From Hydrogenophaga sp. (GTDB lineage: Bacteria > Pseudomonadota > Gammaproteobacteria > Burkholderiales > Burkholderiaceae_C): a DNA stretch of 64,000 nucleotides. The stretch covers positions 128,949 to 192,948 of the forward strand of contig NZ_JAHCKL010000001.1 of the NCBI RefSeq assembly GCF_026125785.1, in the 5' to 3' direction. The notes beneath the pieces were generated by a model. That model saw only the letters and a program-made list of their open reading frames with translations. It was not told the DNA's origin and ran no database searches. Within the stretch, counting starts at the first letter, position 1; every line of letters starts with the position of its first letter. Of the stretch, positions 1-64,000 are shown piece by piece. The position numbers and the translations under genes were made by a program.

Positions 1-486
1 GTGCGTGGCCACCTGGAGGGCATGGCGGCGCGGCTGGTGGCCGAGCACGGGGTGTCGCGCCAGTTGCAGGGCCAGTTGCAGGCCTGCCTGGACGAGGGCG
101 ACCGCCTGCTGGCGGACGACCCTCTGACCATGGAGAGCTACGCCGACTACGCTTTGATGAACGACCGCTTCCACGCGCTGCTGCTGGAGGCCAGTGGCAA
201 CCGTGCCCTGCAGCGCGCGGTGGCGCTCAACGACAAGCTGCCGTTCGCGCCGGCCTCGGCCATGCTGCCGATGCAGGGGACGATGGCCCAGGACCGCGAC
301 TGGATGATCTACGCCCACCGGCAGCACCACATGCTGTTCGACGCCCTGCGCCGTGGTGAAAGTGCGCGCGCCCAGGCCCTGGCGGTGGAGCACACCGAGG
401 TGGCGCAGATGAACATGCGGCTGGCGCTGGAGCGCCGCGCGGAGTCCGAGCGTGTGCTGCCGGGTATCCGCCTGGTGGTGGGCTGA
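1..486 (+). CDS. GntR-family transcriptional regulator, FCD domain (5'-truncated by window)
   Basis: The visible 161 residues are an all-helical FCD ligand-binding domain. The segment NDRFHALLLEASGN (about residues 49-62) and the later HRQHHMLFDAL helix carry the Asp and His residues that bind metal and ligand in this family. No winged-helix DNA-binding domain is present, so that part must lie upstream of base 1 and the first codon shown is not a true start. FCD regulators usually control catabolic genes for small organic acids. The next gene starts within about 40 bp on the same strand, so it could be a target, but that is inference. The family assignment is firm; the ligand is unknown. Confidence 0.8.
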   Translation: MRGHLEGMAARLVAEHGVSRQLQGQLQACLDEGDRLLADDPLTMESYADYALMNDRFHALLLEASGNRALQRAVALNDKLPFAPASAMLPMQGTMAQDRDWMIYAHRQHHMLFDALRRGESARAQALAVEHTEVAQMNMRLALERRAESERVLPGIRLVVG

Positions 487-528
487 ACGCGCGGCGGACG
501 CCCATCCCGGGGGGTGTATCGTGCGGGG

Positions 529-2100
529 ATGAGTCCCGAAACCGAACAGGACGCGTCCGGCCGCGCCACCTTGGCGCTGCGTCGCGTGGCCATCGACACC
601 TACGGTGAGAACGTGGCCTACCTGCACCGCGACTGCGAGGTCTACCGCGCCGAAGGCTTTCAGGCGCTGGCCAAGGTGGAGGTGCGGGCCAATGGCCGGG
701 CCATCCTGGCCACGCTCAACGTGGTGGACGACCCGGCCATCGTGCAGAACTGCGAGCTCGGGCTGTCTGAGGACGCGTTCGAACAGCTGGGCGTCGCCGA
801 TGGCCACCCGGTGTCGGTGGCGCAGGCCGAACCGCCCGAGTCGATTCCGGCGCTGTTCCGCAAGGTGGGCGGCGAGCGCCTGGGGCGCGAGGACTTTGCC
901 GCCATCGTGCGCGACATCGCTCAGCGGCGCTATTCCAAGATCGAGCTCACCGCCTTCGTGGTGGCCTGCAACCGAGGCGAACTGGACCGCGAGGAGGTGT
1001 ATTTCCTGACCGAGGCCATGGTGCAGAGCGGCCGCAGGCTGGACTGGCACGAGCCCCTGGTGGTGGACAAGCACTGCATCGGCGGCATTCCCGGCAACCG
1101 CACCTCCATGCTGGTGGTGCCCATCGTCTCGGCTTATGGCCTGGTGTTTCCCAAGACCTCCTCGCGCGCCATCACGTCCCCGGCGGGCACGGCCGACACC
1201 ATGGCGGTTCTGGCCAATGTGGAGCTGCCCTTCGAACAGCTCACCGGCATCGTGCGCGAGCACCGGGGCTGTCTGGCCTGGGGCGGCACGGCGGACCTGT
1301 CGCCGGCCGACGACGTGCTGATCGCCGTGGAGCGGCCGTTGTCCATCGACTCGCCGGGGCAGATGGTCGCCTCCATCCTCTCCAAGAAAATCGCCGCCGG
1401 TGCCACCCATCTGGTGCTGGACATCCCCATCGGCCCCACCGCCAAGGTGCGCTCCATGCCAGAGGCGCAGCGTCTGCGCCGCCTGTTCGAGTACGTGGCG
1501 CAGCGCATGAACCTCTCGCTGGACGTGGTCATCACCGACGGCCGGCAGCCCATCGGGCGCGGCGTGGGCCCGGTGCTGGAGGCGCGCGATGTGATGCAGG
1601 TGCTGGAGAACGATCCGCAGGCCTGCGACGACTTGCGGCAGAAGTCGCTGCGTCTGGCCGGCAGGCTCATCGAGTGCAGCCCCGATGTGCGCGGCGGCGA
1701 TGGCTACGGCATCGCGCGCGACATCCTCGAATCCGGCCGGGCGTTGACCCAGATGCGCGCCATCGTGCAGGCGCAGGGCGCGCGGGGTTTCGACCACCAC
1801 CACCCGCCGCTGGGCGCGCTGGTGCAGGAGGTGCGGGCGCCGGTGGCGGGTGTGGTCACCGGTATCGACAACCTTCAGATCGCGCAGGTGGCGCGCCTGG
1901 CCGGTGCGCCCAAGGTGCCGGGCGCTGGCGTCGACCTGCAGGTGCGGTTGGGCGAAACCGTGGCCGCGGGTGGGGTGCTCTACCGCGTTCATGCCAACTA
2001 CCCGGCCGACATGGCTTTTGCCCGCCAGGCCAGCGAACGCCTGAGCGGGATCACTTTGGGCACCTCCGCGCAGGTGCCTCACGTCTTCGTGGAGTTCTGA
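529..2100 (+). CDS. thymidine phosphorylase family protein, AMP-phosphorylase type
   Basis: About 523 residues. The family cleaves the glycosidic bond of a nucleoside or nucleotide with phosphate. The motifs match the archaeal AMP-phosphorylase branch rather than classic Deo[17 protein letters not shown] (around residue 180), [15 protein letters not shown] shortly after, and [17 protein letters not shown]. There is also an extra N-terminal domain of about 85 residues before the helical lobe, and DeoA enzymes are nearer 440 residues. AMP phosphorylase makes adenine and ribose 1,5-bisphosphate. The start is uncertain: ATG at 529 follows a G-run directly, and GTG at 514 is in frame. The stop overlaps the next ATG (TGATG), so the two genes are translationally coupled. 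The exact substrate (AMP, CMP, UMP or a nucleoside) cannot be read from sequence. Confidence 0.85.
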
Positions 2101-3017
2101 TGCCGGACAGCGTTCTAGGCGGGCCAGCGTGCCTGTTGCATTTCGATGACGAGGCGGCCATCGCCCGGGCCACGGCCGAGGCCGCGGGCCTGGCGCCGGC
2201 CCAGGTGGAGCGCCACCGCTTCCCCGATGGCGAGCTGCGCCTGCGCCTGCCGGCGGCACTGCCGCCGCGCGTGGTGCTCTGGCGAGGGTTGCATCAGCCC
2301 AATGAAAAGCTGGTGGAGCTGCTGATTGCCGCGCGCGCCGCGCGCGAGCTCGGCGCGCGTCACCTCACACTGGTGGCGCCCTACCTGGCCTACATGCGGC
2401 AGGACATGGCTTTCAACCCCGGCGAGGCGGTCAGCCAGCGCATCGTCGGCGGTTTTCTGGGCACCCTGTTCGACGCGGTCATCACCATGGACCCGCACCT
2501 GCACCGCATCGAACGTCTGGACGAGGCCATTCCGCTGCGGCACGCCATCGCGCTCAGCGGCGCACCGCTGCTGGCCGATTTCATCGCCGGCCGGCGGCCG
2601 CAGGCCCTGCTCATCGGGCCCGATGAAGAGTCGCTCCAATGGGTGGCGCAGGCCGCGCAGCGCCACGGCTGGGACCATGCGGTGTGCCGCAAGACGCGGC
2701 ATGGCGATCACGAGGTCGACATCGCGCTGCCCGTGGGTCTGGACGTACACGGCAGGGCGGTCGTGCTGATGGACGACGTGGCCAGCTCTGGCCAGACCCT
2801 GGTGCGCGCCGCGCAGCTGCTGCGCGCTGCGGGTGCGGCGTCCATCGATGTCGCGGTCACCCACGCGCTGTTCGCCGAGGGCGCGGTGCGCCGCGTGCGC
2901 GAGGCCGGGGTGCGCGAGATCTGGAGCACCGACTGCATCGCCCATGCGAGCAACGCGGTCAGCATCGTCCCCACCGTGGCGGGGACATTGCGCGAGCTCG
3001 CAGCGCGGCCGGACTGA
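2100..3017 (+). CDS. ribose-phosphate pyrophosphokinase-like protein (PRPP synthetase, archaeal-like class)
   Basis: 305 residues starting at the ATG that overlaps the previous stop. PRPP synthetases transfer pyrophosphate from ATP to ribose 5-phosphate. Visible family features are FPDGELRLRL (about residue 41), the loop APYLAYMRQDMAFNPGEAVS (about residues 91-110), MDPHLHRIE, and the PRPP-binding loop VLMDDVASSGQT at residues 222-233. The RQDxxFNPGE form of the flexible loop resembles short archaeal or class III enzymes more than the housekeeping Prs, which is normally encoded elsewhere. Coupling to an AMP-phosphorylase-type gene suggests ribose-phosphate salvage from nucleotides. It may act on a ribose phosphate other than R5P; that is inference. 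Confidence 0.85.
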   Translation: MPDSVLGGPACLLHFDDEAAIARATAEAAGLAPAQVERHRFPDGELRLRLPAALPPRVVLWRGLHQPNEKLVELLIAARAARELGARHLTLVAPYLAYMRQDMAFNPGEAVSQRIVGGFLGTLFDAVITMDPHLHRIERLDEAIPLRHAIALSGAPLLADFIAGRRPQALLIGPDEESLQWVAQAAQRHGWDHAVCRKTRHGDHEVDIALPVGLDVHGRAVVLMDDVASSGQTLVRAAQLLRAAGAASIDVAVTHALFAEGAVRRVREAGVREIWSTDCIAHASNAVSIVPTVAGTLRELAARPD

Positions 3018-3083
3018 GCTGCGCACAATGGCGGCGTCTGCGGCGGCCGACAACCGGCCGCCTTCTTCCGCCATCTCCCCATC

Positions 3084-4187
3084 ATGACCACCTTGTTCGA
3101 TCCCATCACCGTTGGCAGCCTGGCGCTGCCCAACCGCATCGTCATGGCGCCGCTGACGCGCAACCGCGCGCCGCGCGCCGTGCCCACGGCCATGACGGCC
3201 ACCTACTACCGCCAGCGCGCCAGTGCCGGCCTGCTCATCACCGAAGCCACCGCCATCAGCCACCAAGGCCAGGGTTATGCCGATGTGCCCGGCCTGTACG
3301 CGCCCGAGCAGATCGCGGGCTGGAAGCAGGTCACCCGGGCCGTGCACGAGGCGGGCGGTCGCATCGTGGTCCAGCTCTGGCACGTGGGCCGCGTCTCGCA
3401 CAACGACCTGCAGCCGGGCGGCGGTGCGCCGGTGGCGCCTTCGGCCATTCGGGCCAACACCAAGACCGTGCTGATCCGCGACGGCGTGCCCACCTTCGTG
3501 GAAACCTCGCAGCCGCGCGCGCTCGAACTCGCCGAATTGCCCGGCATCGTGGACGACTACCGGCGCGCTGCGCTGGCGGCCGTCGAGGCGGGCTTCGACG
3601 GGGTGGAAATCCATGCCGCCAATGGCTACTTGATCGACCAGTTCCTCAAGACCGGCAGCAACCAGCGCACCGACGCCTACGGCGGCGCCATCGCCAACCG
3701 CGCACGCCTGCTGGTGGAGGTGACCCGCGCCGTGGTCGAGGCCATCGGCGGTGCACGCACCGGCATCCGCCTCTCACCCGTGACGCCGGCCAACGACGTG
3801 GTGGACAGCGACCCGCAGCCCTTGTTCGACCATGTGATGCGGCAGCTCGCGCCGCTGGGCCTGGCCTATGTGCACGTCATCGAGGGGGCTACCGGCGGCC
3901 CGCGCGAGATCCCGGAGCGGCCCTTTGATTTCGCCGCCATGCGTGCCAGCTACCGTGCCGACGGCGGCAAGGGCGCCTGGATGGTCAACAACGGCTATGA
4001 CCTGGCGCTGGCGCAACAGGCTCTGGACGAGGGGGCGGACCTGGTCGCTTTCGGCAAGGCCTTCATCGCCAACCCCGACCTCGTGGCCCGCCTGCGCCAG
4101 GGCGGGCCCTTCAACACGCCCGACCGCGCCACCTTCTACGGCGGTGGCGAGCACGGCTACACCGACTACCCGGCGCTCAGCGCCTGA
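3084..4187 (+). CDS. alkene reductase, Old Yellow Enzyme family (NemA-like)
   Basis: 367 residues, the usual length for this FMN-containing TIM-barrel family, which reduces activated C=C bonds (enones, maleimides) and some nitro compounds with NAD(P)H. The N-terminus FDPITVGSLALPNRIVMAPL is the classic FMN-binding start. WHVGRVSH is conserved (about residues 94-101), and the substrate-binding His/Asn pair is H177 and N180 in EIHAANGYLIDQFLK. The C-terminal GKAFIANPDLVARL binds the FMN phosphate. It starts 66 bp after the PRPP-synthetase-like gene on the same strand. The physiological substrate is unknown; NemA-type detoxification is the default reading. Confidence 0.92.
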   Translation: MTTLFDPITVGSLALPNRIVMAPLTRNRAPRAVPTAMTATYYRQRASAGLLITEATAISHQGQGYADVPGLYAPEQIAGWKQVTRAVHEAGGRIVVQLWHVGRVSHNDLQPGGGAPVAPSAIRANTKTVLIRDGVPTFVETSQPRALELAELPGIVDDYRRAALAAVEAGFDGVEIHAANGYLIDQFLKTGSNQRTDAYGGAIANRARLLVEVTRAVVEAIGGARTGIRLSPVTPANDVVDSDPQPLFDHVMRQLAPLGLAYVHVIEGATGGPREIPERPFDFAAMRASYRADGGKGAWMVNNGYDLALAQQALDEGADLVAFGKAFIANPDLVARLRQGGPFNTPDRATFYGGGEHGYTDYPALSA

Positions 4188-4217
4188 GGCGCCGCACGAG
4201 GCGTTATCCTCAAACGC

Positions 4218-4856
4218 ATGAAGCTCTACTCCTACTTCCGCTCGTCCGCCTCGTTCCGCGTGCGCATCGCGCTGGGCCTCAAGGGCCTCGCCTACGAGTA
4301 CGTGCCGGTGCACATCGCGCGCGGCGACCACAAGCTGCCCGCTTTTGGCGAGGTGTCTGGCGAGGGCCTCGTGCCCGTGCTGGAACTCGACGATGGCACG
4401 CGCCTGACGCAGTCCATGGCCATCATCGAGTACCTCGACGAGATGCATCCCGCGCCGGCGCTGGTGCCAGCAGACCCGATCGCCCGCGCGCACGTGCGGG
4501 CGCTGTCGCAGATCGTGGCCTGCGAAATCCACCCCATCAACAACCTGCGCGTGCTCAAGTACCTGACCAAGGAACTGCACGTGGAGGAAGAGCCCAAGAA
4601 CGTGTGGTACCGCCACTGGGTGCGCACGGGGCTGGAAGCCTTCGAGCGTCAGCTCGCGCAGTTGCCTGCCTCGCGTTACTGCTTCGGTGACACGCCCACG
4701 CTGGCCGACTGCTGCCTGGTGCCGCAGATCTTCAATGGGCAGCGCTTCAACGCCAACTTCGACGGCCTCACGCGCACCATGGCGGCGTTCGACGCCTGCA
4801 TGCAGCTCGAGGCGTTCCAGAAGGCGCAGCCCTCGGCCTGTCCCGACGCCGAGTGA
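4218..4856 (+). CDS. maiA: maleylacetoacetate isomerase (zeta-class glutathione transferase)
   Basis: 212 residues with thioredoxin-like N-terminal and helical C-terminal GST domains. It isomerises maleylacetoacetate (or maleylpyruvate) to the fumaryl form using glutathione, late in tyrosine/homogentisate or gentisate breakdown. The N-terminal SSASFRVRIAL is the zeta-class glutathione-site motif, LTQSMAIIEYLDE binds the glutathione gamma-glutamyl group, and ACEIHPINNLRVLKYL is typical of MaiA. No homogentisate dioxygenase or fumarylacetoacetase is nearby, so it is an orphan here. Its last codons overlap the next gene. Confidence 0.9.
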   Translation: MKLYSYFRSSASFRVRIALGLKGLAYEYVPVHIARGDHKLPAFGEVSGEGLVPVLELDDGTRLTQSMAIIEYLDEMHPAPALVPADPIARAHVRALSQIVACEIHPINNLRVLKYLTKELHVEEEPKNVWYRHWVRTGLEAFERQLAQLPASRYCFGDTPTLADCCLVPQIFNGQRFNANFDGLTRTMAAFDACMQLEAFQKAQPSACPDAE

Positions 4857-5680
4857 CCATGGGCCTGCCGGCCGACTGGATCGTGCCCGACTGGCCCGCG
4901 CCCGCGGGTGTGCACGCGCTGTTCACCACCCGGGCCGGCGGTGTGTCCGCGCCCCCGTTCGACAGCTTCAACCTGGGCGACCACGTGCGTGACGATCCGA
5001 GCGCGGTGGCCGCCAACCGCGCGCGCCTGGGGGCGGTGCTGGGCGGCGCACGCCCGGTGTTCCTGCAACAGGTGCATGGCACGGCGCTGGCAACGCTGTC
5101 GGCCGCCACCGTCGATGGCACCGTGGCCGATGCCTGCGTGTCCACGCAGCCGGGTGTCGCGTGCACCATCATGGTGGCGGACTGCCTGCCAGTGCTGCTG
5201 GCCCACCGCAGTGGCATGATGGTGGCCGCCGCGCACGCCGGCTGGCGTGGCTTGGCGAGCGGGGTGCTGGAGACCGCGGTGAATGGTCTCGTGGCGGCGG
5301 TGCAGGCCCAGGAAGCGGGCCTGCCGCCCGAGGCCATCGTGCGGGACGCGATGGCCTGGCTCGGTCCTTGCATTGGTCCGGATGCGTTCGAAGTCGGTCC
5401 CGAGGTGCGGGACGCCTTCACCGGTGCCATGTCCGAGGCCGGGGTGCATTTCGCGCCGCGCGGGACGGGAGGAAACGGTTCTGCGATCAAGTATCTGGCG
5501 AATCTGCCGGGCCTGGCCCGCCAGCGCCTGCGTGCACTTGGCCTGCACGCGATCCATGGCAACGACGGCACACCACCCTGGTGCACCGTCGGGCAGCCTT
5601 CAAGGTTCTTTTCCCACCGGCGCGATGCCGCTGTTCTGGGCAGCACCGGGCGCATGGCCGCCTGCATCTGGCTCGGCTGA
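4853..5680 (+). CDS. pgeF: peptidoglycan editing factor PgeF / laccase-domain protein (YfiH family)
   Basis: About 275 residues of the YfiH/DUF152 family, called multicopper polyphenol oxidase in older annotation. Members have been shown to act as purine nucleoside phosphorylase/adenosine deaminase, or to prevent wrong residues at the second position of the peptidoglycan stem. The Zn-binding triad is visible as H75 (LQQVHG), C111 (VADCLPV) and H128 (AAHAGWRG), followed by WLGPCIGP and the C-terminal TGRMAACIWL. The GTG at 4853 overlaps the maiA stop; ATG at 4859 is an alternative. The 3' end overlaps the convergent gene 5600-5938 by 81 bp. Confidence 0.88.
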   Translation: MTMGLPADWIVPDWPAPAGVHALFTTRAGGVSAPPFDSFNLGDHVRDDPSAVAANRARLGAVLGGARPVFLQQVHGTALATLSAATVDGTVADACVSTQPGVACTIMVADCLPVLLAHRSGMMVAAAHAGWRGLASGVLETAVNGLVAAVQAQEAGLPPEAIVRDAMAWLGPCIGPDAFEVGPEVRDAFTGAMSEAGVHFAPRGTGGNGSAIKYLANLPGLARQRLRALGLHAIHGNDGTPPWCTVGQPSRFFSHRRDAAVLGSTGRMAACIWLG

Positions 5681-5938
5681 ATCAGGCCCCTCGGCCTGCC
5701 CGCGCGCAGCCCGCAGTTCCGCCGCCTCCCGGGCCTTGAGCGCTTTGCGCCGCTGCGGGGTGAGCATCAGGTAAACCACCAGTGCCACCGGCAGCAAACC
5801 GTAAAGAAAAAAGGTCACAATGGCTCCGAGCACCGACCCATTTGTGTTGGTGGCTTCCGCCACCGACATCATGAGTACGACGTACATCCAACCGATCACC
5901 ACCAGATACACAAGCCCATCCTTGCCGTTCAGAGACAT
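5600..5938 (-). CDS. small membrane protein of unknown function
   Basis: 112 residues with two hydrophobic segments: about residues 8-26 (LVYLVVIGWMYVVLMMSVA) and about 36-59 (VLGAIVTFFLYGLLPVALVVYLML). A charged, Ala/Glu/Pro-rich tail follows (RRKALKAREAAELRAARG onward), probably cytoplasmic. I recognise no named domain. Such short two-helix proteins with a QRRKAL stretch after the second helix look like a Burkholderiales-specific conserved hypothetical. It is convergent with pgeF and its last 27 codons lie over the end of that gene. It is divergent from phaC, about 105 bp apart, so it may share the control region before phaC. Confidence 0.7.
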   Translation of the reverse strand: MSLNGKDGLVYLVVIGWMYVVLMMSVAEATNTNGSVLGAIVTFFLYGLLPVALVVYLMLTPQRRKALKAREAAELRAARGQAEGPDSAEPDAGGHAPGAAQNSGIAPVGKEP

Positions 5939-5949
5939 CGCGCGTCAGC

Positions 5950-5977
5950 TTGCTGGAAGCTGGCGCATCGATACTAG
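5950..5977 (+). promoter_or_regulatory. weak sigma70-like promoter candidate for phaC
   Basis: TTGCTG at 5950-5955 and TACTAG at 5972-5977 are separated by 16 bp, about 65 bp before the phaC ATG. Both hexamers are imperfect, so this is only the best match in the phaC/5938 intergenic region. Confidence 0.3.
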
Positions 5978-6043
5978 GGAAAACCCGGAAAACCTTTCCG
6001 CCAGGCCCATCATAGGCCGCAGACAACATTCTCGGAGACCAGC

Positions 6044-7837
6044 ATGACCACGGGTAACACCCCTCCCACCGACTGGCTCGACGCCGCCCAGCAGTTCCAG
6101 AAGAACCTCATCGCCCAATGGACCCAACTGGCCCAGGCCGTGCCTGGCGCGGCCGCTGCCGGTCCAGCCAACCCGTTTGGCATGCCCGTGCCCACGGCCA
6201 TGCCCCTGGCCGGGATGATGCCCGGTCTCTCGGGCGCGGACCTGTTCAGCGGTGCGGCCGGCCAGGCCGTGAGCTTCGACCCGGCGCGCCTGCTGGAGAT
6301 CCAGAACGCCTACCTCAAGGACATGGCGGCGCTGTGGAACCAGGGCCCCAACGTCAAGCCTGAGGGGGATCGCCGCTTTGCCTCCGAGGCCTGGGCTGGC
6401 AACCCGGTGGCGGCTTTTGCAGCCGCCTCCTACCTGCTCAATGCACGCACCCTGATGGCCATGGCCGACGCCGTGCAGGGCGATGCCAAGACCCGCAGCC
6501 GGGTGCGCTTCGCGGTGCAGCAGTGGATCGACGCCAGCGCGCCCAGCAATTTCCTGGCCTTCAATGCCGAGGCCCAGAAGAAGGCCATCGAGACCCAGGG
6601 CGAGAGCATCGCCAAGGGGGTGGCCAACCTGCTGCACGACATGAAGCAGGGCCATGTGTCCATGACCGACGAAAGCGTGTTCGAGGTCGGCCGCAACGTG
6701 GCCACCACCGAGGGTGCGGTGGTGTTCGAGAACGAGCTGTTCCAGCTCATCGAGTACAAGCCGCTCACCGCCAAGGTCTATGAACGGCCTTTCCTGCTGG
6801 TGCCGCCTTGCATCAACAAGTTCTACATCCTGGACCTGCAGCCGGAGAACTCGCTGATCCGCTACTGCGTGGAACAAGGTCACCGCACCTTCGTGGTGAG
6901 CTGGCGCAACCCGGACGAGTCGCTGGCGAAGAAGACCTGGGACGACTACATCGAGCACGCCATCATCAAGGCCATCGGCGTGACGCGCGAGATATCTGGC
7001 TCGGCCACCATCAACGCCCTGGGCTTCTGCGTGGGCGGCACCATGCTGGGCACGGCGCTGGCGGTGCTCGCCGCGCGCGGCGAAGAGCCGGTGAGCAGCG
7101 CCACCTTCCTCACCACGCTGCTGGACTTCACCGACACCGGCATTCTGGACGTCTTCATCGACGAGAACTTCGTGAAGTACCGCGAGATGCAGTTCAGCGA
7201 AGGCGGCCTGATGCCCGGGCGCGACCTGGCCACCACTTTCAGCTTCCTGCGGCCCAACGACCTGGTCTGGAACTACGTGGTCGGCAACTACCTCAAGGGC
7301 GAAACGCCGCCGCCTTTCGATCTGCTGTACTGGAATTCCGACAGCACCAACCTGCCCGGACCGTACTACGCCTGGTACCTGCGGCAGATGTACCTGGAGA
7401 ACAACCTGGTCAAGCCGGGCAAGGTCAAGGTGTGCGGCCAGAAGGTGGACTTCCGGCAGGTCAAGCTGCCGGTCTACATCTACGGCTCGCGCGAGGACCA
7501 CATCGTGCCCATCGGTGGTGCTTATGCGAGCACCCAGCTCTTTCCCGGCAAGAAGCGCTTCGTCATGGGGGCCTCGGGCCACATCGCCGGTGTGATCAAC
7601 CCGGCCAGCAAGAACAAGCGCAGCCACTGGATCGGCCCGGCCGGCAAGTTCCCGGCCAAGGTCGACGACTGGATCGCCAGTGCCACCGAACACCCGGGCA
7701 GCTGGTGGACCGACTGGGCGGCCTGGCTCAAGCCCCACGCGGGCAAGCAGATCGCCGCCCCCAAGACCTATGGCAAGGGCAAGACCTACACCGCGATCGA
7801 ACCCGCGCCCGGGCGCTACGTGAAAGCCAAGGCCTAG
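6044..7837 (+). CDS. phaC: class I poly(3-hydroxyalkanoate) synthase
   Basis: 597 residues, normal for class I PhaC, which polymerises (R)-3-hydroxybutyryl-CoA at the granule surface. The lipase-like box GFCVGG carries the catalytic C329. The other triad members are D485 (YGSREDHIVP) and H513 (GASGHIAGV), each a few residues later than in the Ralstonia eutropha enzyme. A Gly/Ala/Pro-rich N-terminal domain (about 1-200) precedes the alpha/beta-hydrolase core. The ATG follows CTCGGAG at suitable spacing. It is the first gene of phaC-phaA-phaB; the whole operon ends at a terminator at 9945-9966. Confidence 0.97.
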   Translation: MTTGNTPPTDWLDAAQQFQKNLIAQWTQLAQAVPGAAAAGPANPFGMPVPTAMPLAGMMPGLSGADLFSGAAGQAVSFDPARLLEIQNAYLKDMAALWNQGPNVKPEGDRRFASEAWAGNPVAAFAAASYLLNARTLMAMADAVQGDAKTRSRVRFAVQQWIDASAPSNFLAFNAEAQKKAIETQGESIAKGVANLLHDMKQGHVSMTDESVFEVGRNVATTEGAVVFENELFQLIEYKPLTAKVYERPFLLVPPCINKFYILDLQPENSLIRYCVEQGHRTFVVSWRNPDESLAKKTWDDYIEHAIIKAIGVTREISGSATINALGFCVGGTMLGTALAVLAARGEEPVSSATFLTTLLDFTDTGILDVFIDENFVKYREMQFSEGGLMPGRDLATTFSFLRPNDLVWNYVVGNYLKGETPPPFDLLYWNSDSTNLPGPYYAWYLRQMYLENNLVKPGKVKVCGQKVDFRQVKLPVYIYGSREDHIVPIGGAYASTQLFPGKKRFVMGASGHIAGVINPASKNKRSHWIGPAGKFPAKVDDWIASATEHPGSWWTDWAAWLKPHAGKQIAAPKTYGKGKTYTAIEPAPGRYVKAKA

Positions 7838-7879
7838 CCGGTTGGGCGTGGGGCGTAAGGCGTGAATGCCTCTCTCCCC

Positions 7880-7906
7880 CAACGCTCAACGCTCAACGCT
7901 CAACGC
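7880..7906 (+). repeat. short tandem heptamer repeat (CAACGCT) between phaC and phaA
   Basis: CAACGCT occurs three times in direct succession followed by a partial fourth copy, 24-50 bp before the phaA start. It lies in the untranslated spacer between phaC and phaA. The repeat is perfect, so slipped-strand length change is possible; any effect on phaA expression is inference. Confidence 0.8.
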
Positions 7907-7929
7907 AAAACCCCACCAAGGAGACCCTC

Positions 7930-9108
7930 ATGGAAGACATCGTCATCGTCGCCGCCACCCGCACGGCCGTCGGCAAATTCGGCGGCTCGCTCGCCAAGAC
8001 CCCGGCCACGGAGCTGGGCAGCATCGTCATCAAGGAACTGCTCGCGCGCACCGGCCTGCCGGCCGATGCCATCGGCGAGGTGATCATGGGCCAGGTGCTG
8101 GCCGCAGGCGTGGGCCAGAACCCGGCGCGCCAGGCCATGATGAAGGCCGGCCTGGCCAAGGAAACCCCCGCGCTCACCATCAACGCCGTCTGCGGATCGG
8201 GCCTCAAGGCCGTGATGCTGGCCGCGCAGGCCGTGGCCTGGGGCGACAGCGAGATCGTGATCGCTGGCGGCCAGGAGAACATGAGCGCCGCGCCGCACGT
8301 GCTCAACGGCAGCCGGGACGGCCAGCGCATGGGCGACTGGAAGATGGTCGACTCCATGATCGTCGACGGCCTGTGGGACGTCTACAACCAGTACCACATG
8401 GGCATCACCGCGGAGAACGTGGCCAAGGCGCACGGCATCAGCCGCGAGATGCAGGACGAACTGGCTCTGGGCAGCCAGCAGAAGGCCACCGCGGCGCAGG
8501 AAGCCGGCCGCTTCAAGGACGAAATCGTCGGCGTGAGCATCCCGCAGCGCAAGGGCGACCCGGTGGTGTTCGACGCGGACGAGTACATCAACAAGAAAAC
8601 CAGCGCCGAAGCCCTGGCTGGGCTGCGCCCCGCGTTCGACAAGGCCGGCACCGTGACCGCCGGCAATGCTTCTGGCATCAACGACGGCGCTGCCGCCGTG
8701 GTGGTGATGAGCGCGAAGAAGGCCGCTTCGCTGGGCCTCAAGCCGCTGGCGCGCATTGCCGCCTTTGGCACCAGTGGCCTGGATCCCGCCACCATGGGCA
8801 TGGGGCCGGTGCCGGCCTCTAAGAAGGCGCTGGCGCGGGCCGGCTGGAAGGTTGCTGACGTGGACCTCTTCGAACTCAACGAGGCTTTCGCGGCCCAGGC
8901 CTGCGCCGTGAACAAGGCGCTGGAGATCGACCCCGCGCGCGTCAACGTCAACGGTGGCGCCATCGCCATCGGCCACCCCATTGGCGCCTCCGGTTGCCGT
9001 GTGCTGGTGAGCCTGTTGCACGAGATGCAGCGCCGCGACGCGAAGAAAGGCCTGGCCGCGCTGTGCATCGGTGGCGGCATGGGGGTTTCCCTCGCGGTCG
9101 AACGCTGA
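7930..9108 (+). CDS. phaA: acetyl-CoA C-acetyltransferase (beta-ketothiolase)
   Basis: 392 residues, the normal length. It condenses two acetyl-CoA to acetoacetyl-CoA as the first step of PHB synthesis and can also work in the thiolytic direction. All three catalytic residues are seen: the acylated C88 in NAVCGSGLKAV, H349 in GGAIAIGHPIGASG, and C379 in CIGGGMGVSLAVE. The start ATG follows AAGGAGACC (Shine-Dalgarno AAGGAG). An open frame continues upstream in this phase, but the conserved N-terminus (EDIVIVAATRTAVGKFGG) begins exactly here. The PhaA versus BktB substrate range is not decidable by eye; the operon position favours PhaA. Confidence 0.96.
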   Translation: MEDIVIVAATRTAVGKFGGSLAKTPATELGSIVIKELLARTGLPADAIGEVIMGQVLAAGVGQNPARQAMMKAGLAKETPALTINAVCGSGLKAVMLAAQAVAWGDSEIVIAGGQENMSAAPHVLNGSRDGQRMGDWKMVDSMIVDGLWDVYNQYHMGITAENVAKAHGISREMQDELALGSQQKATAAQEAGRFKDEIVGVSIPQRKGDPVVFDADEYINKKTSAEALAGLRPAFDKAGTVTAGNASGINDGAAAVVVMSAKKAASLGLKPLARIAAFGTSGLDPATMGMGPVPASKKALARAGWKVADVDLFELNEAFAAQACAVNKALEIDPARVNVNGGAIAIGHPIGASGCRVLVSLLHEMQRRDAKKGLAALCIGGGMGVSLAVER

Positions 9109-9168
9109 AATAGCGGGTTTAATCAAACGGTTCTTTTCACCCTTACAACGCTTCAGAGGAGCACACAC

Positions 9169-9906
9169 ATGAGTCAGAAACTTGCCTACGTCACGGGGGG
9201 CATGGGAGGCATCGGCACCGCGATCTGCCAGCGCCTGCACCGCGAGGGCTTCAAGGTCGTCGCCGGCTGCGGTCCCACCCGCGACTACAAGAAGTGGCTG
9301 GATGAGCAGAAGGCGCTGGGCTACACCTTCCACGCCTCGGTGGGCAACGTGGGCGACTGGGACTCCACCGTGGAAGCCTTCACCAAGACCAAGGCCGAGC
9401 ACGGCACCATCGACGTGCTGGTGAACAACGCCGGCATCACCCGTGACCGCATGTTCCTCAAGATGTCGCGCGAAGACTGGGACGCGGTGATCGAGACCAA
9501 CCTGAACTCCATGTTCAACGTGACCAAGCAGGTCGTGGCCGACATGGTGGAAAAAGGCTGGGGCCGCATCATCAACATTTCCTCGGTCAACGGCGAGAAG
9601 GGCCAGGCCGGCCAGACCAACTACTCCGCCGCCAAGGCCGGCATGCACGGCTTCTCCATGGCGCTGGCGCAGGAACTGGCCACCAAGGGCGTGACGGTCA
9701 ATACCGTGAGCCCGGGCTACATCGGCACCGACATGGTCAAGGCCATCCGCCCCGATGTGCTGGAGAAGATCGTTGCCACCGTGCCGGTCAAGCGCCTGGG
9801 CGAGCCCAGCGAGATCGCGTCCATCATCGCCTGGCTCGCCAGCGAGGAGGGCGGTTACGCCACCGGCGCGGACTTCTCCGTCAACGGGGGCCTGCACATG
9901 GGGTGA
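9169..9906 (+). CDS. phaB: acetoacetyl-CoA reductase
   Basis: 245 residues, a classical short-chain dehydrogenase. It reduces acetoacetyl-CoA to (R)-3-hydroxybutyryl-CoA with NADPH, the monomer for PhaC. The cofactor loop is TGGMGGIG (residues 8-15), followed by NNAGITRD, the catalytic Ser in INISSVNG, and Y152/K156 in YSAAK. It has a strong ribosome site (CAGAGGAGCACACAC before ATG) and is the last gene of the phaCAB operon. Confidence 0.97.
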   Translation: MSQKLAYVTGGMGGIGTAICQRLHREGFKVVAGCGPTRDYKKWLDEQKALGYTFHASVGNVGDWDSTVEAFTKTKAEHGTIDVLVNNAGITRDRMFLKMSREDWDAVIETNLNSMFNVTKQVVADMVEKGWGRIINISSVNGEKGQAGQTNYSAAKAGMHGFSMALAQELATKGVTVNTVSPGYIGTDMVKAIRPDVLEKIVATVPVKRLGEPSEIASIIAWLASEEGGYATGADFSVNGGLHMG

Positions 9907-9944
9907 TGGCGCGCCCCGTGGCAACGCCGCACACAGGCCCATTC

Positions 9945-9966
9945 AACCCGCTCCGGCGGGTTTTTT
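9945..9966 (+). terminator. rho-independent terminator of the phaCAB operon
   Basis: AACCCGC (9945-9951) and GCGGGTT (9956-9962) form a 7-bp stem with a TCCG loop, running into six T residues at 9961-9966. It lies 39 bp after the phaB stop. Confidence 0.93.
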
Positions 9967-10063
9967 GTTGTTCGTCCTTTGAGGAGAGGGTGGTGGTGTA
10001 AATTCGAACGGCATTTCCACACCATTCTTTTTTTGGCGCCCGCGGCGCAGGGACCTCCGGCAG

Positions 10064-11776
10064 ATGCCCCACAGCATTTCACTGATCAACACCATCGCCG
10101 CCGGCCTGGGCCTTGCGCTCGTGCTGGGTTTCGTGGCGAGCAAGCTGCGGCTGCCCGCCTTGGTCGGGTACCTGCTGGCGGGTGTGATCATTGGTCCCTT
10201 CACGCCGGGTTTCGTGGCGGATGCCGGCATCGCCGCGCAACTCGCGGAGATCGGTGTGATGCTGCTGATGTTCGGCGTGGGTCTGCATTTTTCGCTGGAC
10301 GACCTGCTTTCGGTGCGCAAGATCGCGCTGCCCGGTGCCGTGGTACAGATGGCGGTGGCCACGCTCATGGGCATGGCCATGGCCATGTGGTGGTGGGACT
10401 GGAGCCTGGGGGCCGCGCTGGTGTTCGGTGTCTCGCTCTCGGTGGCCAGCACGGTGGTGCTGCTGCGTGCCCTGGAAAGCCTGGGTATCCTGGATTCCTA
10501 CACCGGGCGCATCGCGGTGGGCTGGCTGGTGGTGGAAGACCTGGCCATGGTGCTGGTGCTGGTGCTGCTGCCACCGCTGGCGGGATTCCTCGGCGGCAAG
10601 GGCTCGGACGCCGACCTGGACTCCATCTGGCAGGCCCTGGGCTGGACGCTGCTGCAGGTGGGCGGCTTCGTCGTCCTGATGCTGGTGGTGGGCCGTCGCG
10701 TATTCCCCTGGCTGCTCTGGCAGGTCACGCGCACCGGTTCGCGTGAACTGTTCACCCTGTGCGTGGTAGCGGCCGCGGTGAGCATCGCGTTCGCGGCGGC
10801 GGCGCTGTTTGGCGTGTCGTTCGCGCTGGGGGCGTTCTTTGCGGGCATGGTGCTGCGTGAGTCCGAATTCAGCCACCGCGCGGCGGAAGAGTCGCTGCCC
10901 TTGCGGGACGCCTTCGCCGTGCTTTTCTTCGTCTCGGTCGGCATGCTGTTCAACCCCGCTGTGCTGCTGGAGCGGCCGCTGCAGGTGCTGGGCGTGGTGG
11001 CCATCATCATTGTCGGCAAGTCCATGGCCGCTGCCGCCTTGGTGCTGGCCCTGCGCTATCCGCTCAACACCGCGCTCACCGTCTCCGCCAGCCTGGCCCA
11101 GATCGGCGAGTTTTCTTTCATCCTGGTCGGCCTGGGCCTCTCCCTGGGGCTGCTCGCACCCGAAGGCCAGAGCCTCGTGCTGGCCGGCGCGCTCATCTCC
11201 ATCGCGCTCAACCCGCTGGTGTTCAAGGCCATCACGCCGCTGCAGGAATGGCTGCGCCGGAACTCTGAATTCGCCCGCCGCCTGGAGCAGCGCGACGACC
11301 CGCTGGCCGAGTTGCCCATGAGCACAGACGAAAAGTTCCTCTCCCAGCAGGTCGTGCTGGTGGGCTATGGCCGCGTGGGACGCCGCATTGCCGCAGCCCT
11401 GGACGAACATGGCATGCCTTACGTGGTGGCTGAGCAGAACCGGGAACTGGTCGAGCGCCTGCGCGAGAAGGGCATGGCCGCTGTCTATGGCGACGCGGCC
11501 GACCCCGCTGTGCTGATCCAGGCCCACATCGCCCGTGCCGGCATGCTGGTGATCGCCACACCCGACTCCCTCAACGTGCGCCAGATGATCGACACCGCAC
11601 GCACCCTCAACCCCGCCATCCACACCGTGGTGCGCACCCACAGCGAAGACGAAGCCGCCATGCTGGAAAAGGAAATCGCCGGCAAGGTCTTCCTGGGAGA
11701 AGAAGAGCTGGCGCAGTCCATGACCCGGTACGTGATGGAGCATGCGCGGGTTTCAAGCGGACGGATGCCGCTGTGA
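10064..11776 (+). CDS. monovalent cation:proton antiporter, CPA2 family (YbaL/KefB-like) with TrkA-N domain
   Basis: 570 residues. About 12 membrane helices fill the first ~390 residues, including the family stretches LPALVGYLLAGVIIGP, EIGVMLLMFGVGL and AQIGEFSFILVGLGLSLG. A cytoplasmic RCK/TrkA N-terminal nucleotide-binding domain follows, with the Rossmann signature VVLVGYGRVGRRIA near residue 430. Such proteins exchange K+ or Na+ for H+ under control of bound nucleotides. It has the arrangement of E. coli YbaL and lacks the glutathione-gating KefF/KefG partner nearby. It starts about 100 bp after the pha terminator and appears to be a separate unit. Confidence 0.92.
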   Translation: MPHSISLINTIAAGLGLALVLGFVASKLRLPALVGYLLAGVIIGPFTPGFVADAGIAAQLAEIGVMLLMFGVGLHFSLDDLLSVRKIALPGAVVQMAVATLMGMAMAMWWWDWSLGAALVFGVSLSVASTVVLLRALESLGILDSYTGRIAVGWLVVEDLAMVLVLVLLPPLAGFLGGKGSDADLDSIWQALGWTLLQVGGFVVLMLVVGRRVFPWLLWQVTRTGSRELFTLCVVAAAVSIAFAAAALFGVSFALGAFFAGMVLRESEFSHRAAEESLPLRDAFAVLFFVSVGMLFNPAVLLERPLQVLGVVAIIIVGKSMAAAALVLALRYPLNTALTVSASLAQIGEFSFILVGLGLSLGLLAPEGQSLVLAGALISIALNPLVFKAITPLQEWLRRNSEFARRLEQRDDPLAELPMSTDEKFLSQQVVLVGYGRVGRRIAAALDEHGMPYVVAEQNRELVERLREKGMAAVYGDAADPAVLIQAHIARAGMLVIATPDSLNVRQMIDTARTLNPAIHTVVRTHSEDEAAMLEKEIAGKVFLGEEELAQSMTRYVMEHARVSSGRMPL

Positions 11777-11837
11777 GCGCTTGGACACCTCCGCCCACTC
11801 GGGTGTCCATGGTGATGCCCATCCGGAGGGCGCTCTC

Positions 11838-13667
11838 ATGATCAAGGCTGGCCAGGCTCCAGAACCCGCCCCCATGACCGGCGGGCAAGCGGCGTTGCCG
11901 GGCGGGGCCGGCCCGCGGTCGCGCCTGGGCATCGGCATCGCGGGACCGGCTGTCCCTCTCGCCCGACAGGCGTTGCTGACCCTGCTGTTCGTCGCCGCCT
12001 TTTTCGCGGTGAACGGCTACGTCTTCGGCTCGGCGGATCACGCCATCCATTTCGCTTTCATTGAACGGGCATTGAACCCCGGTTTTCTGGCTGGCGATCC
12101 GCTGGTCGACCTGGCGGCATTTCACCCGTCGTTCCTCTGGCCGGTGATGGCCGCACTGACACGTCTGGCGCCACTGGAATGGGTCTATTTCGCGCTTCAG
12201 GTCGTGTGCACGGCGCTCATGTTTTCAGGTGTTGCCGCGCTCGCGCGTGCGCTGTCTCCCCGTCAGGTCGCTGGTCTCGCCGGCCTCCTGGCGGCCAGCA
12301 TGGTGCTGTTCGTCCGATTCTCCGGTGCGGGCCTGGCCAGCTTCGACGTCATGGTGCTGAACCGCAGCCTCACGCTGGGGCCGCTCCTCTTCGCACTGGC
12401 GTTGGCCGTGCAGGCGCGGTACCGCGCGGCGTTCCTGCTGGTTGGCTTGATGTTCAACATCCATCCGACCACGGCAGCCCATGCCGCGATCCTGGTCTGG
12501 TTCGCTGCGGTCCTCGGTCCCGATCGATGGCGCCATGCGCTGAGGGATCCTTTGTGGTTCCTGGTCGGCGCCGCGCCCCTGCTGCTTCTGATGGCGACCA
12601 CAGGGGGCGCCGGCGGCGTTCCGATGAATGCGGCGAAGGACTGGCTGGACGCACAACGGCTGTTGCTCTGGTTTCACCACTTCCCGTCGCTTTGGCCGCG
12701 CAGCTATTGGCTGGCCCTGCTGCCTCCCCTGATGGCAATCGCCGTCAGCCAGCGCGAGAAGCCGCAGCGCGCCGTCGTGGGCTTCCTGGTTGGCATCGTG
12801 GTGGCATGCGTTGCCGGTTACGTCGGCGTGGAGCTTCTGGGTGTCCCCACGGCGCTTCACCTTCATCTGCAGGAAGCGTTGCGGTTCCTGCCCTACGTTG
12901 CGGCAGCGTCTTTGGCGGCATGGGCGGCCGGTTCGTGGCACACGACGTCGCGGGGGCGGATTCTCGCGGTTGTCGCCGTGAGCGCGTTGGCGCTGGACCA
13001 GGCACTGACGTACCCCAAGACCTATTCGACCGTCTCGACCCTTTCTTTCTGGGTGCTGCTCGGCGTGCTCGTGTTCGGCATCCTGCGCCCTCGACCGAGG
13101 CGGGAGGCTGCACCCGCACCGCAACCGCCACTGCGGTGGGTCGCCGCCGGCCTGCTGGTCGCCTCGGTGGCCGGGCACTTCTACCGCGACTTGCCAACCG
13201 GTTGGTCGTATGCGTCCTACCCCGAGAGCCGCATCGCGCAGTGGTCGCAGGCCAACCTGCCCGCAGATGCGGTGGTGGCGATCCCGCCTTACTACTACCT
13301 GGGCCACACCCCGTTGGTCAACTTCCGCTGGGCGGCCAGGAGGCAGGTGCTGGCGACGCTGAAGGACGGCGGCGAGACCACTTTCAGCCTGTCGTACTTC
13401 GAGGCATGGCGCCAGCGCATGGAGGACCAGATCGGGCACCCGCTGGACTTCGCTATTCCCGTGGACTTCGGGCAGCACAGGAACGACTGGATCAAGCAGG
13501 TCGTGGCCGACTACGGAACGGCCGACGCGGCGCGGTTCGGCATGCTGGCTACCCGGTACGGCGTCACGCACGCCATTACCGAATTGGGCGCGGCCATGCA
13601 GCCCGACCTGCCGCTGGTGTACGAGGATGACCGCTACCGGATGTACAAAGTCGGGGCGCCGCTGTAG
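11838..13667 (+). CDS. large multi-pass membrane protein, function unknown
   Basis: About 609 residues with roughly ten hydrophobic segments between residues 45 and 450. A soluble C-terminal part follows (about 455-609) with WSQANLPADAVVAIPPYYY. The layout of many helices, then a periplasmic C-terminal domain, recalls GT-C-fold glycosyltransferase-like or DUF6798-type proteins, but I cannot name a reaction. The start at 11838 is chosen because GGAGGGCGCTCTC precedes it; the frame stays open further upstream into the antiporter gene, which is probably chance. It lies 61 bp after the antiporter stop. Confidence 0.75.
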   Translation: MIKAGQAPEPAPMTGGQAALPGGAGPRSRLGIGIAGPAVPLARQALLTLLFVAAFFAVNGYVFGSADHAIHFAFIERALNPGFLAGDPLVDLAAFHPSFLWPVMAALTRLAPLEWVYFALQVVCTALMFSGVAALARALSPRQVAGLAGLLAASMVLFVRFSGAGLASFDVMVLNRSLTLGPLLFALALAVQARYRAAFLLVGLMFNIHPTTAAHAAILVWFAAVLGPDRWRHALRDPLWFLVGAAPLLLLMATTGGAGGVPMNAAKDWLDAQRLLLWFHHFPSLWPRSYWLALLPPLMAIAVSQREKPQRAVVGFLVGIVVACVAGYVGVELLGVPTALHLHLQEALRFLPYVAAASLAAWAAGSWHTTSRGRILAVVAVSALALDQALTYPKTYSTVSTLSFWVLLGVLVFGILRPRPRREAAPAPQPPLRWVAAGLLVASVAGHFYRDLPTGWSYASYPESRIAQWSQANLPADAVVAIPPYYYLGHTPLVNFRWAARRQVLATLKDGGETTFSLSYFEAWRQRMEDQIGHPLDFAIPVDFGQHRNDWIKQVVADYGTADAARFGMLATRYGVTHAITELGAAMQPDLPLVYEDDRYRMYKVGAPL

Positions 13668-13691
13668 GGGCAGGGCAGGATATTGAAGCCG

Positions 13692-14714
13692 ATGATGGAA
13701 AAAAACCGATCCGCAGAATCTCTCAGTCCCTGGCGCCTGTCGGTCGCGCCGATGATGGACTGGACCGATCGTCATTGCCGTTATCTGCACCGCCTGCTGT
13801 CGAAGCACACGCTGCTCTACACCGAGATGGTGACCACCGGGGCGTTGATGCATGGCAGTGTCCAGCGTCACCTGCGGTTCAATGCAGAGGAGCATCCGGT
13901 GGCGCTGCAATTGGGAGGCAGCGAGCCGCAGGATCTGGCGCAGGCCGCCCGGCTGGGGGAGCAGTGGGGTTACGACGAAATCAACCTCAACTGCGGCTGT
14001 CCGAGCGAGCGGGTGCAGCGGGGGGCTTTTGGTGCCTGCCTGATGGCCGAGCCCCGGACCGTGGCCGATGGCGTGAAGGCCATGCGGGATGCGGTGTCGA
14101 TTCCGGTGACGGTCAAGCACCGAATCGGCATAGACCGGGTGGAAAGCTACGACTTCGTGCGCGACTTCGTGGGCGCGGTGAGCGAGGCCGGTTGCGAGGT
14201 GTTCATCGTGCATGCGCGCAACGCCTGGCTGCAGGGCCTCTCTCCCAAGGAGAACCGCGAGATTCCGCCGCTGCGCTACGAGCTGGCCTACCGCCTCAAG
14301 CGCGATTTTCCCGCGCTCACCATCGCGGTGAACGGCGGCGTCACGACCGACACACAGATCGCGGAACACCTCTCGCACGTCGATGGCGTGATGGTGGGCC
14401 GGGAGGCGTACCACAACCCCTGGCTGCTCACGGGCTGGGACGCGGCGTTCTTCGGCGCCGTGTCGCCAGCGGTGACGCGCGAATGGGTGGAGGACCAGAT
14501 GGTGCGCTACATGGAGCGCGCCTTCCTGGAGGACGGCTGTCCCTGGTATGCCATCGCGCGCCACATGCTGGGCCTGCGCCATGGCCTGCGCGGAGCCCGG
14601 CGCTGGCGCCAGATCTGGAGCGATCACCGCCTCAAGCCATTGCCGCCGCGCGAGGTGTGGGCCATGGCGCAGGCCCACGTGGGCCTGGAGGCGGGGGAGG
14701 TGCAGGGCGCCTGA
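13692..14714 (+). CDS. dusA: tRNA-dihydrouridine(20/20a) synthase DusA
   Basis: About 340 residues. This FMN enzyme reduces uridine to dihydrouridine at D-loop positions 20/20a of tRNA. LSVAPMMDWTDRHCRYLHR is the DusA N-terminal flavin site, and the catalytic Cys is in NLNCGCPSERVQRGAFGAC. HARNAWLQGLSPKENREIPP identifies the DusA branch rather than DusB or DusC. The start is ambiguous: TTG at 13683 has a better-placed GGCAGGA, while ATG at 13692 or 13695 are alternatives. The gene ends 1 bp from the stop of the convergent peroxidase gene. Confidence 0.93.
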   Translation: MMEKNRSAESLSPWRLSVAPMMDWTDRHCRYLHRLLSKHTLLYTEMVTTGALMHGSVQRHLRFNAEEHPVALQLGGSEPQDLAQAARLGEQWGYDEINLNCGCPSERVQRGAFGACLMAEPRTVADGVKAMRDAVSIPVTVKHRIGIDRVESYDFVRDFVGAVSEAGCEVFIVHARNAWLQGLSPKENREIPPLRYELAYRLKRDFPALTIAVNGGVTTDTQIAEHLSHVDGVMVGREAYHNPWLLTGWDAAFFGAVSPAVTREWVEDQMVRYMERAFLEDGCPWYAIARHMLGLRHGLRGARRWRQIWSDHRLKPLPPREVWAMAQAHVGLEAGEVQGA

Positions 14715-14715
14715 G

Positions 14716-15606
14716 TCAGAGCCCGACGGCGCGCAGGTCGACCCGCCCGTGGTGCATGGGTGGGCACCAGAAATAGGCGCCGGTATCGGGTTCGGTGAAG
14801 CTGTACAGCGCGTCGACGATGCCGTCCTCGGCGCCGGACATGCGCCGCAGCAGGGCCTCGAACGCCTGGAAGGAGTGGCCAAAAGCGGTGAAGACCAAGC
14901 CGCCTTCGTTGCCTTCGGCCCAGGGCATGGAGCGGCGCAGCACGAAGGCGGCGGGTTCGAAGTCCTCCTGTGCGGTGCGCTTGACGTGGGCGGATGGCGG
15001 GGCGTCTTCCAGTTCTTCGTTGCTGTCGCGTTCCCGGCCTATCGTGCGGTCCTGCTGTTCGCGGCTCATGGCTTCGAAGCGGCCCAGGTGGTGGCGCCAG
15101 CGTTGCACGGCCACGAAGCTGCTGCCCGCCAGCAGGCCCGCGCTCGCGGGCAGCAGGGCAGCGGTCAGCGCTTCGTCGCCTTGCGGGTTCTCGGTGCCGT
15201 CTTCGTACCCTGTGAGGTCCCGGTTGCTGCGGTGGGCGAAGGCGTCGGTGATGATCTGCACGTCGAACGCGGGCGCGAGCAGCGCCTGCAGGTGACGGCT
15301 GCGGATCAGGAGCTCGCCACGGTCGGTGCCGCGCAGCCAGAGCCACAGGTCGGCGGGCGTGGCGGGCAGTTTGGTGCGCGCGCCTTCGACGCCGCGAAAG
15401 CTCTTGAGCCCAGGTACCTGGGCGCCAAGTTCACGCACCAGGGAGGCGCCCAGACCCAGCACGGTGGCTTCGCCATCGGCCATGCCGGCGAGCTGGCGCA
15501 GCACCGCTCGGGGGTCGGCGCCCATGCGAAGCTGGCAGGTGAGGTAGCGCGCCTGGACGGGCACGGGCTGCAGGATGCCGGATTGGGCCAGCGGAGCGAT
15601 GGACAT
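14716..15606 (-). CDS. DyP-type (dye-decolorizing) heme peroxidase, YfeX-like
   Basis: 296 residues with the two ferredoxin-like DyP domains. The distal-side GxxDG motif is present as GYEDGTENP, the probable proximal heme His is in SAHVKRT, and SFVAVQRWRHHLGRFEA matches bacterial YfeX-type enzymes. They oxidise dyes, porphyrinogens or phenolics with H2O2, usually in the cytoplasm. No signal peptide and no encapsulin-targeting gene neighbour is seen. The start chosen (MSIAPLAQSG) is where family similarity begins; an open frame continues upstream over the GntR gene and is a shadow. Confidence 0.92.
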   Translation of the reverse strand: MSIAPLAQSGILQPVPVQARYLTCQLRMGADPRAVLRQLAGMADGEATVLGLGASLVRELGAQVPGLKSFRGVEGARTKLPATPADLWLWLRGTDRGELLIRSRHLQALLAPAFDVQIITDAFAHRSNRDLTGYEDGTENPQGDEALTAALLPASAGLLAGSSFVAVQRWRHHLGRFEAMSREQQDRTIGRERDSNEELEDAPPSAHVKRTAQEDFEPAAFVLRRSMPWAEGNEGGLVFTAFGHSFQAFEALLRRMSGAEDGIVDALYSFTEPDTGAYFWCPPMHHGRVDLRAVGL

Positions 15607-15629
15607 GGATGGGCGCGGGGCGGGCGTGC

Positions 15630-16265
15630 TCAGGCGGCGGCTTCCAGGCCGTTGTGGAAGTGCTCGCGCATGCGCTGCGCCGTCAGCGCCGGGTCGCGTT
15701 GCAGCAGGGCTTCCACGATGGCGCGGTGCTCGGCCAGAGACTCTTCGATGCGCCCACTCTTGAGCAGGGAGTTGTGCCGGTTGAGCTTCATGACCTTGCG
15801 CAGGTCCGCCACCATTTGCTGGCGCCAGCGGTTGTGGGCGAGTTCGAGCAGGCGCAGGTGGAATTGTTCGTTCAGGGCGAAGAAGCGGTCGCGCTCGCTC
15901 ACCGCGCCTTCCAGCTCGGCATGCAGGGTCTGCAGATCGGCCAGGTCTTCGTCGCTGGCGCGCGCGGCCACCACGCCGGCGGCATCGGATTCGAGCAGGG
16001 CGAGCAGGTGGTAGACGTCGGCCAGGTCCTTTTCGGAGACCTCCGTGACGTAGGCGCCACGCCGCACCTTCATGGTCACCAGGCCTTCGGCGGCCAGCAC
16101 CTTGAGCGCTTCGCGCAGCGGGGTGCGGCTGATGCCGTATTCCTCGGCGATCTTGAGTTCGTCGATCCAGCTGCCGGGCTCCAGCTCGCGGCGGAAGATG
16201 CGCTGGCGCAGCAGCTCGGCAACTTCCTCGTACAGGGCGCGGGGCGAAAGCGACACGGCGGACAT
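15630..16265 (-). CDS. GntR-family regulator with FCD domain, likely controlling the propionate/methylmalonyl-CoA genes
   Basis: 211 residues. The N-terminal winged helix (about 8-75) contains ELKIAEEYGISRTPLREALKVLAAEGLV, the GntR hallmark. The FCD domain follows with the metal/ligand residues in NEQFHLRLLELAHN and the HRAIVEALL helix. It is divergent from the methylmalonyl-CoA mutase gene with a 127-bp intergenic region that contains an imperfect 21-bp palindrome (16331-16351), the natural place for its operator. The inferred role is control of propionyl-CoA assimilation by a pathway acid or its CoA ester. The stop lies 23 bp upstream of the peroxidase start, so they may be co-transcribed. 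Confidence 0.88.
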   Translation of the reverse strand: MSAVSLSPRALYEEVAELLRQRIFRRELEPGSWIDELKIAEEYGISRTPLREALKVLAAEGLVTMKVRRGAYVTEVSEKDLADVYHLLALLESDAAGVVAARASDEDLADLQTLHAELEGAVSERDRFFALNEQFHLRLLELAHNRWRQQMVADLRKVMKLNRHNSLLKSGRIEESLAEHRAIVEALLQRDPALTAQRMREHFHNGLEAAA

Positions 16266-16330
16266 GGGCGGTGGGGTGACTCGGTCTGGCGTTGGAAAGC
16301 CCCGGATTGTAAGACAGCAGCCGCATTCTG

Positions 16331-16351
16331 CATCAATAATTATGAATGATG
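16331..16351. promoter_or_regulatory. imperfect palindrome, candidate GntR operator
   Basis: A 21-bp imperfect inverted repeat with outer arms CATCA and TGATG and an AT-rich centre; 16 of 21 positions are symmetric. It sits in the AT-rich part of the intergenic region between the divergent GntR gene and the mutase gene, 42-62 bp before the mutase start. Binding is inferred. Confidence 0.5.
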
Positions 16352-16392
16352 TAAACTGCGCGGTGTTTTGAACCATCTGACGCGCCCCTGCC

Positions 16393-18549
<2,157 letters not shown>

Positions 18550-18571
18550 GCATGCGTTCACACGGGCCAGG

Positions 18572-18632
18572 CTCGAGCCCCATTCCGCTCGGCCTGAGCC
18601 CCATACCGTTCGGGCTGAGCCTGTCGAAGCCC
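18572..18632 (+). repeat. REP-like element with two 21-bp units, after scpA
   Basis: Two 21-bp units (18578-18598 and 18599-18619), beginning CCCCAT and ending CTGAG, are followed by the end piece CCTGTCGAAGCCC. This is the reverse complement of the units found at 18938-19114. It fills most of the spacer between scpA and the next gene. Confidence 0.85.
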
Positions 18633-18649
18633 TCACCCCGTTCGTTCGC

Positions 18650-20104
18650 GTGAAACCCTTCCACGTTTACCTGCTGCGCTGCCGCGACGGCTCCTACTAC
18701 GCCGGACACACCGACGAGTTGGAGTCCCGCCTGCTGCAGCACCAGACCGGCACCACGGGCTACACCGCCACGCGCAAACCGGTGGAGCTGGTCTGGCACG
18801 GCGAATTCGAGACCCGTGAGACGGCGCTGGCCTTTGAGCAGCGGCTCAAGGGTTGGTCGCGGGCGAAGAAGGAAGCACTGATCGCAGGGGACTGGGAGCG
18901 GGTTCAGGTTCTGGCGCGATCGGGACAGGGTGTGGGTGGGCTTCGACAGGCTCAGCCCGAACGGTATGGGGCTCGGTCCGAACCGAACGGGACTGAGCCC
19001 GAACGGAATGGGACTGAGCCAGAGCGGAATGGGGCTGAGCCCGCGCGGAGTGGGACTGAACCCGAGCGGAATGGGACTGAGTCCCCCTCCGTTCGCCCTG
19101 AGCTTGTCGAAGGGCTCACCCACGCCATCGCCGGCGGCACCCCCATGGCGCAGCGCCGCGCCATGGCCAAGGCGATCACGCTGCTCGAATCCACCCGAGC
19201 CGACCACCGCGCCCAGGGCGACGAACTGCTGACGGCGCTGCTGCCGCACACCGGACGGGCCTTCCGCCTGGGCATCAGTGGTGTGCCGGGTGTGGGCAAG
19301 AGCACCTTCATCGAAGCGCTGGGCCTGCATCTCATCGGCCTGGGGCACCGCGTTGCAGTGCTGACCATCGATCCTTCCAGCACCGTGTCCGGTGGCTCCA
19401 TCCTGGGTGACAAGACCCGTATGGAGAAGCTCTCGGTGCAGGAGCAGGCCTACATCCGGCCCAGCCCGTCCAGCGGCACGCTGGGCGGCGTGGCCGAGAA
19501 AACGCGCGAGGCCATGCTGGTCTGTGAGGCCGCGGGCTACGACATCGTCATCGTCGAGACCGTGGGCGTGGGCCAGAGCGAGACGGCCGTCAACGGCATG
19601 ACCGACATGTTCGTGCTGCTGCAACTGCCCAACGCTGGCGACGACCTGCAGGCGATCAAGAAGGGTGTGATGGAGCTGGCCGATCTGGTGGTGATCAACA
19701 AAGCGGACATCGATCCCGATGCAGCCACCCGCGCACGCGCTCAAATCACCTCGTCTTTGCGCCTGCTGGGCCAGCAGGGTCGGCCCGAGCACGCCCTGCA
19801 CGACGAGACGCTCTGGCATCCGCGCGTGATCCAGCTCAGTGCCTTGCTGGGGCAAGGGGTGGATGCCTTCTGGACCGAGGTCAGCACCTTCCGCGCGCTG
19901 CAGACCCGCAACGGCCGCCTGGCGGAGCGCCGCCGGCAACAGGCGCGCGCCTGGATGTGGGAGCGCATCGAGGCCGGCCTGAGACAGCGTTTTCGAGAAC
20001 ACCCGGCGGTGCGCGCCACCCTGGAAGAGACCACCGGGCGCGTGCTGGAAGGCACGCTGCCCGCCAGCACGGCAGCGCGCCAGCTGCTCGGGCTGTTCCA
20101 CTGA
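18650..20104 (+). CDS. GIY-YIG domain fused to MeaB-type GTPase (methylmalonyl-CoA mutase chaperone) by a repeat linker
   Basis: 484 residues in one uninterrupted frame. Residues 1 to about 90 are a complete GIY-YIG domain of the small YhbQ/UPF0213 type (VYLLRC, YYAGHT, then a helix with [15 protein letters not shown]). Residues 98-155 are encoded by a REP-like element and read as seven-residue repeats such as EPERNGT. From about 157 the protein is MeaB/ArgK: Walker [10 protein letters not shown] at 211-219, [21 protein letters not shown] and a C-terminal dimerisation helix. MeaB loads and protects adenosylcobalamin mutase, matching scpA just upstream. A separate MeaB could only start at ATG 19145, losing a few conserved residues; the GTG at 18650 starts the fusion. 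In relatives I would expect two genes. Confidence 0.85.
18938..19114 (+). repeat. REP-like inverted repeat expanded by six 21-bp tandem units, inside a coding region
   Basis: The left end GGGCTTCGACAGG (18938-18950) and right end (CTGAGCTTGTCGAAGGG, 19098-19114) are near-inverted copies. Between them lie six 21-bp units starting at 18951, 18972, 18993, 19014, 19035 and 19056, with consensus CTGAGCCCGAACGGAATGGG followed by A or G, and a transitional unit at 19077-19097. Unit length divisible by three keeps the frame open, so it is translated as a 7-residue repeat. Confidence 0.92.
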
Positions 20105-20124
20105 TTTTTCTGGAGCAAGAAACC

Positions 20125-21657
20125 ATGCAAGACATCCTGCAACAACTCGAAGAGAAGCGCGCCGCCGCGCGCCTGGGCGGTGGCGAGAAGCGCATTGCTG
20201 CCCAGCACGCCAAGGGCAAACTGACCGCGCGCGAGCGACTGGAGGTGCTGCTTGATGAGGGCACGTTCGAAGAATGGGACATGTTCGTCGAGCACCGCTG
20301 CACCGACTTCGGCATGCAGGACAACAAGATCCCCGGCGACGGTGTGGTGACCGGCTACGGCATGATCAATGGCCGCCTGGTGTTCGTGTTCAGCCAGGAC
20401 TTCACGGTGTTTGGCGGAGCGCTTTCAGAGGCCCACGCCGAGAAGATCTGCAAGATCATGGACCAGGCGATGAAGGTCGGCGCGCCGGTGATCGGCCTCA
20501 ACGACTCCGGTGGCGCACGCATCCAGGAAGGCGTGGCCTCTCTGGGCGGTTACGCAGAGGTGTTCCAGCGCAACGTGATGGCCAGCGGCGTGATTCCGCA
20601 GATCAGCATGATCATGGGGCCGTCGGCCGGTGGCGCGGTGTACTCGCCGGCCATGACCGATTTCATCTTCATGGTCAAGGACTCGAGCTACATGTTCGTG
20701 ACCGGTCCAGAGGTGGTGAAGACGGTGACGCACGAGGAGGTCACCGCCGAGGAACTGGGTGGTGCCACCACCCACACCACCCGCAGTGGCGTGGCCGATC
20801 TGGCCTTCGAGAACGACGTGGAGGCGCTGCTGATGCTGCGCCGGCTGTACAACTACCTGCCGCTGAACAACCGCGAGAAGGCGCCGGTGCGCCCCAGCGG
20901 CGACCCGATCGACCGCGCCGAACTCAGCCTGGACACGCTGGTGCCGGAGAACCCGAACAAGCCGTACGACATGAAAGAGCTGATCCTCAAGACGGTCGAT
21001 GACGGCGACTTCTTCGAGATCCAGCCCGACTACGCCAAGAACATCATCGTGGGCTTTGCGCGCATGGATGGCCAGACGGTGGGCATCGTGGCCAACCAGC
21101 CGCTGGTGCTCGCCGGCTGCCTGGACATCAAGAGCTCCATCAAGGCGGCGCGCTTCGTGCGTTTCTGCGATGCCTTCAACATCCCGGTCGTCACCTTCGT
21201 GGACGTGCCGGGCTTCATGCCCGGCACCAGCCAAGAGTACGGCGGGATCATCAAGCACGGCGCCAAGCTGCTCTACGCCTATGCCGAGTGCACGGTGCCC
21301 AAGATCACCGTGATCACGCGCAAGGCCTATGGCGGCGCGTACGACGTGATGAGCTCCAAGCACCTGCGCGGCGACGTCAACTTTGCCTGGCCCAACGCGG
21401 AGATCGCGGTCATGGGTGCCAAGGGCGCCGTGGAGATCATCTTCCGCGAAGAGAAGAAGGATCCGGCCAAGCTCGCGCAACGCGAGGCCGAGTACAAGGC
21501 CCGTTTCGCCAACCCCTTCGTGGCCGGCGCACGCGGTTTCATCGACGACGTCATCCTGCCGCACGAGACACGCAAGCGTATCTGCCGTTCGCTGGTGATG
21601 CTGAAAGACAAGAAGCTGGAGAACCCGTGGCGCAAGCACGGAAACATCCCTCTGTGA
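20125..21657 (+). CDS. pccB: propionyl-CoA carboxylase, beta (carboxyltransferase) subunit
   Basis: 510 residues, normal for PccB. It transfers carboxyl from biotin to propionyl-CoA, giving (S)-methylmalonyl-CoA. The paired crotonase-like halves show the oxyanion glycines in [14 protein letters not shown] and [13 protein letters not shown] (N-half), and in [20 protein letters not shown] and [13 protein letters not shown] (C-half). The aspartate of the propionyl-specific acyl pocket cannot be placed by eye. The ATG at 20125 follows TCTGGAGCAAGAAACC; the frame runs further upstream into the MeaB gene as a shadow. It starts 20 bp after the fusion gene, so co-transcription is likely. Confidence 0.96.
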
Positions 21658-21666
21658 CCAAGACCG

Positions 21667-21749
21667 CCGTTCGCCCCGAGCTTGTCGAGGGGCCTTGCAA
21701 AAATTGATGACCGGTCGGCGCAGGGCTTCGACAGGCTCGGCCCGAACGG
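21667..21749 (+). repeat. REP-like inverted pair between pccB and pccA
   Basis: One copy at 21667-21692 (containing GAGCTTGTCGAGGGG) faces a second at 21723-21749 (containing GGGCTTCGACAGGCTCGG) across about 30 bp. They are the two end types seen at 18938-19114, so the RNA between pccB and pccA can fold into a long hairpin. The pair ends 19 bp before the pccA start. Confidence 0.9.
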
Positions 21750-21768
21750 TTGGAAGAAGGAAGCCACC

Positions 21769-23817
21769 ATGTTCACCAAGATACTGATTGCCAACCGCGG
21801 CGAGATCGCCTGCCGCGTGATCGCCACCGCCAAGAAGATGGGCATCGCCACTGTGGCGGTGTATTCAGAGGCCGACAAGGAGGCTCGCCACGTGCAGTTG
21901 GCCGATGAGGCCGTTCTGCTGGGGCCGGCGCCCTCGCGCGAGTCCTACCTGGTGGCCGACAAGATCATCGAGGCGGCCAGGAAGACCGGCGCGCAGGCCA
22001 TTCACCCGGGCTATGGTTTTCTTTCGGAGAACGAGGCCTTTGCCAAGCGCGTGGAAGACGAGGGCATGGCCTTCATCGGGCCCCGCCACTTCAGCATCGC
22101 CGCCATGGGCGACAAGATCGCCTCCAAGAAGCTGGCCAAGGAGGCGAACGTCAACACCATCCCGGGATGGAACGACGCCATCGAGTCGGCCGAGCGTGCA
22201 GTAGAGATTGCGCGCGACATCGGCTACCCCGTGATGATCAAGGCCAGCGCGGGCGGCGGCGGCAAGGGCCTGCGCGTGGCCTTCAACGACAAGGAAGCGC
22301 TGGAGGGGTTCACCTCCTGCCGCAACGAGGCGCGCAACAGCTTTGGCGACGACCGCATCTTCATCGAGAAGTTCGTCGAGCAGCCACGCCACATCGAGAT
22401 CCAGGTGCTGGGCGACAGCCACGGCAACGTGATCTACCTGAACGAGCGCGAGTGCTCGATCCAGCGCCGGCACCAGAAGGTGATCGAGGAGGCGCCGTCG
22501 CCCTTCATCAGCGATGCCACGCGCAAAGCCATGGGCGAACAGGCGGTGGCCCTGGCCAAGGCGGTGAAGTACCAGAGCGCGGGCACCGTGGAGTTCGTGG
22601 TCGGCAAGGACCAGGATTTCTACTTCCTGGAGATGAACACCCGCCTGCAGGTGGAGCACCCGGTGACCGAGTGCATCACCGGCCTGGATCTGGTGGAGCT
22701 CATGATTCGCGTGGCCGCGGGCGAGAAATTGCCTCTGGCACAGGCCGATGTCCAGCGCAATGGCTGGGCGATCGAGTGCCGCATCAACGCCGAGGACCCG
22801 TTCCGCAACTTCCTGCCCAGCACGGGCCGGCTGGTGCGCTTTGCGCCGCCCGCCCAGAGCATGTTCCAGTCCAATACCCAGGACCTCTTTGGCGTGCGCG
22901 TGGACACCGGGGTGCAGGACGGCGGCGAGATCCCGATGTTCTACGACTCGATGATTGCCAAGCTCATCGTGCACGGCAAGGACCGCGCGGAGGCGATCCA
23001 GAAGATGCGCGAGGCCCTCAACGGCTTCGTCATCAGGGGTATCAGCAGCAACATTCCGTTCCAGGCCGCGCTGCTGGCGCACCCCAGGTTCGTGGCGGGT
23101 GACTTCAACACGGGCTTCATCGCCGAGCACTACGCCCAGGGCTTTCGCGCCGAAGACGTGCCGCACGCGGACCCCGACTTCATGGTTGCGCTGGCGGCCT
23201 TCGTGCGCCGCAAGTCGCGTGAACGTGCCGCGGGCCTGTCGGGCCAGCTCCCGGGCTATGGGGTCAAGGTGGGGCACGATTACACGGTGATCGTGCTCAG
23301 CGCCGATGGCCGGCACCGCCACAGCCGCGTGCACGTGGACGAGGTGGTGGGGCAGATCGGCTCGGCCGTGGTCACCGTGGCTGGCAAGCGCTATGCCCTG
23401 AACAGCCCCTCGCGTCTGAACGACGTCTGCATCGTGGGTGAGTGCAACGGCCAGCCGTTCACCGCCCAGATCGAGCGCGGCACGCCGCGCAACCCGCTGG
23501 CCCTGGTGGTGCAGCACAACGGCACGCGCATGGAGACCATGGTGGTCTCGCCGCGCATGGCCGAACTGCATGCACTCATGCCTTTCAAGGCGCCGGCCGA
23601 CATGAGCAAATACGTGCTCTCGCCCATGCCCGGCCTGCTGGTGGACGTGGCGGTGCAGCCGGGCCAGAAGGTGCAGGCCGGTGAACGGGTGGCCGTGATC
23701 GAAGCCATGAAGATGGAGAACGTGCTGTTCGCCGCGGCCGATGGCGTGGTCTCCAAGGTGCTCGCGGCCAAGGGCGATTCGCTGGTGGTTGATCAGCCCA
23801 TCGTCGAGTTCGGCTGA
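21769..23817 (+). CDS. pccA: propionyl/acetyl-CoA carboxylase alpha subunit (biotin carboxylase + biotin carrier)
   Basis: 682 residues. Biotin carboxylase comes first: N-terminal KILIANRGEIACRVIATAKKMGI, ATP-grasp glycine loop KASAGGGGKGLRV, and the catalytic region EMNTRLQVEHPVTE. A linking BT domain follows, then the biotin carrier domain with EAMKMEN, where K648 is biotinylated. It charges biotin with bicarbonate at the expense of ATP for PccB. The start ATG 21769 follows AGAAGGAAGCCACC. An in-frame extension upstream (from 21682) translates the repeat element and is not a natural N-terminus. Confidence 0.96.
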   Translation: MFTKILIANRGEIACRVIATAKKMGIATVAVYSEADKEARHVQLADEAVLLGPAPSRESYLVADKIIEAARKTGAQAIHPGYGFLSENEAFAKRVEDEGMAFIGPRHFSIAAMGDKIASKKLAKEANVNTIPGWNDAIESAERAVEIARDIGYPVMIKASAGGGGKGLRVAFNDKEALEGFTSCRNEARNSFGDDRIFIEKFVEQPRHIEIQVLGDSHGNVIYLNERECSIQRRHQKVIEEAPSPFISDATRKAMGEQAVALAKAVKYQSAGTVEFVVGKDQDFYFLEMNTRLQVEHPVTECITGLDLVELMIRVAAGEKLPLAQADVQRNGWAIECRINAEDPFRNFLPSTGRLVRFAPPAQSMFQSNTQDLFGVRVDTGVQDGGEIPMFYDSMIAKLIVHGKDRAEAIQKMREALNGFVIRGISSNIPFQAALLAHPRFVAGDFNTGFIAEHYAQGFRAEDVPHADPDFMVALAAFVRRKSRERAAGLSGQLPGYGVKVGHDYTVIVLSADGRHRHSRVHVDEVVGQIGSAVVTVAGKRYALNSPSRLNDVCIVGECNGQPFTAQIERGTPRNPLALVVQHNGTRMETMVVSPRMAELHALMPFKAPADMSKYVLSPMPGLLVDVAVQPGQKVQAGERVAVIEAMKMENVLFAAADGVVSKVLAAKGDSLVVDQPIVEFG

Positions 23818-23916
23818 GGCATGCTGCGCCACCGTCGGACACATGCGCGCCTGCGCTGGCCAGGGAACGGGCCAAAATGCGCTACCCTTCGCCACAGGCA
23901 ACTACGAGGGGTGTCT

Positions 23917-24504
23917 ATGCGGCATGGTCTGGCTTTTGCCCTGGGGTGTTTGCGCGATCCGCGCCGCATGGGTGCGATCGCGCCGGCCTCCCGGGCACTG
24001 GCCCGGGCCATTGCCAACGAGGTCCAGCGCGAGCGGCCCGCCGTGCTGATCGAGGTGGGGGCCGGCACCGGCGCCATCACCCGCGCGCTGGCGGCCTCGC
24101 CTCTGGTGCCGGAGCGGTTCGTGGTGATCGAGCGCAACGCCGACTTCGCCCGCCTGCTGCGTTCGGCGTTCCCGACGCTGGAGGTGCTCAACCACTGCGC
24201 TTCCCAGGTCCATTCCCTGGCGATCGAAAGCCGTTCGCCGGTCACCCTGGTGTCCTCGCTGCCACTGCTGTCCATGCCCAGGGAAGAGGCGCAGCGCTGT
24301 ATCGACGCCATGCTCTGCGTCATAGGCCGCCAGCCGGGCTCGCGGCTGATCCAGTACACCTATGCGGCGCCCCATCAGCGCCCTTTTCATCACATCCCGC
24401 CGGGCTGGCGCTGGCGCCGCGCCGCCTCGGTCTGGGCCAACCTGCCACCGGCCACCGTCTGGTCGCTGGAATGTCCGGCGGGTCTCATCAACGGAGTTCA
24501 CTGA
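23917..24504 (+). CDS. SAM-dependent methyltransferase, phospholipid N-methyltransferase-like
   Basis: 195 residues. The N-terminal part reads RMGAIAPASRALARAIA, as in PmtA-like phospholipid N-methyltransferases and their relatives. The SAM motif I follows as LIEVGAGTGAITRAL (about residues 46-60), then VIERNADFARLLR as the acidic ribose-binding region. Related enzymes methylate phosphatidylethanolamine; others have unknown lipid or small-molecule targets. The ATG at 23917 is chosen for the upstream GAGGGG and the family start. It follows pccA by 99 bp and ends 3 bp before the next gene. Substrate unproven. Confidence 0.75.
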   Translation: MRHGLAFALGCLRDPRRMGAIAPASRALARAIANEVQRERPAVLIEVGAGTGAITRALAASPLVPERFVVIERNADFARLLRSAFPTLEVLNHCASQVHSLAIESRSPVTLVSSLPLLSMPREEAQRCIDAMLCVIGRQPGSRLIQYTYAAPHQRPFHHIPPGWRWRRAASVWANLPPATVWSLECPAGLINGVH

Positions 24505-24507
24505 TCC

Positions 24508-24993
24508 ATGCCTTCTTCGCTACAACGCCCCTTCAAGGTCCTGGGCATCCAGCAGATCGCCATCGGCGGCCCCGACAAGCAGCGCCTGCAGAAGCTCTGG
24601 GTGGACATGCTCGGCCTGGAGGTCACGGGAACCTTTCGCAGCGAACGCGAGAACGTCGACGAGGACATCTGCGCCATGGGCCGCGGTCCCTTCAAGGTCG
24701 AGGTCGACCTGATGCAGCCGCTGGATCCGGAGAAGAAGCCGGCCGTGCACACCACGCCGCTCAACCACGTCGGCCTGTGGATAGACCGCCTGCCCGAAGC
24801 GGTCGAATGGCTGACCGCGCAGGGTGTGCGCTTCGCGCCCGGTGGCATCCGCAAGGGCGCGGCCGGCTTCGACATCTGCTTCCTGCACCCCAAGGCGAAC
24901 GATGAGTTTCCCATCGCTGGCGAGGGCGTGCTGGTCGAGCTGGTGCAGGCCCCGCCCGAGGTGGTCCAGGCTTTCGAACGCCTGGCAGCCTGA
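24508..24993 (+). CDS. VOC-family protein, probable methylmalonyl-CoA epimerase
   Basis: 161 residues with two vicinal-oxygen-chelate modules. The location just after pccA and the C-terminal half ([36 protein letters not shown]) fit methylmalonyl-CoA epimerase, which converts the (S) product of PCC to the (R) form used by the mutase. Metal ligands visible are the His in NHVGLW and the Glu in VELVQ. The usual first His (as in DHVAI) reads Gln here (IQQIAIGG), which weakens the metal site or makes this a divergent member. So the epimerase role rests largely on context. Confidence 0.7.
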
Positions 24994-24999
24994 GCGTTC

Positions 25000-25066
25000 C
25001 CGGCGCCTTGAGCGCCGGAGCAGGGCACCTTTTCCCGTTCTTTTCCGCCCCATGCGTCGCATGGGG
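25000..25066 (+). repeat. two hairpins after the epimerase-like gene
   Basis: CCGGCGC (25000-25006) pairs with GCGCCGG (25012-25018) across CTTGA, only 7 bp after the stop codon. CCCCATGCG (25048-25056) pairs with CGCATGGGG (25058-25066) across one base. T-rich stretches lie between them but not directly after a stem, so a classic terminator is only partly met. They probably end or attenuate the propionate operon. Confidence 0.5.
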
Positions 25067-25137
25067 TGCGCGTACGCTCATGGCTCCTGGGGCTCTTGGC
25101 GCTTGCGCGGGCTCCGCAACCACCGCAGGAGCCTGCC

Positions 25138-25425
25138 ATGCAAGCGTCCGCCCGCCCGTTCCGTTCCGATGGTTCGCCCGTCTCTGTCTGGCCCGCAGGC
25201 GGAGCGGCGCAGCTCTGGCCCAGCGCCTTGCTGGAGCGCTTCTGCCTGCGCATGGCCACCCAGGGCATGTGCGTGAGTCCGGCGCTGATGCAGTGTGACC
25301 GGCGCTACGCGCTGGAACAGATTTCGCACGGCCACAACATGGCCGACGACACGCTGCGGGCCTTGGCGGTGGAGCTGTTCCGCCATTTCGTGGTGCAGCG
25401 ATCGGGCGTGAGCGGCGTGCATTGA
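25138..25425 (+). CDS. small protein of unknown function
   Basis: 95 residues, no recognised domain, no signal peptide or membrane helix. The middle (RFCLRMATQGMCVSPALMQCDRRYALEQISHGHNMADDTLRALAVELFRHF) looks like a compact helical segment with two Cys, unlike random frame readings. A good ribosome site (CGCAGGAGCCTGCC) precedes the ATG. It stands alone between the propionate operon and the chemotaxis receptor. I do not recognise it; a lineage-restricted regulator-like or stress protein is possible but unsupported. Confidence 0.55.
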   Translation: MQASARPFRSDGSPVSVWPAGGAAQLWPSALLERFCLRMATQGMCVSPALMQCDRRYALEQISHGHNMADDTLRALAVELFRHFVVQRSGVSGVH

Positions 25426-25470
25426 GCCGCCGCTTTTTCGTGTCCTTCTTCTTGTTGGAGCGTGGCTGGC

Positions 25471-26970
25471 ATGGCTTCTTCGCGACTTCTTTCACCGGGT
25501 ATCTGGCTGATGCGGCGCCTGCGGCTGAGCCGCAAGCTGATGGTGCTGACCCTGGCGGCCGTCTGGCCGGTCAAGGCCGTGTGGGCGCTGGAGGCTGAGA
25601 GCGCGTGGTCCATGGGCATCACCGGTGGCGGCCTGGCGTTGCTGGTCTACCTCATGCTGTCCTTCCACGCCAGTTTCATGGCCGACCTGCACCAGGTGCG
25701 CCAGGCCATGGCGTCGACCGCGGACGGCAACTTGCGCGCCTCGTTGGTGGTCAACGGGCGTGACGAGCTTGCTGACCTGGGGCACCTGGTGGTTCGCATG
25801 GCGGGCAACCTGTCGGCCATGGTGGCGCAAGTGCGCAGCAATTCCGCTCTGGTGGCCCATGCGGGCAAGAGCCTGGCCGTGGGCAACCGTGACCTCGCCG
25901 ACCGCACCGAACAGCAGGCCGCCAATCTGGAGCAGACGGCGGCCAGCGTGCAACAGCTCTCCGGAGCCGTGCGGCAGAACGCGCAGACCGCCGGCGAGTC
26001 CGACCAGCAGGCCGCGCAGGTGCGCACCGCTGCGGAAATGGGCGCCCAGACCATGAGCGACGCCGTGGCTTCGGTCGAGGGCATCCAGGCCGGCGCTCAG
26101 CAGATGAACGAGATCATCGGCGTGATCGACAGCATTGCCTTCCAGACCAACATCCTGGCGCTCAACGCGGCGGTGGAGGCCGCTCGCGCCGGCGAGCAGG
26201 GCAGGGGCTTCGCGGTGGTGGCCAATGAAGTGCGCACGCTCGCGCAGCGCTCGGCGGGGTCAGCGCGCGAGATCCGTGCGCTCATCGAAGCGTCTCGCTC
26301 GCAGGTGGAAACCAGCGTGGCACGCATGCGCACGGCCGGCAGCAGCATGGGCCAGATCGTCAACGGCGTGCGCGGCGTGGCCGCCAACATGTCGCTCATC
26401 TCGGCTTCCAGCGCGGAGCAGAGCACTGGCCTGCACGAAATTTCCACTGCGGTCACCCAACTCGACGAGATCACCCAGCGCAATGCGCAGATGGTCGAGC
26501 GTGCGGTGGCGCAGGCGGAGCGGCTCGAACAGCGCGCCGCGCACCTGGCTCGGGCGGTCTCGTCCTTCATGCTTCAGCAAGGCACGGCCGAAGAAGCCAT
26601 GGTGCTGGTGGACCAGGCCCTGGCGCTGAGGCAACAGCGTGGGCGCGACGGCTTCCTGCAGGCGCTGACCGACCCTTCAGGCGCCTTCCACGACCGCGAC
26701 ATGTACGTTTTTGCGCTGGACGCGGATGGTGTCTACCGCGCCTTCGGTGGCAAGCCCGAGAAGGTGGGCAGCCGCGTGCAGGAGATCGCCGGCGTGGACG
26801 GCGCGGCCCTGCTCACGGCCATCGTCGAGCAGGCCGAGACCGGTCCGGGTTGGGTGGAGTACGACATTGCCAACCCCGTCACCGGCGCGATCCAGGGCAA
26901 GATGTCCTACGTGGTGAAGGTCGACGAGTTCTACGTTGGCTGCGGGGTTTACAAGACCGTGACCGCCTGA
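25471..26970 (+). CDS. methyl-accepting chemotaxis protein with C-terminal Cache-like sensor domain
   Basis: 499 residues. Two closely spaced membrane helices (about 25-42 and 49-67) have almost no periplasmic loop between them, followed by a HAMP-like stretch (about 68-120). The signalling coiled coil has the conserved hairpin tip at residues ~215-253 ([20 protein letters not shown]). After the coiled coil, residues ~390-499 form a Cache-type domain ([19 protein letters not shown], then [10 protein letters not shown]). By topology that sensor sits in the cytoplasm, unlike normal receptors with a periplasmic sensor. ATG 25471 is preferred to GTG 25462 because GGAG lies 10 bp before it. No che genes are nearby. 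Confidence 0.88.
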
Positions 26971-26979
26971 GGCGAAGCC

Positions 26980-27642
26980 TCAGGATTCCGGCGCCTCGCG
27001 CCGCGCCCGCGCGCGGGCCAGCGCGGCCTCGATCACGGCGCGTTTGCGGTCCAGTTGGGCCGCGTCGGTGATCTGGGAATGCGCCGCCAGATCGGCCAGC
27101 TTTTCGCGTGCCTTGACCTCCAGCCGTGCCTCGTGTTCCTGCTTCTCGCGCACCAGGCGCACCTGGCGCGCGGCGTAGCGCTCGCGCCCCTGCCGCGCCT
27201 GCGCGTCCGTCCAGGCTTGCCAGCCCGTTCGCTCACCGCTGACGATGTCCAGCGAGATGCAGTCCACCGGGCAGACCGGCAGGCAGAGTTCGCAGCCGGT
27301 GCAATAGGGCTCCACCACGGTGTGCATGCGTTTGTGGGTTCCGACGATGGCATCGGTGGGGCAGGCCTTGATGCACAGCGTGCAGCCTATGCACCAGTCT
27401 TCGTCGATGACGGCCACGGTCACCGGGCCTTCGATGCCGCACTGGGGGTCCAGTGGGCGAGCCGGCTGGCCCGTGAGGGCGGCCAGGCGCTGCACGCCCT
27501 CGGCCCCTCCGGGGGGACAGCGGTTGATGGTGGTTTCCCCGGCGGCAATGGCCTGCGCGTAGCTCGCGCAGTCGGGGTAGCCGCAGCGCGTGCACTGGGT
27601 CTGCGGCAGCGCCGCGTCGATGCGCCGGGCCAGTTCGTTCAT
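26980..27642 (-). CDS. RnfB-like iron-sulfur protein (soluble, orphan)
   Basis: 220 residues. It begins with an Fe-S cluster domain ([11 protein letters not shown], then NRCPPGG and a later Cys), the RnfB-type [4Fe-4S] motif. Two ferredoxin motifs follow ([16 protein letters not shown] and [16 protein letters not shown]), and a charged coiled-coil tail (about 150-220). RnfB carries electrons in the Rnf membrane complex, but this protein lacks the N-terminal membrane anchor and no other rnf genes are near. It is the stand-alone betaproteobacterial type whose partner is unclear. The start [17 protein letters not shown] fits relatives; upstream codons to 27678 are open but probably untranslated. 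Confidence 0.88.
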
Positions 27643-27685
27643 GCGGGCGACTATACCGGGCACTTCCGTGCCGGCCATGACCGGT

Positions 27686-29065
27686 TCAGGTCCGCGCGAG
27701 CGCCTTGCGGGCCGGGGCCTTCTTCTGCGGCGCGACGGCCTTTTTCACCGGCGCCGCGGCCGCCGTCTTGCGGGCGGCAGACGGCTTCTTGCCTTCGGTG
27801 GGTGGCTGGTGGGCCAGGATGAAGCTCTTGACCACCGGGTGCACCATCTCGCGCCAGCGGCGGCCACTGAAAATGCCATAGTGGCCCGCACCCTTGGCTT
27901 CGTAGTGCATGCGGTGGGCCTTGGGGATGCCGGTGCACAGGTCGTGCGCGGCGGCGGTCTGGCCGGCGCCCGAGATGTCGTCGAGCTCGCCTTCGATGGT
28001 GAGCAGGGCGGTGCGGGTGATGTCCTGGGGCCGAACGCGTTCGACCTCGCCATCCTCGTTCTTCACGTCCCAGGTGCCATTGACGAGGCGGAAGGCCTGA
28101 AACACGGTCTCGATGGTCTCCAGGTAGTAGTCGGCGTCCATGTCCAGCACCGCGTTGTACTCGTCGTAGAACTTGCGGTGGGCCTCGGCGCTTTCGTTGT
28201 CGCCCTTGATCAGGTCCTTGAAGTAGTCGTAGTGGCTGCTCGCGTGGCGGTCCGGGTTCATGGCCACGAAGCCGGTGTGTTGCAGGAAGCCCGGGTAGAC
28301 CCGGCGGCCGGCGCCCGGGAAGCTCTCGGGGACGCGGTAGATGACGTTGTTCTCGAACCACTCATGGCTGCGTTGCGTGGCGAGGTTGTTGACGGCGGTG
28401 GGCGACTTGCGCGCGTCGATGGGGCCACCCATCATCGTCATGGACAGCGGAGGGGTTTCGCCACGGCTGGCCATGAGAGACACCGCGGCCAGCACCGGCA
28501 CCGTGGGCTGGCACACGCTCATTACATGGCAGTTGCCATACTTCTCTTGCAGGTAGCGGACGAATTCCTGCACGTAATTGACATAGTCGTCGAGGTGGAA
28601 CTCGCCTTCCGACAGGGGGACCAGGCGGGCGTTCTTCCAGTCGGTGATGTAGACCTTGTGGTCCTTGAGCATGGTGCGCACCGTATCGCGCAGCAGCGTG
28701 GCGTAATGGCCCGAGAGCGGCGCCACGATCAACACCACCGGCTGGCCCTTGAGCTTGGCCAGCGTCTCGGTGTCGTCCGAGAAGCGCTTGAAGCGGCGCA
28801 ATTCGCAGAAGGGTTTGTCGATTTCCACGCGCTCGTGGATGGCCACCTCCACGCCATCGACATCGACGGTGGGAATGCCGAAGCTGGGCTTTTCATAGTC
28901 CTTGCCCAGGCGGTGCAACAGGTCGTAGCCGGCCGAGATGCGCTGCGCCAGCGGATGCTGGGCGAAAGGGAGAACAGGGTTGTTGTAAAGCTTGGCGGCC
29001 ACTTCGGCCAGGTCCGCAAAGGGCTCCATGATGGAGCGCTGCGTTTCATAGATCTGGTACAGCAT
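27686..29065 (-). CDS. phaZ: intracellular poly(3-hydroxybutyrate) depolymerase with basic C-terminal tail
   Basis: 459 residues. It matches PhaZ of the R. eutropha PhaZa1 type, which breaks native PHB granules. The nucleophile is a Cys, C185 in [11 protein letters not shown]. Downstream are candidate Asp ([13 protein letters not shown]) and His ([10 protein letters not shown]) partners. Enzymes of this type are about 420 residues; the extra ~35 C-terminal residues (from about 423) are nearly all Lys, Ala, Pro and Arg, resembling histone-like or PhaM tails. It lies apart from phaCAB and has its own control region with two palindromes (29087-29138). Confidence 0.95.
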
Positions 29066-29086
29066 GGGGATGCGAGGATCGTTATG

Positions 29087-29138
29087 TTGCAGTGCAATAT
29101 AGCAGCATGCGATTACCCCTGTTCAGGTGTAAACACCT
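29087..29138 (-). promoter_or_regulatory. phaZ promoter region with two palindromes
   Basis: TTGCAGTGCAA (29087-29097) is a perfect palindrome around one base and overlaps a -10-like TATATT on the minus strand (29096-29101). TGAACA (29120-29125) lies 18 bp upstream as a possible -35. AGGTGT-AA-ACACCT (29125-29138) is a second perfect palindrome. A TTGCA/TGCAA site is the kind of sequence recognised by PHB regulators of the PhaR family; that link is inference. Confidence 0.5.
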
Positions 29139-29235
29139 AGGAAGTCACGGAGTTGTCCGATGCGCGACGCGGGACTTTGCAGCGCCGGGACTGCGATAGC
29201 ATCGGCGCGCAACCCGCCCACCCCACACCCTCGCC

Positions 29236-30159
29236 ATGATGTCTGTCCTCACCCTGAAGGGTTCCCGTGTTCTGCTCACCGGCGCCAGCGGCTTCATCGG
29301 CGGCGCGCTCAAGGACCGCCTGCTGTCCGACGGGGTGCAGGTGCATGCGGTGTCGCGCTCGGCGCGTACCTCTGACGAGCCCGGATTGCACTGGCACCAG
29401 GCCGATCTGGCCGACGAGCGCGCCGTCCAGCAGCTGTTTGCCGATGTCCGGCCAGACGGCGTGTTCCACCTGGCCAGTGAGGTGACCGGTGGTCGCGAGA
29501 CCGGTCTGGTGGTGCCCACGCTCAAAGGCAACCTGCTGGGCGCGGTCCACATTCTGTCTGCCGCCACGGAGCAGGGCTGTCGGCGGGTGGTGCTCGCGGG
29601 CTCCCTGGAAGAGCCCGATGGCAGCGAAGCCGCGACGGCTGTGCCTTGTTCCCCCTATGCGGCGGCGAAGTGGGCCGCCAGCGGCTACGCGCGCATGTTC
29701 CACGCGCTGTACCAGACACCGGCGGTGCTGGCCCGGCTGTTCATGGTCTACGGCCCGGGCCAGCACGACTTCCGCAAGCTCGTGCCCTATGTGAGCCGCG
29801 CCCTGGCGCAAGGTGTGTCGCCTCAGCTCTCCAGCGGCCATCGGCCCGTGGACTGGGTCTTTGTCGACGACGTCGTGGAGGGCCTGGTCCGGATGGCGCA
29901 GACGCCCGGTATCGACGGCCAGACGGTGGACCTGGGCAGCGGGGAATTGCACACCATCCGGGAGGTGGTGACCCTGCTGTGCGAGTTGAGCGCGCCTTGT
30001 CCGGCGCCGGCCTTCGGTGCCTTGCCCGACCGTCCGCTGGAGCAGGTCAAGGTGGCCGATACCGATCAGACCCAGCGACAGCTGGGTTGGCGTCCTTGCA
30101 CTCCGCTGCGCCAGGGGCTGCAGCGCACCGTGGACTGGGTCCGGGCGTTGCCGGCGTGA
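29236..30159 (+). CDS. NAD(P)-dependent epimerase/dehydratase (extended SDR)
   Basis: 307 residues. The Rossmann motif TGASGFIGG (residues ~15-23), the active-site tyrosine/lysine in YAAAK, and DWVFVDDVVEGLVRMAQ in the C-terminal half are standard for the extended short-chain dehydrogenase family acting on nucleotide sugars. The typical GSxxVYG serine region reads AGSLEEPDG, so it is not a close GalE match. Two adjacent ATGs (29236, 29239) are possible starts. It is not linked to other sugar genes; the substrate is unknown. Confidence 0.85.
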   Translation: MMSVLTLKGSRVLLTGASGFIGGALKDRLLSDGVQVHAVSRSARTSDEPGLHWHQADLADERAVQQLFADVRPDGVFHLASEVTGGRETGLVVPTLKGNLLGAVHILSAATEQGCRRVVLAGSLEEPDGSEAATAVPCSPYAAAKWAASGYARMFHALYQTPAVLARLFMVYGPGQHDFRKLVPYVSRALAQGVSPQLSSGHRPVDWVFVDDVVEGLVRMAQTPGIDGQTVDLGSGELHTIREVVTLLCELSAPCPAPAFGALPDRPLEQVKVADTDQTQRQLGWRPCTPLRQGLQRTVDWVRALPA

Positions 30160-30229
30160 CCACCGGTGGCGTGGAACTTCCCCGGCGCGGGCCCGCTCCA
30201 TCGAGCGCCCCTCTCCTGAAGCCCTTCTC

Positions 30230-31180
30230 ATGCAAAGACGTACGATCCTCGTGGCCGGCGGCGGTGTTGCCGCTGCCACAGCCACCGCTCTCGGAGCCTA
30301 TATGACCGCTTCCGCCCAGCCTTCCCCGAACACCCGCGCCGCCAGTGACCTGGCCGGCCTGCAGGCCTTGCCCCACACCGAACGCCTGCCCGTGATGTTC
30401 GTGGGCCACGGCAGTCCGATGAACGCGATCGAGGACAACGACTGGCGGCGTACCTGGCAGGCGCTGGGCAGGGAACTGCGCCAGCGCGGCACGCAACCCA
30501 GCCTGATCCTGTGCATATCTGCCCACTGGATCACGCAGGGTTGGCACCTCACGGCCATGGGCCAGCCCCCGACCATCCACGACTTCGGCGGCTTTCCGCA
30601 GGCGCTGTTCGACCAGCAATACCCCGCGCCAGGCGCGCCCGCCGTGGCCCGCGCCATCAGTGCCGACGTGCACCAGCCCGGCGGCGACCGGCCCCTGGGC
30701 CTGGATGAGCGCGAATGGGGGCTGGACCACGGCACCTGGTCGGTGCTCAAGCCCATGTTTCCCGAGGCCGACATCCCGGTGATCCAACTCAGCATGGACT
30801 ACAGCCGCCCGCCGGCCGAGCATTTCGCGCTGGGCCGGGAACTGGCCCGCCTGCGCGAGCGCGGCGTGTTGATCGTCGGCAGCGGCAACGTGGTGCACAA
30901 CCTGCGCGCAGTGCGCCGCGACGTGCCCAACAACCAGGCCTACGACTGGGCTATCGAGTTCGACCGCACGGTGGCGGAGCACATCGGAGCAGGGCGCCTG
31001 GCCTCGCTGGTGGATTTCCAGCAGCAGGGCGCGGTGGCCCAGCTCTCCCACCCCACCTGGGACCACTACCTGCCGCTGCTGTACGCGGCAGGCGCGGTGC
31101 ACGAGCAGGAGGCGCCGCGCTACTTCAACGAAGGCTTCCAGGCGGCGTCGATCTCGATGCGCTCCGTGCTCTGGGGCTGA
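30230..31180 (+). CDS. extradiol-type ring-cleavage dioxygenase, DODA/LigB family (YgiD-like), with Tat-like N-terminus
   Basis: 316 residues. The core (from about residue 50) matches 4,5-DOPA dioxygenase/YgiD proteins: metal-binding His in MFVGHGSPMNAIED, ISAHWIT, LDHGTWSVLKPMFP and LSHPTWDHYLPLLY. Usual members are near 260 residues and cytoplasmic. Here an N-terminal extension MQRRTILVAGGGVAAATATALGAY has a twin-arginine pair and a hydrophobic stretch, suggesting export or membrane attachment. A shorter cytoplasmic version from a later ATG is possible. Substrate unknown. Confidence 0.85.
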   Translation: MQRRTILVAGGGVAAATATALGAYMTASAQPSPNTRAASDLAGLQALPHTERLPVMFVGHGSPMNAIEDNDWRRTWQALGRELRQRGTQPSLILCISAHWITQGWHLTAMGQPPTIHDFGGFPQALFDQQYPAPGAPAVARAISADVHQPGGDRPLGLDEREWGLDHGTWSVLKPMFPEADIPVIQLSMDYSRPPAEHFALGRELARLRERGVLIVGSGNVVHNLRAVRRDVPNNQAYDWAIEFDRTVAEHIGAGRLASLVDFQQQGAVAQLSHPTWDHYLPLLYAAGAVHEQEAPRYFNEGFQAASISMRSVLWG

Positions 31181-31229
31181 GCGTCCAGGGTCTTGCTACG
31201 CTGGTGCCCCAAGAGAGGCTGAATCCGTA

Positions 31230-31397
31230 ATGGATATCGGCGGTTTCCTTGGCGCCTGGCTGGGCGGTGTCGCCATGGCTGACAGCGGCAACCACCTGTG
31301 GATATGGTGAGCCGACGCCGTGCTTGCGTTGGGCGCGGCACTGGTGAACCTGCCCATCCGCGAGGCGCGTTCGACATTGAGCCGGTCGGCTGCCTGA
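31230..31397 (+). pseudogene. remnant of an MFS transporter C-terminus, with in-frame stop
   Basis: Read in one frame from 31230, the DNA gives GGFLGAWLGGVAMADSGNHL then WIW, a TGA at 31308-31310, then ADAVLALGAALVNLPIREAR to a final TGA at 31395-31397. GAWLGG followed by a helix and LNLPIRE-type ending is how many MFS permeases finish. The internal TGA sits where a Trp (TGG) would be expected. Nothing of the other ~350 residues is present upstream. So this is a decayed fragment rather than a gene. Confidence 0.65.
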
Positions 31398-31460
31398 GAC
31401 CCTGGACCGGTCGGTCAACTGAACAACCGGGGCGCCTCTTCAACTTGTTTTGATCCACGC

Positions 31461-31500
31461 TTGCACGTCAGCCCGATTCTGAGTATGATGCTCATCATGC
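31461..31500 (+). promoter_or_regulatory. tetR promoter with overlapping palindromic operator
   Basis: TTGCAC (31461-31466) and TATGAT (31484-31489) are 17 bp apart, a good sigma70 promoter. The -10 lies within TATGATG-CT-CATCATGC (31484-31500), whose core ATGATG/CATCAT is a perfect palindrome and recurs at 32115-32131. Transcription would begin about where the ATG at 31497 lies. Confidence 0.7.
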
Positions 31501-32087
31501 GAAAAGCCACCAGCGTCCGAACCGCCGCCAAAGAGGCCTCGCACGAGCGCATCGTGCAGGCCGCCGCCCGCGCCATCCGGCGCAGCGGGTACGACGGCAC
31601 CGGGGTCGCCGACATCATGAAAGAGGCGGGTCTGACACACGGCGCCTTCTACGCCCACTTCGAGTCCCGCGAAGCCATGCTGGCCGAAGCGGCGGACCGC
31701 GCCGGTGCCGAGTCCAACGCCTATGCAGCCCAAGTCATTGCCTCGGCTCCGCCGGAGCAGGCCGTGCAGGCGCTGATGCACACATACCTTTCCAAGGAGC
31801 ACCAGGTGGGCATCGAGACCGGCTGCCCGATTTCGGCCCTGGGTTCCGAGATGCCTCGGCAGTCGCCGGAAGTGCGCCGGGCCGCCACGCGCCACATCAA
31901 GGAAATGATCGATCTGGTCGCCCGCCAGTCGCCCGATTGGGGAGAGCCCGCAGCCCATGAGCGCGCACTGGTGTCGGTGGCCACCATGGTGGGTACGCTG
32001 ATCCTGGCCCGGGCCGTCGACGACCCGGCTTTGTCGGACGCGCTGTGTAGCGCGACCTTGAAGCGCCTGGACTCTTCAGGTGCCTGA
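31497..32087 (+). CDS. TetR/AcrR-family transcriptional regulator
   Basis: 196 residues from ATG 31497 (31485 and 31488 are in-frame alternatives, but lie in the promoter -10). The N-terminal helix-turn-helix is IVQAAARAIRRSGYDGTGVADIMKEAGLTHGAFYAHF, typical TetR. The C-terminal ligand domain includes TGCPISALGSEMPRQSPEVRRA. It is followed by a terminator, then by the same palindrome before an NADP-dependent oxidoreductase gene, so it probably represses itself and that gene. If transcription starts at the predicted +1, the mRNA is nearly leaderless. Confidence 0.92.
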   Translation: MRKATSVRTAAKEASHERIVQAAARAIRRSGYDGTGVADIMKEAGLTHGAFYAHFESREAMLAEAADRAGAESNAYAAQVIASAPPEQAVQALMHTYLSKEHQVGIETGCPISALGSEMPRQSPEVRRAATRHIKEMIDLVARQSPDWGEPAAHERALVSVATMVGTLILARAVDDPALSDALCSATLKRLDSSGA

Positions 32088-32105
32088 TGGCCGGCGCTTT
32101 TTTTT
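32061..32105 (+). terminator. rho-independent terminator at the end of tetR
   Basis: AAGCGCC (32061-32067) pairs with GGCGCTT (32093-32099) around an inner TCAGG/CCTGA hairpin, followed by eight T residues (32098-32105). It overlaps the last codons of tetR. Confidence 0.7.
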
Positions 32106-32114
32106 ATCAGTTTA

Positions 32115-32131
32115 TATGATGATCATCATGC
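32115..32131. promoter_or_regulatory. second copy of the TetR operator palindrome
   Basis: TATGATG-AT-CATCATGC matches the site at 31484-31500 in every base except the two central ones. It lies 74 bp before the oxidoreductase start and includes a -10-like TATGAT. Confidence 0.75.
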
Positions 32132-32204
32132 AAAGCAGGTCGGCAGACCGGTGCGTCGGACCTGTGCCAGGCCCTCTTTTGACTCTTTTGAACAAGGAAC
32201 AGGC

Positions 32205-33206
32205 ATGAAGGCCTTCGTTGTAGACCGCTACGGGAAAAAGGCGCCGCTGCGCGCTGCCGACATGCCAGAGCCGGCGGTGCGTGATGATGACGTACTGATC
32301 GAAGTGCACGCCACCGCGGTGAACCTGCTGGACTCGAAGATCCGGAGCGGCGAGTTCAAGCTCATCCTGCCATACCGCACACCGTTCGCGCTGGGCCACG
32401 ATGTGGCGGGCGTGGTGATCGGCGTCGGAAGCCGGGTGCGCCAGTTCAAGGTGGGCGACGAAGTCTACGCCAGGCCCGACGACTTGCGCATCGGCACGTT
32501 TGCCGAACGCATTGCCGTGCGGGAAGCCTCGGTGGCGCTCAAGCCGCGCAACCTGAGCATGGTGGAGGCTGCCTCCATTCCGCTGGTGGGCCTCACGGCC
32601 TGGCAGGCACTGGTGGATATCGCCCGGCTCAGGAAGGGCCAGAAGGTTTTCATCCAGGCGGGCTCCGGCGGTGTGGGCACTTTCGCCATCCAGCTGGCCA
32701 AGCACCTGGGCGCGACGGTCGCCACCACCACCAGCGCGGGCAACACCGTGCTGGTCAAGGGCCTGGGCGCGGACGTGACCATCGACTACCGGACCGAAGC
32801 CTTCGAAGACCGCCTGAGCGGCTACGACGTCGTGCTGCACAGCCAGGACAGCAAGGCCCTGGCGAAATCCCTGGGTGTGCTCAAGCCCGGTGGCCAGTTG
32901 GTCTCTATTTCCGGGCCGGCCGACCCCGAGTTTGCAGAAGCCATCAAAGCTCCCTGGCTGGTCAGGCAGGTGATCCGTGGGCTTAGCCTAGGCCCCCGCC
33001 GGCGGGCGCAACGCCTCAAGGTCCGCTTCGCCTTTCTGTTCATGAAGGCCAGCGGCAGCCAACTGCGACAGATCACGTCCCTGATCGAATCGGGGGCCAT
33101 CCGCCCCGTGGTCGACAAGGTCTTCCCCTTCGATGCCGCCAACGACGCCCTGGCCCACGTCGAAAGCGGCCGCGCCAAAGGCAAGGTGGTCATCCAGGTG
33201 CGATGA
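32205..33206 (+). CDS. NADP-dependent oxidoreductase, quinone-oxidoreductase-like MDR
   Basis: 333 residues, medium-chain dehydrogenase/reductase without the zinc cysteines of alcohol dehydrogenases. GHDVAGVVIGVGSRV and FKVGDEVYAR form the catalytic half. The coenzyme motif is FIQAGSGGVGTFAIQLAKHLGA (AxGGxG type, about residues 147-168). Such enzymes reduce quinones or enals with NADPH and are often induced by electrophiles through TetR-type repressors, fitting the shared operator upstream. The start follows AAGGAACAGGC. The exact substrate is unknown. Confidence 0.9.
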   Translation: MKAFVVDRYGKKAPLRAADMPEPAVRDDDVLIEVHATAVNLLDSKIRSGEFKLILPYRTPFALGHDVAGVVIGVGSRVRQFKVGDEVYARPDDLRIGTFAERIAVREASVALKPRNLSMVEAASIPLVGLTAWQALVDIARLRKGQKVFIQAGSGGVGTFAIQLAKHLGATVATTTSAGNTVLVKGLGADVTIDYRTEAFEDRLSGYDVVLHSQDSKALAKSLGVLKPGGQLVSISGPADPEFAEAIKAPWLVRQVIRGLSLGPRRRAQRLKVRFAFLFMKASGSQLRQITSLIESGAIRPVVDKVFPFDAANDALAHVESGRAKGKVVIQVR

Positions 33207-33252
33207 ACCACCGCCTCTGAACGTTCTTTCCGAACCTTTTGCACGCCTACAA

Positions 33253-33270
33253 GTATGACCACCGTCATAC
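33253..33270. promoter_or_regulatory. perfect inverted repeat before the SDR gene
   Basis: GTATGAC (33253-33259) and GTCATAC (33264-33270) are perfect inverted arms around CACC, 30-47 bp before the SDR start. It resembles an operator of a dimeric repressor, though it is not the same sequence as the TetR sites. Confidence 0.55.
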
Positions 33271-33299
33271 GACACCCCCAACCCACCCAGGAGTCATCC

Positions 33300-33998
33300 A
33301 TGCAGATCGAAAATTCCGTTGTTCTGATCACCGGTGCCAACCGTGGCATCGGCCTTGCCTTTTCTCGCGAACTGCTCGCCCGCGGTGCCCGCAAGGTCTA
33401 CGCCGCGGCCCGCGACCCCGCCACCGTGACCCTGCCCGGGGTGCACGCCCTGCAGCTGGACGTCACCCAGCCCGATCAGATCGCCGCCGCGGTCCGGCAG
33501 GCCGGCGATGTGACCCTGGTCATCAACAACGCCGGCATCGCCCAGCCCGGCGGCTTTCTGGCCGAGAACAGCGAGGCGGTGACGCGGCGTATCTTCGAGA
33601 CCAACTTCTACGGCATGCTGAACGTGAGCAAGGCCTTTGCGCCCGTGCTCAAGGCCAACGGCGGCGGCGCGCTGCTTAACGTTCTGTCGGTGGCCTCTTG
33701 GGTCAACGGCAGTGAGTTGGCCGCCTACTCGGCGAGCAAATCGGCCGCCTGGGCGCTGACCAACTCGCTGCGCCACGAACTGGTGGCTCAGAAGACCCAG
33801 GTGCTGGGTCTGCACATGGCTTACGTCGACACCGACCTGACGCGGGGCTTCGATGTGCCCAAGACCAGCCCCGAAACCATCGTGCAACGCGCGCTGGACG
33901 CGCTGGCGGCAGGTGCCGAGGAAGTGCTGGCCGATGCGCTCACCGAGCAGGTGAAGCAGGGCGTGACGGCGCCGCGTCCGTTCTACCTTCCACAGTAG
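33300..33998 (+). CDS. short-chain dehydrogenase/reductase (classical SDR)
   Basis: 232 residues with the cofactor motif TGANRGIGLAF (residues ~11-21), NNAGIAQPGG, a catalytic Ser in LNVLSVASW, and YSASKSAAW carrying the Tyr and Lys. ATG 33300 is chosen because CAGGAG lies just before it; the frame is open to 33255. It follows the oxidoreductase on the same strand, 93 bp apart, with its own palindrome in between. Substrate unknown; these pairs often belong to electrophile or carbonyl stress sets. Confidence 0.9.
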   Translation: MQIENSVVLITGANRGIGLAFSRELLARGARKVYAAARDPATVTLPGVHALQLDVTQPDQIAAAVRQAGDVTLVINNAGIAQPGGFLAENSEAVTRRIFETNFYGMLNVSKAFAPVLKANGGGALLNVLSVASWVNGSELAAYSASKSAAWALTNSLRHELVAQKTQVLGLHMAYVDTDLTRGFDVPKTSPETIVQRALDALAAGAEEVLADALTEQVKQGVTAPRPFYLPQ

Positions 33999-34038
33999 GG
34001 CACGGCCAGACGTGCAGCGCGCCAGGCGGCGAGGGCGT

Positions 34039-35235
34039 TCAGACCACCTGCGCGATGGCGCGGCAGACGTAGTCGATGTTCTTGCTGTTGAGCGCGGCCA
34101 CGCACATGCGGCCGGTGTCCGTGCCGTAGACGCCGAACTCGCTGCGCAGGCGCACCATCTGGTCCTTGCTCAGGCCGGAGTAGCTGAACATGCCGATCTG
34201 GCTGGTGATGAAGCCCATGTCCTGCTTCACACCGGCGGCCTTGAGGCCATCCACCAGCTTCTGGCGCATGGCCTTGATGCGCACCCGCATCTCGCCCAGT
34301 TCCTTTTCCCACAGGGCCCGCAGCTCCGGGTTGTTCAGCACCGCAGCCACCACCGCGCCGCCGTGCGTGGGTGGGTTGGAGTAGTTGGTGCGGATCACGA
34401 TCTTGAGCTGGGACAGCACGCGGGCCGCCTCATCGGCGTTGTCGCACAGCACGGACAGGGCGCCCACGCGCTCGCCATACAGGCTGAAGCTCTTGGAGAA
34501 GGAGGTGGAGACGAAGAAGGTCAGGCCGGCGGCGACGAACTTGCCGATCACCGCGCCGTCTTCGGCGATCCCGTGGCCAAAGCCCTGGTAGGCCATGTCC
34601 AGGAAGGGGGTGAGGCCGCGTGCCTTGACCACCGCGACCACCTGGTCCCATTGCGCGGGCGTGATGTCGTAGCCGGTCGGGTTGTGGCAGCAGGCGTGCA
34701 GGACCACGATGGTGCCGGCCGGTGCCGCGTTCAGACTGGCCAGCATGCCGTCGAAGTTGACGCCGCGGCGCGCGGCGTCGTAGTAAGCGTAGGTGTCGAC
34801 CTTGAAGCCGGCGTTGGTGAACAGCGCACGGTGGTTTTCCCAACTCGGGTCGCTGATCAGCACGGTTGCCTCGGGCTTGAGCTTCTTGAGGAAATCCGCA
34901 CCGATCTTCAGGCCGCCGGTGCCGCCCAGGGCCTGCACTGTGGCCACGCGGCCGGACTTCACGGGCTCGGCCTCGGCGCCGAAGACCAGGCTCTTGACGG
35001 CCGCGTCGTAGGCGGCGATGCCGTCAATGGGCAGGTAGCCGCGCGCCGAGGGCTTGTCCATCAGCGCCTTTTCGGCGGCCTGCACGCATTGCAGCAGCGG
35101 CAGCTTGCCGTTGTCGTCGAAGTACACGCCGACACCAAGGTTGACTTTCTGGGGATTGGCGTCGGCGGCGAACTGCTCGTTCAGACCCAGAATCGGGTCG
35201 CGGGGGGCCATCTCGACGGCGGAGAAAAGAGACAT
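34039..35235 (-). CDS. aromatic amino acid / aspartate aminotransferase
   Basis: 398 residues, class I PLP transaminase of the AspC/TyrB type. N-terminal MAPRDPILGLNEQFAAD and VNLGVGVYFDDNGKLP are hallmark sequences. The substrate loop HACCHNPTGYD and the PLP lysine in STSFSKSFSLYGERVG are seen, and the substrate-carboxylate Arg lies in GRMCVAAL near the C-terminus. It transfers amino groups between aspartate or aromatic amino acids and 2-oxoglutarate. The start at 35235 (MSLFSAVE) fits relatives. TyrB and AspC cannot be separated by eye. Confidence 0.93.
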   Translation of the reverse strand: MSLFSAVEMAPRDPILGLNEQFAADANPQKVNLGVGVYFDDNGKLPLLQCVQAAEKALMDKPSARGYLPIDGIAAYDAAVKSLVFGAEAEPVKSGRVATVQALGGTGGLKIGADFLKKLKPEATVLISDPSWENHRALFTNAGFKVDTYAYYDAARRGVNFDGMLASLNAAPAGTIVVLHACCHNPTGYDITPAQWDQVVAVVKARGLTPFLDMAYQGFGHGIAEDGAVIGKFVAAGLTFFVSTSFSKSFSLYGERVGALSVLCDNADEAARVLSQLKIVIRTNYSNPPTHGGAVVAAVLNNPELRALWEKELGEMRVRIKAMRQKLVDGLKAAGVKQDMGFITSQIGMFSYSGLSKDQMVRLRSEFGVYGTDTGRMCVAALNSKNIDYVCRAIAQVV

Positions 35236-35485
35236 GCTGGGGTTCCTGGGGGTTGGTGGCGGAAGCACCCGGCATTTTACCGTTTGCCCCTTTGCGCTTC
35301 TGGCTGTGGCGGGCCGCGCAAACCTGTACGAAGGAAATGCGCCAGAGCGTGAGCTTGTGCATGCCGATCCTCAGTTTGCGCAGACCGTTACGCAGCTTGA
35401 GAGGGGTTTTGTATGCGGGCTGGGGTATAGTCAAAAAGACTGTTAACTTTTACTAACATATCCCCGCTTCAAGAGGTAACGAGCC
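35236..35485 (+). promoter_or_regulatory. control region before the exopolysaccharide locus
   Basis: A 250-bp non-coding stretch between the divergent aminotransferase and the EPS export gene. It contains TATAGT (35426-35431) without a matching -35, a small hairpin AGTC-AAAAA-GACT (35429-35441), and an AT-rich tract to 35460 that contrasts with the surrounding GC-rich sequence. AAGAGG precedes the first ATG. I saw no sigma54 GG-GC element. The start of the EPS transcript is most likely here. Confidence 0.45.
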
Positions 35486-36130
35486 ATGCAAAGACAAGCT
35501 TCAGGAACCATGCGCGCCACCGTTTCCCGCCTGGCGCTGGCGGCCTCGGTGCTGGCCGTGGCCGGCTGCGCCGGTTTCAGCAGCCCGAGCTATCCGCCTG
35601 CCCCGGCCGTGGCCGCTGCCTCGAAGGACTACAACTATGTGATCGGCCCGGGTGATGTGCTCAACATCAACGTCTGGCGCAACCCTGAGCTGTCTTCCAC
35701 CGTGCCGGTGCGTCCGGACGGCAAGGTGTCTGCGCCTCTGGTGGATGAACTGGTTGCGCAAGGCAAGACTTCGCAGGAAGTGGCCCGCGACATCGAGAAG
35801 GCTCTGGGCAAGTTCGTCCGCGATCCGGTGGTGACGGTGATCGTCACGACCTTTGTCGGCCCCTATGCCGAGCAGGTGCGTGTGGTGGGTGAGGCGGCCA
35901 AGCCGCAGTTCCTGCCGTTCAAGCAGAAGATGACGGTGATGGACGTGATGATCGCCGTGGGCGGTCTGACCGACTTCGCCGACGGCAACAAGGCCACGAT
36001 CGTGCGCGCCGCCGAAGGCAACAAGCGCTACAGCGTGCGTCTGCGCGACCTCATCAAGGGTGGCGACATTTCCGCCAACGTGGAGATGCTGCCCGGTGAC
36101 GTGCTGATCATCCCGCAGGGCTGGTTCTGA
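35486..36130 (+). CDS. XrtA/PEP-CTERM-associated exopolysaccharide export lipoprotein (Wza/OPX type)
   Basis: 214 residues. A lipoprotein signal ends at LAVAGC with C28 as the lipid site. The polysaccharide biosynthesis/export domain follows (YVIGPGDVLNINVWRNPELS), then a SLBB domain (VRVVGEAAKPQFLPF). OPX proteins form the outer-membrane exit channel for polysaccharide. The sequence matches the form found next to exosortase A systems and it opens the operon, followed by the chain-length determinant. Shorter than E. coli Wza (about 380 residues), so it is the short OPX class. Confidence 0.93.
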   Translation: MQRQASGTMRATVSRLALAASVLAVAGCAGFSSPSYPPAPAVAAASKDYNYVIGPGDVLNINVWRNPELSSTVPVRPDGKVSAPLVDELVAQGKTSQEVARDIEKALGKFVRDPVVTVIVTTFVGPYAEQVRVVGEAAKPQFLPFKQKMTVMDVMIAVGGLTDFADGNKATIVRAAEGNKRYSVRLRDLIKGGDISANVEMLPGDVLIIPQGWF

Positions 36131-36205
36131 CGCTGGCGCCTCGGGCGCTCAACGGCTGGCGGCAACGCCGGCCGGACGTTTCGCATTCTTCTAACGGTTG
36201 CTTGC

Positions 36206-37765
36206 ATGCACGACCTCATCAATCAAATCACGACCTACCTGAGGGGCATGTGGAAGTACCGCCGCCTCGGGGTGCTGGTGGCCTGGCTGGTGGCCGCGGT
36301 GGCTTCCGTGGGCGTGATGCTCATCCCCGACCGCTACGAAGCCTCGGCGCGGGTCTATGTGGACACCCAGTCCATCTTGCGCCCGCTGATGGCCGGCCTG
36401 GCGGTGCAGCCGGATGTGGAGCAGCAGGTGGCCATGCTCAGCCGCACGCTCATCAACCGCCCGACGGTGGAGAAGCTGGTGCGCATGGCCGACCTGGACA
36501 TGGCGGCCAAGTCCAAGGAAGAGCAGGAACGGCTGATTTCCCAGGTGGCCAGTTCGGTGTCCATCGAGGCGGGTGGCCGTGACAACCTCTACCGCCTGTC
36601 CTACCGGGGTGAAAGCCCCGACATGGCGCTGCGCGTGGTGGGCTCGCTGCTGACCATCTTCGTTGAATCGGGCATGGGCAGCACCAAGAGCGATTCCGAG
36701 AGCGCGCGCCGTTTCATCGAAGAGCAGATCAAGAACTACGAGGCCAAGCTGACCGAGGCCGAGACCCGTCTCAAGGAGTTCCGGCTGCGCAACCTGGACA
36801 TGCAGGCCCAGGGCGGTCCGGATTCGGCGGCCCGCATGGCGGAACTGTCCAACACCCTGAACCAGGCTCGCCTGGAGCTGCGCGAAGCCGAGAGTGCCCG
36901 CGAGGCCGCGGCCCGTCAGCTTGAGGCGGTGCGCACGGCCCAGCGCAATTCGCCGCAGCCCAGCGCCGTGATCGCCACGCCCGAGGTGGACCAGCGCATC
37001 GCCGACCTCAAGCGCAGCCTGGACAGCCTGCTGCAGCGGTATACCGACCAGCACCCCGACGTTGTCAACACCCGTCGCCTGATCCGGGATCTGGAAGAGC
37101 AGAAGCGCCGCGAAGTGGCCGAGCTCCAGCGCCAGGCCGCCGCGAACCCGGGCACGCCGCTGGTGTCGCAGAACCCGGCGATCCAGGAACTGGTGCGCAT
37201 CCATTCGGCTTCCGAGGTTCAAGTCGCCTCATTGCGTGCCCGCGTCGGTGAATACGAATCCCGCGTGGCACGGGCCCGTGAGCAGCTCAAGGTGGCTCCC
37301 CAGATGGAGGCCGAGCTGGCCCAGCTCAACCGCGACTACGAAGTTCACCGCAAGAACTACGAAGACCTGGTGGTGCGCCGCGAGACCATCAACATGAGCG
37401 GCGAGCTGGAGAGCTCCACCGGCCTGGCCGACTTCCGCGTGATCGACCCGCCACGTGCGGGCAACAAGCCGGTGGCACCCAACCGGGTGCTGATGCTGCC
37501 GCTGGTGCTGATCCTGGGCATAGGCGCCGGCGTGGGCATCACCTTCCTGATGAGCCAGATCCGCCCGGTGTTCTTCAACGCCAACGCCTTGCGCAACGCG
37601 ACCGACCTGCCGCTGCTGGGCGTGGTGACACTGGTCAGGAACGACGCGACACGCCAGCGTGAGCGGAGCAGTCTCCTGCGTTTCAGTGCATCCCTGGGTG
37701 CGCTGGTGTTGGTGGTCCTGGTTGGCATGGCGGTGCTGTCGTACCGGTCCGGCCTTGTGAAGTGA
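36206..37765 (+). CDS. XrtA-system polysaccharide chain-length determinant (Wzz/PCP type)
   Basis: 519 residues in the inner membrane. A first helix lies near residues 22-42 (LVAWLVAAVASVGVMLIP). A long periplasmic coiled-coil domain follows (about 150-400) with the RDLEEQKRREVAEL and AQLNRDYEVHRKNYEDLVVRRE stretches. A second helix lies near 430-452, and an extra C-terminal helix near 490-510. It sets polymer length together with the autokinase encoded next. PEP-CTERM-type chain-length proteins have this length and lack the fused kinase domain. Confidence 0.93.
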   Translation: MHDLINQITTYLRGMWKYRRLGVLVAWLVAAVASVGVMLIPDRYEASARVYVDTQSILRPLMAGLAVQPDVEQQVAMLSRTLINRPTVEKLVRMADLDMAAKSKEEQERLISQVASSVSIEAGGRDNLYRLSYRGESPDMALRVVGSLLTIFVESGMGSTKSDSESARRFIEEQIKNYEAKLTEAETRLKEFRLRNLDMQAQGGPDSAARMAELSNTLNQARLELREAESAREAAARQLEAVRTAQRNSPQPSAVIATPEVDQRIADLKRSLDSLLQRYTDQHPDVVNTRRLIRDLEEQKRREVAELQRQAAANPGTPLVSQNPAIQELVRIHSASEVQVASLRARVGEYESRVARAREQLKVAPQMEAELAQLNRDYEVHRKNYEDLVVRRETINMSGELESSTGLADFRVIDPPRAGNKPVAPNRVLMLPLVLILGIGAGVGITFLMSQIRPVFFNANALRNATDLPLLGVVTLVRNDATRQRERSSLLRFSASLGALVLVVLVGMAVLSYRSGLVK

Positions 37766-37774
37766 TTGGAAACC

Positions 37775-38770
37775 ATGAGCAGCCTGATTGAAAAAGCAGC
37801 CCTTCGCCTGGAACAACTGCGCCAGGCCGGTGTGGACACTGCTGCCCTGGAGAATCCGAAGCCACTGGCCCAGGCCGCGGCGGCGCAGGTGGCGAGCCCT
37901 GCGGTGGCGGCACCGCCTCCCGCCGTCACGGCACCGGAGCCGGCATCCGCACCCGTTCCCGTTCCCGTTCCTGAGCCGGTGTCCAAGCTGGTGAACATCG
38001 ACCTCGCAGCGCTCACCACCGCCGGGTACGTGACGCCCAACGCGCCTCGCTCCGCCATCGCCGACCAGTACCGTGTGATCAAGCGTCCGCTGCTGGCCAA
38101 TGCCACCGGCAAGGGCGCCTCGGTGGTGCCCCATGGCAACCGCATCATGATCACCAGCGCGATGCCTGGTGAGGGCAAGAGCTTCACCGCCATCAACCTG
38201 GCGATGAGCATGGCCATGGAACTGGACTACCGCGTGCTGCTGGTCGACGCCGACGTGGCCCGTCCCTCGCTGATGAAGTCCTTCGGGCTGCCAGCGGGCC
38301 CGGGCCTTCTGGACCTGCTGCTTGACGACAAGATGGAGATGTCGGATGTGCTGCTGCGCACCAACGTCGACAAGCTCAGCCTGCTGCCCAGCGGCACACC
38401 GCACCCGCGCGCCACGGAATTGCTGGCCAGCGATGCCATGACCGGCCTCATCGAGGAAATGGGCCAGCGCTACCCCGACCGCATCATCATCTTCGATTCC
38501 CCGCCACTGCTGCTGACCACCGAGGCGCGTGTGCTGGCCACGCACATGGGCCAGGTGGTGGTGGTGGTGCAGGCCGAAAAGACCCTGCAGTCCCAGGTGC
38601 GCCATGCCATGACCACCATCGAGTCCTGCCCCATCAAGCTGGTGCTGCTCAACCAGGCCCGCGGTGGCGACCAGGAAGCCTACGGCTACGGCTATGGCTA
38701 TGGGTATGGCTACGGCCAGGGAGGCAGCCAGGAATCCGGTGCGAGCGCACCAGCCGGCACGGCGGCCTGA
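37775..38770 (+). CDS. XrtA-associated tyrosine autokinase (BY-kinase) with Tyr-Gly repeat tail
   Basis: 331 residues. A disordered Pro/Ala/Val-rich segment (about 30-75) precedes the P-loop kinase: Walker A SAMPGEGKSF with K135, Walker A' VLLVDADVARPSL and Walker B IIIFDSPPLLL. It controls polymerisation through phosphorylation of its own C-terminal tyrosines. Here the tail has six consecutive Tyr-Gly pairs (residues 303-314). The ATG at 37775 is preferred over an in-frame TTG at 37766. It is the separate kinase partner of the preceding chain-length protein. Confidence 0.93.
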   Translation: MSSLIEKAALRLEQLRQAGVDTAALENPKPLAQAAAAQVASPAVAAPPPAVTAPEPASAPVPVPVPEPVSKLVNIDLAALTTAGYVTPNAPRSAIADQYRVIKRPLLANATGKGASVVPHGNRIMITSAMPGEGKSFTAINLAMSMAMELDYRVLLVDADVARPSLMKSFGLPAGPGLLDLLLDDKMEMSDVLLRTNVDKLSLLPSGTPHPRATELLASDAMTGLIEEMGQRYPDRIIIFDSPPLLLTTEARVLATHMGQVVVVVQAEKTLQSQVRHAMTTIESCPIKLVLLNQARGGDQEAYGYGYGYGYGYGQGGSQESGASAPAGTAA

Positions 38771-38772
38771 GC

Positions 38773-40371
38773 ATGACCAGGGAGGCCCGCTTGAAGAACA
38801 ACCCCAAACACCTGCCCACGCCTCGCGCCGTGGCCATGGCCTGCCTGGCGGCGCTGTCGCCGGTCCTGGTCACCCCGGTGTGGGCGCAGCTGGTGGATCC
38901 CAGTGAGATGCGCGACGAAACCGCGATGGGCGAGGGTGGTCCGCGTCCTTCGGTCTGGATCGAGCCGCGTATTTCCACCGGTGTGCTGATCACCAACAAC
39001 GGCAATCTTTCGGCGACCTCTCCCCAGAGTGAACAGATCCTGGAGGTCACGCCGGGCGTGCGCGCCGTGTTCAACCGGCCGCGCGCCAAGGGCTTTTTCG
39101 ACTACTCGCTGAGCACGCAGTACCGCCTGCAGAACACCAGCGGCGATGCGCTGCGGCACCTGCTCAACACCGCGATGACCTTCGAGGCGGTGGATGACCG
39201 CGTGTTCGTCGACGTCTCCGGCGTGGTGGCCGATGAGTCGATCTCCGCCTTTGGCACGCTCGCACCGGGTTACAGCAACGCGAACACCTCGCGTACGTCG
39301 AGTTTCCGGGTCTCGCCCTATCTGCGCGGCGTGCTGGCCGGGGCGGTCAACTACGAGCTGCGCGTTGGTATGGAGAAAGCCTCCACAGCGACAGGTTCAC
39401 GCTCGGACGTGACCGTGCAGGACGCCTCTGCGCGTCTGCGCAGCGACATGACCGGGCGCATGTTGGGGTGGTCGCTGGATGCGCAGACCGTATCGACCGA
39501 GTACACGTTGGGGCGACGCACCCGTTCCGATCAGGTGCTTGGCGGGCTGAACTACGCGCCGAGCAGCCTTCTCATGCTGACGGCACAGGCGGGTGTGGAA
39601 TCCAACGACGTGCTTTCGGCCAGCCGGGAGAACTACAGCATCACGGGTCTGAGCCTCGACTGGAGGCCATCCAACCGCACGCGCCTGGTGGCGGGTGTGC
39701 AGAAGCGTTATTTCGGTACCGGTTACAACGTGCTGTTCGAACACCGCACGGCGCGCACAGTCTGGCGTTTCAGCGACACGCGCGATGCCGTCAACAACCC
39801 GCTGGATCCAGGCGGGGCCACGCTCGGGACCGTCTACAGCCTGCTTGACAGTCTGTACACCGCGCAAGAGCCCGATCCGGTGCGTCGAGCCCAACTGGTG
39901 CAGGCCGAACTGCTGCGCCTGGGCCTGCCGGCCGATGCGAATTCGATCAACAACTTCCTGTCCTCGTCGGCCACACTGGTGCGCTCGCAGCAGCTCTCGC
40001 TGGCGCTGGTGGGGGTCCGCAATGGCGTCACCTTCACGCTGCTGCGCGGCAACTCGCGCCGCCTGGGACCCTCTGCCAACCTGGGCGATGATTTCGATGT
40101 CAGCGAAAGCATCCGCCAGCGTTCCTGGAGCGTCAACTATTCGCACCGCCTCACGCCGCTGACCACCTTTGCCGCCGGGGTGGGCCGGCAGACCAACGAG
40201 GGCTCGGTGGCCGGCCTGAGCAATACGCTGACGACCTTCACCGTGGGCGCTACCACGCGCCTGGCCGCGCGCACCAGCGGCACGGTGCAGCTGCAGCGTT
40301 CCATCTATGACCAGGTGGGGGCACCGTACCGCGAGGTCGCCATCTCGGCCAACATCACGCACCGGTTCTGA
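38773..40371 (+). CDS. XrtA/PEP-CTERM-system outer-membrane beta-barrel protein (TIGR03016-like)
   Basis: 532 residues. A signal peptide ends near PVWAQ (about residue 36). The rest is rich in alternating aromatic/polar strands (DYSLSTQYRLQN, SWSVNYSHRLTPLTTFAAGV) and ends in the outer-membrane signature ITHRF. This matches the uncharacterised outer-membrane family that always accompanies exosortase A EPS loci. It probably serves as an outer-membrane pore or assembly partner for the polymer. TTG at 38791 is another possible start after GGGAGG. Confidence 0.9.
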   Translation: MTREARLKNNPKHLPTPRAVAMACLAALSPVLVTPVWAQLVDPSEMRDETAMGEGGPRPSVWIEPRISTGVLITNNGNLSATSPQSEQILEVTPGVRAVFNRPRAKGFFDYSLSTQYRLQNTSGDALRHLLNTAMTFEAVDDRVFVDVSGVVADESISAFGTLAPGYSNANTSRTSSFRVSPYLRGVLAGAVNYELRVGMEKASTATGSRSDVTVQDASARLRSDMTGRMLGWSLDAQTVSTEYTLGRRTRSDQVLGGLNYAPSSLLMLTAQAGVESNDVLSASRENYSITGLSLDWRPSNRTRLVAGVQKRYFGTGYNVLFEHRTARTVWRFSDTRDAVNNPLDPGGATLGTVYSLLDSLYTAQEPDPVRRAQLVQAELLRLGLPADANSINNFLSSSATLVRSQQLSLALVGVRNGVTFTLLRGNSRRLGPSANLGDDFDVSESIRQRSWSVNYSHRLTPLTTFAAGVGRQTNEGSVAGLSNTLTTFTVGATTRLAARTSGTVQLQRSIYDQVGAPYREVAISANITHRF

Positions 40372-40374
40372 TTC

Positions 40375-41496
40375 ATGTACGAAGCGTTTTACGGGTTGAG
40401 CAGCAAGCCCTTCCAGCTCAACCCCGATCCCCGTTTTTATTACAGCAGCAAGCCGCACCGCCGGGCGCGTTCGTACCTCGTGTACGGCGTCATGCGAGGC
40501 GAGGGCTTCATCGTCATCACCGGTGAGGTCGGCGCGGGCAAGACGACCATCGTCCGCGACCTGCTGGACAGCCTGGAGAACGGCTCCGTGGTGGCCGCCC
40601 ACCTGGTGAGCACGCAGCTCGGTGCGGACGACGCGCTCAAGCTGGTCTGCGCTGCATTCGGCGTGGCCGTGCGCGGCACCAGCAAAGCCGACATGCTGAT
40701 GGCGCTGGAGGCCTTCTTCATCACCCAGACCACGCAAGGCAAGCGTTGCCTGCTCATCGTGGACGAGGCCCAGAACCTGCAGCCCCTGGCCGTCGAAGAG
40801 CTGCGCATGCTCTCCAACTTCCAGTTTGGCGAACAGGCGCTGCTGCAGACCTTCCTGGTGGGGCAGCCGGAATTCCGCAACATCCTGCAGAGCCCGGGCA
40901 TGCTGCAGTTGCGCCAGCGTGTCACCGCGCGCTGCCACCTGGGGCCGCTGGACGAAGAGGACACGCGCGCCTACATCGAGCACCGCCTCAAGTGCGCCGG
41001 TGCGGTGGACAAGCCCAGCTTCGATGCCGGCGTGTTCGCCGGCATCTACCAGTTCAGTGGCGGCATTCCTCGCCGTATCAACACCGTCTGCGACCGCCTG
41101 CTGCTGCAGGGTTTTCTCGCCGAGACGCCGCACCTCACGGTGGAAGCGCTCAATGAGGTGATCGCTGAAATGCAGGCCGAATCCGCCGTGACCACATCTG
41201 GTCCGCAGGAGGTCGAGGACCGCTGGGCGGACCTGCCCAGGGCGGCCGAAGGCACGTCGCCGCGCCCCTCGCTGGTCGATGGCATCGGCCCCGAGGAGAT
41301 CGAGCTGGATGTCAACCTGGTCGAAGGCATCAGCGAGGAGCTCACCCGTGTCTCGGCCGAACAGCTCAGTACGCGCCTGCTGCGCATGGAGCGCAGCGTG
41401 CTGCGCCAGGAACGCGTGAGCCTGGAGATCCTGAGCGCGCTCAAGAAAATCGTGGCCGCCACCCGCAAGCCACGCAACGGCAACGGTGGTGGCTGA
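40375..41496 (+). CDS. XrtA-associated ATPase (ExeA-like AAA)
   Basis: 373 residues. MYEAFYGLSSKPFQLNPDPRFYY is the typical start of this GspA/ExeA-related family. Walker A GEVGAGKTT has K56; Walker B is LLIVDEAQNL. An acidic linker and a C-terminal coiled coil (about 320-365) follow. The family occurs with exosortase A EPS clusters, role unproven, maybe energising assembly or export. No C-terminal peptidoglycan-binding domain like ExeA's is present. Confidence 0.93.
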   Translation: MYEAFYGLSSKPFQLNPDPRFYYSSKPHRRARSYLVYGVMRGEGFIVITGEVGAGKTTIVRDLLDSLENGSVVAAHLVSTQLGADDALKLVCAAFGVAVRGTSKADMLMALEAFFITQTTQGKRCLLIVDEAQNLQPLAVEELRMLSNFQFGEQALLQTFLVGQPEFRNILQSPGMLQLRQRVTARCHLGPLDEEDTRAYIEHRLKCAGAVDKPSFDAGVFAGIYQFSGGIPRRINTVCDRLLLQGFLAETPHLTVEALNEVIAEMQAESAVTTSGPQEVEDRWADLPRAAEGTSPRPSLVDGIGPEEIELDVNLVEGISEELTRVSAEQLSTRLLRMERSVLRQERVSLEILSALKKIVAATRKPRNGNGGG

Positions 41497-41511
41497 TCCG
41501 GAGGACGCCGC

Positions 41512-42378
41512 ATGAGCAAGAACCCGCCCATCATCAATGCCCTGACCATCGACGTGGAAGACTACTTCCAGGTCTCGGCGTTTGCGCCCTACATCGATCG
41601 CGCCCACTGGGACCAGCGCGAGTGCCGCGTCGAGCACAACATCGACCGCATCCTGCGCCTGCTGGCGGAGAACGGCACCAAGGCCACTTTCTTCACGCTG
41701 GGATGGGTGGCCGAGCGCTACCCCGAGATGGTGCGCCGCATCGTGCGCGAGGGCCACGAACTGGCCAGCCATGGCTATGGCCACCAGCGCGTGAGCGATC
41801 TCGACGAGGCCGCTTTCTACGACGACATCCACCGCGCCAAAGGCATTCTGGAAGACCTGGGCGGCCAGCCCGTGCTGGGCTACCGTGCACCCAGCTTCTC
41901 TATTGGCGCTGACAACCTCTGGGCGCTGGACACGCTGCTGCGCGCGGGCTACCGCTACAGCTCCAGCATCTACCCGGTGCAGCACGATCACTACGGCATG
42001 CCGGATGCGCCGCGCTTTGCCTACGCCGCACGCGACGGCTTGCTGGAGGTGCCGCCGACCACGCTGCGCCTGTTCAACCGCAACCTGCCTTCCAGTGGCG
42101 GCGGCTACTTCCGACTGCTGCCCTATGGCCTGTCGCGCTGGATGCTGCGCCAGGTGAACGAACGCGACGCCCAGTCCGCCATCTTCTACTTCCACCCCTG
42201 GGAGATCGACCCTCAGCAGCCGCGCGTGCCCGGCATCGACCTCAAGACGCGCTTTCGCCACTACGTCAACATCGGTCGCACCGAACAGCGCCTGGCGCGC
42301 CTGATCCGGGACTTCCGTTGGGGCCGCATGGACCGCATCTTCCTGCCCGAGCGCGCGCAGGAGGTGCCCGTTGTCTGA
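41512..42378 (+). CDS. XrtA-system polysaccharide deacetylase
   Basis: 288 residues, NodB-fold carbohydrate esterase 4. NALTIDVEDYFQVSAF supplies the metal-binding Asp pair, HELASHGYGHQRV the two His, and YRAPSFSI the catalytic motif. A C-terminal DUF3473-like part (HPWEIDPQQPR) is typical of PEP-CTERM-locus deacetylases. It removes N-acetyl groups from hexosamine in the polymer, probably on the cytoplasmic side as no signal peptide is visible. The stop overlaps the next start. Confidence 0.94.
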   Translation: MSKNPPIINALTIDVEDYFQVSAFAPYIDRAHWDQRECRVEHNIDRILRLLAENGTKATFFTLGWVAERYPEMVRRIVREGHELASHGYGHQRVSDLDEAAFYDDIHRAKGILEDLGGQPVLGYRAPSFSIGADNLWALDTLLRAGYRYSSSIYPVQHDHYGMPDAPRFAYAARDGLLEVPPTTLRLFNRNLPSSGGGYFRLLPYGLSRWMLRQVNERDAQSAIFYFHPWEIDPQQPRVPGIDLKTRFRHYVNIGRTEQRLARLIRDFRWGRMDRIFLPERAQEVPVV

Positions 42379-43429
42379 GAACGCCACCACCGGTTTGCGC
42401 ATCCTTCGCCTTGACAGCCGCCGGCCTGAGGAGGTCGCGCGCTGGGATGCCTTCGTCTTCGCCCATCCGCAGGCCACGTTCTTCCACCGCGCCGGCTGGC
42501 AGAAGATCATCGGCGAGGTGTTCCGGCACGCCACCTATTTCCTCTACGCCGAGCAGGATGGGCAGATCCAGGGCGTGCTGCCGCTGGCGCACGTCAACAG
42601 CCGCCTGTTCGGCAACGCACTCACCGGGCTGCCTTTCGCCGTCTACGGTGGCGTCGCCGCGCTCACACCCGAAGCGGCCGACGCCCTGGAGGCCGAGGCA
42701 CAGCGCCTGGCCATCGAACTGGGTACCGACCACCTGGAACTGCGCCACATCGAGCGCCGCCACGAGGATTGGCCGGTGCAGGAGCTCTATGTCACCTTCC
42801 GCAAGGCCATCCTGCCCAAGGAAGAAGACAACATGCTGGCCATTCCGCGCAAGCAGCGCGCCATGGTGCGCAAGGGCATCAAGAATGGCCTGACCTCCCA
42901 GATCGACCCGGGCGTGGACCGCTTCTTCGCCCTGTATGCGGACAACGTGCACCGGCATGGCACGCCGGCCATGCCACGGCGCTACTTCCAGGCGCTGCGC
43001 GACACCTTTGGCGCCGACTGCGAGGTGCTCACGGTCTGCTCCGCCGAAGGGCGGCCGCTTTCCAGCGTGCTCAGCTTCTACTTCCGTGACGAGGTGCTGC
43101 CGTACTACGCGGGCGACGACGAGGCCGCGCGCGACCTCGCCGCCAACGACTTCAAGTACTGGGAACTCATGCGGCTGGCCTGTGCGCGCGGCATCAAGGT
43201 GTTCGACTATGGGCGCAGCAAGGAGGGCACCGGCCCCTATGCGTTCAAGAAAAACTGGGGTTTCGAGCCCACGCAGTTGCATTACGAGTACCGCCTGTAC
43301 AAGCGCGACAGCATTCCGCAGAACAACCCCGCCAACGCCAAGTACCGGTTGCTGATCGCTACCTGGCGGCGCATGCCGCTGAGCCTGGCGAACTGGCTCG
43401 GGCCCTTCATCGTGCGTAACCTCGGCTGA
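42371..43429 (+). CDS. FemAB-family XrtA/PEP-CTERM-associated protein
   Basis: 352 residues of GNAT/FemAB type. FFHRAGWQKIIGEVF near the start, RKGIKNGLTSQIDPG in the middle, and a second acyltransferase half with FDYGRSKEGTGPYAFKKNWGFEPT. FemAB proteins add amino acids from aminoacyl-tRNA to peptidoglycan; this branch is found only with exosortase loci and may decorate the polysaccharide. It starts with TTG 42371, supported by AGGAGG six bases before, and overlaps the deacetylase stop by 8 bp. Confidence 0.92.
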   Translation: MSENATTGLRILRLDSRRPEEVARWDAFVFAHPQATFFHRAGWQKIIGEVFRHATYFLYAEQDGQIQGVLPLAHVNSRLFGNALTGLPFAVYGGVAALTPEAADALEAEAQRLAIELGTDHLELRHIERRHEDWPVQELYVTFRKAILPKEEDNMLAIPRKQRAMVRKGIKNGLTSQIDPGVDRFFALYADNVHRHGTPAMPRRYFQALRDTFGADCEVLTVCSAEGRPLSSVLSFYFRDEVLPYYAGDDEAARDLAANDFKYWELMRLACARGIKVFDYGRSKEGTGPYAFKKNWGFEPTQLHYEYRLYKRDSIPQNNPANAKYRLLIATWRRMPLSLANWLGPFIVRNLG

Positions 43430-43448
43430 GGCGCAACAGAGGCCCCGC

Positions 43449-44672
43449 ATGGCGAACCTGCTCTACCTCGTGCACCGCCTGCCTTATCCGCCCAACAAGG
43501 GCGACAAGGTGCGCTCCTACCATCTTCTGCGGCACCTGCTGCAGCAGCACCGCGTGTTCCTGGGGACCTTTGTCGACGACCCGGAGGATGAGCAGCACAT
43601 TGCCACGCTGAGCCGTATCTGTCCGGACCTGCACGTCGAACGCCTGGCACCCCGCACCGCGAAACTGATGAGCGCCACCGGCCTGCTGCGTGGCGAAGCC
43701 CTCACGCTGGCCTACTACCGCAGCGCCGGCATGCAGCGCTGGGTGGCGCAGGTCGCGCGGGAACATGCGCTGGACGCCAGCGTGGTGTTCTCCGGCGCCA
43801 TGGCGCAGTACGCGCAAGGCCTGCTGCCCCGTGTGCCCATGCTGGTGGACTTCGTGGACGTGGATTCCGAGAAGTGGACGCAGTACGCGCCGGCGCACCG
43901 CTGGCCCATGTCGGCCGTCTACCGCCGGGAGGGTGAACGCCTGCTGGCTTATGAGCGCGAGGTTGCCGCGCAGGCCCGCCGTTCCTTCTTCGTCACCCCC
44001 AACGAGACCGCGCTGTTTCTCGCGCGCGCACCGGAATGCGAAGGCCGCGTGCAGTCGCTGAGCAATGGCGTGGACGCCGATTTCTTCGCCCCCGATCCGG
44101 CCTGCGCGAACCCGTTCGCGGCCGGTGAACAGGCGGTGGTGTTCACCGGTGCCATGGACTACTGGCCCAACGTGGACGGCGTGAGCTGGTTCGCGCAGGA
44201 CATGCTGGCCGGCCTGCGCCAGCGCTGGCCGAAGGCGCGCTTCTACATCGTGGGCCGCAGCCCCACGCCGCAGGTGCAGGCGCTGGCTGGAGAACACGTG
44301 GTGGTGACCGGCACCGTGCCCGACGTGCGGCCCTACCTGCAGCATGCCGCCGCGGTGGTGGCGCCGCTGCGGGTGGCGCGTGGTATCCAGAACAAGATCC
44401 TTGAAGCCATGGCCATGGGGCAGGCGGTGGTCACCGTGCCCTCGTGCGCCGAGGCCATTGGTGCCAGTGCGCAGCAAGGCTTGCTGCAGGCGTCCGACCC
44501 CGGGGAGTTCCTGGATGCGCTGCAGCCCTTGCTGGCGTCGCCCGCGCACGCTGCCGAGCTCGGCCGCGAAGCGCGTGGTTTCGTGCTGCGCCGGTTCAGC
44601 TGGCAGGCCCATCTGAGCGGCATCGACGCTTGTCTCGACACCTTGCCTACCGCCGAAGAAGGAGCGCATTGA
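43449..44672 (+). CDS. TIGR03087-type XrtA-system glycosyltransferase (GT4)
   Basis: 407 residues, GT-B fold. It begins LVHRLPYPPNKGDKVRSYHLL, the signature of this exosortase A-associated family. The C-terminal nucleotide-sugar half carries GVSWFAQDMLAGL, VAPLRVARGIQNKILEAMAMGQAVV and EAIGAS. It adds one sugar to the lipid-linked repeat unit. In several betaproteobacterial loci xrtA lies beside this gene; here it is directly followed by the amidotransferase with no room for it. Confidence 0.92.
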   Translation: MANLLYLVHRLPYPPNKGDKVRSYHLLRHLLQQHRVFLGTFVDDPEDEQHIATLSRICPDLHVERLAPRTAKLMSATGLLRGEALTLAYYRSAGMQRWVAQVAREHALDASVVFSGAMAQYAQGLLPRVPMLVDFVDVDSEKWTQYAPAHRWPMSAVYRREGERLLAYEREVAAQARRSFFVTPNETALFLARAPECEGRVQSLSNGVDADFFAPDPACANPFAAGEQAVVFTGAMDYWPNVDGVSWFAQDMLAGLRQRWPKARFYIVGRSPTPQVQALAGEHVVVTGTVPDVRPYLQHAAAVVAPLRVARGIQNKILEAMAMGQAVVTVPSCAEAIGASAQQGLLQASDPGEFLDALQPLLASPAHAAELGREARGFVLRRFSWQAHLSGIDACLDTLPTAEEGAH

Positions 44673-44673
44673 C

Positions 44674-46581
44674 ATGTGTGGCATCTCCGGTCTGTTCGAC
44701 ACCGTGGGCCAGCGCGATTTCGACCGCGCCCTGGCTTCGCGCATCAACAACATCCAGGCCCACCGGGGACCGGACGAAGACGATCTGCATTTCGAGCCGG
44801 GCCTGGCGCTGGGCCACCGGCGGCTTTCGGTGATCGACCTCGCCACGGGCCAGCAGCCGCTGTTCAGCGTCGATGGCAGCGTGGGTATCGTCTTCAACGG
44901 AGAGATCTACAACTACCAGGAATTGGTGCCTGAGCTCAAGGCGCTGGGCCAGGTGTTCCGCACGCGCAGCGACACCGAGGTGATCGTCAACGCCTGGCGC
45001 GCCTGGGGGCCGGACTGTGTGCACCGCCTGCGCGGCATGTTCGCCTTCGCGCTGTGGGACCGGCCGCAGCAGACCCTGTTCCTCGCGCGCGACCGCATGG
45101 GTGTGAAGCCCATGCACTACGCCTGGCTGCCGGACGGCAGCTTCATCTTCGGCTCCGAACTCAAGGTGGTCACCGCGCACCCCGGCTTTTCGCGCGAGAT
45201 CGACCCCCTGGCGGTGGAGGAGTACTTTGCCTTCGGCTACGTGCCCGACCCGCGCTGCATCTACCGCAACGCCCACAAGCTGCCGGCCGCGCACACGCTG
45301 ACGCTGCGCCGCGGTGCGCAGAGCCGGCCGCAGCCTGTGCCCTATTGGGACGTGCATTTCACCAACGACAACCCGATTGGCCAGGCCGACGCCGAGGCCG
45401 AACTGCGCGATCGGGTGCGCGAATCGGTGCGGCTGCGCATGATCGCCGACGTGCCCCTGGGCGCCTTTCTCTCCGGCGGCGTGGACTCCAGCGCCGTGGT
45501 GGCCAGCATGGCCGGCCTGTCCGAGCGGCCGGTGCAGACCTGCGCCATCGGCTTCGACGACCCGCGCTTCAACGAGTCCGAGTTCGCGCGCCAGGTCGCG
45601 GAACGCTACGGCACCGACCATCGGCTGGAGATCGTGCGCAGCGACGACTTCGACCTGATCGACACCCTGGCCTGGCTGTACGACGAACCCTACGCCGACA
45701 GCTCCGCCATTCCCACCTACCGGGTCTGCGAAATGGCGCGCAAGCACGTGACCGTGGCGCTGTCTGGCGACGGGGGAGACGAAAGTCTGGGCGGGTACCG
45801 TCGTTACCGGCTTCACCTGGGGGAGGAGGCGGTGCGCGGCCGCCTGCCACAAGGCCTGCGCCGTGCACTCTTCGGCCCACTCGGACGGCTCTATCCCAAG
45901 GCCGACTGGGCACCGCGCATGTTCCGCGCCAAGACCACCTTCCAGGCCATGGCCATGGACAGCGTGCAGGCCTACCACCACAGCATGTCGCACCTGCGCG
46001 AGGACCAGCGCCAGCGCCTGTTCACGTCGGCTTTCCGGCAGCAACTGGGTGGCTACGGTGCCATCGAGGTGTTCCGCCAGCACGCTGCGAACGCCCGCAC
46101 CGAGGACCCGCTGGCCCTCATCCAGTATCTGGACTACAAGACCTGGCTGGTGGGGGACATCAACACCAAGGTGGACCGTGCCAGCATGGCGCACTCGCTG
46201 GAGGTGCGCGAGCCGCTGATGGACCACCGTCTCATCGAATGGCTGGCGACGCTGCCCAGCAGCCTGAAGATCCAGGGTGGCGAGGGCAAGGCGGTGTTCA
46301 AGAAGGCGTTCGAGCCGCTGCTGCCGCACGACGTGCTGTACCGACCCAAGATGGGCTTCTCGGTGCCGCTGGCCAAATGGCTGCGCGGGCCGCTGCAGCA
46401 GCGCCTGCGGGAGTCGGTGCTCAGCCAGCGCATGCTCGACACCGGCTATTTCCACCGCGAGGTGCTGCAGTCGCTAGTCCAGCAGCACCTGAGCGGCCAG
46501 TCCGACCATTCGACCTCGCTGTGGATGCTCATCATGTTCGATGCTTTCCTGCGCCAGGTCGAGCGTCCCGCGTCGTCATGA
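44674..46581 (+). CDS. XrtA-system amidotransferase (asparagine synthase B family)
   Basis: 635 residues. The N-terminal glutaminase begins MCGISGLFD with catalytic C2. The synthetase half has the ATP-pyrophosphatase loop LSGGVDSS at residues 266-273 and SGDGGDESLGGYRRYR. It uses glutamine nitrogen to amidate a carboxylate, plausibly a uronic acid of the polymer, rather than making free asparagine; that role is inferred from the locus. ATGA overlap with the next gene. Confidence 0.94.
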   Translation: MCGISGLFDTVGQRDFDRALASRINNIQAHRGPDEDDLHFEPGLALGHRRLSVIDLATGQQPLFSVDGSVGIVFNGEIYNYQELVPELKALGQVFRTRSDTEVIVNAWRAWGPDCVHRLRGMFAFALWDRPQQTLFLARDRMGVKPMHYAWLPDGSFIFGSELKVVTAHPGFSREIDPLAVEEYFAFGYVPDPRCIYRNAHKLPAAHTLTLRRGAQSRPQPVPYWDVHFTNDNPIGQADAEAELRDRVRESVRLRMIADVPLGAFLSGGVDSSAVVASMAGLSERPVQTCAIGFDDPRFNESEFARQVAERYGTDHRLEIVRSDDFDLIDTLAWLYDEPYADSSAIPTYRVCEMARKHVTVALSGDGGDESLGGYRRYRLHLGEEAVRGRLPQGLRRALFGPLGRLYPKADWAPRMFRAKTTFQAMAMDSVQAYHHSMSHLREDQRQRLFTSAFRQQLGGYGAIEVFRQHAANARTEDPLALIQYLDYKTWLVGDINTKVDRASMAHSLEVREPLMDHRLIEWLATLPSSLKIQGGEGKAVFKKAFEPLLPHDVLYRPKMGFSVPLAKWLRGPLQQRLRESVLSQRMLDTGYFHREVLQSLVQQHLSGQSDHSTSLWMLIMFDAFLRQVERPASS

Positions 46582-47732
46582 GTTCCACGCGCCGCCGCCG
46601 CATCGTCCACGTTGTCTACAGCTTTTCCGTCGGTGGGCTGGAGAACGTCGTCGTCCAGCTCATCAACCGCCTGCCGGCCGAGGATTTCGAGCACGTGGTG
46701 CTCTCGCTGACCACCATCAGCGACTTCAGGAACCGCATCACCCGGCCGGACGTGCGCTTCATCGAGCTGCACAAACCGCCCGGCCACGCCATCCCGCTGT
46801 ACCCGCGCATCGTGCGGCTGCTGCGGGAGCTGCGGCCCGATGTGGTGCACACCTGCAACCTGGCCGCCCTGGAGATCACGCCGCTGGCGTGGCTGGCGCG
46901 GGTGCCGGTGCGTGTGCATGCGGAACACGGCTGGGACGCGCACGACCCGCAAGGCCGCAACCCGCGCTACCAGCGCCTGCGGCGCCTGTACAAACCTTTC
47001 GTGAGCCACTATGTCGCGGTGTCGCAGGACCTCGACGACTATCTGGATCGGGCCATCCATGTGCCTGCCCGGCGCCGCAGCCTGATCGCCAACGGTGTGG
47101 ATACCCAGACTTTTTCGCCCGCCGAGCACGTCGCGCAGACGGTGCCCGGCTGCCCCTTCCAACCCGGCCTGCATTGGTTGCTGGGCACGGTGGGCCGGCT
47201 GCAGACGGTCAAGAACCAGCCGTTGCTGGCGCGCGCCTTCGTGCGCCTGCTGCGCGAGCACCCCGAGGCGCAGCACCATGTGCGCCTGGTGGTGGTGGGG
47301 GAAGGGCCGCTGCGCGCCGAAGTCGAACGCATCCTGGAGGAGGCCGGCGTTTCGCACCTGGCCTGGCTGGCGGGTTCGCGCAACGACGTGGCCGACATCC
47401 TGCGCATGCTGGACTGTTTCGTGTTGCCTTCCCAGGCCGAGGGCACTTCCTGCACGCTGCAGGAGGCCATGGCCTGCGGCCTGCCGGTGGTGGCCACCGC
47501 GGTGGGAGGTACGCCCGACCTGGTGGAGCAGGGCGTGACCGGCTACCTGGTGCCTTCCGAGGACGAGGCCGCCATGGCCGATGCCATCTGGTCCCTGCAT
47601 CAGGATCCGGCGAAAACCAGTCTTTTTGCACGGACGGCCCGTGATCGAGCCTTGAAAAATTTCGCGCTGGATGCGATGGTCGAAGCTTACGTTCCGCTGT
47701 TCTCCGGTGGCCGTCCGATGGCGGCTGCCTGA
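46578..47732 (+). CDS. TIGR03088-type XrtA-system glycosyltransferase (GT4)
   Basis: 384 residues, GT-B fold. IVHVVYSFSVGGLENVVVQLINRL is the family start, and the C-terminal half has VGRLQTVKNQPLL and LPSQAEGTSCTLQEAMACGLPVVAT with the donor-binding Glu. It starts at the ATG overlapping the amidotransferase stop. An open frame continues far upstream in this phase and is a shadow of the amidotransferase gene. Confidence 0.93.
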   Translation: MSSTRRRRIVHVVYSFSVGGLENVVVQLINRLPAEDFEHVVLSLTTISDFRNRITRPDVRFIELHKPPGHAIPLYPRIVRLLRELRPDVVHTCNLAALEITPLAWLARVPVRVHAEHGWDAHDPQGRNPRYQRLRRLYKPFVSHYVAVSQDLDDYLDRAIHVPARRRSLIANGVDTQTFSPAEHVAQTVPGCPFQPGLHWLLGTVGRLQTVKNQPLLARAFVRLLREHPEAQHHVRLVVVGEGPLRAEVERILEEAGVSHLAWLAGSRNDVADILRMLDCFVLPSQAEGTSCTLQEAMACGLPVVATAVGGTPDLVEQGVTGYLVPSEDEAAMADAIWSLHQDPAKTSLFARTARDRALKNFALDAMVEAYVPLFSGGRPMAAA

Positions 47733-47752
47733 GCAGCGCTTTGCCCCTTTCC

Positions 47753-48925
47753 ATGCGCATCCTCTACCACCACCGCACCGCTTCGAAGGACGGCCAGGCC
47801 GTCCACATCGAGGAAATGATCGAAGCCCTGCGCAGCGAAGGCCATGAGGTGCGCGTGGTCGCGCCCGGTGGCGAAGACGACGGGGCCGGGCAGGGCGATG
47901 CCGGTCGCATGGGCGGTGGCGTGGGCTGGGTGCACCGGCTCAAGGCGATGATGCCCAAGGCCGTCTACGAACTGATGGAACTGGCCTACAGCCTGGTGGC
48001 CTACCGCAAGCTCATGGCGGCGGCGCGCGAGTTCCGGCCGGATGTGATCTATGAGCGCTACAACCTCTACCTGCTCAGCGGCCTGATGGCGAAGAAACGC
48101 CTGGGTGTGCCGCTGCTGCTGGAAGTGAACTCACCCCTGGTGCAGGAGCGCTCGCGCCACAGCGGTGGCCTGGCCCTGCCGGGCCTGGCGCGCTGGGCCG
48201 AAGGCGCGGCCTGGCGCGGCGCCGACCGCGTGTTGCCCGTGACCGACGTGCTGGCCGACCACGTTCGGGCCTATGGCGTGCCCGAGGCACGCATCCAGGT
48301 GATTCCCAACGGCATCAACCGGGCTCATTTCGCACAGGCGCCCGCACCCGACGAGGCCAAGGCCCGCCTGGGCCTGCAGGGCCGCCTGGTGCTCGGCTTC
48401 ACCGGCTTCGTGCGCGACTGGCATGGCGTGGACCGCATCGTGGACTGGATGGCCACGCCCGACGCGCCGGCCCATACCCATCTGCTGGTGGTGGGCGACG
48501 GCCCCGTGCGCGCATCGCTGGAACAGCAGGCCAGCCGGCTGGGCCTGGGGGGGCGGGTGGCGTTCACGGGCGTCATCCACCGCGACCAGGTGCCGGCGCA
48601 CGTGGCCGCATTCGACGTCGCCTTGCAGCCTGCGGTGACGGCCTATGCGTCTCCGCTCAAGCTCATGGAATACCTGGTGCTGGGCAAGGCCATCGTGGCC
48701 CCCGGCACCCGCAACCTGCGTGAGGTGCTGACGCACGACGTCAACGCGCTGCTGTTCGAGGAATCCAACCCGGCAGGGCTGGAGCAGGTGCTGACGCGCC
48801 TGTGTGCCGACGCCGCCCTGCGCGCGCGTCTGGCCCAGGGCGCGGCCGACACCATCGATCGACTGAACCTGACCTGGGTGGGCAACGCGCGGCGCGTGGT
48901 GGAGCTGGCGAGGGCGGCCGCATGA
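47753..48925 (+). CDS. glycosyltransferase family 4
   Basis: 390 residues. It starts MRILYHHRTASKDGQAVHIEEMI, as in GT4 enzymes of exosortase loci. There is an internal Gly/Asp-rich loop near residues 43-62. The donor half has GFTGFVRDWHGVDRIVDWM and LKLMEYLVLGKAIVAPGT. TTG 47741 is an in-frame alternative start. It overlaps the next gene by 4 bp, so translation is coupled. The sugar transferred is unknown. Confidence 0.9.
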   Translation: MRILYHHRTASKDGQAVHIEEMIEALRSEGHEVRVVAPGGEDDGAGQGDAGRMGGGVGWVHRLKAMMPKAVYELMELAYSLVAYRKLMAAAREFRPDVIYERYNLYLLSGLMAKKRLGVPLLLEVNSPLVQERSRHSGGLALPGLARWAEGAAWRGADRVLPVTDVLADHVRAYGVPEARIQVIPNGINRAHFAQAPAPDEAKARLGLQGRLVLGFTGFVRDWHGVDRIVDWMATPDAPAHTHLLVVGDGPVRASLEQQASRLGLGGRVAFTGVIHRDQVPAHVAAFDVALQPAVTAYASPLKLMEYLVLGKAIVAPGTRNLREVLTHDVNALLFEESNPAGLEQVLTRLCADAALRARLAQGAADTIDRLNLTWVGNARRVVELARAAA

Positions 48926-50151
48926 AGGTGTTGCTGTTCTCCTCGCTCTACCCCAGCGCGGCGCGGCCCATCCACGGCATCTTCGTGGAGACGCGCCTGC
49001 GCGAGCTGGTCAAGACGGGCGAGGTCCAGGCCCGCGTGGTGGCACCCGTGCCCTGGTTTCCGCTGCGGCACCGCCGCTTCGGCGAATACGCCCAGTTCGC
49101 CGCCACGCCGCGTTTCGAGCACCGCAACGGGCTGGACGTGCACCACCCGCGCTACCTGCTGCTCCCCAAGGTGGGCATGAACCTCGCGCCCTATGCAATG
49201 GCGCTGGGCGCGCTGCCCACGCTGCGCCGCCTGCAGCGCGAGGGTTTTGATTTCGACCTCATCGACGCCCACTACTACTACCCCGACGGCGTGGCCGCCG
49301 GGCTGCTGTCGCGCTGGCTGGGCAAGCCCTTCGTCGTGACCGCGCGCGGCACCGACCTGAACCTGATTCCCAAGTACCCCTTTCCGCGCAAGCTGATCCT
49401 GCGCACCGCGCAGGAGGCCAGTGCGTCCATTGGCGTGTGCCAGGCGCTCATGACCACGCTCAAGGAGCTGGGCGCCGAGGAAAGCAAGCTCAATACCCTG
49501 CGCAACGGCGTGGACCTGGAGCGCTTCGTGCCCGAGCCGCGCCAGGCCGCGCGCGAGCGCCTGGGTCTGGAGCCCGGCGGCACCTACCTGCTGTCGGTGG
49601 GCCACCTGATCGAGCGCAAGGGCCATCACCTGGCCATCGACGCGCTGCCCGAGCTGCCTCACGTCCAGCTGCTGGTGGCCGGCGCCGGTCCCGAACTGGC
49701 GCGCCTGCAGGCTCAGGCCGCACGCCTGGGGGTGAAGGAGCGTGTGCGTTTCGTCGGCGTGGTGCCGCAGACCGAACTGAAGTGGTGGTACAGCGCGGCC
49801 GACGCGCTCGCCCTGTGCTCCAGCCGCGAGGGCTGGGCCAACGTGCTGCTGGAAGCCATGGCCTGCGGCACGCCCGTGATCGCCTCCAACATCTGGGGCA
49901 CGCCCGAGGTGGTGAGCACGTCCTCGGCCGGCTTGCTCATGGACGAGCGCAGCGGCGCTGGTGTGGCCCGGGCCTGGCGCCAGCTCTTCGATCACTACCC
50001 CGCGCGCGAGGCCACGCGGGCACACGCCGAGCAGTTCTCCTGGACCGCCACCACCGAAGGCCAGTTGCGTCTGTTCCGGGGCATTCTCGCCAGGCAGGGC
50101 CATGCCGGCGCGGCCGCCGCCCCCATGGCCATCCACACCGGGAAGGACTGA
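48922..50151 (+). CDS. glycosyltransferase family 4
   Basis: 409 residues. The N-terminal half begins MKVLLFSSLYPSAARPIHGIF and includes DFDLIDAHYYYPDGVAAGLL; GT4 enzymes with this start often act on exopolysaccharide repeat units. The donor half has SVGHLIERKGHHLAI and LLEAMACGTPVIASN with the catalytic Glu pair E-x7-E (EGWANVLLE). The ATG overlaps the previous stop. It ends 3 bp before the ligase-like gene. Confidence 0.92.
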   Translation: MKVLLFSSLYPSAARPIHGIFVETRLRELVKTGEVQARVVAPVPWFPLRHRRFGEYAQFAATPRFEHRNGLDVHHPRYLLLPKVGMNLAPYAMALGALPTLRRLQREGFDFDLIDAHYYYPDGVAAGLLSRWLGKPFVVTARGTDLNLIPKYPFPRKLILRTAQEASASIGVCQALMTTLKELGAEESKLNTLRNGVDLERFVPEPRQAARERLGLEPGGTYLLSVGHLIERKGHHLAIDALPELPHVQLLVAGAGPELARLQAQAARLGVKERVRFVGVVPQTELKWWYSAADALALCSSREGWANVLLEAMACGTPVIASNIWGTPEVVSTSSAGLLMDERSGAGVARAWRQLFDHYPAREATRAHAEQFSWTATTEGQLRLFRGILARQGHAGAAAAPMAIHTGKD

Positions 50152-50154
50152 GGG

Positions 50155-51423
50155 GTGCGCGGAATCCTGCTGCTGTCGGTGTATATGGCGTTCCTCTACA
50201 TGGGATTCCATACGCCGTTCATCCTGGTCATGGGTTATGTGTGGGCAGACATCTTCACGCCGCAGCGCATCGCCTATTCGATCATGCCGTCCATACCGGT
50301 GTCGATGATTCTCGGCCTGTGCGTGTTCTTGTCGCTGTTCCGCCTGCCCAAGGACCCTGACATCCGGTTGCGCGCCGCGACGCTGGTCACGGCCATGTTC
50401 GGTGTCTGGATGACCATAACGCTGCTGTGGGCAGCGGTGCCTGCTGCGGCGATGTACAAGTGGGACTGGGCCGTCAAGGCCGTGCTGTTCTCATGCCTGA
50501 TCCCGTTCTTCCTGCGTTCTCGCATGCACATCGAGGCCATGCTCTGGACCATCGTGGTCGCGGGGATCGCGCACTGCATCCCGTTCGGCGTGAAGGTCCT
50601 GGTGTCGGGCGGAGGCTATGGCAAACCCCTGGGGCTGATCATGTACAACGCCGGACTGGGCGAGGGCAGTACCCTGGCCATGTTCGCCGTATTCCTGATC
50701 CCGATGTGCCTGTACCTCTACAAGTGGCAGACACTGCTGCCGGAGGGCAAATGGGTCAAGCCGATGCTGATCTTCTTCATCATCATGGCCTTGCTCACCG
50801 CCGTCGGCACCTATGCTCGCACCGGTCTTGTCTGTATCGGCGTGCTGGGCATGCTTCTGATCCTGCGCAGTCGCCACAAGGTCGCCTACCTGGTCATCGT
50901 GGGCGTTGCGGGTTTCCTGCTGTCGCTCATCACATCGGACGAATGGGCCGGTCGCATGGGCACGATCGGCGATGACACGGAAGGCTCGGCCATGGCCCGT
51001 GTGGCCGTGTGGTTCTGGACGTTGGAGTACGTCGCCACCCACCCGCTGGGGGGCAGTTTCGATGTCTACCGCATCAGCCAGACTGCTCTGCGGCTCTCAG
51101 ACGGTTCCGTGATCATGGAGACGGGCCGCGCATTCCACAGCATCTACTTTGAGATCCTCGGCGAAACCGGCATTCCCGGGATGGCGATGTACCTGACGAT
51201 CGTGCTGCTGACGCGCAATGCGTTTGCCCGCATCGCCAGACGCAAGTCCGCGCCCGAGGACGCATGGATCAACGACGCGGCGCGCTACCTGCTGTTCTCG
51301 CTGTACATCCTGATGGCGGGCGGGGCTTTCGTCGCCGTCGGCTTCCAGCCGTACTTCTACTACCTGGCGGCCTTGTCGGTGGGATTGATCAACATCAACG
51401 GCAAACTGCAGAAGGCCGCATGA
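50155..51423 (+). CDS. O-antigen ligase/polymerase-like membrane protein, exosortase A-associated
   Basis: 422 residues with about ten membrane helices, starting at GTG 50155. It resembles Wzy/WaaL-type proteins annotated as putative O-glycosylation ligase of exosortase A systems. The long periplasmic loop near residues 255-335 contains YARTG upstream and the RAFHSIYFEILGETGIPGM stretch that WaaL-like enzymes use. It could polymerise repeat units or ligate them to protein. Since no XrtA is visible, a polymerase role is the simpler choice. Confidence 0.88.
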   Translation: MRGILLLSVYMAFLYMGFHTPFILVMGYVWADIFTPQRIAYSIMPSIPVSMILGLCVFLSLFRLPKDPDIRLRAATLVTAMFGVWMTITLLWAAVPAAAMYKWDWAVKAVLFSCLIPFFLRSRMHIEAMLWTIVVAGIAHCIPFGVKVLVSGGGYGKPLGLIMYNAGLGEGSTLAMFAVFLIPMCLYLYKWQTLLPEGKWVKPMLIFFIIMALLTAVGTYARTGLVCIGVLGMLLILRSRHKVAYLVIVGVAGFLLSLITSDEWAGRMGTIGDDTEGSAMARVAVWFWTLEYVATHPLGGSFDVYRISQTALRLSDGSVIMETGRAFHSIYFEILGETGIPGMAMYLTIVLLTRNAFARIARRKSAPEDAWINDAARYLLFSLYILMAGGAFVAVGFQPYFYYLAALSVGLININGKLQKAA

Positions 51424-51450
51424 AGAACCACTGCGGCGAGAGGCCTTCCC

Positions 51451-51564
51451 ATGCTCAATAACCTGGCCATCATCTTCACCAACGGTCTGCTGGTGTACAT
51501 CCTCTACCGCGCGTACCGGCGCGAACGGGCGAGGGATCGCGACGACCGCTCAGGGAGACTCTGA
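51451..51564 (+). CDS. putative 37-residue membrane protein
   Basis: Begins MLNNLAIIFTNGLLVYILYR, one membrane helix, then a highly charged Arg/Asp tail (RAYRRERARDRDDRSGRL). GAGAGG lies 7 bases before the ATG and the stop is 4 bp from the next gene, so it fits neatly into the operon. Shape alone supports it; I know no family. It could be a small subunit of a neighbouring membrane protein. Confidence 0.55.
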   Translation: MLNNLAIIFTNGLLVYILYRAYRRERARDRDDRSGRL

Positions 51565-51568
51565 CCCC

Positions 51569-52897
51569 ATGTCCCGCGCCGCGCTTCTCGCCCTGATCGA
51601 CCGTTTCTCGTGCCGCAGCCCCAGGAACATCCTGCTGGTGGTGTTCCTGGTCAACTCCCTGGCCATCGGGTGGTTCATTCAGTTCGCTCTGGGGGAGCCT
51701 GTGTCCACGCCCGCCCTGGCATTGGCGTTCCTCAGGCTCCAGCAGGCCGGGACCGACTCCTGGGAGCCCATGCTGATGGCGATCGAGTACCTTCGCCAGC
51801 ACGAAGGCATGCAGCTCTACCGCAAGCTGTTCTTCGAAGATCAGGTCAAGTTCCAGTATCCGTTGACCAGCCTGCTGCCGCTGGACGTTTTCCAGCAGAT
51901 CAGCGGTTTTTCGCGCGAGCGACTGTACCCGTTGCTCAACGCCTCATCCTGGGTCTCTGTGCTGCTGATGGGCGTCGTCAGCTGGCTGCTCTTTTCTCTG
52001 CGGCCACTGCCGGATCGCACGCCTGAGTGGGGGCATGGCCGCGGTGCCAGTATCGGGTTCCTGCTGTTGATCATGGCGATCACCTTGACCTTCTACCCGC
52101 TGAGCAAGGCCTGGATGCTCGGTCAGATACAGACCTGGATCACGCTGCTGGTGGCGCTGACGCTGCTGGCGTGGATGTATGGCAAACCGGTGGTTGCCGG
52201 TGTCCTGCTGGGCCTGTGCTGCGCTATCAAGCCACAGTGGGCCGTCATCCTGGTCTGGGGATTGTTGCGCCGCGAGTGGTCTTTCGTCATCGCGGGTACG
52301 GTGACGTTTGCGCTGCTCGCCCTGTGGGCCGTGCTGCTTTATGGCCTGCAAAATTTCTTCGACTACGTTGCCGTTCTGTCCTATATCGGCCAACGTGGTG
52401 AGGCCTTCTTCCAGAACCAGTCCATCAACGGGTTGATGAACCGTCTGCTGTTCAATGGCAGCAACTTCAAGTGGTCAGCCCATACCTTTCCGCCCTTCAA
52501 CCCCGTGGTCTATGCCACCACGCTCGTCTCCTCCATAGCGATACTGGGAGCGACGCTTCTGCTGCGGCGCAAGGAGAAGGCCAACGTGCTCGATCTCGGC
52601 TTCGTCGTGCTGGGGGTCTCCATGGCCTCGCCCATCGCCTGGGAACACCACTACGCCATCCTGCTGCCCATTTATGCGTTGATGCTCACGGCCGTCATTG
52701 ACGAGCGCGGTGGCGATGGGCGGTGGCTCCTGGCGCTGGGCGTGTCCTTCTTCCTGGTCAGCCAGAACCTGGGGTTCCTGAACTATTTCCGTGACAGCCT
52801 CCTGAACGTCTTCCAGTCCTACCGCCTGCTGGGGGCATTCATCGCGCTGTACCTGCTGTACCGCCTCAATGCAGCACCACGCCAGCCGCCGGCATGA
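51569..52897 (+). CDS. GT87-like (DUF2029) membrane mannosyltransferase-type protein
   Basis: 442 residues with about ten helices and a GT-C-type arrangement. The segment FFEDQVKFQYPLTSLLPLDVF after the first helix matches the GT87/DUF2029 family (KFQYP box), and the acidic residues before it would bind polyprenyl-phosphate sugar. Members transfer mannose or arabinose from a lipid carrier on the periplasmic side. Co-location with the ligase-like gene supports a role in the exopolysaccharide. Donor sugar not known. Confidence 0.8.
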   Translation: MSRAALLALIDRFSCRSPRNILLVVFLVNSLAIGWFIQFALGEPVSTPALALAFLRLQQAGTDSWEPMLMAIEYLRQHEGMQLYRKLFFEDQVKFQYPLTSLLPLDVFQQISGFSRERLYPLLNASSWVSVLLMGVVSWLLFSLRPLPDRTPEWGHGRGASIGFLLLIMAITLTFYPLSKAWMLGQIQTWITLLVALTLLAWMYGKPVVAGVLLGLCCAIKPQWAVILVWGLLRREWSFVIAGTVTFALLALWAVLLYGLQNFFDYVAVLSYIGQRGEAFFQNQSINGLMNRLLFNGSNFKWSAHTFPPFNPVVYATTLVSSIAILGATLLLRRKEKANVLDLGFVVLGVSMASPIAWEHHYAILLPIYALMLTAVIDERGGDGRWLLALGVSFFLVSQNLGFLNYFRDSLLNVFQSYRLLGAFIALYLLYRLNAAPRQPPA

Positions 52898-52936
52898 ATC
52901 CGGGGGGGCGAGGGTCAACCACCGCTGGAGATCGCC

Positions 52937-53869
52937 ATGAGCCATGAAGTCTGTGTCGCCATGTGCGTCTACAACGCCGCCGCCACGTTGCCCCAGGCCC
53001 TGGACTCCCTGAAGGCACAGACCTGGCAGGGGTTCGATCTGGTCGTGGTCGACGACGGCAGTACCGATGCCAGCGCGGACATCCTGGAGGCGTACCGGAC
53101 CGTGTTCCCGGGTATGACCATCGTGCGACAGAAGAACGGTGGAATCGGCATGGCGCGCCGCGCCGCGGTTGCGCAAGGAGGCCATCCCTGGCTGGCGTTC
53201 ATCGACGCCGACGATATCTGGCATCCCGCCAAGCTCGAATGCCAACTGCGCGTTGCCCATGGCGACCCCACGCCAGACGCGGTCGTGTGCGGACACGTGG
53301 AGTTCGTTGACGAGTCCGAGCTGACCGGGCGGCTGGACCGACTGCCTTCGCAGCACGATGCGGTCGAATGGATGGATGATCTGGCGGACCGGCTGCTTAC
53401 GCGCAATTTCGACTTCCACCCGGCCTCGGTGTTGTGGCGCCGGGCCGCGCTGGAAGCGGTTGGAGGCTATGCTGCCGACCGCAATGGCGAGGATTTCCAG
53501 CCTTTTCTGTCATTGGGGCTTTCGGGGGCCCGTCTGGCCAAGGTGTCGGGCGCGCTGTACATGGCTCGCGTCAATCCGGGTTCGCTCTCGCGCTCCACCA
53601 CCAACCACTATGTTGGCGCGATGGCGCGCATCGCGGCGATTGACCGACTCCTCCAGGGCAAGGTGGGCGAGCTCGATGGAACACCCGACGACGGGGCCCG
53701 TGCGCGGCTGCTGATCGCGCGGCAGCGCTTCCTGCGCTGGGCCCTGCACGGCCTGCGGGTGGGTTACCCCCGTCGCGAGATGCATGCGATGGCCTGGCCG
53801 CTGATTGGCCAACTGGTTTCGTACCGTGTTCGCGCCGTGGAGATATTGAAAACCCTGGCCAGGCGCTAG
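52937..53869 (+). CDS. glycosyltransferase family 2
   Basis: 310 residues. GT-A fold: VAMCVYNAAATLPQALDSL at the start, VVVDDGSTDASADIL, and the DxD motif as FIDADDIWHP (about residue 92). Residues after about 240 are helical and basic. It ends the plus-strand run, 14 bp before the stop of the convergent flippase. It probably adds a branch or terminal sugar. Confidence 0.92.
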   Translation: MSHEVCVAMCVYNAAATLPQALDSLKAQTWQGFDLVVVDDGSTDASADILEAYRTVFPGMTIVRQKNGGIGMARRAAVAQGGHPWLAFIDADDIWHPAKLECQLRVAHGDPTPDAVVCGHVEFVDESELTGRLDRLPSQHDAVEWMDDLADRLLTRNFDFHPASVLWRRAALEAVGGYAADRNGEDFQPFLSLGLSGARLAKVSGALYMARVNPGSLSRSTTNHYVGAMARIAAIDRLLQGKVGELDGTPDDGARARLLIARQRFLRWALHGLRVGYPRREMHAMAWPLIGQLVSYRVRAVEILKTLARR

Positions 53870-53883
53870 CAGATCCGGCTGTC

Positions 53884-55338
53884 TCAGTGGCCTCGCATGA
53901 GGCGCGAGAGCAGGGGCGTTCGCCTGAGTGCCATTTCGAGTTCATGGCGCAGGGGGGCATTGACCAGCCAGATCGTTAGCAGCCATGTCAGGGGCCCGAT
54001 GAAGGCGATGACCAGGATCTGCCAGCCGGCATGCAGGTGGCCGGTGAAGTGGTGCGTGGCCAGGGCAACGCCCGCGCACGCTGCCGTGACCAGGAGGCTC
54101 TTGGACTGAGCCGCCAGGAAAGTGCGCCGCTGGAAGTGAAGGATGCGCTTGAGCAGGAACACGTGTATCGGGTACATCACCAGGCTGGAGAGCACCAGCA
54201 CCCAGGCGAAGGAGCGCAGCGTGCCGTCGTACAGCAGCACCACGCCCAGGGCCTTGAGGCCGATGTCCAGCACGGTGGGCAGCGAGGTCAGGTAAGGCCG
54301 GCCGATGGCCATGTAGGCCGCGTTGTTGAACAGGAAAGGCGCCACGGCCGCGAACATCAGGCAGATCTGCTGCACGATGGGCACGCATTCCAGCCATTGG
54401 TCGCCGTAGAGGAACTGGATGATGGGTGCGGCGTAGATGTAGGTCGCGGCCAGCGCGGGCCACATCACCACCGTGATGTAGGCCACCGCGCGCGACAAGG
54501 GTGTGGAGAGATCCTCGCCCGCGTGGTGGGTCTTGGAGAGGTAGGGCAGCACCGCGTAGTTCACCGTCGGGCCGAGCAACTGGTTGAGCATGTTCGGCGT
54601 GGAGATGGAGCGGCTCATGATGCCCACGTCGTAAGGGCCGCTGAGTTTGCCCAGCAGCAGGTCGGGAATGGCGCTGTTCACCGTGTTCAGGCCATTGCCC
54701 AGCACCGCACCGGCGCCGAAGTTGACCACCTTCTTCCAGCCGCGCAGCCGGGGCAGCCAGGGCGCGACCTTGGGCCGGAACGGCACGAAGGCCAACGCGG
54801 TGGCCAGGATGTTGGCCAGGTTGGCCCACGCCATCGACATGTAGCCGAAGTCGTGGTAGGCCAGCGTGATGGCGGTGATGGCGTAGGCCGAGGTGCCGGC
54901 CACGTAGGCATAGGCCTGCTCCTTGGCGCGGTAGTCGCGCGTGAGCAGGCTGTTGGTGATGGCGCCAAAAGGGATGAAGATGAAGCCCAGGGCCAGCACG
55001 CGCATCACCTGCCGGATGCCGGGTTGGGCGAAGAATTCGGCGACCCAGCCGCTGACCAGGAACATCACCAGCGCAATCGTCCATGAGGTGGCGATCAGCA
55101 CGCCGAAGGCGGCTCCGACGCTGTCGCGTGTGAGTTCCTTCTCGCGCTGCAGGTAGCTGGCGACGCCGAAGTCGCGAAAGATGTGGGCCATGGACACCAT
55201 GACCGCGGTCATCGAGTAGATGCCGATTTCGTCAGGGCTGAGCAGGCGCGCCAGTACCACGGTGACGAGCAACTGCACGGCGGTCGCGCCGTTGGACGAG
55301 AGGAAGGTGATGAACAGCGAGGCGCGCAGGTTGGCCAT
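53884..55338 (-). CDS. polysaccharide flippase, MOP superfamily (Wzx-like)
   Basis: 484 residues with about 12-14 membrane helices. The start LFITFLSSNGATAVQLLVTVVLARLLSPDEIGIYSM is the hallmark of oligosaccharide flippases, with SLLTRDYRAKEQAYAYVAG in the middle. It would carry lipid-linked repeat units across the inner membrane, complementing the polymerase-like gene at 50155. It follows the 55345-56262 gene with a 6-bp gap and shares its transcript. Confidence 0.93.
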   Translation of the reverse strand: MANLRASLFITFLSSNGATAVQLLVTVVLARLLSPDEIGIYSMTAVMVSMAHIFRDFGVASYLQREKELTRDSVGAAFGVLIATSWTIALVMFLVSGWVAEFFAQPGIRQVMRVLALGFIFIPFGAITNSLLTRDYRAKEQAYAYVAGTSAYAITAITLAYHDFGYMSMAWANLANILATALAFVPFRPKVAPWLPRLRGWKKVVNFGAGAVLGNGLNTVNSAIPDLLLGKLSGPYDVGIMSRSISTPNMLNQLLGPTVNYAVLPYLSKTHHAGEDLSTPLSRAVAYITVVMWPALAATYIYAAPIIQFLYGDQWLECVPIVQQICLMFAAVAPFLFNNAAYMAIGRPYLTSLPTVLDIGLKALGVVLLYDGTLRSFAWVLVLSSLVMYPIHVFLLKRILHFQRRTFLAAQSKSLLVTAACAGVALATHHFTGHLHAGWQILVIAFIGPLTWLLTIWLVNAPLRHELEMALRRTPLLSRLMRGH

Positions 55339-55344
55339 GTCAGC

Positions 55345-56262
55345 TCATCGGATGGCTTCGTGCAGGCGCGGCAGGATGTACTGTGTCTTGACGCGGTACA
55401 GGCTGTTGACGAATCGCACGTAGCCGATGAAGTGGAAGAACGCGATGGCGTCGAAGTCGCGCTCGGGCGTCGAGTACTTGGGACAGGGCAGCACGCGCGT
55501 GCGGGCCGCGTTGGCCACCAGGTAGTTGGAGGTCACCTGCTCGGTCCCCCATTCAGCCCAGCGGCCCTGGGTCACCCGGGCCATCTTTTCCGAAAACTCG
55601 AACATCTGCTCGCGCATGGCGGGGTTGGATGGGAAACCCGTGAAGCCACTGCAGCCACGGGTGTAGAGCGGCAGGCTCAGGCCGGCATCGGCCATGTTCT
55701 GCTCGGCCAGCACCTGGATGTGCGGGTGTACCCGCTGGCGGGCGTTGTGCGAGGTCTGGGCGAGGGTGAGCAGCGGCTGGTCCGGTATTTCGCCGATCAC
55801 GAAACCTTGACGCTGTGTCACCGCGTCCATGACTTCCGGCAGTTCGGCCACGGTGAGGGTGTCGGCATCGAGCTGCACCACATAGGTTTCCGGGGAGTAG
55901 CTGGCGATGGCCGCCAGCCGTTCCCAGGTGCCGCCCTTGGGGATCCGCGGGTGCTGGAACTCTTCGGCGCGGCGCAGTTCGGCGAAGGGGATGTGTTGCT
56001 TGAAGATCGCGCGCTCGGCATCGCCGATGCTGGGGTCGCACACGATGGCGATGCGCTGCGGCCGCGTCACGCGGTAGAAGGACTTGATGGCCACCAGGTA
56101 GGGCACCACATCGCGCTGGTGCACCATGGACAGCGCCATGAAGGGGCTGCTGCCGGGCTGCAACGGCGGCGTCTGCAGCACCTGGCTGGCCACTTGCTGG
56201 TACCGCTTCTTCTGGTAGTCGGTGACGAGGCGGCGCCGGATTCTCTCGATGATGGAGGCCAT
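55345..56262 (-). CDS. putative nucleotide-diphospho-sugar transferase (GT-A-like), uncharacterised
   Basis: 305 residues. VVPYLVAIKSFYRVTRPQRIAIVCD and YVVQLDADTLTVAELPEVMDAV (the DxD motif near residue 154) have the logic of a GT-A glycosyltransferase. GCSGFTGFPSNPAMREQMFEF and a run of conserved-looking Trp/Tyr in the C-terminal half suggest a genuine enzyme. I cannot place it in a named family. The start MASIIERIRRRLVTDYQKK is preferred; upstream in-frame codons to 56331 lack a ribosome site. Confidence 0.7.
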   Translation of the reverse strand: MASIIERIRRRLVTDYQKKRYQQVASQVLQTPPLQPGSSPFMALSMVHQRDVVPYLVAIKSFYRVTRPQRIAIVCDPSIGDAERAIFKQHIPFAELRRAEEFQHPRIPKGGTWERLAAIASYSPETYVVQLDADTLTVAELPEVMDAVTQRQGFVIGEIPDQPLLTLAQTSHNARQRVHPHIQVLAEQNMADAGLSLPLYTRGCSGFTGFPSNPAMREQMFEFSEKMARVTQGRWAEWGTEQVTSNYLVANAARTRVLPCPKYSTPERDFDAIAFFHFIGYVRFVNSLYRVKTQYILPRLHEAIR

Positions 56263-56620
56263 GGTCTGGGGCAGGGGTGTGTGCCGCGATCTTGAAGTGT
56301 GGTTTGCCGTCACCGCCTGCAGGGCGGTCACTCGTACCGCCCCCGCGCTGACATGGATGAGAGCCTGTCGATGCTATACAGGAAGCGGGGGTCTGGTGGT
56401 TGCGCGCCACGCGAATGTGTGAATGAAGTCACCCATGCCCGTTTTGCGGTGCCTTTGGCGTGGACAAAGCGTCTGTGCGGCGAAGGTACGACATTACACT
56501 TTGACACGCGCCGGGATTCTACCGAGCGCAGATGCCGGGAAACCTTGCATCGGCCCTGGTCCGGGGCTCGAATGGATGTCGGAGGGGCCTCATGCCAGGG
56601 GTGTTCAGGGAATCATCAAC
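56263..56620. other. non-coding region between divergent polysaccharide blocks
   Basis: About 358 bp between the minus-strand flippase pair and the plus-strand sugar cassette. It holds an ACCGCC/GGCGGT hairpin (56312-56328), TATACA at 56375-56380 and a perfect TTGACA at 56501-56506, but none is at correct spacing with a partner. Both transcripts must start here. No gene-like frame is convincing. Confidence 0.5.
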
Positions 56621-57277
56621 ATGCTGACCGTAGATCTCGGCGCCACGGGTGCGCGGCCCCCGCGCCTGCTTTTCATTGGGGCGCATTGCGACGACATCGA
56701 GATCGGTTGCGGCGGCACCGTGATCGAGTTGTTGCGGCGGTATCCGGACGCCAGCGTGCATTGGGTCGTGCTCAGTTCGGGGGCGCAGCGCCGGCAGGAA
56801 GCCAGCCGTGCAGCCCAGGCCCTGCTGCGCGGCGTGCGTGACAAAGTTGTCAGCATCCAGGATTTTCGCGGGTCGTATTTCCCATCGGAGCAGCCCGCCA
56901 TCAAGGACTATTTTGAGACACTCAAGGCCTTCCAGCCCGATGTGGTGTTCACGCATTTCCGCGACGACCTGCACCAGGACCACCGCATCACCGGCGAGCT
57001 GACCTGGAACACGTTTCGGGACCACCTGATTCTGGAGTACGAGATTCCCAAATTCGACGGAGGGCTCGGGTCGCCCTCGGTGTTCGTGCCCATCAGCCAG
57101 GCGGCGCGCAAGCGCAAGGTCGATCTGCTGATGCGCACCTTCAAGACCCAGCTTGGCCGCTCCTGGTTCACCCGGGAAACCTTCGACGCTATCATGCGGC
57201 TGCGTGGCATCGAGTGCAACGCGCCCAGTGGTTACGCAGAAGCCTTCTATTCCCGCAAGCTGGTGTTGTCCACCTGA
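56621..57277 (+). CDS. PIG-L/LmbE-family N-deacetylase
   Basis: 218 residues. The Zn motif reads FIGAHCDDIEIGCGG (usual form HPDDxxxGCGG, so Pro is replaced by Cys), with the partner His in TDLHQDHR-like FRDDLHQDHRITGE. The family removes acetyl groups from N-acetyl sugars such as GlcNAc-PI or GlcNAc-malate. This CDDIEIG variant occurs in polysaccharide cassettes. ATG 56621 was chosen as the family start; 56576 is in frame. The first gene of the cassette. Confidence 0.87.
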   Translation: MLTVDLGATGARPPRLLFIGAHCDDIEIGCGGTVIELLRRYPDASVHWVVLSSGAQRRQEASRAAQALLRGVRDKVVSIQDFRGSYFPSEQPAIKDYFETLKAFQPDVVFTHFRDDLHQDHRITGELTWNTFRDHLILEYEIPKFDGGLGSPSVFVPISQAARKRKVDLLMRTFKTQLGRSWFTRETFDAIMRLRGIECNAPSGYAEAFYSRKLVLST

Positions 57278-57330
57278 CCCGAAGAGTCCCCGTCGCGCCG
57301 CCATCGTCCGAACCAGATCCTTCCACCGCC

Positions 57331-58629
57331 ATGAGCCAGACCGCTACCCCTGAACGCCCCGCCACCTCCAGCCGCGTTGCCGCGGCCACCGCCCTGAGCA
57401 CCCAGGCCTGCTGCCGTTTCTGTGGTGCGCCGCTCAAGCACCGCTTCGTGGACCTGGGCATGTCGCCGCTGTGCCAGACCCACATCGAGCCGCACCAGCT
57501 CAACCACATGGAGCCGTTCTATCCGCTGTGCGCCTGGGTCTGCGACCAGTGCTTCCTGGTCCAGCTGGAGGAGTACGTGGCGCCCTCGGACATCTTTTCC
57601 GACTACGCCTATTTCTCGTCGTACTCGGACAGCTGGGTCGAGCATGCACGCCGCTACACCGAGCAGATGATCAGCCGCTTCGGCTTCGGTGCCCAGTCCC
57701 GGGTGATGGAGATCGCCAGCAACGACGGCTACCTGCTGCAGCACTTCGTGCGCGCCGGCGTGCCCTGCCGAGGCATCGAGCCCGCGGCCAACGTGGCCGA
57801 GGTCGCGGTGGGCAAGGGCATCCCCACGTCGGTCTGCTTCTTTGGCCGGGAGACGGCGCGCGCCATCGCAGGCGAGCACGGCCAGGCCAGCCTGCTGCTG
57901 GGCAACAACGTGTTGGCGCACGTGCCCGACATCAACGATTTCGTCGGTGGCATGAAGATCCTGCTCGCTCCGGTTGGCGTCATCACCATGGAGTTCCCCC
58001 ATCTGCAGCAGTTGATGGAGCAGAACCAGTTCGACACCATCTACCACGAACACTTCTCCTACCTGTCGTTCACCACGGTGGAGCGCATCTTCGCGCACCA
58101 CGGCCTGACGCTGTTCGACGTGGAAGAACTGCCCACGCACGGTGGGTCCCTGCGCATCTACGGCCGCCACAGCGACGATGCCTCCAAGCCGGTGGGCGAG
58201 CGTGTGACCGCGTTGCGCGAGCGCGAACGGGCCAAGGGGTACACCAGGCTGGAGACCTATGCCGACTTCGCCGAGCGCGTGCGTGAGACCAAGCGCAAGC
58301 TGCTGGCCTTCCTGATCGAGGCCAAGCGCGCGGGCAAGACCATTGCCGGCTATGGCGCACCAGGCAAAGGCAACACCCTGCTGAACTACTGCGGTATCCG
58401 CCAGGATTTCCTGGACTACACGGTGGACCGCAACCCGCACAAGTACGGGCGTTTCACGCCGGGCACGCACATTCCCATCCTGCACCCCGACGCCATCCGC
58501 GAGACGCGGCCCGACTACCTGCTGCTGCTGCCCTGGAACCTGAAGGACGAGATCATGCAGCAGACGGCCTACATCCGCGAATGGGGCGGCAAGTTCGTGA
58601 TTCCGATTCCCGAGGTGACGGTGCTCTGA
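57331..58629 (+). CDS. class I SAM C-methyltransferase, three-domain (sugar C-methylation)
   Basis: 432 residues. A zinc-binding N-terminal domain (CCRFCG ... CDQC, residues ~27-76) is followed by a Rossmann methyltransferase domain (VMEIASNDGYLLQHF, about 115-129, and GIEPAANVAEVA). A C-terminal domain ends in AGYGAPGKGNTLLNYCGI and LLPWNLKDEI. This is the TylC3/NovU-like family that C-methylates 4-keto-NDP-sugars at C-3 or C-5, and EPS homologues are common. It is the clearest sign that the cassette makes a branched, C-methylated sugar. Confidence 0.92.
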   Translation: MSQTATPERPATSSRVAAATALSTQACCRFCGAPLKHRFVDLGMSPLCQTHIEPHQLNHMEPFYPLCAWVCDQCFLVQLEEYVAPSDIFSDYAYFSSYSDSWVEHARRYTEQMISRFGFGAQSRVMEIASNDGYLLQHFVRAGVPCRGIEPAANVAEVAVGKGIPTSVCFFGRETARAIAGEHGQASLLLGNNVLAHVPDINDFVGGMKILLAPVGVITMEFPHLQQLMEQNQFDTIYHEHFSYLSFTTVERIFAHHGLTLFDVEELPTHGGSLRIYGRHSDDASKPVGERVTALRERERAKGYTRLETYADFAERVRETKRKLLAFLIEAKRAGKTIAGYGAPGKGNTLLNYCGIRQDFLDYTVDRNPHKYGRFTPGTHIPILHPDAIRETRPDYLLLLPWNLKDEIMQQTAYIREWGGKFVIPIPEVTVL

Positions 58630-58669
58630 GAGGCACCATCCGGGGCAACATCAACCACATGAGGCAAAG

Positions 58670-59707
58670 ATGAAGGTATTCGTGACGGGCGTGAATGGGT
58701 ACATCGGCGCGGTGCTTGGGCCGTACCTGGCGCAGCGCGGGTTGCAGGTGCTGGGGCTGGACACGGGGTTCTACCGGGACGGCTGGCTCTACAGCAACGA
58801 CGCACAGATGGGCATGAGCCCGCAGACCATCAACAAGGACCTGCGCAGCATCGAGGTGTCCGATCTGGAAGGCTGCGATGCCGTGGCGCACCTGGCCGAG
58901 CTCTCCAACGACCCGCTGGGCCAGAACAACCCCGCGGTGACGCACCAGATCAACCACAAAGGGTCCGTCGCATTGGCCGAGAAAGCGCGCCAGGCCGGCA
59001 TCCGCCGCTTTGTCTACACCTCGTCCTGCAGCGTCTACGGTGCGGGCACCGGGGACTTCCTGGACGAGACCGCCGCCGTCAACCCGCAGACCGCCTACGC
59101 CGAGTGCAAGGTGCTGGTCGAGCGCGACGTCGGCAAGATGGCGGGCGACGACTTCTGCCCGGTGTTTCTGCGCAATGCCACGGCCTACGGCCCTTCGCCG
59201 CGCATGCGCTTCGACATCGTGATCAACGACCTGTGCGCGCTGGCCTGGACCACCAAGAAGATCGCCATGATCAGCGACGGCAGCCCCTGGCGGCCGGTGG
59301 TGCACGTGGAGGACATCTGCGAGGCGATCTACCGCTCGCTGGTGGCACCGGAGGACGCGGTGCGCGGCAAGGTGTTCAACGTCGGGCAGAACGCCGACAA
59401 CTACCGCATCCGCGAGCTCGCCACCATCGTGGCGGAGACCTTTCCCGGCTGCGAGGTCAGCGTGGGCCCGCCCAGCGGCGATACGCGCAGCTACCGCGTC
59501 AACTTCGACCGCATCCACAGCCAGTTGCCAGGCTTCACCTGCCGCTTCGATGCGCGCGCCGGCGCCGAGCAACTGCGTGGCGTTTTCGAGCGCATCCAGA
59601 TGTCGCCCGAGACCTATGCCTTCCGCGCCTTTACCCGGCTCAAGCAGCTCAAGTACCTGCAGTCCACCGGCCAGATCGACGGCGACTTCTACTGGGTCAA
59701 GGCATGA
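58670..59707 (+). CDS. NAD(P)-dependent nucleotide-sugar epimerase/dehydratase (extended SDR)
   Basis: 345 residues. FVTGVNGYIGAVLGPYLAQRG is the Rossmann start, SSCSVYGAG carries the catalytic Ser, YAECKVLVE the Tyr and Lys, and RPVVHVEDICEAIYRSLVAP the C-terminal nucleotide-sugar part. It could act as 4,6-dehydratase, 4-epimerase or 4-ketoreductase on the cassette's NDP-sugar. The TGA overlaps the next ATG, so the two are coupled. A ribosome site ATGAGGCAAAG precedes ATG 58670. Confidence 0.9.
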   Translation: MKVFVTGVNGYIGAVLGPYLAQRGLQVLGLDTGFYRDGWLYSNDAQMGMSPQTINKDLRSIEVSDLEGCDAVAHLAELSNDPLGQNNPAVTHQINHKGSVALAEKARQAGIRRFVYTSSCSVYGAGTGDFLDETAAVNPQTAYAECKVLVERDVGKMAGDDFCPVFLRNATAYGPSPRMRFDIVINDLCALAWTTKKIAMISDGSPWRPVVHVEDICEAIYRSLVAPEDAVRGKVFNVGQNADNYRIRELATIVAETFPGCEVSVGPPSGDTRSYRVNFDRIHSQLPGFTCRFDARAGAEQLRGVFERIQMSPETYAFRAFTRLKQLKYLQSTGQIDGDFYWVKA

Positions 59708-60273
59708 AATTCACCCCCGCGCCGCTGGCCGGTGCCTTCGTTGTCGACATTGACGCCAACGAGGACGAGCGCGGCCTGTTCGCCCGCACCTGGTGCGAGC
59801 AGGAGTTCGCGGCGCAGGGATTGGACAGCCGGTTGCGGCAGGCCAGCTTCTCGCGCAACCGGCGCCGCGGCACGGTGCGCGGCATGCACCTGCAACTGCC
59901 GCCTTCGCGCGAGGCCAAGCTGGTGCGCTGTGTGCGTGGCCGCATCCTGGACGTGATCGTGGACCTGCGTCCGGATTCGGCCACCTTCGGCCAGCACTTC
60001 GGCGTCGAGCTGTCGGCGCAGAATGCGCGGGCGCTCTACATTCCGCCGCTCATGGCGCATGGCTTCCAGACGCTGGAGGACGACAGCGACGTGGCCTACC
60101 AGATGACGGACCTGTACGCGCCCGGCCTGGGCTACGGCCTGCGCTGGGACGACCCGGCCCTGGGCATCGACTGGCCCATCCGCGAAGACGTGACCATCCT
60201 GGCGCGCGACCGCGACTGCCCGGACTTCGACCCAGCGGCTTACCGCCGGGTGCTGCAGAGCGCAGCGACATGA
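59704..60273 (+). CDS. dTDP-4-dehydrorhamnose 3,5-epimerase-like protein (RmlC family cupin)
   Basis: 189 residues, cupin fold. DERGLFARTWCEQEFAAQGL, the catalytic His in RRGTVRGMHLQLPP, VIVDLRPDSATFGQ and IPPLMAHGFQTLEDDSDVAYQMTD fit the RmlC family, which epimerises 4-keto-sugars at C-3/C-5. It may act on CDP- or dTDP-linked keto-sugar in this cassette. The ATG overlaps the previous stop and its own stop overlaps the next ATG (4 bp). Confidence 0.92.
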   Translation: MKFTPAPLAGAFVVDIDANEDERGLFARTWCEQEFAAQGLDSRLRQASFSRNRRRGTVRGMHLQLPPSREAKLVRCVRGRILDVIVDLRPDSATFGQHFGVELSAQNARALYIPPLMAHGFQTLEDDSDVAYQMTDLYAPGLGYGLRWDDPALGIDWPIREDVTILARDRDCPDFDPAAYRRVLQSAAT

Positions 60274-61595
60274 GCCACGAACTGTTTCCGGGCATCCGGA
60301 GCGCCGCGGACTGCGTCGGCTGGGCCGACGAGGCCTGGGCGCTGATGCAGCGCCTGTACCCGGTGTGCCGCAGCATCACCGGCGACGGGGTCCGCGAGAC
60401 CTTGGCCGTTGTGGGTGAGCGCATCGCGCTGCAGTTGCACGAGGTGCCCTCGGGCCTGCCGGTCTTCGACTGGACCGTGCCGCAGGAATGGAATGTGCGC
60501 GAGGCCTGGATCAAGGACCCCGCGGGCCAGAAGGTGGTGGACCTGCGCGACCACAGCCTGCACCTCATGAGCTACAGCACGCCGGTGCATGCGCGCATGC
60601 CGCTGTCCGAACTGCGCGCGCACCTGCACAGCCTGCCGGACCACCCGGATTGGATCCCGTACCGCACCAGCTACTACCGCGAGGCCTGGGGTTTCTGCCT
60701 GCCGCACCGGCAGCTCCAGGCGTTGCCCGAAGGGGAGTACGAGGTCTTCATCGACAGCACGCTGGCCCCGGGGCATCTCAGCTACGCCGAATGCGTGGTA
60801 CCGGGCCGCAGCGAACAGGAGTTCCTGGTCTTCACGCACATCTGCCACCCCGGCCTGTGCAACGACAACCTGACCGGCATTGCCGTGGCCACCGCGCTGG
60901 CCGCCGCACTGGCCCAGGGCCCCACGCCGCGCCTGACCTACCGCTTCGTGTTCGCGCCCGGGACCATCGGCTCCATCACCTGGCTGGCGCGCAACGAGGC
61001 GCGGCTGGGCGCGGTGCGCGATGGCCTGGTCATCGGCCTGCTGGGAGACCGGGGGCCGCTGACCTACAAGCGCAGCCGGCGCGAGGACGCCGGCATCGAC
61101 CGTCTGGCCGAGCACCTGCTGCCACAACTGGCTCCCGGTACACGGCTGATTCCGTTCTCGCCCTATGGCTACGACGAGCGCCAGCTCTGCTCGCCCGGCT
61201 TCAACCTGCCGGTAGGTCGACTGACGCGCACACCCAACAACGAATACCCGCAGTACCACAGCTCGGCCGACGACTTCGATCTCATCGACCGCCAGGCGCT
61301 GGCCGAGTCCATGGCGGCCTGTGCCACGCTGCTGCGCGCGGCCGACCGCGAAGGACGCTACCTCAACCTGAACCCGAAGTGCGAGCCCATGCTGGGCAAG
61401 CGAGGCCTCTACCGCCCCACCGGCGGCGGGCATCCGGGCGAGTTCGAGCACGCGCTGCTGTGGGTGCTCAACCAGTCGGACGGCGGGCGCAGCCTGCTGC
61501 AGATCGCGCAGCGCTCCGGGCTTGCCTTTGACACCGTCGCGGACGCCGCACAGGCGCTCGAAGAGGTGGGGCTGCTCAGACTGCATGAAGATTGA
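60270..61595 (+). CDS. DUF4910/DUF2172 aminopeptidase-like protein in a sugar cassette
   Basis: 441 residues. It starts LFPGIRSAADCVGWADEAWALMQRLYPVCRSITGDGVRETL, a signature of the DUF4910 family. The M28-peptidase-like fold shows FTHICHPGLCNDNLTGIAVA (candidate metal His and Asp) and NNEYPQYHSSADDFD. A C-terminal winged-helix-like part (about 360-441, ending in QALEEVGLLRLH) follows. Its role is unknown; such proteins recur in surface-polysaccharide clusters, so it may hydrolyse an amide or ester on a sugar rather than a peptide. APGTIGS stands where I would look for a catalytic Glu. Confidence 0.85.
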   Translation: MSHELFPGIRSAADCVGWADEAWALMQRLYPVCRSITGDGVRETLAVVGERIALQLHEVPSGLPVFDWTVPQEWNVREAWIKDPAGQKVVDLRDHSLHLMSYSTPVHARMPLSELRAHLHSLPDHPDWIPYRTSYYREAWGFCLPHRQLQALPEGEYEVFIDSTLAPGHLSYAECVVPGRSEQEFLVFTHICHPGLCNDNLTGIAVATALAAALAQGPTPRLTYRFVFAPGTIGSITWLARNEARLGAVRDGLVIGLLGDRGPLTYKRSRREDAGIDRLAEHLLPQLAPGTRLIPFSPYGYDERQLCSPGFNLPVGRLTRTPNNEYPQYHSSADDFDLIDRQALAESMAACATLLRAADREGRYLNLNPKCEPMLGKRGLYRPTGGGHPGEFEHALLWVLNQSDGGRSLLQIAQRSGLAFDTVADAAQALEEVGLLRLHED

Positions 61596-61613
61596 AGAAC
61601 CAGGAGTCGAACA

Positions 61614-62390
61614 ATGAAAGTGGTGCTGTTTTGTGGTGGGCTGGGAACGCGCTTGCGCGAGCATTCGGACACCGTGCCCAAGCCTCTGGTCAACATCGGG
61701 ACACGGCCGATCATCTGGCACCTGATGCGCTACTACGCGCACTTCGGGCACCGCGAGTTCATTCTCTGCCTGGGCTACCGGGGCGACATGATCCGCGAGT
61801 ACTTCCTGAACTACAACGAATGCCTGTCCAACGACTTCGTGCTCTCCGAAGGAGGCAAGAAGATCGAGCTGCTGTCCAGCGACATCGACGACTGGCGCAT
61901 CACCTTCGTGGACACCGGCCTGCATGCCAACATCGGCCAGCGTCTGATGCGGGCACGCAAGCACCTGGGCGATGACGAGATGTTCATGGCCAACTACGCC
62001 GACGCGCTGACCGACCTGCCGCTGGACCGCCACCTGGCGGAGTTCCAGCAGAGCGACGCCATCGTGAGCATGCTCGGGGTGTCCTCGGCGCAGTCCTTCC
62101 ATGGCGTGAGCGGCGAGGACAACGGCACCGTGACCGCATTCGGCCCCATGCACGAGGCCGACTTCTGGATCAACGCCGGGTATTTCTGCATGCGCCGCGA
62201 GATTTTCGACCACATAGAAGAAGGCGATGAACTCGTGGAGAAGCCTTTCCAGCGCCTGATCCAGGCGCGCAAGCTGCGCGTGCACCGCTACAACGGCTTC
62301 TGGCAGCAGATGGACACCTTCAAGGACAAGATCACGTACGACCGCATGGAAGGCCGTGGCGACTGCCCCTGGAAGGTGTGGCAACGCTGA
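61614..62390 (+). CDS. sugar-1-phosphate nucleotidyltransferase, RfbF-like (glucose-1-phosphate cytidylyltransferase type)
   Basis: 258 residues. VVLFCGGLGTRLREHSDTVPKP has the nucleotide-binding GGxGTRL and PKP. NIGTRPIIWHLMRYYAHFGH and GFWQQMDTFKDKITYD match RfbF, which makes CDP-glucose, better than RmlA. INAGYFCMRREIFDHI binds the sugar. CDP-glucose 4,6-dehydratase (RfbG) and RfbH are not next to it, so the nucleotide identity is inferred. It supplies the activated sugar for the cassette. Confidence 0.9.
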   Translation: MKVVLFCGGLGTRLREHSDTVPKPLVNIGTRPIIWHLMRYYAHFGHREFILCLGYRGDMIREYFLNYNECLSNDFVLSEGGKKIELLSSDIDDWRITFVDTGLHANIGQRLMRARKHLGDDEMFMANYADALTDLPLDRHLAEFQQSDAIVSMLGVSSAQSFHGVSGEDNGTVTAFGPMHEADFWINAGYFCMRREIFDHIEEGDELVEKPFQRLIQARKLRVHRYNGFWQQMDTFKDKITYDRMEGRGDCPWKVWQR

Positions 62391-62450
62391 AGAGCCATTC
62401 GCGCCGGCCGCCACACGAAGCGGTCGGTCTGTCAGGACGAGACACCAGAC

Positions 62451-63332
62451 ATGGCCCAACCCAACTACCGCAGCAGAGTCAGTATCGGTCTGCCCGTCTT
62501 CAATGGCGAGAAATACCTGCCGCAGACCATCGAATCGCTGCTGGCGCAGACCTTCGACGACTTTGAACTGATCATCTCGGACAACGCCTCCACCGATCGC
62601 ACCGCGGAGATCTGCCGCGCATACGCCGAGCGCGACGCCAGGGTGCGGTACCACCGCAACGAAGCCAACATAGGCTTGTACCGGAACTTCAACCGCGTAT
62701 TCCAGTTGTCTTCCAGCGCGTACTTCAAGTGGGCGGCGGCAGACGACATCTGTGGGGCCAGACTCATCGAGCGCTGTGTGGAGGTGCTGGACGCCGACCC
62801 GCAGGCGGTGCTCGTCTATGCGAAGACGGTATTTATCGACGAGCAGCAGCGTGAACTGGTGGTGGACTATCCGGGGTGGCACCTGCCATCACCCGATCCG
62901 GTCGAGCGAATGGCGTTTGCCATCCAGGCCGGCCACTGGGTAACAGCCTGCGAAGGTTTGATCCGCTCCTCCGCGCTGAGACAGACCCCGCTGTTTCCGA
63001 CCTACTATGGAGGCGACCGTGCCCTGCTGTGCAGGCTTGCCCTGTTCGGCACGTTTCAGGAGTTGCCCGAACGACTGGCCTTTAAGCGCTTGCATGCCAG
63101 CAATTCGACAGGCCATGCCTCCGATGCCGACTGGTTCCCGGACAAGGCGGCCTACCAGTCCTGGACGCTGTACCGCGACTACCTGAAGATCATCGCGGGT
63201 TCGCCTTTTTCGCTGAGCCAGAAAACGCGGCTGCTGAAGGCGGCTGCACGGCGCATGTACTGGAGCAAGTCCAGCCTGCGGCAGGAGATGCGCCAGTACG
63301 TCAGGAATGTCCTGCGATCCGGCGATTCCTGA
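62451..63332 (+). CDS. glycosyltransferase family 2
   Basis: 293 residues, GT-A fold. SIGLPVFNGEKYLPQTIESLLAQTFDDFELIISDNASTDRTAEIC is the canonical start. The DxD is in KWAAADDICGARLIERC (about residue 100). The C-terminal ~70 residues are basic and likely membrane-attached. It is the last gene of the cassette and the best candidate to attach the unusual sugar. It starts 60 bp after the nucleotidyltransferase. Confidence 0.93.
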   Translation: MAQPNYRSRVSIGLPVFNGEKYLPQTIESLLAQTFDDFELIISDNASTDRTAEICRAYAERDARVRYHRNEANIGLYRNFNRVFQLSSSAYFKWAAADDICGARLIERCVEVLDADPQAVLVYAKTVFIDEQQRELVVDYPGWHLPSPDPVERMAFAIQAGHWVTACEGLIRSSALRQTPLFPTYYGGDRALLCRLALFGTFQELPERLAFKRLHASNSTGHASDADWFPDKAAYQSWTLYRDYLKIIAGSPFSLSQKTRLLKAAARRMYWSKSSLRQEMRQYVRNVLRSGDS

Positions 63333-63344
63333 GCGGGCCCTCCC

Positions 63345-63382
63345 AAAAAAAATCAGCCCCTCGCGCAGGACGGGAGGGGCTG
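63345..63382 (-). terminator. rho-independent terminator of the minus-strand gene
   Basis: On the minus strand CAGCCCCTC and GAGGGGCTG (63374-63382 and 63354-63362 in plus coordinates) form a 9-bp stem with an 11-base loop, followed by A and eight T residues (63352-63345). It lies 21 bp after the stop at 63404. Confidence 0.93.
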
Positions 63383-63403
63383 TTCGAGCGCGGCGAGGTG
63401 GCC

Positions 63404-64000
63404 TTACTTGGGAACGATCGCGAACTGCGGCTCGTAGCGGAACTCCTCGTCGAGCGCAGGCGTCATGCCCTTCCACTTGGTATAGGCTGCAGCGGCATTG
63501 GACACACCGGCGTTGGCCGCTGCAGCGAGGGTTCCACGTGCGATGGCCGCGTAGGCCTGCGGGTCGCCGGGGTAGGCCTCCTCATTCATCGGCACCTGGC
63601 TGCAGGCGCGTCCGACCATGCTGGAGAAGTTGGCCGCGAACAGCGCACTCCAGGTACTGAAGTACTGCATGTTGTTCGGGTTGGCGATCAACATATCAGC
63701 CACCGCGCCTTTGCTCGCACAGAAGCCGTTAGCGTCGTTCATGAAGCGGCCCACGTTGAACTTGCTGATCACGTTGAGCACATCGCGGGCCTTGGGCTCG
63801 TTGTTCTCGGCCAGGCGGGCGAAGATCATGCCCATGAAGTCGTTCTGCCAGGGAATGGTCGCAGCGGGTTCGTCGAAAAGGCCGAGTGCGCCCAGGGGCG
63901 ACATTTCCGTGCTGCTCGCTGTGCGCGTCGCGTACCAGTTGATGTTGTTGGCCAGCATGGCCTTGTAGAAGGCGCGCTGCGGGTGTGAATCTGGCACTAT
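63404..64000 (-). CDS. C-terminal part of an unrecognised protein (truncated by window end)
   Basis: 198 residues visible, continuing beyond 64000, so the start is off the window. The visible part is mixed helical with several Asn, Phe and Ala-rich stretches (YKAMLANNINWYATRTASS, PWQNDFMGMIFARLAENNEP, NAAAAYTKWKGMTPALDEEF). Two Cys are present. It ends EPQFAIVPK and has no PEP-CTERM anchor at its end. The composition suits a secreted or periplasmic protein, but the N-terminus is needed. It has its own intrinsic terminator and is convergent with the polysaccharide cassette. Confidence 0.75.
   Translation of the reverse strand: MVPDSHPQRAFYKAMLANNINWYATRTASSTEMSPLGALGLFDEPAATIPWQNDFMGMIFARLAENNEPKARDVLNVISKFNVGRFMNDANGFCASKGAVADMLIANPNNMQYFSTWSALFAANFSSMVGRACSQVPMNEEAYPGDPQAYAAIARGTLAAAANAGVSNAAAAYTKWKGMTPALDEEFRYEPQFAIVPK

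Follow-up and report, generated by a model that had tools for sequence, protein, structure and literature searches.

How does one open reading frame come to encode a nuclease domain, a tract written by a bacterial repeat and a complete metabolic GTPase? The question is raised by a Hydrogenophaga sp. contig (NZ_JAHCKL010000001.1), of which a stretch of 64,000 nucleotides, referred to here as the window, was analysed. A first-pass annotation made from its letters had read the frame at 18650..20104 as a full GIY-YIG domain, about 58 residues of translated repeat and a full MeaB, and had proposed that insertion and expansion of the repeat joined two neighbouring genes into a new protein architecture.

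One frame for a nuclease domain, a repeat and a GTPase

In the ORF list of the window, 18650..20104 (+) is a single open frame of 484 codons with a GTG start, and a profile search of this fused frame bears out both domains over their cut-offs: residues 4-74 match PF01541 (54.1 bits; cut-off 22.6) and residues 172-451 match PF03308 (363.6 bits; cut-off 23.1). The C-terminal part is also MeaB by TIGR00750 (333.9 bits; cut-off 240.75) and NF006958 (487.2; cut-off 329), approximately the last 330 residues being MeaB by curated models. MeaB proteins have the P-loop GTPase motif GxPGxGKST and their gene is next to that for methylmalonyl-CoA mutase (MCM). Here the P-loop, GVPGVGKST, is invariant in an alignment of 18, and directly 5' is the ORF at 16393..18549 (+), our junction anchor, which from its own sequence and operon we take to be the MCM gene; the operon continues with 20125..21657 (+), an ORF listed with an upstream start and presumably, from its sequence, encoding a PccB-like carboxylase beta subunit. 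A full-length domain directly after the MCM gene is as in MeaB/ArgK, the G-protein chaperone of MCM, whereas the N-terminal nuclease domain, the predicted disordered tether written by a repeat and the loss of its own start codon are not. Similarly, the nuclease domain is that of the UPF0213-type GIY-YIG proteins PDB 1zg2 and 1ywl (E 2.7e-13 and 4.4e-12), which, unlike the fusion, are short single chains of 107 and 96 residues.

The GIY-YIG (hereafter GIY) domain (residues 1-91, GTG start; 18650..18922, +; presumed catalytic residues conserved) lies between two cores of a short palindromic repeat, here called type-1 REP: one on the - strand at 18606..18628, part of a 21-bp repeat stretch at 18575-18621, the other on the + strand at 18942..18964 and translated within the linker. 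The linker (residues 92-149; 18923..19096, +) further contains a tandem array of 6.1 units of 21 bp (18954-19081, +) that resemble the REP tail, and a closing core in the opposite orientation (19089..19111, -) is read as VRPELVEG; the MeaB part, stop codon included, is 19097..20104 (+). AlphaFold2, with 18 sequences in the alignment, gave the fusion a mean pLDDT of 76.3, with approximately 90 for GIY (1-91), below 50 for residues 92-149, MeaB helices from 153 and mostly 60-95 in the MeaB part apart from a low stretch at 244-256. The linker, predicted on this model to be disordered between two folded domains, fits the length of about 58 residues originally given for it. A similar anatomy of a REP, degenerate REP-ending units and an inverted REP occurs in many of 20 other REP-bearing stretches of the same genome; it is therefore not the array in the linker that is special but its being read in frame.

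A further REP (+, 1 mismatch) is at about 21727-21749, between carboxylase genes, with a REP-like stretch just 5' of it and VRPELVEG in an ORF translation there. The ORF of the gene after the PccB-like gene starts within the same part of the window (21660-21760), and this is a possible second REP-written N-terminus.

The source genome (G000) is a draft assembly in 46 contigs, 93.8% complete, and a tandem repeat within such an assembly would suit an assembly or sequencing error in the repeat. Such an error is scarcely credible here, as the fusion recurs, with linkers of different length, in assemblies made independently, those of isolates among them. Relatives came from a contig scan (the best 80 of 546 confirmed loci) and from 299 genomes of the family, and the fused architecture is present in records named Hydrogenophaga, Acidovorax, Polaromonas, Variovorax, Ramlibacter, Pelomonas, Piscinibacter and Rhizobacter. 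With identical loci removed there are 32 distinct fused loci, the linkers of which range from 141 to 672 nt and are of 27 lengths, every one divisible by three; because of this number of loci and of in-frame lengths the fusion is no assembly accident, and, found at 32 loci, it is not the novelty of this genome for which it had been taken. That the linker is in phase and free of stops, originally said of the window, extends to all 32 loci: there is no in-frame stop in 2909 linker codons, with 37 and 125 in the other two forward frames. Fused loci are in frame by definition, and the fair figure is either 32 in-frame cases among 36 GIY-MeaB adjacencies (p 7e-12 against an expectation of 1/3, the rows being related by descent) or 20 of 23 in the 299-genome sample, which was chosen independently of the fusion. 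In that sample a GIY domain match is present in 37 genomes, with at least 60% identity in 23; GIY is upstream of MeaB in 23 genomes, these being 22 of the 23 strong matches together with G071, whose GIY is degenerate, and in 20 of them, though not in the other three, there is a single open frame.

Is the nuclease part of such proteins merely tolerated? Estimates of dN/dS by NG86, rough at this divergence, are 0.05-0.19 for GIY among the six pairs whose MeaBs are most alike; medians over 82 pairs are 0.25 for GIY and 0.30 for MeaB. The catalytic residues of GIY-YIG nucleases are Tyr, Tyr, Arg, His and Glu; Y7, Y17, R27, H31, E63 and K67 are kept in 31 or 32 of the 32 fused loci. These comparisons indicate that the GIY part is under purifying selection with its presumed catalytic residues intact, and that the fusion is old, with a frame kept open by selection and with both domains selected.

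Occupied and empty MCM-MeaB junctions

The first-pass annotation held that MeaB without the fusion would have only an internal ATG to start from, at the cost of conserved residues, and this is confirmed by relatives without GIY, in many of which MeaB has its start codon 15 codons before the equivalent of M166. In the window no ATG, GTG or TTG stands in frame between a GTG 71 codons upstream of M166 and the ATG of M166 itself, and the MeaB part has no intact start of its own. It is conceivable that no fusion protein exists in the cell, with MeaB being initiated internally at M166 or at a GTG in the linker and the open frame being a by-product of GC-rich, stop-poor repeats; an ATG is indeed available at M166, and the linkers of many fused relatives contain start codons in frame. 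We consider this very improbable, since initiation at M166 would remove the predicted helix 153-162, the region of which is encoded by GIY-less MeaBs, and since by-product status sits badly with 32 of 32 stop-free linkers that are multiples of three when the other forward frames do have stops.

Comparison with relatives, where the two genes had been expected to be separate, found GIY adjoining MeaB yet separate from it in four (L120, L123, L098 and L144, the last with a degenerate GIY), beside the 32 loci where they are fused. What does the junction look like where there is no GIY? The distance from the MCM stop to the codon aligned with M166 is at most 115 nt in 61 of 94 GIY-less junction rows and 41 nt in 28 of them, the MCM stop and MeaB start overlapping in those 41-nt junctions displayed; the remaining ones are longer, up to 1695 nt. 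A type-1 REP core is absent from 88 of the 94 GIY-less rows and present in 40 of 48 GIY-bearing ones, some loci being included in these rows under two ids. The six exceptions among the GIY-less rows are L047, L053, L065, L152, L144 and L153, with L144 and L153 being the one locus with a degenerate GIY. Of the eight exceptions on the other side, four (L054, L122, L126 and L133) have a core of variant sequence; L021 and L132 belong to one genome, the linker of which contains two such variants; and L044 and L135 have REP-like linker cores by a looser count. At many GIY-bearing junctions the order is a - core, GIY and a + core; at others all the cores are downstream, or the first of those downstream is on the - strand.

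Because GIY-less junctions are mostly REP-free and GIY-bearing ones mostly REP-bearing, what was inserted was probably GIY together with its REPs, rather than a repeat joining two old neighbours. The repeat as sole cause of the fusion is rejected since the GIY gene itself arrives with REPs, and the part of the original proposal in which a repeat was inserted between neighbouring genes finds no support. The other part, extension through the repeat, is plausible since in three of the unfused relatives (L120, L123 and L098), where the GIY stop overlaps the MeaB start (GTGA/ATGA), REPs are already within the GIY tail; the inferred step would be for such a REP-bearing tail to read on into MeaB. In two Hydrogenophaga loci with no GIY (L047 and L053) the MeaB N-terminus is itself REP-written (SVRSEPVEG and RSEPVEG), an apparent footprint of a lost GIY unit.

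The MCM-MeaB junction is thus a single fixed site, occupied in some genomes and empty in others, and this invites comparison with the free-standing GIY-YIG homing endonucleases, of which I-TevI and the Seg enzymes are representative. Shared with these are the GIY-YIG domain, the fixed intergenic site and a patchy presence; the inverted REP ends, the many REPs elsewhere in the genome and the metabolic fusion are different. Did a homing enzyme cut empty junctions and re-copy itself there, the REPs being merely its ends? GIY-YIG is a classical homing nuclease fold, all MeaB-linked loci examined are at one site, and on a MeaB tree of 125 rows, 36 of them with GIY, made by a quick method, at least 22 changes of GIY state are required, nine of them forced by starred branches. 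Set against this, distances for GIY and MeaB agree (Mantel r 0.74, reached in 0 of 2000 permutations; 0.72 and 0.61 within two subgroups, with 0 and 1 of 2000), and members of the GIY clade are found at other genomic sites too. Flanking DNA near the junction does not cluster by GIY state, i.e. it gives no signal of co-conversion, and homing in the form that includes co-conversion was set aside. The agreement of distances fits an old insertion followed by losses as well as it does repeated gains, and on balance homing appears on the unlikely side, without being far-fetched.

Two genomes have stand-alone genes of the fused-GIY clade (L143 and L147) between genes which we take from their sequences to encode a thiolase and an SDR; the L143 GIY ORF overlaps the ends of both neighbours and that of L147 overlaps the SDR gene. 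Type-2 REPs, the variant described below, adjoin the stand-alone GIY in G066. When plasmids were searched with the GIY domain, 27 records matched, each at below 60% identity.

The explanation that we lean towards, with some reserve, is that the fusion was made by a REP-associated putative nuclease unit which lodged at the MCM-MeaB junction and had its tail extended into MeaB. The unit, a small GIY-YIG gene with REPs in opposite orientation at its two ends (REP-, GIY, REP+), would have lodged at the MCM stop/MeaB start in the propionate operon; its REP-bearing tail, stop-free in the right phase, would have been extended in frame into MeaB; and with the start codon of MeaB gone the product would be one protein of about 53 kDa comprising nuclease, disordered repeat-written tether and GTPase chaperone. 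The putative nuclease might cut or nick REP DNA, which would lead to copying of repeats or to transfer of the unit to other places. As loss of frame would cost the cell its MeaB, fusion would retain the nuclease in the genome. MeaB, we assume, still acts as a chaperone, and nothing requires the nuclease to have taken on a new part in metabolism. We infer, in short, a nuclease partner of REPs, its action on them being putative, that has acquired a permanent seat through MeaB.

Repeat number and the GIY-YIG lineage

If the nuclease serves the repeats, do their numbers go together? The type-1 core, TTCGACARGCTCAGNNCGAACGG, has 94 exact copies in G000 and the reversed control pattern has none. Among the 299 family genomes, 18 of 23 with GIY have at least 20 type-1 REPs, versus 11 of 276 without (p 3e-17), where G066 is among the 23 only by virtue of its stand-alone GIY gene and the GIY-less set includes 14 genomes with a weaker GIY match (at most 45% identity), G071 with its degenerate GIY being one. 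A type-2 or variant core, TTCGATACCTCAGNNCGAACGG, defined after inspection of GIY-bearing junctions and then counted in all genomes, is present in 137, 50 and 81 copies in G045, G066 and G271, which are low in type 1, and with both types taken together 21 of the 23 GIY-bearing genomes have at least 20 REPs; those with few are G015 (5) and G100 (7). In 15 of the 16 genera that hold both states the mean REP number (both types) is higher with GIY, a comparison not fully corrected for phylogeny. The GIYs of L132, L133, L135 and L054 group together (support 92/81); L054 and L133 have a variant core at the junction, and G045 (L133), G246 (L135) and G271 (L132) are variant-rich. The GIYs of L122 and L126, which likewise have variant-core junctions, are elsewhere in the GIY tree.

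Counting against the link are the 11 GIY-less genomes rich in type-1 REPs, which include G114 (69 copies), G119 (147) and G130 (115), and G168 and G083, also among these 11, hold 117 and 36 type-2 copies besides. The 11 genomes mean that REPs persist, or spread, without this GIY gene. The others of the set are G177, G029 and four more; some of the 11 have GIY-bearing congeners and some do not.

Known partners of REPs are the REP-associated tyrosine transposases (RAYTs), which act on their own repeats, and the putative nuclease would do likewise. As with REP/REPIN-RAYT systems there are short palindromes in tens to hundreds of copies, often as inverted pairs, with the gene for a partner enzyme between copies; in the window and in many relatives, too, REPs of the genome concerned stand in opposite orientation on the two sides of an enzyme gene. 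Unlike them the partner is a GIY-YIG nuclease and not an HUH tyrosine transposase, and RAYT-like genes are present irrespective of REP count: of 70 genomes chosen, some rich in REPs and some free of them, 65 have matches to NF047646 at E <= 0.001 and 21 have matches above the curated cut-off. That RAYT drives these REPs is rejected, since its presence, judged by eye, does not follow REP number. (G015, which has GIY and only 5 type-1 REPs, has seven NF047646 matches, three of them over cut-off.) By our own reading type-1 REP is without the GTAG tag described in PMC3733652. Other GIY-YIG genes were considered as an explanation for REP-rich genomes without GIY: in 16 GIY-less genomes PF01541 matched 15 long frames of 660-989 aa, which we take to be UvrC, and six shorter ones, four over cut-off. 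In G000 the only GIY-YIG matches are the fused one and an 819-aa frame, again taken as UvrC, and any small GIY-YIG enzyme that might serve its REPs would therefore be this fusion.

Might the REPs instead be bystanders in intergenic DNA, with a GIY-YIG domain having been recruited to work with MeaB in propionate metabolism or DNA repair, for instance as a GTP-switched nuclease? The long conservation of frame and presumed catalytic residues is what such a host function would lead one to expect, as is the fact that fused loci always adjoin MeaB with the two parts agreeing in their distances. A domain serving the host in this way is not so readily reconciled with its patchy occurrence, seen in the many changes of state on the MeaB tree, with the fact that this GIY clade is also found next to REPs at unrelated sites (L143, L147 and loci of a second family) or with a REP number that follows the GIY lineage, and we regard recruitment as unlikely.

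Small GIY-YIG genes between inverted repeats

The second family came to light through the repeat. Type-1 REP is present in 16 of 398 genomes of the phylum, a sample with 12 genomes from the family considered above, and seven of the 16 are in one family, f45, which we take to be Sphingomonadaceae. Searched with PF01541, 21 genomes (18 from f45) gave 80 matches; with 21 frames longer than 600 aa taken as UvrC, 59 were examined, and 17 of these small GIYs join the fused ones in a clade of 54 rows (support 95/87), on a tree of 94 columns with many forks unresolved and one long odd row (L218). With up to 1 mismatch allowed, a type-1 core lies no farther than 300 bp from 11 of the 17 clade members and from none of the 42 others (p 4e-8). 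In eight of the nine clade loci flanked on both sides (L207 by way of one 2-mismatch core) the nearest cores are - upstream and + downstream, the arrangement also seen in the window; the ninth, L201, has a + core on both sides. Clade members L184, L187, L189, L211 and L229 have different palindromes on both sides.

A test blind to the identity of the repeat, an exact inverted repeat of at least 12 nt between the 250 bp on each side of the GIY domain, was positive for 47 of the 59 small GIY loci, with repeats of up to 38 nt: 13 of the 17 in the clade and 34 of the 42 outside it. Farther out in the same loci the figure is 2 of 118, and for short ORFs and random positions, both from 20 stretches of the 21-genome set rather than from a phylum-wide sample, it is 1 of 86 and 265 of 7560 (12 nt). 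With one genome from each of 75 families of the phylum, 20 of 69 small GIY loci are so flanked, the 69 being from at least 77 non-UvrC matches and including L299 and L323 (miscut or incomplete), scored as misses, and L308, which is short. Part of the small GIY-YIG genes, therefore, but not all, are repeat-flanked. The repeats that flank non-clade genes, for example GTCATTCCCGCGAAAGCGGGAATCC, look unrelated in sequence, which suggests several enzyme-repeat pairs. Among the non-clade loci in L180-L243 the unrelated flanking palindromes include GTCATTCCCGCG...CGGGAATCC and CGTCACCCCGGACTTG.

Repeats within genes have precedents. The palindromic RPE of Rickettsia occur inside protein genes, and the present repeat resembles them in being translated in frame within such a gene; it differs in that here the element brings a nuclease gene of its own and joins it to a host protein. 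The RPE of R. conorii, and REPs within genes, are mentioned in PMC3733652, which also has a CGTC super-family of repeats apparently without a dedicated transposase. The betaproteobacterial BRE, which is about 90 bp long and recurs in Bordetella and Comamonadaceae, is sometimes within genes (PMC3110155); it is compared with REP here by description, the section concerned printing no BRE sequence and naming no partner enzyme.

Might the non-RAYT families of palindromic repeats in Proteobacteria have their missing partner enzymes in small GIY-YIG genes, each lineage sitting between, and propagating, its own repeat, with the MeaB fusion being one such nuclease made permanent on a housekeeping protein? 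For us this generalization is finely poised between acceptance and doubt. Among the literature matches listed, from a search with no bioRxiv and few subscription papers, none tied GIY-YIG or UPF0213 to MeaB or to bacterial palindromic repeats; the wider partnership is apparently undescribed so far and, as coverage was partial, its novelty is provisional.

Some families of bacterial palindromic repeats are without a known propagating enzyme. A putative nuclease lineage that tracks repeat number, with its genes inside repeat pairs, makes the question of that enzyme testable in vitro. As to MeaB, its fusion shows how, through a repeat translatable in frame, a gene of mobile type can become a fixed part of a metabolic protein.
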